From positions 1 to 37,301 of IMG/VR virus record IMGVR_UViG_3300032046_000095: DNA of 37,301 nt; one strand, written 5' to 3'. Shown here piece after piece: positions 1 to 37,301 of the stretch. The stretch comes from a virus. Position 1 is the first letter of the stretch. Every line of letters starts with the position of its first letter. A program made the translations under genes and the position numbers. Under the pieces are notes generated by a model. The model was given only the letters and a program-made list of their open reading frames with translations, had not been told where the DNA came from and did not search any database.

Positions 1-188
1 TGCAGTCAGCCCTCCAAATCATGGGTGACGGCACTCTGGGTACAAAACAAGGTTGGTTCCAGACTGAGATCGGGCGTGGTGCTGGATTAAAAGCCGATAC
101 CAGCTCGATCAATGTAAACCGGACTCACGAGATTCCGATCTACATCGACGGAACGCGATATTGTATCCCCGTTATCGCATGGGTGTAA
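1..188 (+). CDS. Small virion protein, probably decoration/stabilisation (5' end cut by window edge)
   Basis: The frame is open from base 3 to a TAA at 186-188 and gives about 61 residues ending in IPVIAWV. An internal ATG lies at 21. If the window is circular, base 37301 plus bases 1-2 form an ATG, behind a GAGGTGA motif at 37282-37288, giving a 62-residue protein. It sits between the protease-scaffold gene at the far end of the window and the major capsid gene, where tailed viruses usually encode a capsid decoration protein. The C-terminal part (residues around IPIYIDGTRYCIPV) looks like a small beta-rich fold. The role is inferred from position only. Confidence 0.6.
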   Translation, partial: QSALQIMGDGTLGTKQGWFQTEIGRGAGLKADTSSINVNRTHEIPIYIDGTRYCIPVIAWV

Positions 189-201
189 GGAGTCGGAGAC
201 C

Positions 202-426
202 TTGATCAAAGAGAATCAGATCCAACGCCGGGAACGTCTCGATAAAGAATTGCTTCAACTTCTCGTTAAGCGCATGGTTCTGCAAAAACAACTCGAAGAT
301 ACCGAGAAGCAGATCCTCATGCAAGAAGGCGCAGTAAACGAGAACGAAGCACTCCGGAGAGACATCGGTACCGAAGAGGCACTCGCCAAGGCGAAGGAAC
401 CTGAACCACAAAAAGGAGGCAACTGA
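202..426 (+). CDS. Small coiled-coil protein between decoration and capsid genes
   Basis: This 74-residue, charged, almost entirely helical protein starts at TTG 202, three bases after a GGAG at 195-198. No ATG lies near the start of the frame. Residues about 8-45 form a strongly predicted coiled coil rich in Leu, Gln, Lys and Glu, and the tail is Glu/Lys/Pro-rich. It ends three bases before the capsid start, and the capsid gene's Shine-Dalgarno site lies inside its last codons, so the two are probably translationally coupled. Function is not recognised; an assembly or scaffold-like accessory role is a guess from position. Confidence 0.7.
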   Translation: MIKENQIQRRERLDKELLQLLVKRMVLQKQLEDTEKQILMQEGAVNENEALRRDIGTEEALAKAKEPEPQKGGN

Positions 427-428
427 AA

Positions 429-1583
429 ATGTCTGAGACAAAATTCATGGAAGTGGATGACGGGTACTGGAATGGACTCGTCAGTGCACGGAAACAAAGG
501 ATTGATGAGGCGGCTCTTGCACGCACAGTCGATCTTATTGTGAACAAAGACCGGCTCTCAAAGCGGCAACATGAGGTCCGGCTTGAAGAGGCTATCACAA
601 CCAGTGATTTCCCCTACCTGTTCGGACAGGTTATCGACCGGCAGCTCCTCGCCAACTATCGCGAGCCAGAAGACCCGCTCTACGACTGGAAGGATTATGT
701 AAAGATCGGCAGTGTGCCCGATTTCAACACAGTCCGGCGTGAGAAATTGAGCGGAAAGGATCCGTTGCTCCCACTGGTTCCGGAAAAAGGCGAGTATCTG
801 CCTTACAAGCCGACCAACTGCCGGTACACCTATGCCGTGAAGAAATACGGTGCGCAGTTCGACATCAGTTGGGAAGCCATCATGAACGACTCTCTCGGGG
901 CATTCAACGACATCCCCCAGGAGATGGCAAATGCAGCAAAGGACACAGAATCATTCAGAGCTGCGAATCTGATCGCAGCATCGACAGGAGATGGAAATGC
1001 AGCCCTCTACGGTGCGACCATCACCGATTGCGGCCAGGCAATCACCAATCTCGGTGCGCTCCCGCTGACCATTGCCAACCTTGAGACCACAATCCAGCTT
1101 ATGAAGTCGCAAACCTCACCAACGGGGAAAAGGCTTAAAATCCGACCCAAATATCTGGTTGTTCCCCCGGCACTGGAGTTCACCGCACGAGCGATCCTCA
1201 CGTCAGCCCTGAAACAATGGACTGAAGTAGGAGCCGGCGCGGGTGTTCCTGTACCGACTACAAACGTGGTTCCCCAGGCAGGTCTCCAGCTCAAGATCAA
1301 TGACTGGTTCCCGACCATCGATACCACACATGGGAATACCGCATGGTACCTGTTCGCAGATCCCGCCCGTGGTGGTGCAGCTGTTGAAGTCGGGTATCTC
1401 CGGGGTCACGAGACCCCCGAAGTCGTCATGAAGGCCAGCAACAAAGTTGCAGTCGGTGGCGGGGGTCTCTCCTCACCGTTCACCGGTGACTTCGAGACCG
1501 ACAATATCATGTACCGTGTGCGTGATGTGATTGGCGGCACCGCAATGGATCCCCGGTTCACGTACCTGCAGAGCGGGGCCTAA
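429..1583 (+). CDS. Major capsid protein (HK97 fold)
   Basis: This 384-residue protein is the main shell subunit. A GGAGG at 415-419 lies nine bases before ATG 429. The N-terminal helical region is followed by a segment with TTSDFPYLFGQVIDRQLL, then VPDF and KKYGAQFDISWEAIMND. This pattern is typical of one large family of siphovirus HK97-type capsid proteins. The length and the position after protease-scaffold and before the connector genes agree. The family assignment rests on remembered motifs. No separate cleaved delta domain is obvious, but the roughly first 55 residues are charged and helical and could serve as one. Confidence 0.9.
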   Translation: MSETKFMEVDDGYWNGLVSARKQRIDEAALARTVDLIVNKDRLSKRQHEVRLEEAITTSDFPYLFGQVIDRQLLANYREPEDPLYDWKDYVKIGSVPDFNTVRREKLSGKDPLLPLVPEKGEYLPYKPTNCRYTYAVKKYGAQFDISWEAIMNDSLGAFNDIPQEMANAAKDTESFRAANLIAASTGDGNAALYGATITDCGQAITNLGALPLTIANLETTIQLMKSQTSPTGKRLKIRPKYLVVPPALEFTARAILTSALKQWTEVGAGAGVPVPTTNVVPQAGLQLKINDWFPTIDTTHGNTAWYLFADPARGGAAVEVGYLRGHETPEVVMKASNKVAVGGGGLSSPFTGDFETDNIMYRVRDVIGGTAMDPRFTYLQSGA

Positions 1584-1612
1584 TCTTATCCCTTTTTCGG
1601 GAGGGATGAGAC

Positions 1613-1765
1613 ATGGCCAACTGCAACGTAAGCGTCTATACGGGTGCAATCGCAGTATCGGAAGCGCACACGTTCATTGAGACTATCGACGACGCCAAAC
1701 TCCTCGCGGTCACCAGTTTCACAGCGGCACATATCCCGACGATCATAGTGGTCTACAAGACGTGA
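1613..1765 (+). CDS. Small hypothetical virion-region protein
   Basis: This 50-residue ORF starts at ATG 1613 behind a strong GGGAGGG at 1600-1606 and stops one base before the next gene. The sequence alternates hydrophobic and polar residues (SVYTGAIAV, LLAVTSF, IPTIIVVYK), suggesting a compact beta fold rather than a membrane helix. Small proteins of this kind often sit between capsid and connector genes in siphoviruses. Function is not recognised. Confidence 0.65.
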   Translation: MANCNVSVYTGAIAVSEAHTFIETIDDAKLLAVTSFTAAHIPTIIVVYKT

Positions 1766-1766
1766 G

Positions 1767-2114
1767 GTGAACTCTACGACGTTCACCTACGACCTCACCA
1801 CCAGCCGGGGCAAAGTCCGGCTCTATGCGCAGGACACCGTAACAGCGAACGCCATTTTCACCGACGATGAGATCGATGCATTCCTGACTGCAAACAGCAG
1901 CAACATCTATCTCGCGGCAGCCGATGCCCTTGATATCATCGCTGCGAACCAGGCATACATCCTGAAGATCATCACGAACAACGGCCTCAGCACGAACGGC
2001 CCCTCTGTGGCGGCAGCTCTCAGGGAAACCGCAAAGACATGGCGCGAGAAAGCGGCCGATACTAGCATCATCATCGTACCGAACCCGGATGATCCTTATC
2101 TGAGTTTGAGGTGA
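1767..2114 (+). CDS. Head-tail connector / adaptor protein (gp6-like)
   Basis: This 115-residue protein starts at GTG 1767, just after the previous stop. It has the short helical layout of head-tail connector proteins of the HK97 gp6 / SPP1 gp15 type. The segment FTDDEIDAFL near residues 30-40 followed by AAADALDIIAANQA is the usual signature, in which a DDE turn precedes two Ala-rich helices. The role is to join the portal ring to the neck. The position directly after the capsid gene is canonical. Confidence 0.8.
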   Translation: MNSTTFTYDLTTSRGKVRLYAQDTVTANAIFTDDEIDAFLTANSSNIYLAAADALDIIAANQAYILKIITNNGLSTNGPSVAAALRETAKTWREKAADTSIIIVPNPDDPYLSLR

Positions 2115-2120
2115 CAAGTT

Positions 2121-2276
2121 ATGATTGATGTTTCAAAATTTCCAGAACCTGTCTTCAGGAACCCCTCGGAAATTACTGAGGAAATGCGGGATCCTGATTA
2201 CAGACTTAAGCAACTCACAAAATTGAATAATGGCAGGTATATCATAACTTGTTCAAGATGCCATCATTGCAGGTGA
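2121..2276 (+). CDS. Small Cys/His-rich protein
   Basis: This 51-residue ORF starts at ATG 2121 with GAGGTGA at 2108-2114 as the ribosome site. The C-terminus carries CSRCHHC, a compact cluster able to bind a metal, while the first 35 residues are charged. It lies between two connector genes with normal operon spacing. Nothing in it is recognised as a structural protein, so its presence in the neck module is unexplained. Confidence 0.6.
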   Translation: MIDVSKFPEPVFRNPSEITEEMRDPDYRLKQLTKLNNGRYIITCSRCHHCR

Positions 2277-2279
2277 AAA

Positions 2280-2657
2280 ATGCAGAGTTCCTTCATCGAT
2301 AGCAGGAGAAACACGGCCCTGACAACCAATTTCCATCCATCACTCTGCACGATCCAGGCATACGTTGATGGCGTGGATGCATACGGGCAGCCCACCCAGA
2401 CCTGGTCGAACCTTGCCGGGCATGTGGATCTTCCCTGCAGCATCGCGCTCTCTTCCGGGCTGGAAGTCAAGGGTAAGGAAAACGAGTACGGCATCACCAC
2501 CCACCGGATCGCGCTGAATGGTGTCTATATCACGATCACGCGCCTGCACAGGGCCATAGTGGACGGTGTGACCTACGAGATCCAGTATGCCAGCCCGCCC
2601 GGCCACGCGAACTCGATCACAGTACTGGATTGCAACCTTTCAAGTGGGGGTGCATGA
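2280..2657 (+). CDS. Head-closure / head-tail joining protein
   Basis: This 125-residue, beta-rich protein has an N-terminal part (TIQAYVDGVDAYGQPTQTWS) and a C-terminal VDGVTYEIQYASPPGH that fit the head-tail joining family of SPP1 gp16 / HK97 gp7 type. The Y-G-Q-x-x-x-T-W pattern after the first strands is a common mark of that family. It starts at ATG 2280 three bases after the upstream stop, with GGTGA at 2272-2276. The role is sealing the DNA exit channel at the neck. Confidence 0.75.
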   Translation: MQSSFIDSRRNTALTTNFHPSLCTIQAYVDGVDAYGQPTQTWSNLAGHVDLPCSIALSSGLEVKGKENEYGITTHRIALNGVYITITRLHRAIVDGVTYEIQYASPPGHANSITVLDCNLSSGGA

Positions 2658-2658
2658 A

Positions 2659-2952
2659 GTGAATGAAGACGCTGTCTTAATGGCGCTCGGAAATCTTCAG
2701 GGTGAGATGCGGGGATACAATCAGCGGATGGATGGCATCGGCAGGGAGATCGGAGAGATCAAAAATTCCCTGAAATGTAAATCTGAAGATTGCGATACCT
2801 GCAGGAAGGAGATTGATGGCCGGATCGATGGGATAGTCAAGACACACACCGGGGATGAAGCCGTGCAGACCTGGTGGAATTCTAACATCACGAAAGGCGG
2901 TATCATTATCGGGATCGTCATTGGGATTATCGGATTCTTCCGGGGGCCCTGA
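2659..2952 (+). CDS. Coiled-coil protein with C-terminal membrane helix
   Basis: The preferred start is GTG 2659, one base after the upstream stop and eight bases after a GGGGG. This gives 97 residues; the frame is open further upstream but overlaps the joining protein. Residues about 1-45 form a coiled coil, followed by a CKSEDCDTC cluster, and the last 20 residues are one membrane helix (GGIIIGIVIGIIGFF). The layout resembles XhlA-like haemolysin or small holin-associated proteins, but the position inside the connector block is odd. It may be a membrane-anchored moron or a lysis accessory. Its TGA overlaps the next ATG. Confidence 0.75.
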   Translation: MNEDAVLMALGNLQGEMRGYNQRMDGIGREIGEIKNSLKCKSEDCDTCRKEIDGRIDGIVKTHTGDEAVQTWWNSNITKGGIIIGIVIGIIGFFRGP

Positions 2953-3341
2953 TGAGCGAGATCAAAGGCATGGTGGACCTCAAGAAGGCATTCGGGGACC
3001 TTGCAAAGATGGCAGAAAAGAATCAGGAAACCGCCCTGAAACTTGCAGCGAATGAGTATAAAAACGACGTCCAGACGGGAGCGCCATACAAGACCGGCAC
3101 TCTTCGCAGGTCGATCCACGTAGAGCCGGTATCCGGTATCATCAAAGACGGTGAAGGCAGGGCATACGTTCTTGTCGGAACGGGTCTCAAGTACGCCCGC
3201 CGGTTGGAGTATGGGTTCATCGGCCCGGACAAGCTCGGGCGGATCTACAACCAGGCACCCCATCCGTACTTCCGCCCACCTCTTGATACCAACTTCAAAA
3301 AGTATCAGGGAATCTACCTGGGGGCGCTAGGCCGTGCGTGA
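2952..3341 (+). CDS. HK97 gp10-like neck / tail-completion protein
   Basis: This 129-residue protein has the HK97-gp10-like signature: an N-terminal helix of about 40 residues, then APYKTGTLRRSI and a later YARRLEYGF. The P-x-x-T-G-x-L-R-x-S-I motif is characteristic. It acts at the head-tail interface or tail terminator. The start ATG overlaps the TGA of the upstream gene (TGATG). Confidence 0.85.
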   Translation: MSEIKGMVDLKKAFGDLAKMAEKNQETALKLAANEYKNDVQTGAPYKTGTLRRSIHVEPVSGIIKDGEGRAYVLVGTGLKYARRLEYGFIGPDKLGRIYNQAPHPYFRPPLDTNFKKYQGIYLGALGRA

Positions 3342-3747
3342 TATCGTTCTGGCAGTGATCACCCGGCTCAAGGCGGATCCGGCAATCATCACGGCCGTTG
3401 GTACAAAGGTATACCGGCGCAACCTTCCGGCAAATCCCACGTTCCCGGCGATCACAGTAACGAGGATCGACAAGATCCGGGACGGTGATACCAACACGGG
3501 CAGGTATGCGCATGCCCGGATCCAGTGCACGGCATGGGCATCAACCGACGGGGTGGCCGAAAACCTCGCGGAACTGATCGCCGATTGCCTGCATCGCACG
3601 ACGAACACCATATTGACTGCAGGGACCGGGACGGTCTACGTTGTCAGTGTGAAGGACGCCGGCGGCGTGCCGGATGAGAACACCGATATCCCGCTCTACA
3701 TGGAGCACCGGGATTTCACCGTGCATTATGATTACCACAAAGTGTGA
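3334..3747 (+). CDS. Tail-terminator / neck protein (DUF3168-like)
   Basis: This 137-residue protein starts at GTG 3334, overlapping the upstream gene by eight bases. The pattern (helix, ADPAIITAVGTKVY, PAITV, then FPAITVTRI-type strands and a late RDFTVHYDY) matches the tail-completion family annotated DUF3168, which includes tail terminators such as gpU-like proteins. It lies directly before the tail tube gene, as expected. Confidence 0.75.
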   Translation: MRDIVLAVITRLKADPAIITAVGTKVYRRNLPANPTFPAITVTRIDKIRDGDTNTGRYAHARIQCTAWASTDGVAENLAELIADCLHRTTNTILTAGTGTVYVVSVKDAGGVPDENTDIPLYMEHRDFTVHYDYHKV

Positions 3748-3759
3748 GGATTTGAGAAA

Positions 3760-4512
3760 ATGACTGAAGAAGCAGGTTCAACTCTGGGGACTATGATCCT
3801 CCAGAACGGCCTTGTCCTCGGGGAGATGTACGAACCCAGTACCCCCGGACAAACCGCCGATGTAAAAGATACCTCCGCCCAGAACAACATCGGCGGAGTG
3901 AGAACTAAACTGGTAACGTGGATCGATAACGAGAATCTGGCATTCAAGATTCTCTATACTGGATCAACGGCCCAGAACACGCTCCTTGGCGATATCTACG
4001 ACCGGGATATGGACACATGGACGGTCGTTATGCCGCCGGATTTCGGCCCGGCACCCGGAGGGATCTCGTTCAATTTCGATGGGCAGATTGCCAAAAGCAA
4101 GCTGAATGCTGATGGAGATGGCCCGGCATTCATTGAGATGGAAGTCACCGTTAATGGTCGGTTCTCCGATCCGGTCACCACATGGGCTGCCGGTCTGACC
4201 ACGACATTCTTTGGGATTGTCGATGATGATGCCAACGCACTCACTCCAGTACCGGCAGCAGCCGCAGCGGTCTATGAGTACGATCTCGAAGTGTACAGCG
4301 ACAACACCTACATCATCATCACCCCGATTGCAATCGCTGGCACGATCTACGTGAATGGTACAGTCGTGGCAACCGGCGTACCATCCGGTCATCTTACCCT
4401 GAATGTGGGCACCGGAAAGGTCACGTACATGTCAATCGTGGTTACCGAACTCAACAAGACCCCGAAGATCTACTGGATCCGCTGCCACGGTGGCTCAACC
4501 GCACACCCGTAA
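3760..4512 (+). CDS. Major tail (tube) protein with C-terminal beta-sandwich domain
   Basis: This 250-residue protein is placed between the terminator and the tail chaperones. Residues about 1-140 have the tube-protein pattern of strands ending in FIEMEVTVNGRFSDPV. After a proline/alanine-rich linker near residue 165 there is a separate beta-rich domain of about 75 residues (YEYDLEVYSDNTYIIITPIA to the end). Such extra Ig-like domains decorate the outside of the tail tube in many siphoviruses. ATG 3760 follows a GAGGA-containing leader. Confidence 0.85.
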   Translation: MTEEAGSTLGTMILQNGLVLGEMYEPSTPGQTADVKDTSAQNNIGGVRTKLVTWIDNENLAFKILYTGSTAQNTLLGDIYDRDMDTWTVVMPPDFGPAPGGISFNFDGQIAKSKLNADGDGPAFIEMEVTVNGRFSDPVTTWAAGLTTTFFGIVDDDANALTPVPAAAAAVYEYDLEVYSDNTYIIITPIAIAGTIYVNGTVVATGVPSGHLTLNVGTGKVTYMSIVVTELNKTPKIYWIRCHGGSTAHP

Positions 4513-4520
4513 GGTGACGC

Positions 4521-4922
4521 ATGGACGGCAGGAAACATACCATTTTTGAGGCGGGCGGTAAGGTCTATAACCTCCGGGTATCGTTCAATGCTATGTGTAT
4601 GTTCGACGATCAGATCGGCCCCGCTACCGACCTGCTGAAAGGCACCACGGATACCAAGAACTTCGTGGCGTACCGGGGCCTGATCTGGGTTGGTATCAAT
4701 GCATATGGCTCCGAGAAGGTGACGGTCGAACAGGCCGGCGATCTCTGCGAGGAGTATATTGCGGAGAAAGGAATGCAGGCATTCGGGAATGAGATGCGCC
4801 GGATCATCCAATCCAGCGAATGGCTCGGAAAAGATGGGGATGGTTCAAAAAACCCAAATCCGGCCCCGGTAAAACCCTCAAAGAAATCATCGCAGAGTAC
4901 CGAGACCTCGCATACGGGATAG
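4521..4922 (+). CDS. Tail assembly chaperone, zero-frame product (gpG-like)
   Basis: This 133-residue helical protein has an N-terminal beta hairpin (IFEAGGKVYNLRVSFNAM) and helices around VEQAGDLCEEYI, typical of tail chaperones that coat the tape measure protein. Its 3' end overlaps another open frame, and a canonical slippery heptamer at 4847-4853 lies in the correct phase. Normal termination at 4922 gives a Lys/Ser-rich tail; -1 slippage gives the longer form listed separately. Confidence 0.85.
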   Translation: MDGRKHTIFEAGGKVYNLRVSFNAMCMFDDQIGPATDLLKGTTDTKNFVAYRGLIWVGINAYGSEKVTVEQAGDLCEEYIAEKGMQAFGNEMRRIIQSSEWLGKDGDGSKNPNPAPVKPSKKSSQSTETSHTG

Positions 4923-5239
4923 GCGGCCTAACCCCGGCAGAGTTCTGGGACTCAACACCGGGTGAACTTATCCCATACATCAATGCCCGGGTCAAGTGGC
5001 AAAAGGAACAGACCAAGATGGAAAACGAACGGGTAGGACTGATTTGTGCAACCTTGCAGAACGGGATCCCGGTTGTAATGGTCAAGAAGACCGGCACCAC
5101 CCGGAAAGCGTCGGACTACTTCAGACCCGCAAAGGCCGGTCAGCAACCCGCAACAACCGATCCGGCGGTCAGGAAGGGCCGGGTGCAACGGGTCTACGAT
5201 ACGATGATGCAGTGGGTCGGAGCCACAAAAGGACGGTGA
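4521..5239 (+). CDS. Tail assembly chaperone, -1 frameshift fusion (gpGT-like)
   Basis: If ribosomes slip one base back at A AAA AAC (4847-4853), residues 1-111 of the zero frame join 128 residues read from 4853 to the stop at 5237-5239, giving 239 residues. The second part (LTPAEFWDSTPGELIPYIN followed by charged helices) has the look of gpT domains, where a short P-x-E-F-W motif is common. An ATG at 4820 exists in the second frame, but no good ribosome site precedes it and it lies before the slip site. Position before the tape measure gene is the rule for these frameshifts. Confidence 0.85.
4847..4853 (+). promoter_or_regulatory. -1 programmed ribosomal frameshift site A_AAA_AAC
   Basis: Zero-frame codons are TCA AAA AAC, so the heptamer is phased X_XXY_YYZ. 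A small GC-rich self-complementary element (CCGGCCCCGG) follows at about 4860-4869 and could stimulate slippage. The downstream -1 frame stays open for 128 codons. Confidence 0.85.
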
Positions 5240-5245
5240 TGGAGC

Positions 5246-7573
5246 ATGTTTGAAGGTTTCGTGAAAGGATTGGCGTTCCCGATTACCGCCGATATTGATG
5301 GGCTCATTAAGGGACTCGGACAGGCCGATGTCGAACTCTCTAAGACTGATAAAGCGTTCGCACGCGGGCAGCAGGTGATCAAAGGATGGGCTACTACTTT
5401 TGGACTGGCAATGACCGGCGCTGGTATCAGTATCCTGGCTCTTTCAAAATCTGCTGATACCACAAATGCCCGACTCGGTGTCACCGCTCTTACTATTGGG
5501 TCAACCACCGGAGAGATGCGGGATCTCGCACTTGAAACCTCCGATGCAGGATTCCGGTTGGATGATGTAGTCGCAACCTTTGAATTGCTCGGGCGTGCGG
5601 GCGTGCGAGGAACTGACAATATTAAGGGACTCGCAAATCAATTCGACATGCTCGGGGATTCCGTTGGCACATCAGCGGCACAGGTCGCACAGTCAATGAT
5701 TCCCGCGATGTACGCTTTTGACATCCCCCTGGAAAATGTCGGCGATCATATGGACGGGGTTGCATATCTCATCAATAACAGCCTTGTAGATTTCGGAGAT
5801 CTTTCATCAGTTCTGGCAACGCTCGGAAATACATTTAACCGGCTTGGATTCTCGCTTGAAGATACCGAAGCCCTGTTGTTGGCAATGACATCTGCAGGTA
5901 TCCCGGCATCCGTCGCAATGCGTAAGCTCCGTTCTGCCATCAGTGATTATGAGCAAGCACTCAAGAAAGCCGAAGACGCCGCAAAGGATGTAGTCACCGC
6001 TGAAAGCAGACTTACCGATTCCCAAAAAACACTTACCCGCCTTGAACGTGATTATGCCCGGGCATTGCAGGAAGCTGGGGATACATCAGAAGAAACCGCT
6101 CGGATCGAACTGCGATACTCTGATCAGATGGCGGACGCAAAGAAAACGCTTCTCAACCTCGAAAAAGATTATCAGGAAGCATTAGCCGAAGCCCAGAACA
6201 CGACAAAGGATGTGGCACGGCTGGAAAAAGATCGTAATAAAGAGCTGACAAAAGAGGCCAAGGAAAAGGCAAAACTTGAAGTAGAGTACGCAAAAGACAA
6301 GGAAGACCTTGACCGGGAAGCCCGCTTAAACTGGGTGGATCAATCAGGCAACGCTCGCAAATCAGCAGACCTTGAAGACCGGTACGCACAACGCCGGGCG
6401 GATCTGGCAGAGCGTGCATTGGAAAATACCGATCAGTATAACGAGCGTCTGGCAGAAGTCACCGATACCACCGAAGCCATCGCAGCGGTTGAGAAACGGT
6501 ATGCAGACCAAAAAGAATCCGCCAATGAACGCATCACCGATCAAACATCTGATTATAACAAGGAACTGATCGCCGCTCTTGAAACTTCAAAGGCAACAGT
6601 AGCCGTTCAAGAAGCCTATGCAGACCGGTTCGCTGATACCAACGCACAGATCGCCGCACAGCGGGAAGAACTGGCAAAACTACGGGAAGAAGCGGCGAAA
6701 CCAGCACCCACAAAAGAAGAACTGATATCCGGTCTTGGCGTAACAGATATTGAGTACGCGGCGGCACAGTCTAAGATCCTTACTGAGTCGGCAGGGGCGG
6801 CTGAGAAATATGCAGCGGCAAATGAGAAAGCCATCAGTGCATCAGACCGGCTTGCATCCTCGATGGAGAAACTCACCCTTCAGATGGGCACAGCCATCAG
6901 TCCAGCGCAGGATCTTGGATCTATTCTCTCAATCGGAGGCCCGCTTATTATTGGGTTGGCGCAACTTCCTGACCTGATCAAAGGGTTTGGTATGGCGTGG
7001 CAATGGCTCACCCCCATCCTTTCACAAGCGGGAGCAGTCTTATCGGGATCGCTGTTCGCAGGGATTGCCACCGGGATCGCACTCGGTCTTGCCGGTGTCT
7101 GGGTGATGCTGAAAACCGGGATCCTTCAGGGCTTTGCCGATCTTGGAAAATGGTTCGGTTCTATTATGCCCGGCTGGGTGATGGATGTCCTTAAAATCAT
7201 AGCCGCACCTCTCGGATCATTAGGTGCTGGAATTATCTCACTCGTATCAGGCGATTTTGGAAAGATTTTCGATAACATGATGAAACCGTTTTCAATGGCC
7301 GCCGAATCTCTGAAACGGCTGACAGGAGGGATCATCAATTTCACCGTTCCTAAAATGGCAGCCGGCGGCATCGTCACATCCCCCACTATCGCCATGCTTG
7401 GAGAAGCCGGACCTGAGGCCATCGTGCCACTCTCACGCGGGGGCGGGACTACAGGGGGAATCACAATCACTGGCAACACATTCAACGTCCGCAATGACCA
7501 GGACATCAAACTGATCGCGCAGGAACTTCACACGCTCATCACCCGTGAGAACAGAGGGAGGGGGACAACGTAA
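5246..7573 (+). CDS. Tail tape measure protein
   Basis: At 775 residues this is the second longest protein here, and it sets tail length while sitting inside the tail tube. Residues about 35-70 hold a hydrophobic segment. Residues about 230-500 form a long, repeat-rich coiled coil (many KLEVEYAKDKEDL-like heptads). Residues about 555-640 are hydrophobic with two or three possible membrane helices. Near residue 715 is the typical tape-measure tail motif AMLGEAGPEAIVPL. ATG 5246 lies six bases after the chaperone fusion stop. Confidence 0.92.
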   Translation: MFEGFVKGLAFPITADIDGLIKGLGQADVELSKTDKAFARGQQVIKGWATTFGLAMTGAGISILALSKSADTTNARLGVTALTIGSTTGEMRDLALETSDAGFRLDDVVATFELLGRAGVRGTDNIKGLANQFDMLGDSVGTSAAQVAQSMIPAMYAFDIPLENVGDHMDGVAYLINNSLVDFGDLSSVLATLGNTFNRLGFSLEDTEALLLAMTSAGIPASVAMRKLRSAISDYEQALKKAEDAAKDVVTAESRLTDSQKTLTRLERDYARALQEAGDTSEETARIELRYSDQMADAKKTLLNLEKDYQEALAEAQNTTKDVARLEKDRNKELTKEAKEKAKLEVEYAKDKEDLDREARLNWVDQSGNARKSADLEDRYAQRRADLAERALENTDQYNERLAEVTDTTEAIAAVEKRYADQKESANERITDQTSDYNKELIAALETSKATVAVQEAYADRFADTNAQIAAQREELAKLREEAAKPAPTKEELISGLGVTDIEYAAAQSKILTESAGAAEKYAAANEKAISASDRLASSMEKLTLQMGTAISPAQDLGSILSIGGPLIIGLAQLPDLIKGFGMAWQWLTPILSQAGAVLSGSLFAGIATGIALGLAGVWVMLKTGILQGFADLGKWFGSIMPGWVMDVLKIIAAPLGSLGAGIISLVSGDFGKIFDNMMKPFSMAAESLKRLTGGIINFTVPKMAAGGIVTSPTIAMLGEAGPEAIVPLSRGGGTTGGITITGNTFNVRNDQDIKLIAQELHTLITRENRGRGTT

Positions 7574-7598
7574 TGGTTCAAATTGGGGGGCTCCAAAA

Positions 7599-8168
7599 AT
7601 GGTAGATTCGGGCGGATTCACACTCAATGGTGTCCCGGCAACTACATACGGGATCACACTCGCATACGCACCCGGACAACCGATGCTTTCAGAGACCCGG
7701 GATCGCATGGTTCAGATACCTGGAAAAGCCGGGAATTACTGGTTTGATTCAGATCTCGGGCCACGCACATTCTCATTACCCTGCAGGTTCGTAACCACTG
7801 ATCCCGCCGCTCTTGACGTACTTATCCGGGCATTTGCGCATGTCTTGACGCATGTCCATGGGAAACCCATCCAGCTTGCATTAATCTTCGATGATGCACC
7901 CGGACTCACTTATATGGTACGATACGCGGGGCAGATCCCGTTCGATCGTGCATGGGTCGGATGCTCGGAGTTCACGCTTGATCTGATTGCGGACGATCCA
8001 TACGCGTATGAGGTGGAGGATTCAACCAGTGCCACTATCACCACGAGTGGGGGGCTTTTCGTAGTTGCCTCGAGCGGGAATGTCGGCACCCCGGCAAAGG
8101 TTTGCATTAAGAACAACGGGGCCGCCCCGTTAACCGGATTTACGATTACTATTGAGTACGAGGTTTAA
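7599..8168 (+). CDS. Distal tail protein (Dit-like, siphovirus tail component)
   Basis: The preferred start is ATG 7599, eight bases after a GGGGGG run, giving 189 residues; an upstream TTG-type extension overlaps the tape measure gene. The N-terminus (GGFTLNGVPATTYGITLAYAPGQP) and the RTFSLPCRFVTTDPAALDVL region match the siphovirus distal tail family. Such proteins form the hexameric hub between tail tube and tip. Position after the tape measure gene supports the call. Confidence 0.8.
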   Translation: MVDSGGFTLNGVPATTYGITLAYAPGQPMLSETRDRMVQIPGKAGNYWFDSDLGPRTFSLPCRFVTTDPAALDVLIRAFAHVLTHVHGKPIQLALIFDDAPGLTYMVRYAGQIPFDRAWVGCSEFTLDLIADDPYAYEVEDSTSATITTSGGLFVVASSGNVGTPAKVCIKNNGAAPLTGFTITIEYEV

Positions 8169-8173
8169 GAATT

Positions 8174-8578
8174 ATGGCAGACGGTATTGTAACGGCAATT
8201 CTGGAAGATCTACAGGATCATCTCCTGTTAGTAGGCGCAATGAGCCAACCTGCAGCGATCTATTGTTCCTTGTGGATTGGAGATCCATTAGGGGCAGGTG
8301 CAGAAGTAACAGGCACAGCTTACGCACGGGAAAACTCCACATTTGGAGCCGCCACTACGCTTGGGGAAGTTGTCACTTCGGCAAACAGTGTGGCTATCGA
8401 TTTCGGCACGGCTGGAGCAGGAGGATGGGGCACCGTAACGCATTTCGCTCTTTTCTCTGCAATAACTGGCGGCACAATGCTGGCATCGGTGGAACTGGAT
8501 ATTCCAAAAGTCATCGCCGTAGGAGACCCGGTTAAATTCAACATCGGAGAATGCAAACTAACCGCGACCAGATCATAG
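8174..8578 (+). CDS. Tail-tip/fibre-associated protein
   Basis: This 134-residue protein has the pattern AIYCSLWIGDPLGAG, then AYAREN, VAIDFGTAGAGGWGTVTHFALF and TMLASVELD. I recall this layout from a family of small tail-fibre-associated virion proteins found next to baseplate genes in many siphoviruses. It is predicted to be a compact beta fold. ATG 8174 is five bases after the Dit stop. The exact role is unknown. Confidence 0.65.
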   Translation: MADGIVTAILEDLQDHLLLVGAMSQPAAIYCSLWIGDPLGAGAEVTGTAYARENSTFGAATTLGEVVTSANSVAIDFGTAGAGGWGTVTHFALFSAITGGTMLASVELDIPKVIAVGDPVKFNIGECKLTATRS

Positions 8579-8587
8579 GGGGGTAAA

Positions 8588-9175
8588 ATGGGATTGCTCG
8601 ATCGGGGGGGATTAGATAAATCCCCTCTTGATCGTTCCAGCAGAGCAATCATTACTCTTTCAGGTACCGGTAACGTCAACATATCGGGGAAGGGGGATCT
8701 TTTCGTTGGGTATGTTTCCTTATCCGGTACGGGTGCAATTATCATCTCTGGGTATGGACATTTACCCGAAGTCATCAAATTATCCGGCACCGGGGCACTC
8801 GCCATAACAGGAACTGGTCATCTATCAGTTGGAGCGATATTATCCGGCACGGGTAACGTAAACGTCGGTGGATTTGGGAATCTGGAATCCTATGTTGTAT
8901 TATCCGGCACGGGTAACGTAAACGTCGGTGGATTTGGGAATCTGTTCGTATATGACACAATTGTATTCGCATTCGCCGGGACGGTTGCCATCGGGAAGAC
9001 CGTCTGCATTGACGGTCGGGATTTCACTGTGAAAAAAGATGGAGTGAACGAGATTGCATTATTCACGGGGGATTTCCCAATCATATTCCCGGATATCAGT
9101 AACGTGAAATATACGGATGCCTTGGGGAGCAGAACCGTTCTGGTTACGGTGACGAAGAAAGACAGGAAGGTTTGA
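8588..9175 (+). CDS. Tail protein with LSGTG repeats and a C-terminal DRKV module
   Basis: The start ATG 8588 follows a G-rich site. Residues about 22-120 contain five repeats of roughly 20 residues, each beginning LSGTG and ending G-x-G-x-L. The last two repeats carry a 47-bp identical DNA stretch (8838-8884 and 8898-8944). The last 75 residues (from about GTVAIGKTVCIDGRDF to DRKV) are clearly related to the separate 75-residue protein at 12603-12830. Repeats of this kind suggest a beta-helical or beta-solenoid fibre. The C-terminal module is probably an attachment domain. Confidence 0.75.
   Translation: MGLLDRGGLDKSPLDRSSRAIITLSGTGNVNISGKGDLFVGYVSLSGTGAIIISGYGHLPEVIKLSGTGALAITGTGHLSVGAILSGTGNVNVGGFGNLESYVVLSGTGNVNVGGFGNLFVYDTIVFAFAGTVAIGKTVCIDGRDFTVKKDGVNEIALFTGDFPIIFPDISNVKYTDALGSRTVLVTVTKKDRKV
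8838..8944 (+). repeat. 47-bp identical direct repeat, 60-bp period
   Basis: Bases 8838-8884 and 8898-8944 are identical, including TATCCGGCACGGGTAACG. They encode the last two LSGTG repeats of the tail protein. Perfect identity at the DNA level points to a recent duplication and makes the region prone to expansion or loss. Confidence 0.95.
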
Positions 9176-9180
9176 AAAAA

Positions 9181-12100
9181 ATGGTATATGCAGCATTAGC
9201 AAAACTGAAAAAGAACTCGGTTTCAACGACGTTATCGGCAGGGATTAGTGCCGTCGCAACCACGATCCCGGTTACCGATACCGCTGTGTTCCATGACGCA
9301 GATAGTGTCCTGATAAAAAAAGGCATTGTGATTGGTTATGATGACTCGGTAGAATCAGCATCAGAGGAAATCACGATTACCGCAGCCACCACCGTATCAG
9401 GACCGGGCAATCTTACCGGGGCAACTCGTGGTATTAAGGCAGATGGAACCGACGGAATAGCCAAAGCGTGGATTTCCGGTACGAATATCGCAGTGATGTT
9501 CTCGACCGGGATCTATGACCAGATCTGCGATAATATCGCGGCGCACGAGAGCGGCAAAGCGCCGCTTGCATCTCCAACATTCACTGGGACACCGGCTGCT
9601 CCAACGGCGGCAGTGGATACCGACACGACTCAAATAGCAACTACCGCATTTGTGAATGACCAACTCGATAGGGGTGTTCAACCACCAACATTGGTCGCTC
9701 TCGCTCCGGCAACACAGCCCGTAAAGGGCGGGGTATTCAATGGTGGGTTTGAGTTAGCACCGGCTTTCACTGCGGTACAGACGGCATCCGCCCTGTGGAT
9801 TGATGGGACTGCTGCGGGAAGTGCAACTATTGATCAGTATGGATGGTATGGTGGCGGAACTGCTGCTTTTGCGGTGTCGTTTGATACGACCGTCTCTCGT
9901 TCTGGGAAAAACTCATTAAAATTGAGCAACACAAACGCTTCTGGATTATCCTACGCAGGCAACACAAGCGGAACGACCTTGTCACCCCTTTCAAAATATT
10001 GTCCATTACTTAAAGCGTCCACTAAATATCGTCTGACATTTTGGGTAAAAACCAACAACGTAGCAGCGTCGGCTGCTCATCTCACACTTAACCAGTACGA
10101 TATATCGGCAGTTATCGGTACTACAATCACGACGACAAAAATCTCTGGGACAAACGATTGGGCTTCAGTTGTCACAGAGTTCACCTCTGATGCCGATGCT
10201 GGTGGTTCCTATGCTCGGATATTTGCATGGAACTACGTTGCAGGCAACGTCTCTGACGCATGGTTCGATGACATCACTCTTGAAGAAATCGTAGAGGACG
10301 CCTCATTCACCGGCACGATCCCAACCCCGGTCAGACCGACTCTTGTTGGGGTAACGACTACGGATAATATTGACCAGTCTTTAGATTCGGGATGGGCAGC
10401 CGCGCAACACTATGATTTAACCACAGATCCACAAAATGAAGGGGCAACTCATATCCAGACGTTCACACCGACAAGAAATAAGGTGGCAAAAATTTCTGTT
10501 AAAGTGATTGCGAAAGGCACTGGCAATTGGTCGATGGTACTACACGATGCCACCAACAATATCCTTTCGAATAAGTCTATTGCAAACGCCTCTCTTGCAG
10601 ACAATACCGTTGTTACATTCAACACTGGTTATTTGTGGACAACCGGAGCACTCCACTTTCATCTATCATCAACAGTAGCAGATGGGACAGTTTTAACTAC
10701 TGGTGTTCACGATCTTGAGACGTGTTCATATATCCAGTATTACGCGAAGCCAATGGAAAATGCCACCGCCATCTGTAACGGTGAGGAAATCTCATTAAGT
10801 GCAGACCAAGATGGTATTCTATCCGGTGCGATAATTGACCTTAATAAGGGGAAGTACCTCTATGCTGGTGCAACGGCAATTACTGATATTGATAAATTCT
10901 CTGATATTTATTCTGCATCTTCTGGTGGATACGGATCGGCTGGGACTGGTATAAATAATTGGATGTTGGAATCAATCAACGGAGGTTATGTTGAGATTTA
11001 CTCCGCTAATGATGGGACTACAAGAAATTTTGTATATAAAGTGAATACAATCCTGCCGGTGAGACATCTAAAAATAAAAAATAAAATATTCTCAGGCGCG
11101 GCTGTTGATAAAGTTTTACAGATTTCTCCAGACAATATAAATTGGACTACAATAAGGACTGTAAATACTGCGACGATGGCGAGATATTCTGAAGTTACTG
11201 AAACCGATTTGGTGAATGGGTTATCAACATTCTATATACGTTTCTACAAAGCGGCCGTGAATGATTATCTCATCGGTAATATTGTATTTTTGGAAGCCGA
11301 CCTCGACACCTCAACAATACCGAGCATCATCCTCCAGCCACTCGGCACGATGCCCCAATTTTCAGATGAAGTCGTCCTCCCCGATGCCACGTCGGGAGTG
11401 AGACTCTACCACCGTGCCGCAAAGTACGCCAACAAGAACGGCGTCGTTGTCCCGCACCTTGAGTTCTGCACCAGTGGAGCCGTTGCGATCAAGGCGATCC
11501 CCTGTGGATTCGATAACTCTGGGTGCACGTCACCATGTATCCAGATACTTGATATCAACGGAGACGCGACCGGATATCCCCTGCACGACGGAGACTATTG
11601 TGCCGTCTCTCCCGCGTTGAGCAACCGTGTCACATACAAGATGGGTGCATCGAGCGGAGAGACTATCAGTGCCATCACCATGAACCGCCTCTACCTCTCC
11701 TCGAATGGCGTCGCAAACTCCGCCACGAAAGATCCCTCACATCAGTTCAATTTCTATTTGGGAATGTTGAAGCACGGCATCCAGAAGGTCGTGGAGAAGT
11801 TACAGGGTGCGGTGAATGATATCGCAAGAGCGATTCACTGGGAATGGGGTCTGATAGTTGCATCCGGCACGGCATATGCACTCACGACCACGCTCGCCGT
11901 AATCAATTTCGGAACGACCGGGAATCTTGAGATCAACCTTCCAGATGTGGGGATATATGAGATTACGGCACTCGTTCATGACGACATGTCAGCGGTCACC
12001 GTCTCAGCCGCCGCGAACTACTCCCTCTACCAACCCTATATCGATGGCGTGGCAATGACGAACGGCGAGCAGATGGGACTTAGAACGTCCATCCTCGCGG

Positions 12101-12276
12101 CGGCAGCCGTGGGTATGGATGCAAATACCGTTTACCTCTCGTGGATCATCTCCTCCTCTCACCCCGGCACGCTGGTCTCGATCTACGCGAAGAAGAACTC
12201 CGCAACGACCGGGGCATGGAACGTCGTGAGTGACGCCACGGGGTGGACGAAACTGCGCTACAAGAGGATCGCATGA
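9181..12276 (+). CDS. Large tail fibre / receptor-binding protein with carbohydrate-binding-like modules
   Basis: This is the longest gene. ATG 9181 has AGGAAGG ten bases upstream; TTG 9172 is possible but too close to that site. Near residues 128-165 there is the phage fibre repeat LASPTFTGTPAAPTAA followed by TTQIATTAFV. Residues about 185-365 resemble a CBM4/9-like sandwich (NGGFELA, SGKNSLKLSNT, WFDDITLEE), and a second sandwich follows to about 525. The C-terminal 160 residues are beta-rich and end in LRYKRIA. The stretch encoding about residues 540-710 is visibly more AT-rich than its flanks. Role: host attachment, inferred. Confidence 0.8.
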   Translation: MVYAALAKLKKNSVSTTLSAGISAVATTIPVTDTAVFHDADSVLIKKGIVIGYDDSVESASEEITITAATTVSGPGNLTGATRGIKADGTDGIAKAWISGTNIAVMFSTGIYDQICDNIAAHESGKAPLASPTFTGTPAAPTAAVDTDTTQIATTAFVNDQLDRGVQPPTLVALAPATQPVKGGVFNGGFELAPAFTAVQTASALWIDGTAAGSATIDQYGWYGGGTAAFAVSFDTTVSRSGKNSLKLSNTNASGLSYAGNTSGTTLSPLSKYCPLLKASTKYRLTFWVKTNNVAASAAHLTLNQYDISAVIGTTITTTKISGTNDWASVVTEFTSDADAGGSYARIFAWNYVAGNVSDAWFDDITLEEIVEDASFTGTIPTPVRPTLVGVTTTDNIDQSLDSGWAAAQHYDLTTDPQNEGATHIQTFTPTRNKVAKISVKVIAKGTGNWSMVLHDATNNILSNKSIANASLADNTVVTFNTGYLWTTGALHFHLSSTVADGTVLTTGVHDLETCSYIQYYAKPMENATAICNGEEISLSADQDGILSGAIIDLNKGKYLYAGATAITDIDKFSDIYSASSGGYGSAGTGINNWMLESINGGYVEIYSANDGTTRNFVYKVNTILPVRHLKIKNKIFSGAAVDKVLQISPDNINWTTIRTVNTATMARYSEVTETDLVNGLSTFYIRFYKAAVNDYLIGNIVFLEADLDTSTIPSIILQPLGTMPQFSDEVVLPDATSGVRLYHRAAKYANKNGVVVPHLEFCTSGAVAIKAIPCGFDNSGCTSPCIQILDINGDATGYPLHDGDYCAVSPALSNRVTYKMGASSGETISAITMNRLYLSSNGVANSATKDPSHQFNFYLGMLKHGIQKVVEKLQGAVNDIARAIHWEWGLIVASGTAYALTTTLAVINFGTTGNLEINLPDVGIYEITALVHDDMSAVTVSAAANYSLYQPYIDGVAMTNGEQMGLRTSILAAAAVGMDANTVYLSWIISSSHPGTLVSIYAKKNSATTGAWNVVSDATGWTKLRYKRIA

Positions 12277-12284
12277 GGTGAAAT

Positions 12285-12536
12285 ATGGTTGAAAAAACAT
12301 CTGATGAATTGAAAACGATGTCCGATCAGGACTTCGTGAAGTACCGCAAGGATGAAGAAATCAACACGGCCAAGGAGCGGGAAACCGGGAAAGCAAAGAC
12401 CGACTTCATGGTGCAGCGGGACGCCGCATTAAAAGCGTTCGATGCGGAGACACAGAAGCAGATCGGGGATCTGAATCTGTCGAGGTCGGCACAACGCACG
12501 GCTCTCGAAAAGACATGGACCTGGACTGAGGCATAA
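12285..12536 (+). CDS. Small helical protein of unknown function
   Basis: This 83-residue, highly charged, fully helical protein starts at ATG 12285 behind GAGGTGA and stops at 12536. Heptad-like spacing over residues 25-75 suggests a coiled coil. It lies between two fibre/tail genes and may be a fibre assembly chaperone, which are often small and helical; this is an inference from position and composition. Confidence 0.6.
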   Translation: MVEKTSDELKTMSDQDFVKYRKDEEINTAKERETGKAKTDFMVQRDAALKAFDAETQKQIGDLNLSRSAQRTALEKTWTWTEA

Positions 12537-12538
12537 AC

Positions 12539-12601
12539 GTGGAGTTCAACAGGAACGTGTCTGTAAACGGTTCGGGATTACGTTACAAGAGGATAGCATG
12601 A
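12539..12601 (+). pseudogene. Duplicated fragment of the large fibre C-terminus (20 codons)
   Basis: A 20-residue frame starting at GTG 12539 ends in GSGLRYKRIA. The last seven residues, LRYKRIA plus stop, are the same as the end of the large fibre at 12276, although the codons differ slightly. The next gene starts directly after it, as in the first copy. This looks like the remnant of a duplicated fibre 3' end rather than a working gene; a very small peptide cannot be excluded. Confidence 0.5.
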
Positions 12602-12602
12602 G

Positions 12603-12830
12603 ATGACAGTATCCAATACATTCACATTTTCGGGCAGTCTATTGGCAGGGAAAACCGTCTGTATTGACACCGAAAACCGTACTGTGGAAAACGATGGAAC
12701 GAACGCACTCAAAAACTTTACCGGAACATTTCCAAAGATGTACCCCGGGAATAATACGGTAATTTATACGGATGCATTCGGAAGCCGGACGGTTGCAGTC
12801 ACGGTGACAAAACAGGACAGGAAGGTGTAA
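12603..12830 (+). CDS. DRKV-module tail protein
   Basis: This 75-residue protein matches the last 75 residues of the LSGTG-repeat protein: both share GKTVCID, FTG-x-FP, an IYTDAFGSRTV / KYTDALGSRTV block and the ending DRKV. It appears as a free-standing single domain, probably a small beta sandwich. In both places it directly precedes a large tail protein. It may form a collar or attachment point for that protein; the role is inferred. Confidence 0.75.
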   Translation: MTVSNTFTFSGSLLAGKTVCIDTENRTVENDGTNALKNFTGTFPKMYPGNNTVIYTDAFGSRTVAVTVTKQDRKV

Positions 12831-12831
12831 A

Positions 12832-14685
12832 ATGGCATACGAAGTTTGGTTATTTAATGCAGCAGCGGAAAATGTTGCTATCCTCGAAAATGCGTATGAT
12901 ATCCAGCGCACCGAGAAAATCAATCAGACCCCGACCCTCTCCTTCTCCTTACCGGCGGATGATGCAAAGGCATCATTCCTGACCTCTGCGTATGACGCGA
13001 AAATATGGAACACGATTAAAAGCCGGTTTGAGGGACTCTACATGCTCGATGATTGCACCGAGAAATGGGATCCGTCCGGCAGTATCATTGAAGCCAACTA
13101 TTCCGGCGTAATGATACAACTTATCTCCGAGGAGAACATCACTTACGATACCACCGTCACTCCAAAAACCCCAACGCAGATTATCACGGCTCTCCTTGCC
13201 CTCCAACAGCATACCCCCGCGATCACGGTCGGAACTATCCAACCAACAACCTCGTTTGCGTTTGCGATTGAGAATGCCAACCTGCTGGAAGCAATCCTGA
13301 AATGTGTAGATTACCTCGGGGGATGGATAGAAGTTGATGCAGACCGGCACCTGAACTGGTATAACGAACCTGCATTAACAACGCCTGTAAGGGAGATCAG
13401 GTACAAAAAGAATATGAGGGGGGTCACCCGGAAACGGGATTTCACCAATATCGTGAACAAACTCTATGCCTACGGTGATGGAGAAACGGAAGCGCAGGTC
13501 ACTCTGATCGATGCCGGGGAGACCTATGAGTACATCAAGGATGTACCCTCACAGACCGCGTATGGCGTCAGAATCAAGCGAATTACGGATAAACGGATCA
13601 TCCACCCATCCACGCTCCTAAGGTGGGCGCAGAAGGTTCTGGCAGAGTTCAAGGACCCGATCTACTACTATACGGTCGATGTGGTGAACCTCGCAGAGCA
13701 CCCGGATTTCAATTTCGATTTTGAAGAGTTGCAGATCGGGCAGATTATACGAGTAGTAAACTCCGACCTGAACAACCTATCAGTGAATGTGAAACTCGTA
13801 TCAGTCGATACCAACCTCTCAAAACCGGAGAATATTACGGTAGAGCTTGCAAATGCCACAAAGGATCTTTCGGATACCTTCTCGGATGTGAAATCATACC
13901 AGAATCTAATCCAGAATGTAGCGGTCCAGATCGGGGCCGGGCAGGTGACCGTACAAGGCATGTTCACTGTGGATGGGTGGAGATCTGCAGGAGTAACGAC
14001 TATCAATGGTGGAATGATCACCGCAAACACCGTCACAATTTCCCAAGTGAATTTTACTGTTGTAGGTGCGGGGAATATTATCGGTACCATCAATGCCTCC
14101 TCAGAAGGCATCAGGATCTCGGCGGCAAAGATCACAATCTCGGGTTCCTGTACCTTTGCATCCGGATACGATCCGACGGGGAAGATCGCAGCAGCGGGAG
14201 CGGCAGCCGATGTGAACGCGAACGTTACCACGATCAGCGGCGGGAAGATCACGGCAAATACCATCGACTGCGACCGGCTCACCACATCCACGATAAACGC
14301 GAAGACGATCACGCTCGGAATAACCGGGAGCAACGGCGTTATTCAGTCCGTGAACTACGTTGCAGATACGAGTGGATTTAAGATCGCGGGAGACGGGAAT
14401 GCAGAGTTCAATTCCGTGAAGGTGCGGGGCACGCTATATGCCTCAACACTCGAAACCGGCAATACTCTCACGGTAAAAGGAACAATCCAATCAAATAATT
14501 ATGTTGCATGGACGTCGGGGTGGCAGTTTGGAGGAAGTGGAGATATTAAATGTCTATCAATGGATATCTTTAGTATTTTTCTACATGCTTCTGCAGCCGT
14601 CTATGGATCTCTCTATACATTGAATGGAATTAATTTAATTTGGAGTGACAAAAATGGGACTCCCCATACAATTACAATGTCATGA
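12832..14685 (+). CDS. Tail-associated protein (Tal-like) with C-terminal fibre domain
   Basis: This 617-residue protein starts at ATG 12832, two bases after the upstream stop. Residues about 1-360 follow the pattern of phage minor structural / Tal proteins (VWLFNAAAENVAILENAYD, then LLEAILKCVDYLGGWIEVD, and DRKSL-type hub strands). Residues about 365-617 consist of beta-rich repeats such as TTINGGMITANTVTI and TTISGGKITANTID, typical of trimeric fibres. It probably closes the tail tip. No peptidoglycan hydrolase domain is visible, as expected for an archaeal host. The last 40 codons are more AT-rich than the rest. Confidence 0.8.
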   Translation: MAYEVWLFNAAAENVAILENAYDIQRTEKINQTPTLSFSLPADDAKASFLTSAYDAKIWNTIKSRFEGLYMLDDCTEKWDPSGSIIEANYSGVMIQLISEENITYDTTVTPKTPTQIITALLALQQHTPAITVGTIQPTTSFAFAIENANLLEAILKCVDYLGGWIEVDADRHLNWYNEPALTTPVREIRYKKNMRGVTRKRDFTNIVNKLYAYGDGETEAQVTLIDAGETYEYIKDVPSQTAYGVRIKRITDKRIIHPSTLLRWAQKVLAEFKDPIYYYTVDVVNLAEHPDFNFDFEELQIGQIIRVVNSDLNNLSVNVKLVSVDTNLSKPENITVELANATKDLSDTFSDVKSYQNLIQNVAVQIGAGQVTVQGMFTVDGWRSAGVTTINGGMITANTVTISQVNFTVVGAGNIIGTINASSEGIRISAAKITISGSCTFASGYDPTGKIAAAGAAADVNANVTTISGGKITANTIDCDRLTTSTINAKTITLGITGSNGVIQSVNYVADTSGFKIAGDGNAEFNSVKVRGTLYASTLETGNTLTVKGTIQSNNYVAWTSGWQFGGSGDIKCLSMDIFSIFLHASAAVYGSLYTLNGINLIWSDKNGTPHTITMS

Positions 14686-14943
14686 AAATCCTAAATAAAT
14701 CCAATAAAATGTAATATTATTTTCATGAACGAACGGTGTGTCGGTGAATACTTCGAAAGAATCACGATTTGGTGCGATGGGCAACCGCTGAACATCAATC
14801 ATCTTATCCCCCGAGTAAGAGATAATCTCCGCCGTTATACCCTGTTGTTTCTGGTAATGCATTCCTATGACGAATGCACCAACCAATAGTATTGCGATAA
14901 TCGCAACAATTACCAGGTATTTTATTTTGATATCTGCGTTCAT
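14680..14943 (-). CDS. Small membrane-anchored protein
   Basis: This 87-residue minus-strand protein has one N-terminal membrane helix at about residues 9-28 (YLVIVAIIAILLVGAFVIG) and a soluble tail that would face outside. Its ATG overlaps the TGA of the upstream minus-strand gene. Its 3' end overlaps the end of the Tal gene by six bases, head to head. Minus-strand placement in a plus-strand genome suggests a moron, for example superinfection exclusion; this is not shown by the sequence. Confidence 0.7.
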   Translation of the reverse strand: MNADIKIKYLVIVAIIAILLVGAFVIGMHYQKQQGITAEIISYSGDKMIDVQRLPIAPNRDSFEVFTDTPFVHENNITFYWIYLGFS

Positions 14944-15125
14944 GCGTCCTCCTCTTTGGGTAATTCTGTGAGTTTATCCCCAGTCGGTGGTTGTGCCTGG
15001 AAGGCCACGATTACGAGTGCCCGGGCTGCCTCATCCAACGAGAGTGAACCATTCACAGAATAGTTTGTCGTTCCGTCTTTGTCAATGGTTTTTACAATAG
15101 TGAGAACTTCAATCGTATTTTGCAT
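14940..15125 (-). CDS. Small hypothetical protein, first gene of minus-strand pair
   Basis: This 61-residue protein starts at ATG 15125. No Shine-Dalgarno site precedes it, but a TATA box on the minus strand (15149-15157) lies about 28 bases upstream, so the mRNA is probably leaderless. The sequence (EVLTIVKTIDKDGTTNYSVNG then LDEAARALVIVAFQA) suggests a small alpha-beta protein. The partner at 14680-14943 is a membrane protein. Function unknown. Confidence 0.65.
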   Translation of the reverse strand: MQNTIEVLTIVKTIDKDGTTNYSVNGSLSLDEAARALVIVAFQAQPPTGDKLTELPKEEDA

Positions 15126-15214
15126 GATTCTCTATTTTGTTAGCACTGATATATATCCTTTTCCCGACCATCGAACCGTAAGGTATATAATCTCGTGCTG
15201 GTATATACTCTGAT
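15126..15214. promoter_or_regulatory. Divergent archaeal promoters with paired GTATATA boxes
   Basis: On the plus strand GTATATA at 15183-15189 lies about 27 bases before ATG 15215, and a second GTATATA begins at 15201. On the minus strand GGATATATATC covers about 15148-15157, about 28 bases from the start at 15125. Neither gene has a Shine-Dalgarno site, so both transcripts are probably leaderless. The second GTATATA may be an operator, for example for the AbrB-like protein encoded next to it. Confidence 0.65.
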
Positions 15215-15403
15215 ATGGGCAACGCGCTCAAAGTCAAGGTTAATCAAGTGAGCCGGGCGATTCGGATGTCAATACCCCAAAGTATTGCCGCCACGATCGG
15301 AATCACACCCGGAGACACTGTGAGTGTTCGGGAATCGAGAGGTAAGATGATCGTGGAAAAGGTGTGTGAGACAAGTGACAACGGAAACAACAACCAAAAA
15401 TGA
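15215..15403 (+). CDS. AbrB/MazE-like (SpoVT-AbrB) DNA-binding regulator
   Basis: This 62-residue protein has the swapped-hairpin AbrB pattern: VNQVSRAIRMSIPQSIAATIGITPGDTVSVRESRGKMIVEK. Dimers of this fold bind DNA. It is the first gene of the plus-strand accessory operon and sits next to the divergent promoter, which suggests autoregulation and control of the minus-strand pair. ATG 15215 lies at the distance from the TATA box expected for a leaderless mRNA. No toxin partner is seen, so an antitoxin role is less likely. Confidence 0.85.
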   Translation: MGNALKVKVNQVSRAIRMSIPQSIAATIGITPGDTVSVRESRGKMIVEKVCETSDNGNNNQK

Positions 15404-15761
15404 GAATGGCAGCCCCGATCCGAGCCTGGAAGCCAAGGATGGGGAGACTGCCGGTACTGAGTCAGAACACAGAAAGTTAATTGTTTGCCCTCCGGATGCA
15501 GCCCTTCGTGACTGTGTCGGCTGTCGGATTATGGCCGCCTGTAAGGCCGATATCCGCGCATATCAGGCACAAGAAACCATGGAAGATCTTCTCGACATTC
15601 AGAGGGAAGACCGGGCGGATCGGGTTCGTGCCGATAAAGAAAACGAGGAACCCATCATCGATAGCGACACCATTGACGCGGTGATCCACCTTGGGGGGAG
15701 AGCCGAAGCACTTGAGCCGGGATTCGATGCCCGGGCATGGCTGGGGGCGCGGGGATTATGA
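15366..15761 (+). CDS. Hypothetical Cys-cluster protein
   Basis: This 131-residue protein starts at GTG 15366 (GTG 15375 is an alternative), overlapping the AbrB-like gene. The N-terminal 40 residues are low-complexity and charged. Residues about 41-60 contain CPPDAALRDCVGCRIMAAC, four Cys suitable for a metal. The rest is helical and acidic. It opens a series of Cys-rich small proteins. Function not recognised. Confidence 0.65.
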   Translation: MRQVTTETTTKNENGSPDPSLEAKDGETAGTESEHRKLIVCPPDAALRDCVGCRIMAACKADIRAYQAQETMEDLLDIQREDRADRVRADKENEEPIIDSDTIDAVIHLGGRAEALEPGFDARAWLGARGL

Positions 15762-15949
15762 CACGAGTTTGCCCGAAGATCAATGCCCCGTGCTGGTACT
15801 GCTCGAATGAATCGATGGGCGCGTTCTGTAACAACGACGGCAACTATGTATCTGAACTGGCGGAATGCCCGATACCGGGTGCCCGGACCGTGCCACTGGT
15901 GCCGGTTGAACTATCAGAACTTGACTGGATGCGGAGGCGTGAATCATGA
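15758..15949 (+). CDS. Cys-rich microprotein
   Basis: This 63-residue protein starts at ATG 15758, overlapping the previous stop as ATGA, with GGGGGCGCGGGGA as ribosome site. It has Cys at CPKINAPCWYC, in AFCNND and in AECPIPG, a possible zinc site. It is probably translated by coupling with its neighbours. Function unknown. Confidence 0.65.
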   Translation: MTRVCPKINAPCWYCSNESMGAFCNNDGNYVSELAECPIPGARTVPLVPVELSELDWMRRRES

Positions 15950-16347
15950 TCCGCACCATCAGGGAAGAACCGCTCGGCGTGAAAGAGATCAATGATGCGA
16001 TCGACCGGTGCGACGAGTTGCTCAACATCGGAGACCCGCTGCCGGAAGTCCGCAATCGGGACCCCACCTACCGCACGATAAAAGACCAGATCCGCAAAAC
16101 GGAGGAAATCCTGTTCCGGATGAAACGCCAGCTCGCAGATCTGCCGGCCGGCCCAATGCACGGCAAGATCGTCATTCCCGCGCCGAGCGAGTATCAGTGC
16201 AAAACCTGCGGGAACACGGACTGCCTGAATTACGTCAAGGATGATATTAAGATCCACCCCTCAAATTTGATGGCTGTATGCATCATCCGTAACCAGACGG
16301 CCCTGAACGGGTGCCTGGCATATCTCCTGCCAAAGGAGGGACCATGA
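15946..16347 (+). CDS. Hypothetical protein with C-terminal zinc-finger-like cluster
   Basis: This 133-residue protein starts at ATG 15946 (ATGA overlap). Residues about 10-65 are helical with charged heptads (KDQIRKTEEILFRMKRQL). The C-terminal half has CKTCGNTDC and two later Cys. The combination of a helical arm with a small metal site suits a nucleic-acid-binding or adaptor protein, but no family is recognised. Confidence 0.65.
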   Translation: MIRTIREEPLGVKEINDAIDRCDELLNIGDPLPEVRNRDPTYRTIKDQIRKTEEILFRMKRQLADLPAGPMHGKIVIPAPSEYQCKTCGNTDCLNYVKDDIKIHPSNLMAVCIIRNQTALNGCLAYLLPKEGP

Positions 16348-16889
16348 CCTTTGAAAAGAAGGAAAAAGGAATTGTCATCGCATGGCAGGACCCGAACATC
16401 ATCATCGACGGAAAAACATATTTCGTCCCGTCCGATAAGCGATGGACCGCGAAGGAGGCCCAACCAGGTGATGGTGCGGAGTTCGTCCAGCACAAAGGCA
16501 CGATCTCGGGACTGTGGATCATACCTGCGACACAGAAGCAGATCCCGCACGAGGAGACCGTAAAGAAAGCCACTGCTGCGGGATTCGATCAACCCGCGGG
16601 GGCACTCCTCGACGGAACCAAGGAGGTCATGACCGAAGTGGAGCAGAAGGTGATGATCGCCCGGTCACAGGCTTGCACGCCCTCGACAGATCCCTCCGAA
16701 GAGGAAGAACCCACCGGCGAAGTCATCAGTGTGACTATCGGTTCGACCCTGAGCTTAGGGAATTATTCCAATGTGCGCCTGGAGATCGTCGCTACGGACG
16801 CTGCAACCGCCCGATTGAATTTCAAGGCAGAGATTGTCGAGACCGTCCGGATGGTACGGGGAATCATCAAAGAAGTGGGGGGTGCGTGA
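16344..16889 (+). CDS. Hypothetical protein with beta-rich N-terminal domain
   Basis: ATG 16344 overlaps the previous stop and has AAGGAGGG at 16332-16339, giving 181 residues; a longer frame begins upstream but overlaps the previous gene. Residues about 8-60 look like a small barrel (IVIAWQDPNIIIDGKTYFV, GLWIIPA). The C-terminal 60 residues contain ISVTIGSTLSLGNYSNVRLE, a pattern I have seen in small virus proteins of unknown role, followed by a helix. Possibly nucleic-acid binding; not assigned. Confidence 0.65.
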   Translation: MTFEKKEKGIVIAWQDPNIIIDGKTYFVPSDKRWTAKEAQPGDGAEFVQHKGTISGLWIIPATQKQIPHEETVKKATAAGFDQPAGALLDGTKEVMTEVEQKVMIARSQACTPSTDPSEEEEPTGEVISVTIGSTLSLGNYSNVRLEIVATDAATARLNFKAEIVETVRMVRGIIKEVGGA

Positions 16890-17140
16890 TGGCAAAGAAG
16901 ATACTGATCCTTAAAGTCCATGAGATCCGCCGGAATACTTTACAAAAAGTCATGGACGAGATAAAGGCAGCCCTAATTACTGGGAAAAATGTCATCCTTG
17001 AGATCGACATTGGTGAAACCTGCCCGAAATGCGGAGGCATTTCAATTGATGGGGGGGATATGTGGTTCAAACAATATGGTAGGCGATATCGTACCTGCAT
17101 CGACTGTATGTATATCTGGCCGGAGGAGATGCCCACATGA
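16889..17140 (+). CDS. Zinc-ribbon protein
   Basis: This 83-residue protein starts at ATG 16889 (TGATG overlap, GGGGGG upstream). The N-terminal 45 residues form an alpha-beta unit (KKILILKVHEIRR, GKNVILEIDI). The C-terminal half is a zinc ribbon with CPKCGG and CIDC. A longer frame upstream in the same phase is antisense-like and overlaps the previous gene, so it was not used. Confidence 0.7.
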   Translation: MAKKILILKVHEIRRNTLQKVMDEIKAALITGKNVILEIDIGETCPKCGGISIDGGDMWFKQYGRRYRTCIDCMYIWPEEMPT

Positions 17141-17265
17141 TCTGCCCTCGTTGTGGTGCCGAAATGCACCAAGGATCTCCACACGATGATGGCTGGTTGA
17201 GTCAATGGGAATGCCCGCAATGTGACAAGATTGTCGGGATTCCTGTTTATTCCGGGGGTGCGTGA
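17137..17265 (+). CDS. Zinc-ribbon microprotein
   Basis: This 42-residue protein has the ribbon CPRCGAE at residues 3-9 and CPQCDK at 26-31, with little else. It starts at ATG 17137 (ATGA overlap with the previous stop) and ends at 17263-17265. It may bind a nucleic acid or a partner protein; no more can be said from sequence. Confidence 0.7.
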   Translation: MICPRCGAEMHQGSPHDDGWLSQWECPQCDKIVGIPVYSGGA

Positions 17266-17444
17266 TGATCACCCCCAATCTCTTCCTGATTTGCGTCGCC
17301 ATTTATCTCTGGATTTCCGGGACTCTGGATATCGTGCTGGCAATTATAGGATCTGAAAAAACTGTCAGACCCCGGTATGGGATTGTCGAAGGAATTGCCG
17401 GTTTGATCATGCTCGGTATTGCGGTTGTCATGGTGGTGCTCTGA
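17265..17444 (+). CDS. Two-helix membrane microprotein
   Basis: This 59-residue protein has two hydrophobic segments, residues about 5-27 (LFLICVAIYLWISGTLDIVLAII region) and 41-59, separated by a short charged loop (GSEKTVRPRYG). ATG 17265 overlaps the previous TGA; GTG 17262 is also possible. It is the only membrane gene in this run of microproteins. Function unknown. Confidence 0.7.
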   Translation: MITPNLFLICVAIYLWISGTLDIVLAIIGSEKTVRPRYGIVEGIAGLIMLGIAVVMVVL

Positions 17445-17584
17445 TGACCGCCGAACTTGATTTTATCTCAGAAATATTCGAGAGACGCACCTGCATGAAA
17501 TGCGGGGCAACTGTCGTCGCACTCAAAAACGAGAAAGATCCCGTCTGCCAGAACTGCGGACGTGGTGGGAAGGAGGCGCACTGA
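17444..17584 (+). CDS. Zinc-ribbon microprotein
   Basis: This 46-residue protein has a short helical start followed by CMKCGA at residues 17-22 and CQNCGR at 35-40, a clean four-Cys ribbon. It starts at ATG 17444 (TGATG overlap) and its TGA overlaps the next ATG. Confidence 0.7.
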   Translation: MTAELDFISEIFERRTCMKCGATVVALKNEKDPVCQNCGRGGKEAH

Positions 17585-17706
17585 TGCGCAAAAAGTTACT
17601 GTTCTGCGATATCTGCCAGCAGTTCATCGCCCACCAGGTCTTCCTGCGCGGGATCGGGTGTACGCCGGTATATCGGTGCCTTCAGTGCAGACGGGAGGCG
17701 GATTGA
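17584..17706 (+). CDS. Zinc-ribbon microprotein
   Basis: This 40-residue protein has CDIC at residues 8-11 and CLQC at 32-35, plus an extra Cys at 26. GGAGG at 17572-17576 precedes ATG 17584 by seven bases. It is mostly the ribbon itself, rich in Arg, and may bind nucleic acid. Confidence 0.7.
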   Translation: MRKKLLFCDICQQFIAHQVFLRGIGCTPVYRCLQCRREAD

Positions 17707-18047
17707 TGGCACAGATCGAGATCCCCTTTTCTCGTGAGATGGCGATCGCAGCGATTGACGGAATGAAGATCACCACGACCCGTAGCGAGAAGAAAGGCGA
17801 GATCGGGGATACCTTCTGGTTTGAAGATCCCCGCCGTGACAATGAGGAACGAATGGTGAAATACGGAGGACAATTCCGCATCATCGATATCCATTTTGTT
17901 GGTCTTGGAACCGTCAAATCAGATTACTTCCTCCTTGAAGGTTGCGCCAGCCCGGAAGAATTCGAGCGGGTCTGGAGATCCCTGCACCGTGGACATTTCA
18001 CGGCAAAAAAACTGTATTATATTCATTTCTTTGCAAGGGTGGTTTGA
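17706..18047 (+). CDS. ASCH-domain (PUA-like) protein
   Basis: This 113-residue protein fits the ASCH fold: IPFSREMAIAAIDGMKITTTRSEKKGEIGDTFWF holds the K-x-x-T-x-R motif and the G-D turn, and FRIIDIHFVGLG is the following strand. The C-terminal helix and LYYIHFF strand complete the barrel. ASCH domains bind or process RNA or modified nucleosides; some are amidohydrolases on modified cytidines. Start ATG 17706 overlaps the previous TGA. Substrate unknown. Confidence 0.7.
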   Translation: MAQIEIPFSREMAIAAIDGMKITTTRSEKKGEIGDTFWFEDPRRDNEERMVKYGGQFRIIDIHFVGLGTVKSDYFLLEGCASPEEFERVWRSLHRGHFTAKKLYYIHFFARVV

Positions 18048-18383
18048 ATGGCAGAAAGCACAAGGGAAAGCCTCGTATCGGATGCAGATTTCTCTATCAA
18101 TCTATGGTTGAAGGATCACCCATCCGGCACGTATGTTTTGAGTGAGAAAACAATGGACGAGATCCAGGATTGGGGGCACACACTCGCAGTCTATAATCGG
18201 GTTGGTCTGAAGAGGAGAATCGGGAAAATCCTGAAAGAGGATGGGTATATCAAGAGACCGAATACATCGCCGCCAACGTGGGAAAAACCCGGGTGGGTTG
18301 CACCATTGGTAGATCCGGAACCCGAAACGGGAATTGTTGCTCGTATTAAGGAAGTATTCAGGGAGGTATTGCACTATGGTTAG
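18048..18383 (+). CDS. Hypothetical protein, possible winged-helix
   Basis: This 111-residue protein starts at ATG 18048, directly after the previous stop. The middle (TMDEIQDWGHTLAVYNRVGLKRRIGKILKEDGYIKRP) has the spacing of a helix-turn-helix ending in a basic wing. The C-terminus is a separate amphipathic helix. It precedes a larger protein with a second DNA-binding motif, so the two may act together in regulation or replication. The assignment is tentative. Confidence 0.6.
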   Translation: MAESTRESLVSDADFSINLWLKDHPSGTYVLSEKTMDEIQDWGHTLAVYNRVGLKRRIGKILKEDGYIKRPNTSPPTWEKPGWVAPLVDPEPETGIVARIKEVFREVLHYG

Positions 18384-19251
18384 ATGTGCTGATTTTTACG
18401 AGAGATGGAAGAAAGACCCGAACTGGTGTCAAAAATCACCGGATACGGTCAACCAGATTGATCATTATCTGGGGCTTGTAGGAGAACTTGAAATGCTCGG
18501 AGTCGAGACAGTGGCGATCTATAAGAAATTCCCGGAAAGGGTCGCTCGCGATATCCTGAAGATCAAGGATGATAAGATCCGGGCCGGTGTCATTGGGAAC
18601 GCTGCAGGGATGATCAAACGCGGTGATCAGGTCTCCACTGGTGATGTGAAAGTATGGGCAGGACTTGAAGAGAAATCCCAGAAATTAACCTCGAACAGCG
18701 ACGTTCGCACTCCGACCATGGTCGGAAACCGATCACCTAAAACCGAGGAGAAAACCGAAATTACCGACGTGCCATCTGCTCCGATTGCAGGTGACCTCAA
18801 AAAGAAGTACACACCACCAGAGAACAAGCCGGCACCCACTCCCGAATCTATACCACCCGTTGTATCTCCCTGTGATAATGGGTTGAAATGCGGTCTAAAA
18901 TATTTCAAAATTGAGACAATCCGGGGGAAAGTCTGCACTAATGCCAATATGCGGATCACAGAGTTACCTGGAAACGTCTGTCCGTTTGAATCGGATCTCC
19001 AAAAGCGGAAAGAGGCAGCAGCCGAAGCGGGAGGGTTCACGCCCGCGGGCGATATCGACCCGACCAATGCCGCCAAGTTCGTCAAACTGGCGCCGGTCAA
19101 GATCACCAAAGCCCCGATGGAGATTCTCTCCAAACCCTCACCAAAACAGCAGGAGTTCATTGAGCAGGCAATCGCGTCAGGCAAGTTCGACACACCGGAA
19201 CAGGTAATCAGTCAGGCACTTGACCTCTGGATGGATCAGGAGGGAGTATAA
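18376..19251 (+). CDS. Multidomain protein with C-terminal RHH/ParD-like helix pair; possible replication or regulation role
   Basis: ATG 18376 has GGGAGG at 18361-18366 and overlaps the previous gene by eight bases, giving 291 residues. Residues 1-95 are helical (YERWKKDPNW, LEMLGVETVAIYKKF, GDQVSTGDVKVWA). Residues 100-165 are a flexible Thr/Pro/Lys linker. Residues 170-205 hold four Cys (CDNGLKC, KVCTN, NVCPF). The last 35 residues (IASGKFDTPEQVISQALDLW) match the second half of ParD/CopG-type antitoxin folds. With no polymerase or helicase found, it is a candidate for the initiator or host-recruiting protein; this is inference. Confidence 0.6.
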   Translation: MVRCADFYERWKKDPNWCQKSPDTVNQIDHYLGLVGELEMLGVETVAIYKKFPERVARDILKIKDDKIRAGVIGNAAGMIKRGDQVSTGDVKVWAGLEEKSQKLTSNSDVRTPTMVGNRSPKTEEKTEITDVPSAPIAGDLKKKYTPPENKPAPTPESIPPVVSPCDNGLKCGLKYFKIETIRGKVCTNANMRITELPGNVCPFESDLQKRKEAAAEAGGFTPAGDIDPTNAAKFVKLAPVKITKAPMEILSKPSPKQQEFIEQAIASGKFDTPEQVISQALDLWMDQEGV

Positions 19252-19252
19252 G

Positions 19253-19486
19253 ATGCCTTCGTTCTCTGTTATGGCAGAACGCGAAAAAGTTCGTCGTCTT
19301 GCGATGCCTGTTCTCGGTATTGGGAAATTCATGTGGGTTGGGAAAGAAATGACCCTGAATATTGTGCGCATTGGTAAACGCGATATCACGATGGTATCAC
19401 CGTATGGAACGTTTGTGACTTTAAACAAAAAATATGTCGTGAGCGTCGCGCTGGATACCGCAATGCTGCAGGAAGGGGGTGTGTGA
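19253..19486 (+). CDS. Hypothetical small beta protein
   Basis: This 77-residue protein starts at ATG 19253, one base after the previous stop, with AGGAGGGAG upstream. A short N-terminal helix is followed by strands (LNIVRIGKRDITMVSPYGTFVTLN) that suggest an SH3-like or OB-like barrel. Not recognised. Confidence 0.6.
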   Translation: MPSFSVMAEREKVRRLAMPVLGIGKFMWVGKEMTLNIVRIGKRDITMVSPYGTFVTLNKKYVVSVALDTAMLQEGGV

Positions 19487-19487
19487 A

Positions 19488-19859
19488 ATGCCCGCATCAA
19501 AAGAGACAACACGGTACCTCAACCGAATCCAAATGCAGTGCGAACTGGAATCACTTTGCGAGTGGCGCAAATGGGTAAGGGAAATCCCGGCCCTAGGTTT
19601 CCCTCCTGAATGGAAGATTCGAATTATCCCTCCGTTTCTCGGAGCACTGATCAGGTTCGTTGTTGTCACCGAATTTGGAGAGATTTCCGTCTATCTTGAC
19701 GCATATGATAACCTCGGTTGCATGGGGATGAAACCCTATTGGGAAATTTATCCCGGTGAGACCGGAGATCCCGTTCGGTTCATGATGAATGAAACGGTGG
19801 AACTCATCGAAGGCATCAAGAAAGCGATCGATTACCTGAAACCAAAGGATGTGCTCTGA
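19488..19859 (+). CDS. Hypothetical protein
   Basis: This 123-residue protein starts at ATG 19488 behind GGAAGGGGG. It contains a helix (NRIQMQCELESLCEWRKWV), a strand-rich middle (IRFVVVTEFGEISVYLDAYDNLG) and a C-terminal amphipathic helix. A TGATG overlap couples it to the next gene. No family recognised. Confidence 0.6.
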   Translation: MPASKETTRYLNRIQMQCELESLCEWRKWVREIPALGFPPEWKIRIIPPFLGALIRFVVVTEFGEISVYLDAYDNLGCMGMKPYWEIYPGETGDPVRFMMNETVELIEGIKKAIDYLKPKDVL

Positions 19860-20071
19860 TGGAAAAAGGATTGATCATATCGGTCATTGCCCTGCCCCGT
19901 GAAGAGGACGGGGATTTTGAGGACTACCCCGGAACGATAGAGTTTGTCGATCAGCGGGTCTACGTGAACGTCCTCGACACAAAACAGAATCTGGATATCT
20001 CGCTTGGGTTCGATTTGAACGAACTTCTCGCAGCGATGAAAGAAGCGTTTTTCACTCCGGGGGCGGACTGA
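19859..20071 (+). CDS. Small acidic hypothetical protein
   Basis: This 70-residue acidic protein starts at ATG 19859 (TGATG overlap). The segments IISVIALPREEDGDFEDYPG, VYVNVLD and LDISLGFDLNELLAAM suggest three strands and a helix. The high Asp/Glu content would suit a DNA mimic or an inhibitor of a DNA-binding enzyme, but this is speculation. Confidence 0.6.
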   Translation: MEKGLIISVIALPREEDGDFEDYPGTIEFVDQRVYVNVLDTKQNLDISLGFDLNELLAAMKEAFFTPGAD

Positions 20072-20217
20072 TGGAGATCGATATCTCAATCCGGAACGCC
20101 ACCCCGGAGGAGCTGGCGCCTTTCATTAAAGCATTTGCGTCAAGCAATAACGTCAAGGCTTCACGTCAAGGCATGCCGCAAAACTTCCAGGTCGTGCCGG
20201 CGGGGGCGAAGGCATGA
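20071..20217 (+). CDS. Small hypothetical protein
   Basis: This 48-residue ORF starts at ATG 20071, overlapping the previous TGA, and ends in ATGA with the antirepressor gene. It begins EIDISIRNATPEELAPFIKAF, a beta strand and helix, then a basic tail. Tight overlaps on both sides support translation. Function unknown. Confidence 0.6.
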   Translation: MEIDISIRNATPEELAPFIKAFASSNNVKASRQGMPQNFQVVPAGAKA

Positions 20218-21017
20218 CCGGCGACCTGATCAAGATCGAGCAGTTTCAGGATACCCCGGTCAGAGTCATAAGGCACGGACCGTATGGGGTTATCCCGCTG
20301 AACGACATTGCAGATGCTCTTTGCATTGACCGGTCGGGATTTCATAAACTCTTCAAGCGCCATGCCGAAACCCTCGCAAGATACGGACTCATGGTCAAAA
20401 CGTCCACGAGTCAGGGCGATTCGTCCACACTGTGCCTGACACGGGAAGGGGTTGTAGGACTGATCCTCAAGACAAAACCCGGTGCATCAAAATCACAGGA
20501 TGCACAGGACCGCATCATCGCTTTCCAAACGTGGGCGATCGAAACCATTTCCAAGATCATGAACGGGGAACGGGTCCGGGTATCCCTATCCATTGATGAA
20601 GAACTTGTGCAGGCGAGACACCTTGCAGAACAGACCGGTGGAAACCTCGCATCATTCCAGGCAATCGCACTGAAGAAATGTGGGTTCGGGGATTACGTTC
20701 CGGCGCTCAATATCCCCCAAATCATCCACGGAGAGATCGGGTGGTTCAACCCAACCCGGCTGGTCGCTCTCTGCAACGATCCCGACTTGACCCCCGAGCG
20801 GCTGAACTGGTACCTGAAAAATAAGGGATTCCAGTACCGGGACGGCTATATCTGGAGACTGACACCGCTCGGAATGGCGCATGGGAAAGAATACTGGTAT
20901 ACCGCCTCGTCACAACATCAGGAGATCCGGATCGCATGGCGTGAGAGTGTCCTATTTGCATCCGGCCTGAAGCGTCCGATATCAACCGATCAAGCGGCAC
21001 TGCCGGCAAGGGCGTGA
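20214..21017 (+). CDS. Phage antirepressor-like protein (P22_AR_N / KilA-type)
   Basis: This 267-residue protein starts at ATG 20214 (ATGA overlap). Residues about 20-90 carry the antirepressor N-terminal pattern: GVIPLNDIADALCIDRSGFHKLFKRH, then LCLTREGVVGLILKTKP. Residues about 90-120 are a linker helix, and the rest is a separate domain with GFQYRDGYIWRLTPLGMAHG, which resembles the C-terminal DNA-binding domain of antirepressors. Such proteins counteract a repressor or regulate lysis-lysogeny genes. No repressor gene other than the AbrB-like protein was identified. Confidence 0.75.
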   Translation: MTGDLIKIEQFQDTPVRVIRHGPYGVIPLNDIADALCIDRSGFHKLFKRHAETLARYGLMVKTSTSQGDSSTLCLTREGVVGLILKTKPGASKSQDAQDRIIAFQTWAIETISKIMNGERVRVSLSIDEELVQARHLAEQTGGNLASFQAIALKKCGFGDYVPALNIPQIIHGEIGWFNPTRLVALCNDPDLTPERLNWYLKNKGFQYRDGYIWRLTPLGMAHGKEYWYTASSQHQEIRIAWRESVLFASGLKRPISTDQAALPARA

Positions 21018-21022
21018 TCCCC

Positions 21023-21187
21023 ATGGGCAAAAAGAAGCGGGCATTACTCAGCCGGTTGACCGTCTCCCAAGAGATGAGGGAACTGGCGATCGCGTTTAAA
21101 CAGGACGTCAAGCGGTACCACGGGGACATCCCCGTGCATGTGCTCTGGGAACATCGCGGAGTGAGACTGGAGGGGATGACGGGATGA
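21023..21187 (+). CDS. Small basic hypothetical protein
   Basis: This 54-residue protein starts at ATG 21023. Its N-terminus (GKKKRALLSRL) is strongly basic and a helix follows (QEMRELAIAFKQDVKRY). It ends in an ATGA overlap. It may bind nucleic acid. Confidence 0.55.
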   Translation: MGKKKRALLSRLTVSQEMRELAIAFKQDVKRYHGDIPVHVLWEHRGVRLEGMTG

Positions 21188-21405
21188 ATGATGATCAATG
21201 TGAGTTCTGCCAAGAGGATCTCTGCTCAGCTCCTTATGAGTGCCGGTTTCAGGATTTTACCGATTGCGATGGAAATGAACGGATCGTTCCCAGTTGCACC
21301 GCGACTTCTGAAGACCTGATGACTGAAGAAGAATGGGAAGCAATGCAAAAACTTCAGAGTGGGGTTCAGAAGATATTCCGGGATGCTGTCGGGAGGGCAA
21401 CGTGA
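21184..21405 (+). CDS. Cys-rich acidic protein
   Basis: This 73-residue protein starts at ATG 21184 (ATGA overlap). The first 40 residues hold six Cys (CEFCQEDLCSAPYEC, TDC, SC), a probable metal or disulfide cluster. The C-terminal 30 residues are an acidic helix. It is the last gene before the microsatellite and promoter region. Confidence 0.6.
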   Translation: MNDDQCEFCQEDLCSAPYECRFQDFTDCDGNERIVPSCTATSEDLMTEEEWEAMQKLQSGVQKIFRDAVGRAT

Positions 21406-21553
21406 CCCCTACCGTATGGTTGCCAGTGGAAACGCAAAAGAGAGAGAGAGAGAGTGAAACATATATATCATATATATATATGAATATATCATTCCTTTCA
21501 ACCTTCGAACGCCGTTTCTCATTCTCCACTGGAAATAATTGGGGGTCTGTTTT
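21406..21553 (+). promoter_or_regulatory. AT-rich intergenic promoter region with (AG)n tract
   Basis: Eight AG repeats lie at 21439-21454, followed by GTGAAAC and a long alternating A/T stretch to about 21487 that contains several TATA-like boxes. It would place a transcription start near 21495-21515, about 45 bases before the HNH gene. A weak frame from GTG 21402 to 21557 crosses it but is low complexity. Confidence 0.5.
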
Positions 21554-21838
21554 ATGAGAGAACGGGTTGTTTTTCAAGGAAGAACCTATTCCAGAGAACC
21601 CGATTCAAAATATCAATCAACCCGTGTTTATTATCGCAATTGGACAGGAAAACGCCTTCATCATGCCATTTGGGAATCGGTGCATGGTAAAATCCCATGG
21701 GGATATTTCATCCATCATAAGGACGGGAATCCTGATAACAACTCCATAGAGAATCTCGAAGCCGTTCTTGAACGGGATCACTTACGATATTATCATGGTG
21801 GTGCTTTCCATCACCACTCAAAAAACGAGGTGGTCTGA
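21554..21838 (+). CDS. HNH homing-type endonuclease
   Basis: This 94-residue protein starts at ATG 21554, ten bases after GGGGG. It has the HNH_3-type core: RLHHAIWE at residues 34-41, IHHKDGNPDNNSIENLEA at 53-70 and a final His near residue 76. Free-standing HNH nucleases of this size are usually selfish elements in viral genomes. It brings its own AT-rich promoter and separates two genes of the accessory operon. The next frame lacks a good start, which suggests insertion damage. Confidence 0.85.
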   Translation: MRERVVFQGRTYSREPDSKYQSTRVYYRNWTGKRLHHAIWESVHGKIPWGYFIHHKDGNPDNNSIENLEAVLERDHLRYYHGGAFHHHSKNEVV

Positions 21839-21871
21839 ATTCCAGCCCACAAAACCTTTTTTGACCGGTAC

Positions 21872-22243
21872 GTGACGGCGATCTCTGTCGAACGTCAGGA
21901 ATGGAAGATAGCCCATGCTCTCGGTATTCGCTTATCTGACGCCCTACGGCTCGGCCTGAACTTCATGATCAAAGACCGGATCATCGAAGGTGATCGGAGA
22001 CTCACGCCAGAAATCCTTGAGCAGTTCAAGGAAATTGAAACCCGGGACCTGCAGGATCTTGAAAGATATATACGTTTGAAAAGGGACGAGCAGACGACCC
22101 TTGATAAAATGGTTGAAATCAAAAAAGAAGTCCAAAAAGAGGAGGAATTAATCGAGGTCTATGATAAGGGCGAGGAAGCATATATACGAATCAAAAAGTG
22201 CCAGTTCGATCCGGAGTGGCACACACCCAAGGAGCCGGCATGA
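21872..22243 (+). CDS. RHH-like DNA-binding / coiled-coil protein, start uncertain
   Basis: With GTG 21872 the protein has 123 residues, but no ribosome site precedes that codon. The same frame is open back to the HNH stop at 21836-21838, where ATT 21839 lies behind GAGGTGGT; that extension adds IPAHKTFFDRYV, which reads like true protein. The N-terminus resembles archaeal ribbon-helix-helix-like proteins (SVERQEWKIAHALGIRLSDALRLGL). Residues about 50-105 are a coiled coil. The start is either a rare ATT codon or was lost by the HNH insertion. Confidence 0.65.
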   Translation: MTAISVERQEWKIAHALGIRLSDALRLGLNFMIKDRIIEGDRRLTPEILEQFKEIETRDLQDLERYIRLKRDEQTTLDKMVEIKKEVQKEEELIEVYDKGEEAYIRIKKCQFDPEWHTPKEPA

Positions 22244-22434
22244 ACAACCGGATCGGCATGATCGAATTCGCTGGAAAGGACAGCGATCAGAAAGTCATAC
22301 TTCTGACTGCTATCTGCCATCATTGCACAAGGGTAGCAGTCCGCGCCATTCCATGCCCAGCAGATCTGGCCGAATCCTCGCCCGGGACGTTTGTCGGAGT
22401 GAACGAATTCGGGCGTCTGGAGGCCGAGGCATGA
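22240..22434 (+). CDS. Small hypothetical protein
   Basis: This 64-residue protein starts at ATG 22240 (ATGA overlap). It is a compact mix of strands (KVILLTAICHHC, RVAVRAIPCPADL), with three Cys including a CHHC pair that could bind a metal. It ends in ATGA with the next gene. Confidence 0.6.
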   Translation: MNNRIGMIEFAGKDSDQKVILLTAICHHCTRVAVRAIPCPADLAESSPGTFVGVNEFGRLEAEA

Positions 22435-22871
22435 CCTCAATTTATGATAATTATGGAGAACGGGCCCGGGTGCATCTGAAAGAAGAGTTCAGTATCAGCA
22501 GCATCCAGCGCGATATCGAGTATGCCGAACGGGATATTAAGGATATCACCGCCTTTATCGCGGCAGCCAAAGCACAGATCGCTGTCATTGAAAAGACCGC
22601 GTTTAAACGGTATATCGACTTCAAGAAAGGCAAGGATTACTATGCCGGTAAAATCGAGTTCTCCGCGTCGGTCTACCGCGTGCCACAGGTGCCGGGAAAT
22701 GAGCAGCTGAAAGTCTACGAATCCGATGATAGCCGGCGATGGGTAGGCAACGACAAGAAAAAAGAGGCTCTTGAATTCGTTTTTGCACTTATCAGGAAAT
22801 ATCCCGATGCTGAATTAATCGGGACTGCAGCTGAACTCTGCCAGAAAAAGCGAGGGTTGATCGAGGCATGA
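22431..22871 (+). CDS. Hypothetical helical protein
   Basis: This 146-residue protein starts at ATG 22431 (ATGA overlap). Residues about 20-70 are a long helix (SSIQRDIEYAERDIKDITAFIAAAKAQIAVIEK). The second half is alpha-beta (YAGKIEFSASVYRVPQVPG, KEALEFVFALIRKYPD). Its last 80 bases overlap a probable gene on the other strand. No family recognised. Confidence 0.65.
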   Translation: MTSIYDNYGERARVHLKEEFSISSIQRDIEYAERDIKDITAFIAAAKAQIAVIEKTAFKRYIDFKKGKDYYAGKIEFSASVYRVPQVPGNEQLKVYESDDSRRWVGNDKKKEALEFVFALIRKYPDAELIGTAAELCQKKRGLIEA

Positions 22872-23112
22872 TACTTCCGTCATACCATTCGTGTTCTGCG
22901 ATTAAATCGGCGCGAAATACAACTATATTCTCTCCCTCTTTTTTCAACTTAAGGAGGAGTTCAAAGAGTACTGGACATGGTTCGCAAAGATACGTTCCAT
23001 TCCCAAAGAATCTGATAAAACACGTTTTGAGATATTTTCTCTGGTCGCCATTTCTCCAACGGTGCAATGTATGGATTGCTCTCGGAGTTACCGCCTTAAT
23101 GATAATGAACAT
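22792..23112 (-). CDS. Probable minus-strand accessory gene with leaderless promoter
   Basis: This 106-residue frame starts at ATG 23112. A BRE/TATA signal on the minus strand (CGAAAAACATATACAT, centre near 23138) lies 26 bases upstream, the distance for a leaderless archaeal mRNA, and there is no Shine-Dalgarno site. The protein reads more naturally than the plus-strand frames: FGNGTYLCEPCPVLFELLL then KLKKEGENIVVFRADLIAE. Base composition is more AT-rich than its surroundings, suggesting a moron. The 3' end overlaps the plus-strand gene by 80 bases. Function unknown. Confidence 0.5.
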   Translation of the reverse strand: MFIIIKAVTPRAIHTLHRWRNGDQRKYLKTCFIRFFGNGTYLCEPCPVLFELLLKLKKEGENIVVFRADLIAEHEWYDGSIMPRSTLAFSGRVQLQSRLIQHRDIS

Positions 23113-23128
23113 AATTGTTAGTAAAACG

Positions 23129-23140
23129 TATACATGTATA
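23129..23140. promoter_or_regulatory. 12-bp perfect palindrome at a bidirectional promoter
   Basis: TATACATGTATA at 23129-23140 is its own reverse complement and overlaps the TATA box of the minus-strand gene. On the plus strand the same element can act as a TATA box for the zinc-ribbon gene that begins at 23173. It is a likely operator for a dimeric regulator. Confidence 0.5.
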
Positions 23141-23172
23141 TGTTTTTCGATGTCGCGAGTTGAGGGGGCGAT

Positions 23173-23472
23173 ATGACGGCCACAAAGAATGTATTCGGGT
23201 ACCCGACGGAATGGGTATACTCCGATACCAAGGAACCCGTCGGATCTGGAGATACTCGCCCCTGCCCTAAGTGTGGCAAGATGAGGAACCCCGATGGTAC
23301 CGATCCGTGTTGGGGTATGTTGCCATCTGATCTCATCGTCGCTGCCTGTTGTGGTCATGGGATTAAGGAACCATGGGTTCTGGTCAAAAGTCCCTTTCTT
23401 GTTCAGGAATTACTCAAAGGCAAGGACGCTGAGAAATACGTCGCAATTGTAACAGGACGGGGTGAACTATGA
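23173..23472 (+). CDS. Zinc-ribbon protein of a common phage family
   Basis: This 99-residue protein starts at ATG 23173 behind GAGGGGG. It has RPCPKCGKMRNPDGTDPCWG and later AACCGHGI, a pattern I recall from many small phage proteins of unknown role. The conserved Cys could bind zinc. It ends in ATGA with the next gene and precedes the methylase module. Confidence 0.7.
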   Translation: MTATKNVFGYPTEWVYSDTKEPVGSGDTRPCPKCGKMRNPDGTDPCWGMLPSDLIVAACCGHGIKEPWVLVKSPFLVQELLKGKDAEKYVAIVTGRGEL

Positions 23473-23573
23473 CCCCCTCCGAGCGTGCCTTATGGCTCGT
23501 GATCGCGGCGATGGTGCTGTTCATGCTGGTTGTGACGATCTGGACCCGGTGGTGGTGGTTTGTGTGGCTCTGA
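23469..23573 (+). CDS. Single-helix membrane microprotein
   Basis: This 34-residue peptide has one hydrophobic helix (ALWLVIAAMVLFMLVVTIW) followed by RWWWFVWL. It starts at ATG 23469 (ATGA overlap) and its TGA overlaps the methylase start region. The Trp-rich end would sit at the membrane interface. Function unknown. Confidence 0.65.
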   Translation: MTPSERALWLVIAAMVLFMLVVTIWTRWWWFVWL

Positions 23574-24742
23574 AAGCGCCTTTCCCCTACTTCGGCGGCA
23601 AAACAGCCGTGGCATCTGTTATCTGGGCCGCTCTCGGGCAACCGAAACACTACATCGAACCCTTCTTTGGTTCCGGGGCCGTCTTACTCACCCGCCCGGA
23701 CTACAATCCCACCAAGCACATGGAAACCATCTGCGATAAGGACGGATTCGTTGCGAATGTCTGGAGGGCCTTGCAGCAAGACCCGGACGCGGTCGCTAAA
23801 TACTGTGATTGGCCGGTTAACCATGCGGATCTAATGGCGCGCCGGAACGTCCTGATCCGGAATACCGATCACCTGCTGGAAAATCTCGTCAAGGACGATG
23901 AATGGTTCGACGCAAAGATGGCGGGGTATTGGGTCTGGGCAGCCAGCTGCTGGATCGGATCCGGGTTGACCCGGCCAAATGCAATACCCGAGCTAGTTCA
24001 GGATAAGGGAATTAATGGACAGACACCTAATCTCCGGGATGATAAAGGCACGAACAATCAGATCCCTCATCTCTATGGAGAAACGGGTGTTTGCCGCCGG
24101 CCCGAAATAACCTGCAATCATGGAGTAAATACGTCAGGCCGCCCGCATATTGATAACGGGCAAGGCGTCAACCAGCTGCATCTTGTCGGTACAAAACGAC
24201 CAGATATAATCCATGGCGGTCGCGGCGTCTCAAAACCCACCAATGGTATGCCTGCAGGACAGGATCTGGATGTCCGCGATCCCTATACCCCCAGTCTTTA
24301 CCAATGGTTCCGGCAGCTGAGTGAACGACTCCGGCGCGTACGGGTGGTCTGTGGGGATTGGACCCGCGTTTGTGGTGGCGACTGGCAGGACGACCGGGGC
24401 ACCTGCGGGATGTTCTTCGATCCGCCCTATGGGGAAAAAGCCCGCCGGAAATCCGATATTTATCAGGAAGATTCCCTCGAGGTTGCAACTGCTGTCCGGG
24501 AATGGTGCCGGAAACGGGCAGACCGGAAAACATACCGGATCGTGATCGCCGGGTACTATGAGGAGCATGAAAGTCTTCTGGATGAAGGCTGGACCGTGCA
24601 CCGCTGGAGCGCCCGTGGCGGGTATGCCAATAAAGGTAAAGACAAAACCCCGGGCAAAGAGAACCGGCACCGGGAAGCGCTCTTCTTCTCGCCACACTGC
24701 CATTCCTCGGGCTTGAAACGGTTTGAGAAGGTATCCACATGA
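23564..24742 (+). CDS. D12-class N6-adenine DNA methyltransferase
   Basis: The preferred start is GTG 23564, giving MALKAPFPYFGGK and 392 residues; the frame is open further upstream but overlaps the microprotein. FGGK at residues 10-13 and EPFFGSGAV at 32-40 form the SAM-binding motif I, and FFDPPYG at 284-290 is the catalytic DPPY motif. Residues about 141-228 hold about six 13-residue repeats (P-x-L-x3-x-K-G-x-N type) in the target-recognition region. The enzyme probably protects viral DNA from host restriction. It is the first of two methyltransferases in this operon. Confidence 0.92.
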   Translation: MALKAPFPYFGGKTAVASVIWAALGQPKHYIEPFFGSGAVLLTRPDYNPTKHMETICDKDGFVANVWRALQQDPDAVAKYCDWPVNHADLMARRNVLIRNTDHLLENLVKDDEWFDAKMAGYWVWAASCWIGSGLTRPNAIPELVQDKGINGQTPNLRDDKGTNNQIPHLYGETGVCRRPEITCNHGVNTSGRPHIDNGQGVNQLHLVGTKRPDIIHGGRGVSKPTNGMPAGQDLDVRDPYTPSLYQWFRQLSERLRRVRVVCGDWTRVCGGDWQDDRGTCGMFFDPPYGEKARRKSDIYQEDSLEVATAVREWCRKRADRKTYRIVIAGYYEEHESLLDEGWTVHRWSARGGYANKGKDKTPGKENRHREALFFSPHCHSSGLKRFEKVST

Positions 24743-25251
24743 GCACCCTCACCACCACCTGCCCTCAGGAGATCGCCGCAACCAACCACAAGAAACAGAC
24801 CGCCGAATGGTGGGCGGATCCGGTGTATCAGGCAATCGCCGCGAAACGCATTGAAGGCGAGACCTGCCACTATTGCGGGCAGCGACCGGCAACCCTCCCG
24901 CACCATGATGAGGACTGGATGTATCTCACCAAGGAGACATACTACGACCCGCAGAACATGACACCCTGCTGCGGTCTTTGTCACCGGATGTATCGGAAAG
25001 GACTGGTTATCTGTCCCGCATGCCGGAAGCACTACATCCTCCGTTCCTCGGAAAAGTGCCGGTGGTGCCGGGGTCTCATGCAGGTGAGCCAAAAGACTGG
25101 CAAGATGTATCCCAGATCGACGACATACAGGCGCCGGCATCCCTGCGGTAAGAACCTGGGTCAACAACGGTGCACGCAGAAGATCGTGTGCAGCTACAGT
25201 CCACGGAAGGCCGAGGGTTGCGGGGCGTTTGTGAGGCGGGTGAAGGTATGA
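24739..25251 (+). CDS. HNH-like / multi-zinc protein between two methyltransferases
   Basis: This 170-residue protein starts at ATG 24739 (ATGA overlap). Residues about 43-90 have CHYCGQ, PHHDEDWMYLT and CCGLCHRM, an arrangement close to HNH nucleases with zinc knuckles. A second knuckle follows (CPACRKHY, CRWCRG), and a third Cys set lies near the end (HPCGKN, RCTQKIVC, GCGAF). Its place between an adenine and a cytosine methylase suggests a role in DNA cutting or modification. HNH activity is not certain. Confidence 0.65.
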   Translation: MSTLTTTCPQEIAATNHKKQTAEWWADPVYQAIAAKRIEGETCHYCGQRPATLPHHDEDWMYLTKETYYDPQNMTPCCGLCHRMYRKGLVICPACRKHYILRSSEKCRWCRGLMQVSQKTGKMYPRSTTYRRRHPCGKNLGQQRCTQKIVCSYSPRKAEGCGAFVRRVKV

Positions 25252-25835
25252 GGGTTCTTGTAGCCTGTGAATTCAGCGGGATTGCACGGGATGCCTTCAA
25301 AGCAAAAGGACATGACGCATGGAGTTGTGATCTCCTACCGACAGAGAAACCGGGGCGGCACGTCCAAGGAGACGTTCTGGATATTCTGGGTGACGAATGG
25401 GATCTGATGGTTGCTCACCCCCCATGTACCCATCTCGCAGTATCCGGGGCAAGGTGGTTCAAAGACAAACAAAAAGAACAGAAAGAAGCGATAGACTTTT
25501 TCATGGCTCTTGTCAACGCACCAATCTCCAAGATCGCCATAGAAAACCCGGTGAGTATCATGTCTTCAATGTACCGGATGCCGGATCAGATTATTCAACC
25601 CTGGATGTTCGGTCACCCGGAAACAAAGGCAACGTGTCTATGGTTGAAAGGATTGCCAAAACTTTTACCGACAGCAGGATTCTTCGACAGGAGATTTGTA
25701 AAAGGCAGGGAACAACGAGTGTTTAAAGAACCGCCTAGTCCCGACAGATGGAAGAATCGTTCGAGAACACTACCCATGATCGGAGCAGCAATGGCAGATC
25801 AGTGGGGATTGCAGACATCGAAAAAGGAGCAGTGA
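25248..25835 (+). CDS. Cytosine DNA methyltransferase-like protein, short form
   Basis: This 195-residue protein starts at ATG 25248 (ATGA overlap). RVLVACEFSGIARDAFKAKG is motif I for SAM binding, SCDLLP follows as motif II, and MVAHPPCTHLAVSGARWF at about residues 54-71 holds the PC catalytic motif. IENPVS near residue 100 matches the ENV-like motif VI. A full target-recognition domain is missing, as in a common family of short phage-encoded enzymes. It probably modifies cytosine or a derivative, but true catalysis is not proven. Confidence 0.8.
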   Translation: MRVLVACEFSGIARDAFKAKGHDAWSCDLLPTEKPGRHVQGDVLDILGDEWDLMVAHPPCTHLAVSGARWFKDKQKEQKEAIDFFMALVNAPISKIAIENPVSIMSSMYRMPDQIIQPWMFGHPETKATCLWLKGLPKLLPTAGFFDRRFVKGREQRVFKEPPSPDRWKNRSRTLPMIGAAMADQWGLQTSKKEQ

Positions 25836-25874
25836 ACAACGATGATGAAAACCGAAAACAGGAGTGGATGACAA

Positions 25875-25934
25875 ATGAACGTCAGTGAGTTGATCGAGCA
25901 CCTCAAAACCCTTGACCAGAACCTCGAGGTCTGA
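25875..25934 (+). pseudogene. Truncated copy of a common phage small protein
   Basis: A 19-codon frame starts at ATG 25875 with MNVSELIEHLKTLDQNLEV and then stops. The first residues match the start of a widespread phage protein family that normally continues for 60 or more residues with further strands. The rest seems lost, so this is probably a remnant. Another short frame from GTG 25832 also overlaps the region. Confidence 0.5.
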
Positions 25935-25939
25935 GCGCC

Positions 25940-26284
25940 ATGACAGCGAAGACACCCATGACCCCGCCGCATCCGCAACTTGAATTTATAATCACCGAGG
26001 AACAATTGAAAGAATTCGCGAGACTCGGAGCATATTCAAACAATTTCTTCAAGTTCATTCCGAGGATGGTTGCTGCAATTCGTTCCCGTCCAGTAGAGGG
26101 CGAGCGGGAGAAGGTGTTGGAATGGAATAGCACACGCATTATTGGAAATGCCAATGAACGATACCAGCAACTTATAAGGAAAAAGTGGGAATGGTCTGCC
26201 TTTTATAACGGTTGGATTGAGGGGAGATTTGCGATGTTAGCAGAACTCCGGGCGCAGCAAGGGGAGCGTGGACATCGTGCATAA
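25940..26284 (+). CDS. Hypothetical protein
   Basis: This 114-residue protein starts at ATG 25940. It has a helical core (ITEEQLKEFARLGAYSNNFFKFIPRMVAAI) and a second helix (NERYQQLIRKKWEWSAFYNGWIEGRFAML). No ribosome site is clear. Not recognised. Confidence 0.55.
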   Translation: MTAKTPMTPPHPQLEFIITEEQLKEFARLGAYSNNFFKFIPRMVAAIRSRPVEGEREKVLEWNSTRIIGNANERYQQLIRKKWEWSAFYNGWIEGRFAMLAELRAQQGERGHRA

Positions 26285-26786
26285 AATCATCACCATCTGG
26301 ATCGGCCGGGGCGCGGACAACAGCGGCCGCAAACATAAGTCACTCCCATACACCGATACCGAAATGTCCATTGAGGATTCGACCACCAAAATCAAACAAC
26401 TCCTCAAGAGGTTCGGCTGCCAGACCATTATCGACTACCAGAAAGAAGGGACAGATCCAAAACACGGGGTACTCTCCTATAACACCATCGGTTTTGAGAA
26501 AGACGGCCTGAAGTATATGATCGAGTTCCCGATCACGTTCGTCGAGCATTCGCTGGGGAAGCGCCTGAATATGGGTATCTCTGGCCGCATCGTCTACAAC
26601 CGCATCAAGGCACTCCTGGTCGATGCAGAGATCGAGTACCTCACGTTCCACGAGGCGATGCTTCCATACCTGGCGCTCCAGACCCCGCATGGCACGATGT
26701 CCGTCATGGAGGTCGTACAGTCCCAGCTCGCGGAGATCAAGAAAGGCACGAGCGGGTTGTTCCTGCTGCCAGGAGGTGGGAATTGA
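26277..26786 (+). CDS. Hypothetical protein
   Basis: The preferred start is GTG 26277, ten bases after GGGGAG; GTG 26268 is too close to that site. The 169-residue product is alpha-beta: TTKIKQLLKRFGCQTIIDYQ, GLKYMIEFPITFVEH, GRIVYNRIKALLVDAEIEYL and a late amphipathic helix. It overlaps the previous gene by eight bases. I recognise no family. Confidence 0.65.
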   Translation: MHKIITIWIGRGADNSGRKHKSLPYTDTEMSIEDSTTKIKQLLKRFGCQTIIDYQKEGTDPKHGVLSYNTIGFEKDGLKYMIEFPITFVEHSLGKRLNMGISGRIVYNRIKALLVDAEIEYLTFHEAMLPYLALQTPHGTMSVMEVVQSQLAEIKKGTSGLFLLPGGGN

Positions 26787-26995
26787 GCAAAGATCCCGGC
26801 ATCTGGGGTCGGTCGGCCCGTTCCCGCCGCGTGCATTTCTTTATTGACGGGAAAGCCGCCTGCGGATTATCGGATCACATGGATATGGACTTCCCGAAAG
26901 GATGGGATGAAGACGACCCGGATACCTGCAAGAAGTGCCGGGAATGGGCGCACTGGATCAGGAAAGGAGGGCGGAAAATTACACACACTGCATAA
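26783..26995 (+). CDS. Small protein with CxxC motif, TTG start
   Basis: This 70-residue protein uses TTG 26783, overlapping the previous TGA, with a strong AGGAGGTGG at 26771-26779. CKKC lies near residue 50, and two His plus another Cys (ACGLSDH) may complete a metal site. The gene ends just before the operator-like 9-base repeats. Confidence 0.65.
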   Translation: MSKDPGIWGRSARSRRVHFFIDGKAACGLSDHMDMDFPKGWDEDDPDTCKKCREWAHWIRKGGRKITHTA

Positions 26996-27014
26996 ACTGC
27001 ACGAATTGCACAAA
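26988..27014 (+). repeat. Three tandem 9-bp repeats upstream of the lysis cassette
   Basis: The units CTGCATAAA, CTGCACGAA and TTGCACAAA lie end to end at 26988-27014. They overlap the last codons of the upstream gene and precede the TATA box for the peptidase gene by about 20 bases. A regulator binding on one helix face is possible, though 9 bp is not a full turn. Confidence 0.45.
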
Positions 27015-27030
27015 CCGACACGTCCCTAAT

Positions 27031-27040
27031 CGGTATATCA
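27031..27040 (+). promoter_or_regulatory. TATA box for the putative lysis cassette
   Basis: CGGTATATCA at 27031-27040 has its centre about 28 bases before ATG 27065, and the start codon has no Shine-Dalgarno site. This is the pattern for a leaderless archaeal transcript and would give the peptidase-holin pair its own timing. Confidence 0.5.
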
Positions 27041-27064
27041 TCCCCCCTCCGATTCTTTTCTGAA

Positions 27065-28225
27065 ATGCCACCGCCTCTCCCTATCCTTGACCCGAAACCG
27101 ACAAGTAAAGCACAGGACTGGTCTTATGAAAAGATCCGTCAGCTCAAAACCGAAGTTATTACCAGACCGCTTGCATGGAAAAATCCCCTTGCTCTGGAAA
27201 CATGTCAGCGTGATCAATACCAGCGCGGTACATGCGTGGGTCAATCGATGGCATATGCCTACGATATTCTCTACATGATGCTGACCGGCGACAAGCCCAC
27301 CGATGAGGACAAAAAGAATTACATCATCAACACCATTGACCAAGTCGGAACAGTTCACGACGAACTTTATCCCAAATCGTCAAGTGCAGAATGTTTCTAT
27401 CAAAAATCACGGGAAATCGGCAAACCCCCGTATCCATCCGGCTCGGAAATCAAATGGGCCGTCCGGGCATGGAACGATTACGGGATGAATATCGAAACGA
27501 ACTGGCACACCGACAAGATGGGGAACAAAGTCTGGGACAAACCACGCACCACGAACGATGGTGGGATCACTCCAGAGGAAGCGGCTATCTTCTCGGCAAA
27601 GCATCGGTCAATGGGTTATGCGATGATTGAGAACGAGACGTGGGATTCCGTGTGCCAAGCCATTTTTGAGAAGGGATTCGTGCTTGCATGTATCCCGATT
27701 TACGCCAATTTTGATTCTATGCTCTGGAAGGACGGCACATTCCCCGACCCCGACAAGGATGGCATATGGTCAATTACCGGGTACCACGCGATGTGCGTGT
27801 ATGGGTATGATGACGACTGGCTGTACGTCCTGCATTCATGGGGGAACTGGTGCGGTCGGTTCGGCAAGTTCTCCCGGCACTATTTCGACGTGTCGAAGAA
27901 TGACTGGCTGGAGTTCTGGGTCATTCTTGACGACGCCGACGTGAGAATTGCCACGGGGTACTATGTCCCGATGATCATTTATTCAAATGTGACGGGAACG
28001 GAGATTTATGTCGACGATACGATGCGGGGGTACGCACCACTTACCCTCTCAATCGTTCATGACCAGGACTACATCGTCAGAGCTCACGCTGCGGGATATA
28101 TTGACCAAATACTACCGATGAACTCAGACATGATGGAGGTAGTGTTCAAACTCGAACCGGCGCCTGCAATGCCGTGGTACATCCGGTTAATTAATTGTAT
28201 TGTAAAATCATTCGGAGGAAAGTAA
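27065..28225 (+). CDS. Papain-like (C1) cysteine peptidase with C-terminal PEGA domain; candidate endolysin
   Basis: This 386-residue protein has the C1 peptidase pattern: Gln51 six residues before Cys57 in GTCVGQSMAYAYD, His241 in GYHAMCVYGYDDDWLYVLHSWGNWCG, and the S-W-G block at 258-260. The usual catalytic Asn before S-W-G is His257 here. Residues about 310-350 match a PEGA repeat (GTEIYVDDTMRGYAPLTLSI then DYIVRAHAAGY), and the last 17 residues form an amphipathic helix (WYIRLINCIVKSF). No signal peptide is visible. It is followed by a small membrane protein. Methanogens of this group have protein envelopes, so a protease could serve as lysin; this role is inferred. Confidence 0.85.
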   Translation: MPPPLPILDPKPTSKAQDWSYEKIRQLKTEVITRPLAWKNPLALETCQRDQYQRGTCVGQSMAYAYDILYMMLTGDKPTDEDKKNYIINTIDQVGTVHDELYPKSSSAECFYQKSREIGKPPYPSGSEIKWAVRAWNDYGMNIETNWHTDKMGNKVWDKPRTTNDGGITPEEAAIFSAKHRSMGYAMIENETWDSVCQAIFEKGFVLACIPIYANFDSMLWKDGTFPDPDKDGIWSITGYHAMCVYGYDDDWLYVLHSWGNWCGRFGKFSRHYFDVSKNDWLEFWVILDDADVRIATGYYVPMIIYSNVTGTEIYVDDTMRGYAPLTLSIVHDQDYIVRAHAAGYIDQILPMNSDMMEVVFKLEPAPAMPWYIRLINCIVKSFGGK

Positions 28226-28228
28226 AAA

Positions 28229-28513
28229 ATGGATCAGATTTACCTAGATTTAGTAACGGGTGCGTTTTCCGGCGCGATCTATGCCGGGGCAGTCTATCTT
28301 AAAAATAGACAGCAGGGAGAACCATTCGATGGCTCAAAATTCGGCAGTTCGGTTCTTGTCGGTGCAGTTGTCGGATTGGGTGTCGCAAACCTCGGTCAAC
28401 AGATTACCGAGAGTGTAGTTTCAAATGCCATCATGATGGCGGCAACGATGGGTCTCACCGGATTAACGGAGAATATCCTGAAAACCGTTTATCGGTATCT
28501 TACTGGTAAATGA
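28229..28513 (+). CDS. Small hydrophobic protein, candidate holin
   Basis: This 94-residue protein starts at ATG 28229 with GGAGG at 28214-28218. It has two or three hydrophobic segments: residues about 8-24 (TGAFSGAIYAGAVYL), 41-58 (SVLVGAVVGLGVANLG) and 66-80 (NAIMMAATMGLTGL), and a basic C-terminus. It lies three bases after the peptidase gene. Size, topology and position fit a holin that would give the peptidase access to the envelope. This is an inference without homology. Confidence 0.65.
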   Translation: MDQIYLDLVTGAFSGAIYAGAVYLKNRQQGEPFDGSKFGSSVLVGAVVGLGVANLGQQITESVVSNAIMMAATMGLTGLTENILKTVYRYLTGK

Positions 28514-28663
28514 TCAACCATGCCCCGGCCGTGATGGACCGAAATGGTGTAGCGGCTCACTCCCGCACCTGGGGCATTTCCCTGCCACCGGACCGGGCTT
28601 TGGTCTCACACGCCTTCCGCCGGTCTGGTGATGGGGCAACAATGCTATCGCACATCCCCTCCC

Positions 28664-28735
28664 GCACTCGTAGCTCAACGGTGGAGCATCCGGCTGATAT
28701 CCGGAAGGGTATAGGTTCGATTCCTATCGGGTGCA
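28664..28735 (+). tRNA. tRNA-Ile (anticodon GAU)
   Basis: The 72 bases fold into a full cloverleaf: acceptor GCACTCG with CGGGTGC (one G-U pair), D-stem GCTC/GAGC with GG in the loop, anticodon stem TCCGG/CCGGA with loop CTGATAT (anticodon GAT), a five-base variable region, T-stem ATAGG/CCTAT with loop TTCGATT, and discriminator A. No CCA is encoded, as is common in archaea. It is complete, so it is more likely a working viral tRNA than a partial attachment site. Confidence 0.9.
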
Positions 28736-28739
28736 TCAG

Positions 28740-28968
28740 GTGAAAAACGGTCTGCCAAACTTGTCAGGGAAATGATCCGGCCTGCCCGGACTGCGAGAAG
28801 CACCCGCACGATATCCACACGACACCACCGCCAAACTGGATTTGGAATTTACGAAGTCATACCGTTTATCCATCGACCACCGAAGAACGCCTTGCACATC
28901 TTGAACAAAGTCTTAACGATCTGCAAAATGTCGTGGCAAGACTGAAACAGGAGCTGGTGGGAAGATGA
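28740..28968 (+). pseudogene. Small Cys-rich coiled-coil gene with a 5' frameshift
   Basis: From 28744 to the TGA at 28966-28968 the frame reads KTVCQTCQGNDPACPDC followed by a coiled coil (ERLAHLEQSLNDLQNVVARL), which looks like true protein, but it has no start codon. GTG 28740 is one base out of frame: removing one A from the A5 run at 28743-28747 gives MKTVCQTC and a complete gene of about 75 residues. GGGTG lies upstream. Either a sequencing error, a real lesion or slippage. The tRNA ends five bases before it. Confidence 0.6.
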
Positions 28969-29120
28969 ACTCCATAAAACCTCTCAATCGCACCACTCCC
29001 TGCGGTCATACCCCTGAGGATATGCCGTGTGTGAACTGCACCCAATATGGATGTTACGTATTTACCGATCGACCGGTACCAGTCCACCCAAGAATGAAGA
29101 GGATCCCCGATCATGGCTGA
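28965..29120 (+). CDS. Cys-rich microprotein
   Basis: This 51-residue ORF starts at ATG 28965 (ATGA overlap). It has CGHTPED, then CVNCTQYGC, a possible metal cluster, and a basic C-terminus. It overlaps the next gene by eight bases. Function unknown. Confidence 0.6.
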   Translation: MNSIKPLNRTTPCGHTPEDMPCVNCTQYGCYVFTDRPVPVHPRMKRIPDHG

Positions 29121-29445
29121 TATCAAGTTCCTCGGAGAATTCTCCGGATTCGTGTTTGAAGTGGACGGCAAAGTTCACGAAGTATCGATGACTGCCGCCG
29201 GGTTGTGCATCGTGATGGAACCAGATATTATGATCGGTGAATATCGCAGTCCCGATAGCTGGGAGAAATTCGAGGTCGCACACCCGGAGTTCGCACAGAT
29301 CATCAAACAGGTAATCCAGCGGAAGATGAACGAGACGATTGACATGATTAATCGGGTGCAGTGCCAGCAGGTGATGCCGGAAGTCATGCCGGTGCCCCCC
29401 AAAATCAAGGACGATGATTGCATGTTTCATAGGTCGTATGCATGA
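29113..29445 (+). CDS. Hypothetical protein
   Basis: This 110-residue protein starts at ATG 29113. The N-terminal half is beta-rich (FLGEFSGFVFEVDGKVHEVS), and the second half is helical (EFAQIIKQVIQRKMNETIDMI). It ends in ATGA with the next gene. Not recognised. Confidence 0.6.
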   Translation: MADIKFLGEFSGFVFEVDGKVHEVSMTAAGLCIVMEPDIMIGEYRSPDSWEKFEVAHPEFAQIIKQVIQRKMNETIDMINRVQCQQVMPEVMPVPPKIKDDDCMFHRSYA

Positions 29446-29711
29446 TCGCAGGAATCGGAAACTATCTTGCTTTACTCGTCGCAATCCTTGGGATCACCGG
29501 CGGGTTCTTCAATATCCAACTAAAACTCACCCACCGGCACCTCTCGTTCCTAATCTGGATGATCGGCAACAGCATGGGGGCAATGTTATACCTCGGTGCA
29601 TACTTAGGTATTATCGAGATCTCCATCGGGTTCCTCTTCTTACTCGCACTGAATTTGACCTATTCTGGGATTGATCTCATCGGGTACCGGAATACCCGGG
29701 AGACGCCATGA
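29442..29711 (+). CDS. Multi-pass membrane protein, possible small transporter-like
   Basis: This 89-residue protein has about three membrane helices, at residues 5-24, 33-55 and 58-80. NIQLKLTHRHLSFLIWMIGN and the later YSGIDLIGYRNTRE recall PnuC- or SWEET-like half transporters, but the protein is short. Start ATG 29442 (ATGA overlap). Function uncertain. Confidence 0.65.
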   Translation: MIAGIGNYLALLVAILGITGGFFNIQLKLTHRHLSFLIWMIGNSMGAMLYLGAYLGIIEISIGFLFLLALNLTYSGIDLIGYRNTRETP

Positions 29712-29854
29712 ATATTCTCCCCATCCCGGGCAACCTCAACCATGATCCAGACCGCCGCCGAAAGATTCTGCAAAAAAGAGTCGACCACATTACCGGCGAG
29801 ATCGAGATCCTCCAAGACAGGAAAACCCTGATAGAACGGGAGCTGTCGGGATGA
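29708..29854 (+). CDS. Small coiled-coil protein
   Basis: This 48-residue ORF starts at ATG 29708 (ATGA overlaps at both ends). Residues about 15-46 are one charged helix (RKILQKRVDHITGEIEILQD). It may be an adaptor or chaperone; unknown. Confidence 0.6.
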   Translation: MNILPIPGNLNHDPDRRRKILQKRVDHITGEIEILQDRKTLIERELSG

Positions 29855-30153
29855 AAATTCCGTCAAAAATCAAAATCGGCGGGCACTGGTACCGCGTCGA
29901 ATGGAAGAGAAACCTCTACCGCGATCACGATGCCGCCGGAATGTCGAACGCCAACAAACTGACCATTGAACTCGATCCCACAGGAGAACCCTCGCACATC
30001 GACGAGATCTTCTGGCATGAAATTATCGAACAGATCAATTATCGGTTTGAACTCAATTTACCACACGACAAAATCTCAATTCTCGGGACGGTTATCCACC
30101 AAATAATAACCGATAATCCCGGACTTTTAGGTGAAGGATGCCAAGTAAAATAA
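29851..30153 (+). CDS. Putative zinc peptidase-like protein (HEIIE family)
   Basis: This 100-residue protein starts at ATG 29851. A beta half (KIKIGGHWYRVEWKRNL) is followed by IFWHEIIEQINYRFELNLPHD and a last helix ending in ITDNPG. This layout is that of small phage putative metallopeptidases related to ImmA/SprT. The second His of HEXXH is Glu here (HEIIE), as I recall for part of that family, so catalysis is doubtful. Confidence 0.65.
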   Translation: MKIPSKIKIGGHWYRVEWKRNLYRDHDAAGMSNANKLTIELDPTGEPSHIDEIFWHEIIEQINYRFELNLPHDKISILGTVIHQIITDNPGLLGEGCQVK

Positions 30154-31121
30154 AAAAGATTACCCCCGTTCGCAAGAACAAGATAAAGAGAAGCGAGTCG
30201 CGCCCGGATCGGATGAGACGCAACCAAGAGATGGGTGATAAATTCCAACGAGACAATCCCGAATATTGCCGCAACCGGATGCGCAAACTCCGGGTGGAAC
30301 GGGGACGGAACGACGGGATTTACGCGCAGATGATTGACGATGCACTTGAACCAATCGTCTTTGAATCTGATAATGTCGCTCTCACTTCTGATTTTCACAT
30401 CCCATTTACCGATGAGAATTTAATGCAGATCCTATTCCTTGCAGCGGAAGAACACGAGACGAAAGATCTTATTGTCGCCGGGGATTTTTTCGATTGCGAT
30501 AACTGGAGCCAGTTCGTCAAAATGACCGAATCGAATGTGAATATGAAAATGACATGGCACGGTGAGAAAGAAGAGGCAAGAAAAGAGATGCGCCGGCTCC
30601 TGCATCATTTCGATCATATCTATTTTTGCCGGGGAAATCATGAAAAAAGGTGGATCAACCTCAATATGGGCCGGGAAGGCATGCACGACATCTTCTCGAA
30701 TATCAAGCCCGGCAACGTCTCCGAGGATAAATACAAGGAACGGGTAAAAGTTACCCTCGACGATCATATCCATCTCATCCAGCGCGGGCAACTCTGGAAA
30801 GTCTGCCACCCAAGGAACTTCCGCATCACTCCACTATCAGTTGCCCGGGATCTCGCGGCAAAACATCTCTGTAATATGTACATCGCACACGGGCATGCAT
30901 TCAATCAGGGGATGGACCGGTCAGGGAGATTCATATGCCTTGATGGCGGCGGACTCTTCGATCCCAATGCACTGGAATACCTCAGGGATACCACTTGTCA
31001 CCCCATGGTCAGGAATGGTTTTTATATCCTCAAAGAAGGGGAACTGAAAGTCTATGAGGGGCATGGAATTGATTCACCAACCTCGCTTGATTTATTGATG
31101 GGAAAACTGGAGGCGCGATAG
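30138..31121 (+). CDS. Calcineurin-like metallophosphoesterase
   Basis: This 327-residue protein has all main motifs: SDFH at residues 84-87, AGDFFD at 114-119, GNHE at 166-169, CHP with His224, and AHGHA at 250-254. The N-terminal 60 residues are basic and low in structure and may bind nucleic acid. Members act on nucleic acid ends or phosphoproteins. Being next to the terminase genes hints at DNA processing. ATG 30138 overlaps the previous gene by 16 bases with GGTGAAGG near it. Confidence 0.85.
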   Translation: MPSKIKKITPVRKNKIKRSESRPDRMRRNQEMGDKFQRDNPEYCRNRMRKLRVERGRNDGIYAQMIDDALEPIVFESDNVALTSDFHIPFTDENLMQILFLAAEEHETKDLIVAGDFFDCDNWSQFVKMTESNVNMKMTWHGEKEEARKEMRRLLHHFDHIYFCRGNHEKRWINLNMGREGMHDIFSNIKPGNVSEDKYKERVKVTLDDHIHLIQRGQLWKVCHPRNFRITPLSVARDLAAKHLCNMYIAHGHAFNQGMDRSGRFICLDGGGLFDPNALEYLRDTTCHPMVRNGFYILKEGELKVYEGHGIDSPTSLDLLMGKLEAR

Positions 31122-31122
31122 G

Positions 31123-31575
31123 ATGCCCCGGAAATGCTCCATTTGTGAACACGTATCGCGACACGAAATAGATACCGCGCTCGTCAGTCCAAACGCGACA
31201 TTACGCGACATAGCGCGACAATACCGCGTTTCCAAGGATGCTGTATCGCGACACATTAAAGGTGGGCATATCGCGGCCAAGATCCAGAAGGCCAAACACG
31301 CCCACGAAGCCCTTGCTGCCGATATTCTCCTAAACAGGATCCAGAAGTTTCACGACAAGTTCGAAAAGGTGGCAAAGAACGCCCAGCAATGGGGTGATCC
31401 AGAACTCGAACTGAGGGTCTACAATGCACAGGCAAAATACCTCGAACTTGAGGGTAAAGCCACCGGGGCCTTCCGGGAGAAGATCGAACACTCCGGAGAT
31501 ATGAATATCACAAACAAGCTGACCGACGAGGAGGTGGAAACCCGTGCAAATGCGATCCATGCCAAACGTAAGTGA
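31123..31575 (+). CDS. terS: Terminase small subunit
   Basis: This 150-residue protein starts at ATG 31123, one base after the previous stop. It begins with a CSICEH metal knuckle, then a helix-turn-helix (ATLRDIARQYRVSKDAVSRHI), and after residue 70 helices that usually form the oligomer ring, then an acidic C-terminus. It recognises the packaging site. Its own coding sequence holds five CGCGACA motifs that could be that site. It overlaps the large subunit start by 32 bases. Confidence 0.85.
   Translation: MPRKCSICEHVSRHEIDTALVSPNATLRDIARQYRVSKDAVSRHIKGGHIAAKIQKAKHAHEALAADILLNRIQKFHDKFEKVAKNAQQWGDPELELRVYNAQAKYLELEGKATGAFREKIEHSGDMNITNKLTDEEVETRANAIHAKRK
31157..31253 (+). repeat. Five CGCGACA motifs in the small terminase gene (candidate pac site)
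   Basis: CGCGACA occurs at 31157-31163, 31194-31200, 31204-31210, 31214-31220 and 31247-31253. The three central copies are spaced exactly 10 bp, one helical turn, so they face the same side of the DNA. In headful-packaging phages the pac site often lies within or near the small terminase gene. Function is inferred. Confidence 0.6.
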
Positions 31576-32821
31576 TATCGATATCCTAAGGGAATATGTG
31601 ACCCGGTGGACATTCCTTGCACATCCCGGCCAGATCCCACCGGAAGACCAGGCGTGGTTCTGCTACCTCATGCGCTCCGGGCGCGGTGGTGGCAAGACCC
31701 GGGCCGGCGCAGAGTGGATCCTGAAAAGAGTCCGGCAGGGGTACCGTCACATCGCGCTCATCGGGCAGACCGCAGCGGATGTCCGGGATACCATGGTCGA
31801 ACTCGGTCCTTCCAGCATCATGAAGATCGCTCGACCAAAAGAACGACCAATATATGAACCAAGTAAGCGGCGTCTTACATTCCCCAACGGCGCCGTCGCA
31901 ACTACTTTCACAGGAGAGGAACCTGATCAGCTAAGGGGACCCGCACACGACACGGTCTGGATTGATGAGCTCGCGAAGTTCAAGTATCCCGAAGAGACGT
32001 GGGACAACATGGAGATGGGTCTCCGGCTCGGCAATAACCCCCAAGTCTTCTGCACCACGACGCCCCGACCGATCCCTATCATCAAGCGACTCATCAAGGA
32101 CCCGACCACGATCGATATCCGTTTTTCAACCTCACAGAACGCCGAGAACCTCTCCCCGATTTTCTTGAAGCGCATTCAGGAGCGGTACGCGGGCACCCGG
32201 CTGGGTCGGCAAGAACTTGAAGGAGAGGTATTGGAAGATAACCCGGATGCTCTATTCCACCGGGAAATAATCGAGAACCTCCGTGTACGGGAAGCCCCGC
32301 AACTTATCCGGGTCGTGATCGGAGTAGATCCGGCAGTCACCGGGAACGAAAAATCCGACGAGACAGGTATAATCGCGGGAGGTATCGCAGCGAACGGACA
32401 TGGATATATCTTACAGGATGCATCTCTGCAGGCATCTCCTGCGGAATGGGCCCGGGCAGCCATAAAAACCTTCCATGACCGGAAAGCCGACCGGATGATT
32501 GGGGAGGTCAACAATGGCGGGGATCTCGTAGAGGTCAACATCCGCACGGTTGACCGGAACATTCCCTTTACCGCCGTCCATGCCTCCCGCGGGAAGGCGA
32601 TCCGGGCGGAACCCGTGGCAGCACTCTATGAGCAAGGTCGGATTCACCATGTCGGCACATTCCCGGAACTGGAGGATCAGATGTGCAACTGGGTGCCGGG
32701 CGGCAAGAGTCCCGACCGGATGGATGCGCTCGTCTGGTGTATTTGGGAACTATTCGGTCTCGGACTGAAGGACGAACAACAGCAGCGTGTGTATGTAATT
32801 CACGACGACACGGAGATTTGA
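31544..32821 (+). CDS. terL: Terminase large subunit (ATPase-nuclease)
   Basis: This 425-residue protein starts at GTG 31544, seven bases after GAGGAGGTGG. The ATPase domain has Walker A SGRGGGKT at residues 45-52 and Walker B TVWIDE at 137-142. The C-terminal RNase-H-like nuclease has Asp262 (VDPAVTG), Glu321 (GEVNN) and Asp394 (DRMDAL). It cuts and pumps DNA into the prohead through the portal. The layout fits the Terminase_6 type. Confidence 0.95.
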   Translation: MQMRSMPNVSDIDILREYVTRWTFLAHPGQIPPEDQAWFCYLMRSGRGGGKTRAGAEWILKRVRQGYRHIALIGQTAADVRDTMVELGPSSIMKIARPKERPIYEPSKRRLTFPNGAVATTFTGEEPDQLRGPAHDTVWIDELAKFKYPEETWDNMEMGLRLGNNPQVFCTTTPRPIPIIKRLIKDPTTIDIRFSTSQNAENLSPIFLKRIQERYAGTRLGRQELEGEVLEDNPDALFHREIIENLRVREAPQLIRVVIGVDPAVTGNEKSDETGIIAGGIAANGHGYILQDASLQASPAEWARAAIKTFHDRKADRMIGEVNNGGDLVEVNIRTVDRNIPFTAVHASRGKAIRAEPVAALYEQGRIHHVGTFPELEDQMCNWVPGGKSPDRMDALVWCIWELFGLGLKDEQQQRVYVIHDDTEI

Positions 32822-32838
32822 AGGAGTTTACGATTACT

Positions 32839-33216
32839 ATGTCAGCAAAAAAACAGCAGCAGGTAAAGAAGCAGGAACCGCAGAAGACCACAGAGACAGT
32901 ACCGCCCATAGTGGCAAAACCCGGCGGCACCGAACCCGGCACCCGCCCGATGATCCAGGCACCGGCAGAGGAGCCGCGCACGACCACAACGATCCAGGTG
33001 AGCACCGAGAACAAGGGCCGGCTTGAGATCCTAAAAGGGATGCTCAATATGCCTGACTACAACAGCACCATAGGCCGGATAATCGACATCATCCCGCAGA
33101 AGCTGAGCACCGAGCAGGAGGTCCACCTTATCATGCCGGTCTCGCGGTTCCGGTGGTTGCTCGCCCATCAGGACTCATGCGACTGCCGGACGGCCCTCAA
33201 TGATGCGAAGGTGTGA
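32839..33216 (+). CDS. RHH-like protein between terminase and portal
   Basis: ATG 32839 gives 125 residues; an upstream frame overlapping terL is not needed. The first 50 residues are low-complexity, rich in Lys, Gln, Pro and Thr. Then TTTTIQVSTENKGRLEILKGMLNMPDYNSTIGRII fits a ribbon-helix-helix DNA-binding fold, followed by a helix and a CDC motif. The first residues could contact DNA. It may regulate the morphogenesis operon or bind a repeat array; this is inference. Confidence 0.65.
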   Translation: MSAKKQQQVKKQEPQKTTETVPPIVAKPGGTEPGTRPMIQAPAEEPRTTTTIQVSTENKGRLEILKGMLNMPDYNSTIGRIIDIIPQKLSTEQEVHLIMPVSRFRWLLAHQDSCDCRTALNDAKV

Positions 33217-33219
33217 GGG

Positions 33220-34767
33220 ATGGCCGCCCGTAAATCTGCTGTCAAAGCCGCACCTACGCAGGAACCGCTCGTGAAGATGCACGAAGAGCTCATGATCCGG
33301 TACAACAACCTCGCCCTCGAAATGGAACAGCGGCTTGATGGAGATGGCAAATTCTCCGAATCCCTCAGCGATCTCGATTGGGCTAACCGGGTGGACCGGG
33401 ATTATCTTTGGATCCGCACTAGTGGCGCCAATGCCCCGCAGTTCCGGTACATGACCAAAGAGATCATCGACATGTACGCCGATATCGCGGCCTTCATGGC
33501 GGTCTATAATCCCCTCGTCAAGCGTATTGTCGATGTGAAAACCCAGTTCACATTTGCCCTTGATTATTCCATCACTTCCGAGACCGGACAGGATACCATC
33601 GATGAGATCAAGAGGGACGACCTGAACCAACAGGCATTCTTCGGGCACCAGGCAATTGCGGATATCGACGGCGAACTTCAGAAGGCGGGCAACGTCTTCA
33701 TCGCCATCTGGCCTGATAAGAAGCAGGTCCGGGCGTGGAGCAACTACGAGATCCGGGATATCGTGACGGACTCAGAGGATGCCTGCAGGCCGCTGTTCTA
33801 CCTACGCTCGTGGCTCGATGATAAGGGAAGCGAGCACCGGAAGGCATACCCATCGGTATTCGTTCAGCCGGGCGATATACCAACGAGCAAGACGGCACTT
33901 TCCCACCTTGGCAGCAACTACGAGGTCGATCGGAATGCCGTAGTCTACCACATGAGCGCCAAGAAAGGCATCAAGCAGAAGTTCGCGCTCTCGGAGCTGG
34001 TCGCTGTCTGCCGGTGGGCGAAACCCCACGAGAAATATCTCGAAGACTTCGCCGCGATCGTGGCCGCTCTCCGGAAATACTCGCACCTCATGACCACCAA
34101 GGGCACGGCCTCGCAGGCGTCCGCTATAGCGACACAGTTCAAAGGCAACACGGATTATATGGGCACCCCGCTCCAGAGTCAACCAGCCGGTTCAATGGTC
34201 GTGGCGCAGGAAGGAAACGAGCTCCGGGTTGTGGACGCTGGCAGCGGCAAGATCGTGGGCATTGAAGGTGCCCGGTCGTTCCTACTCATGGTATCGGCTG
34301 CGTCGGGTGTACCGGAAACCTACCTCACCATGGACCCGAGCACCGGGAATCTCGCAACGGCAAAGCAGATCTCGCCTGTATTCATCATGCTCATCCAGGA
34401 GCGCCAGACTGCTTGGAAGAATGCTCTTACAATTGTTTTCAAGACGCTACTGGAATCTGATGATTTCGAGGTATCATTCCCGCCAATCCGGGATAATATC
34501 GATGCTTATGTTGCCAACGTCAATGCATTCGCCCGGACTTCTCAGGGTACATGGACGGGAGCAGTTCAGCCGGTCGATTACATCAAGGCGGCATACGAGG
34601 CGCTGGAATGGAAACTCCCCGACAAGGAAACCATTGATACCATGGCAGCCGCGCTGGAGGCATCCGGGGCGGTGCCAGCGGAACCCCCGGGTATGGATGC
34701 CGGTCTTGACGCTATAGCGCAGGCGGCCACGGGGCTGATGGAAGCGGCGAGGAAGTCTAAAGCATGA
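33220..34767 (+). CDS. Portal protein
   Basis: This 515-residue protein starts at ATG 33220, three bases after the previous stop. Segments such as EIIDMYADIAAFMAVYNPLVKRIVDVKTQ near residues 85-110 (stem and crown region) and GVPETYLTMDPSTGNLATAKQI near 360-380 are typical of siphovirus portals. It forms the dodecameric DNA gate at one capsid vertex. It lies between the terminase block and the MuF-like gene. The C-terminus is Ala-rich and helical. Confidence 0.9.
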   Translation: MAARKSAVKAAPTQEPLVKMHEELMIRYNNLALEMEQRLDGDGKFSESLSDLDWANRVDRDYLWIRTSGANAPQFRYMTKEIIDMYADIAAFMAVYNPLVKRIVDVKTQFTFALDYSITSETGQDTIDEIKRDDLNQQAFFGHQAIADIDGELQKAGNVFIAIWPDKKQVRAWSNYEIRDIVTDSEDACRPLFYLRSWLDDKGSEHRKAYPSVFVQPGDIPTSKTALSHLGSNYEVDRNAVVYHMSAKKGIKQKFALSELVAVCRWAKPHEKYLEDFAAIVAALRKYSHLMTTKGTASQASAIATQFKGNTDYMGTPLQSQPAGSMVVAQEGNELRVVDAGSGKIVGIEGARSFLLMVSAASGVPETYLTMDPSTGNLATAKQISPVFIMLIQERQTAWKNALTIVFKTLLESDDFEVSFPPIRDNIDAYVANVNAFARTSQGTWTGAVQPVDYIKAAYEALEWKLPDKETIDTMAAALEASGAVPAEPPGMDAGLDAIAQAATGLMEAARKSKA

Positions 34768-35594
34768 CCCTCTATGAAGCCGCCGCCCGGCTCTCCCGCG
34801 CCGTGATCGCACTGAAGAAGCGCCGGGAAAAGGACACCCTCGCCCGGAAGCACCAGAAGAAGATCGCGGCCTTTTTCAGGGCACAGAAAGCACAGGTCCT
34901 GGACCGGATGAAGGAGCAGGAATACCTATTCTCGGAATCATTCCGCCGTCTTTCGGAGGAAACGATCATCGACTTCACGCTCCAAAACTGGGATCGCATC
35001 TGGGAAGTTATTGCCAATGGCAGTAGTGGGGATCTCCAGAAAATCATTTTCCAGGCTGAAGCCGATGGGGTAATCCGTGGATCTGAGCAGCTCAAGAAAG
35101 CCATCCCGCTGTTTGACAAAAAATCATCCTTCAATCTTGCAAATCCCCGCGCCGTGCAATGGTTTTCCGACCGGGGTGGTAGCATCGACTACATCAAGGG
35201 TATCCAAAGCACCACGGGCGATCAGCTCAAAAGCATCATCGGCAAAGCCATCGATGAGGGCAAATCCTACACACAGACCGCCAAGGAGATCTCGGAGAAA
35301 TTCGATGATTTCACTCGCGACCGGGCGCAGCGGATCGCCGTCTACGAGACCGGGCAGGCATACGAGGAGGGCAACATGCTCTTCTCGCAGTCGCTCAAAG
35401 ACGACGGGCTCGTGATGGAAAAAAAGTGGATGACCAGCCATGATGAAAAGGTCAGGCCGGAGCACCAAGCCAACGAGGCGGAGGGTTGGATCCCCATCGA
35501 CCAATACCACGGAACGGGCGATTATATTCCGCCATCTGATCTGGGCTGCCGGTGCTATGAAGAGTACCGGGAAGCGCCCCAAATGGCGGGATAA
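34764..35594 (+). CDS. MuF-like minor head / morphogenesis protein
   Basis: This 276-residue protein starts at ATG 34764 (ATGA overlap). Residues 1-190 are mostly helical and basic. The C-terminal MuF signature is clear: KKWMTSHDEKVRPEHQAN at about 220-237, then IPIDQ and PPSDLGCRCYEEY at 257-268. MuF proteins are minor capsid proteins that may enter the cell with DNA. The gene ends just before the repeat array. Confidence 0.9.
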   Translation: MTLYEAAARLSRAVIALKKRREKDTLARKHQKKIAAFFRAQKAQVLDRMKEQEYLFSESFRRLSEETIIDFTLQNWDRIWEVIANGSSGDLQKIIFQAEADGVIRGSEQLKKAIPLFDKKSSFNLANPRAVQWFSDRGGSIDYIKGIQSTTGDQLKSIIGKAIDEGKSYTQTAKEISEKFDDFTRDRAQRIAVYETGQAYEEGNMLFSQSLKDDGLVMEKKWMTSHDEKVRPEHQANEAEGWIPIDQYHGTGDYIPPSDLGCRCYEEYREAPQMAG

Positions 35595-35599
35595 TAGTT

Positions 35600-35986
35600 A
35601 AAAGTTACTCTCAATATGATATGTTTACACCACATTGAAGTTAAAAGTTAGGTACAATATGATGTGGTTATGACATATTGAAGTGAAAAGTTGATCATCA
35701 TATGATGTAAGTATAGTAGATGGAGACAAGAAGTTGGGTACGATATGATATGACTATAGCATATGGAAGTCAAAAGTTTGCCTCCGTTATATATACACTT
35801 GATAGATGGCACTCAAAAGTTGAGAGCCATTATATATATTTTCGATAGATGGAGGATAAAAGTTGGGTACGATATGCTATAGGTACATCATATTGTACTT
35901 AAAAGTTAACCATGATATGGTGTACTTATATCATATAGGGGTTGAGAGTTATGGATGATATGATATAATATGACAGATCCTTCCTA
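35600..35986 (+). repeat. Nine 43-bp degenerate direct repeats with an internal dyad
   Basis: Units begin at 35600, 35643, 35686, 35729, 35772, 35815, 35858, 35901 and 35944, exactly 43 bp apart. Most start AAAAGTT, then a variable part and ATATGATAT. Many have the dyad ATATG-N12/13-CATAT, with CAATATG/CATATTG perfect in the second unit. There is no unique spacer, so this is not CRISPR, and the block is noncoding. Possible roles are iteron origin, partition site, or operator for the head operon downstream. Confidence 0.9.
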
Positions 35987-36082
35987 AACTGAATTGATAT
36001 TTACCCCATCTCAAAGAAATATGAGCAGGCACCGACCGAATAACCCGCTCTTTTATACAACATTCACCTTTAGTTAGGTAAT
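35987..36082 (+). other. Noncoding spacer between repeat array and promoters
   Basis: Together with the repeat array and the two promoter elements this completes a noncoding block of about 640 bases (35595-36236). I see no gene in it. It contains a few A/T-rich runs and an isolated frame of no interest. A packaging or replication role for the whole block is possible. Confidence 0.5.
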
Positions 36083-36091
36083 CTTTATATA
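36083..36091 (+). promoter_or_regulatory. TATA box, first promoter before the protease operon
   Basis: CTTTATATA at 36083-36091 is a good archaeal TATA box and would set a transcription start near 36114. A hairpin with a six-base stem (GCACAT/ATGTGC, 36108-36125) lies at that start. Confidence 0.55.
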
Positions 36092-36107
36092 CTTACATCG
36101 CAGGGCC

Positions 36108-36125
36108 GCACATGCCCCGATGTGC
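36108..36125 (+). promoter_or_regulatory. Perfect 6-bp hairpin at predicted transcription start
   Basis: GCACAT (36108-36113) and ATGTGC (36120-36125) flank a six-base GC-rich loop. In DNA it could be an operator and in RNA a 5' stem. It lies about 27 bases after the TATA box. Confidence 0.45.
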
Positions 36126-36203
36126 ATCCGATAAACAGACCATAGCCAAATTTCCTTCTTTCACATCTAAAACACACCCTTCTTCACTATAGGACAGGCT
36201 TTC

Positions 36204-36214
36204 CTATATATATA
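36204..36214 (+). promoter_or_regulatory. TATA box, second promoter before the protease operon
   Basis: CTATATATATA at 36204-36214 lies about 28 bases before ATG 36237, which starts a 14-residue frame with no Shine-Dalgarno site. This is the same leaderless geometry seen at three other sites in the window. Confidence 0.55.
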
Positions 36215-36236
36215 ATGTTCAACGCCAATATGTACA

Positions 36237-36281
36237 ATGGCAGCCAGAAAGTCCATTTTTACCGGGTGGTGCCATGCCTAA
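36237..36281 (+). CDS. Possible 14-residue leader peptide
   Basis: The frame MAARKSIFTGWCHA lies at the leaderless position after the TATA box and overlaps the protease start by eight bases. It could couple or regulate translation of the protease gene. It may also be chance; its first six residues equal those of the portal protein, without obvious reason. Confidence 0.35.
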   Translation: MAARKSIFTGWCHA

Positions 36282-37301
36282 GGGCCAATGGACGCCCCCG
36301 GATGCCGGAGAGGATGCCCCGGCTGAAGTGAAAGACATCCTTGCCAGAGTCTATTCTGATTACCGTGATGAGCATCCCGCTGAAGATCCCGCCGTCAAAG
36401 CTAAGGGTGCGCAGATCGCATGGGGCGCCGTCAAGAATGCAGGCTGGGAAAAGGACGCTGATGGTAAGTGGGTAAAGAAATCCGCCAAAGAGTCCACCGT
36501 TTTCGATTCCCCATTCTCACACTTCCGGCTGATCGAGGCCGGCAAGAAAGGCGAGCTCCTCATCGATGTTCATATCATCGGTCCTGGGTGGGGGGCCTCA
36601 GGATACTATTCCGAGACCGTCCTGAAGAAAGCCTGCGAGAGTGGCGTGTACCCGGAGGGGATGCACATGCACATCGACCACCCCACCCGTTCCGCTGAGA
36701 AGGAACAACCCGCCCGGACCATCAAGGGAGAATCACCACTTGCAGCGGTCCTCACGGAGGCCGGGCATTACGACCCGAAAGGATGGGACGGCCCCGGGGT
36801 GTATGCCAAGGCCCGCGTGATGCCTCAATTCATCGAGGATATCAAGGCGATGGACGGCCATATCGGGATCTCCCACTATGTCAGCGGGAAGTCCGAGGTC
36901 GGTGAGGCTGAGGGCAAGAAAGGCCCCATCATTACGGAACTGATTGCGGATTCCCTGAACACCGTTGACTTTGTCACGGTGCCTGGAGCCGGTGGGCATT
37001 ATCGCACGCTGTTTTCGGAGATGAAGGTCGGACGGACAGACCCGATTGGAAACATGAACAAAAAGAAGGAAGGAAACATGGGAACTGACAATCAGGAATC
37101 ACTGACACTCTCGGAGGTTCGCACGAACCACCCGGAGATTTTCGAGGAGATGAAAAGAACTCTCTCGGAAGAGCTCAAGATTGAGTCCGTCACCAAGGAC
37201 CAGACCAAGAAACTGATCGAAGCAGCGGATAAGATCAAGGCTCTGGAACAGAAGGTCGCAGAGCAGGGCGCGAAACTCGCAGAGGTGAAGGCCCGCGAGT
37301 A
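36274..37301 (+). CDS. ChaB-like domain fused to prohead protease and scaffold (3' end beyond window)
   Basis: ATG 36274 follows GGTGGT and gives 342 residues to the edge. Residues about 18-70 look like a ChaB domain (ILARVYSDYR, GAQIAWGAVKNAGW, DADGKWVKK). Residues about 80-250 are the prohead protease: His136 in HIDHP, Ser200 in GHIGISHY and the typical VDFVTVPGAGG. After residue 265 a helical coiled-coil scaffold begins. If the ends join, a TGA at 26-28 closes the frame at about 351 residues. The protein builds and then cleaves the prohead scaffold. Confidence 0.88.
   Translation, partial: MPKGQWTPPDAGEDAPAEVKDILARVYSDYRDEHPAEDPAVKAKGAQIAWGAVKNAGWEKDADGKWVKKSAKESTVFDSPFSHFRLIEAGKKGELLIDVHIIGPGWGASGYYSETVLKKACESGVYPEGMHMHIDHPTRSAEKEQPARTIKGESPLAAVLTEAGHYDPKGWDGPGVYAKARVMPQFIEDIKAMDGHIGISHYVSGKSEVGEAEGKKGPIITELIADSLNTVDFVTVPGAGGHYRTLFSEMKVGRTDPIGNMNKKKEGNMGTDNQESLTLSEVRTNHPEIFEEMKRTLSEELKIESVTKDQTKKLIEAADKIKALEQKVAEQGAKLAEVKARE
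37078..37301 (+). CDS. Nested in-frame scaffold protein (internal start)
   Basis: An in-frame ATG at 37078 (residue 269 of the protease protein) is preceded by GAAGGAAGG at 37067-37075. The product would begin MGTDNQESLTLSEV and be the helical scaffold alone. Lambda C/Nu3 provides the model for such nested scaffolds. The 3' end is beyond the window or at 28 if circular. Confidence 0.6.
   Translation, partial: MGTDNQESLTLSEVRTNHPEIFEEMKRTLSEELKIESVTKDQTKKLIEAADKIKALEQKVAEQGAKLAEVKARE

Follow-up and report, generated by a model that had tools for sequence, protein, structure and literature searches.

The closest described counterparts of the locus analyzed here are the operators of two RHH proteins of archaeal viruses, SvtR of SIRV1 and AvtR of AFV6. 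The high-affinity site of SvtR precedes the TATA box of a structural gene by ~80 nt, and spreading from it has been proposed; the region protected by AvtR spans ~100 nt and contains degenerate sites (PMC5569661). Repeats of a different kind are known from phage TE, which escaped ToxIN by extending ToxI-like repeats (PMC5086642). Here we describe a tandem array of nine 43-bp units upstream of the head maturation protease gene of a virus represented by IMG/VR record IMGVR_UViG_3300032046_000095. The entire record (37,301 bp) was analyzed and is referred to as the window. Our preferred reading, held tentatively and with slightly less than even confidence, is a cooperative upstream operator array that would control late head genes.

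No terminal repeat was found in the record, and the main genes all lie on the plus strand. Since portal and capsid are 24% and 39% identical to those of Methanoculleus virus Blf4, the record likely represents a siphovirus-plan virus of methanogens that is distantly related to Blf4. To our knowledge, hardly any work has addressed how tailed viruses of methanogens control their late genes. Both record ends lie inside the head operon. Judged by mapping on relatives (L010, L006, and L011), the genome is nearly complete, because the part of the head operon absent between record end and start amounts to only ~0.9–1.2 kb. Regarding other features, the window contains a tRNA-Ile (GAT) gene (28664–28735) and a tail gene with a 60-bp periodicity (8696–8950), a coding repeat that also occurs in L025, L027, and L029. 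The relative G001 encodes an integrase, tyrosine-recombinase-like by eye, between tail and early genes (L019, 17818–18846). At its place in the window (14685–15403), there is no integrase and only a gene with a MazE/AbrB fold, which suggests a switch from integrating to non-integrating life between the two viruses. The large terminase of G001 (L020, 15532–17565) is interrupted by a stretch that looks intein-like by eye (CLSGDT...VHNC), and inside this stretch lies an HNH-like match to window positions 21539–21838.

Table 1. Positions of the array and of associated features in the window.
Feature	Position	Strand	Remarks
Tandem array	35600..35986	+	nine 43-bp units; 32% G+C
Heptamer AAAAGTT, first copy	35600..35606	+	recurs every 43 bp; AGTT invariant (9/9)
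26-bp dyad site, unit 1	35612..35637	+	unit positions 13–38, centre 25.5; dyads recur every 43 bp
MazE/AbrB-fold protein, 62 aa	15215..15403	+	candidate binder; Pfam E = 5.4e-7; no homologue in relatives compared
RHH-like protein (by eye)	21872..22243	+	candidate binder; no homologue in relatives compared
RHH-like protein (by eye)	32839..33216	+	candidate of the preliminary description; homologues in array-free relatives
Protein with RHH-like C-terminus (by eye)	18376..19251	+	candidate of the preliminary description; homologue (33%) in array-free G001
MuF-like minor head / head morphogenesis gene	34764..35594	+	adjoins array upstream; last ~12 codons replaced relative to relatives
Non-coding remnant of a second MuF 3' end	36019..36054	+	83% over 36 nt to L009 MuF 3' end
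TATA-like box 1, archaeal (TTTATATA)	36082..36089	+	~96 bp downstream of array
Small-ORF remnant	36096..36134	+	ORF intact in L010/L011; 85–87% over 39 nt
TATA-like box 2 (CCTATATATATA), predicted protease promoter	36203..36214	+	surrounding sequence homologous to L010/L011
Head maturation protease	36274..37299	+	first gene downstream of array; runs off record end

Positions 35600–35986 are fully occupied by nine units of exactly 43 bp each (387 bp in total), which begin at 35600, 35643, 35686, 35729, 35772, 35815, 35858, 35901, and 35944. The autocorrelation of the array reached its maximum of 0.602 at lag 43, compared to at most 0.411 at any lag of 10–149 in 1000 dinucleotide shuffles. Lags 86 and 129 were prominent as well, and the array was independently detected by TRF. 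The array, one in one record, is therefore real, and the exact register claimed in the preliminary description is borne out. Pairwise identity between units ranges from 33 to 77%, and the consensus approximates AAAAGTT-N5-C-N-ATATGATAT-N4-TATNNCATAT-N-G-N5. AGTT is present in all nine units and the full AAAAGTT in seven; ATATG is likewise found in seven of nine, with TTATATATA in its place in units 5 and 6. Conservation is thus concentrated in the heptamer and the half-sites, i.e., in the parts (AAAAGTT and ATATG/CATAT) that had been named as preserved. With a PWM built from the units, the nine units scored 21–51, and no other site on this strand of the window exceeded 3.7. Since 43 is not divisible by 3 and the array is free of overlapping ORFs of ≥ 60 aa, the block is confirmed as non-coding and a coding repeat is excluded. 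A CRISPR-like array was also rejected, since the would-be spacers resemble one another.

The best common dyad centre was unit position 25.5, with 61 of 117 pairs compared to 46 for the second-best centre. With 7–9 of 13 pairs formed, the 26-bp dyad is clear in units 1–4, 7, and 8; it is weak in units 5 and 6 (4–5 pairs) and absent from unit 9 (3 pairs). The earlier statement that each unit carries a dyad is thus too strong: it holds for units 1–4, 7, and 8, applies in weakened form to units 5 and 6, and fails for unit 9. As in operator arrays, dyad half-sites are repeated with regular phasing. By arithmetic, the centre of AAAAGTT (unit position 4) is 21.5 bp away from the dyad centre, which corresponds to half a period.

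An NJ tree of the units gave 2.7 substitutions per site (~116 in total), and there were no indels between units. Both the column-entropy variance and the best conserved seven-column run exceeded the values of all 2000 uniform-rate simulations on this tree. The probability of zero indels is 0.10, 0.003, and 0.00001 at indel:substitution ratios of 1:50, 1:20, and 1:10, respectively, ratios that are our own assumptions. That spacing and position are both under constraint is well supported for the one array sampled, and the proposed selection on geometry is upheld in this form. These data also bear on a decaying satellite, i.e., tandem duplications that were brought in by recombination and are now without function. 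Such an origin would fit the absence of the array from all relatives examined and its position next to gene remnants in a cargo slot of variable content. However, the clustering of conserved positions in AAAAGTT and the ATATG/CATAT half-sites rejects uniform decay, and a complete lack of indels would be expected only at an assumed indel:substitution ratio of about 1:50 or lower. We consider a decaying satellite unlikely.

Folded as RNA, the whole array outperformed shuffles on both strands (z-scores of −5.6 and −6.8). This could indicate an RNA array of nine hairpin units with AAAAGUU linkers, serving as processed RNA or as a decoy comparable to the pseudo-ToxI antitoxin mimics of phages, for which the ToxI-like repeats extended by phage TE to escape ToxIN provide a precedent (PMC5086642). 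Consistent with this, RNAalifold predicted a 7-bp hairpin on the plus strand and none on the minus strand, and the whole-structure covariation score on the unit alignment was higher than in 499 of 500 shuffles. Most single units, however, did not fold better than shuffles (six of nine, z-scores of −1.1 to +1.3); unit 3 was intermediate (−1.4), and units 7 and 8 were clearly better (−2.5 and −2.3). The covariation signal was limited to outer pairs (P = 0.02–0.05), whereas inner-arm pairs did not exceed column shuffles (P = 0.96). There was no strand-specific wobble signal, as G.T mismatches were no commoner than A.C mismatches relative to shuffles, and an Rfam search of the array matched no family. 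The next gene downstream is the head protease, and neither a ToxN-like gene nor any other toxin gene was found in the Pfam scans run. Furthermore, ToxI-type repeat arrays are expected to be far less diverged than these units. An RNA array is quite improbable given these results, and the conserved half-sites are more simply read as DNA.

Read as DNA sites, the repeats are well placed for an operator array: they directly precede a predicted promoter region with TATA-like boxes at 36082 and 36203–36214, which has homologous sequence in relatives. A 12-mer of array unit 3 recurs in reverse complement as TATACTTACATC from position 36088 onward. The inverted 12-mer spans TATA box 1 (P ~0.003 before correction for 10 regions); after correction for the ten regions it is weak evidence. 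Downstream of the boxes, a 14-codon leader (MAARKSIFTGWCHA*, 36238–36282) overlaps the start of the protease ORF, and its start is also present in L010, L011, and L049. The protease ORF itself begins with ~68 residues that match L014/L015 separately and look ChaB-like by eye; they had no Pfam match.

The MuF and protease genes are separated by a gap (35595–36273 in the window; L005, L009, L012, and L049 in relatives) that forms a cargo slot for small ORFs, among them collagen-like, HNH-like, and CcdA-type RHH ones. In G001 (L005/L011), MuF runs into collagen-like repeats followed by further small genes; this MuF gene (L005, 6810–7500) is extended by collagen-like G-x-y repeats, a fusion that looks unusual. 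The gap contains small ORFs in G004 (L009/L010), and a CcdA-type RHH gene (4432–4611), an HNH-like ORF, and others in G005 (L012). It is reduced to a short promoter in G002, G003, and L049, and is missing in Blf4, where MuF and protease genes abut. Elsewhere in G005, an intergenic block of the early region (L026, 6450–6758) carries four 27-nt copies of TAATACTCCATTTATGGATGATTAATT with spacings of 58, 166, and 58, which form a separate iterated-operator-like set. A likeness between the array and the promoter of the G005 CcdA gene (the 11-mer TACATCATATT plus AACTTTTAA; P ~0.02–0.03 before correction) was not retained as a main argument.

The preliminary description had proposed a search of related viral genomes for the same array at the same position, and none of the relatives examined has it. 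Periodicity scans of the relatives, including the gap between MuF and protease, revealed no comparable array; the periodicities that did appear were multiples of 9 bp in L041–L043, partly far from the gap, and a 42-bp period in G001 that stems from the coding collagen-like stretch. Among the relatives without the array is G001, with protease and portal 88% identical to those of the window. Scans of IMG/VR with three-unit and two-unit invariant patterns, both of which recover the array in the window, gave no matches, and a scan with three AAAAGTT copies gave only two unrelated AT-rich repeats; as exact-pattern searches, these scans would miss arrays with other motifs. A 'distant' blastn search against phages and plasmids did not detect an array either. 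The array is therefore an acquired insert rather than a conserved viral element. Its absence from relatives, which the preliminary description had set against its own reading, leaves the within-array evidence for function untouched. The MuF gene of the window is 92–95% identical to G001 DNA over the 120 bp that precede its last ~50 bp, and 48% thereafter. By this comparison, the array is an insert whose far side is marked by the broken second MuF 3' end just downstream. Most simply, recombination with a related, unsampled virus would have introduced both the array and a different MuF tail; in that virus, too, the array would have followed MuF.

As to the protein that may bind the array, the MazE/AbrB fold of one of the four viral candidates was assigned by Pfam, whereas the other three were classified as RHH by eye. 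The two RHH-like proteins put forward in the preliminary description (18376–19251 and 32839–33216) had no Pfam match, and neither is probably a specific partner, because both have homologues in array-free relatives; for 32839–33216, this role is unlikely. By presence and absence, the proteins at 15215–15403 and 21872–22243 fit better and may be the best candidates. An IMG/VR scan revealed no relative of the latter, and its structure model was uninformative. Including this one, AlphaFold predictions for two RHH-like candidates were of poor quality (pLDDT of 70, with low confidence at the N-terminus, and 49). The binder could just as well be a host protein.

RHH-like proteins would also be needed if the array were the RHH-bound, centromere-like partition site of a plasmid-like prophage. 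The encoded proteins that look RHH-like by eye are in line with this, as is the lack of a detected integrase gene in the window compared to its presence in G001. However, Pfam searches of the nearly complete genome revealed no ParA-, ParM-, or TubZ-like NTPase, and the RHH proteins initially suggested have the homologues in array-free relatives mentioned above. We regard a partition site as very unlikely. An iteron-type replication origin, at which an initiator would bind the nine units and melt adjacent AT-rich DNA, would explain phased tandem repeats in an AT-rich non-coding block. Iterons usually measure ~17–22 bp. No Rep-like initiator was identified in the genome (Pfam/PHROGs), near relatives replicate without the array, and the array is inserted in the late region. 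A GC-skew switch at the array had been named as a feature to look for; the extrema of the detrended skew are instead at 2.6 and 26.3 kb, a weak test as the main genes all point one way. An origin is hence doubtful, and the lack of a skew extremum at the array and of detectable ParA-like, Rep-like, and integrase genes weakens the origin and partition readings as initially offered. Finally, the array lies ~3 kb downstream of the terminase genes, and the product of 31123–31575, a candidate small terminase, weakly matches an HTH and has homologues positioned ahead of terminase, which would suit a packaging (pac) or terminase-recognition site. Since this candidate is conserved in array-free viruses (60% in G001), we consider a packaging role highly improbable.

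Compared to the operator, the origin, partition, packaging, RNA, and decaying-repeat readings are all less supported. For the operator speak the position-specific conservation with zero indels over ~116 substitutions, the common dyad centre in most units, conserved as sequence rather than by covariation, and the non-coding, AT-rich location directly upstream of the protease/capsid promoter region. The unit-3 12-mer inverted across TATA box 1 and the CcdA-type RHH gene in the same gap of a G005 virus add to this. Against it stand the lack of an identified binding protein, the absence of the array from all relatives examined, among them G001, which needs no array for late transcription, the absence of matching sites at other promoters in the window, and the length of 387 bp, which is unusually large for an operator. 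From the whole of this evidence, we infer protein binding, cooperativity, and late-gene control. In the proposed operator, the array would provide nine evenly phased DNA-binding sites, each consisting of an asymmetric AAAAGTT heptamer and a 26-bp dyad. Dimers of a DNA-binding protein from either virus or host could fill these sites cooperatively on one helix face, as 43 bp correspond to about four helical turns. The nucleoprotein array formed in this way would lie upstream of the two TATA boxes, by 96 bp for box 1 and ~217 bp for box 2, and would control the late promoter that serves the protease/capsid operon. Either repression, with the protein spreading to the TATA boxes, or activation from the upstream array would fit. 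A more far-reaching version, which we regard as rather speculative and unlikely, would make the array a cassette for late-gene control that is exchanged among archaeal tailed viruses: heptamer and dyad would alternate at a half-period of 21.5 bp, the nine repeats would form a nucleoprotein filament, and the cassette would move by recombination at the MuF 3' end.

A phased nine-site array beside the head promoter offers a defined DNA bait for finding a late-gene regulator, and the MuF–protease cargo slot can evidently take up regulatory DNA as well as genes. Among known systems, plasmid and phage iteron origins and operator arrays share phased tandem repeats in an AT-rich intergenic block with this locus; iteron origins differ in that no cognate initiator is found here and the array is misplaced relative to the GC skew. 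Partition sites of the RHH/ParB type likewise have repeated dyads able to bind dimers, but this nearly complete genome has no partition NTPase. ToxI and pseudo-ToxI arrays (type III antitoxin RNA) are alike as virus-borne non-coding tandem repeats, whereas the RNA evidence is weak here, the units are diverged, and there is no toxin gene. The operators of SvtR and AvtR belong to other viruses and hosts and comprise ~100 bp or few sites without a strict 43-bp register. However, they, too, have several degenerate and partly dyad sites ahead of the promoter of a structural gene, cooperative spreading has been proposed for them (PMC5569661), and their geometry appears comparable to that of the array.
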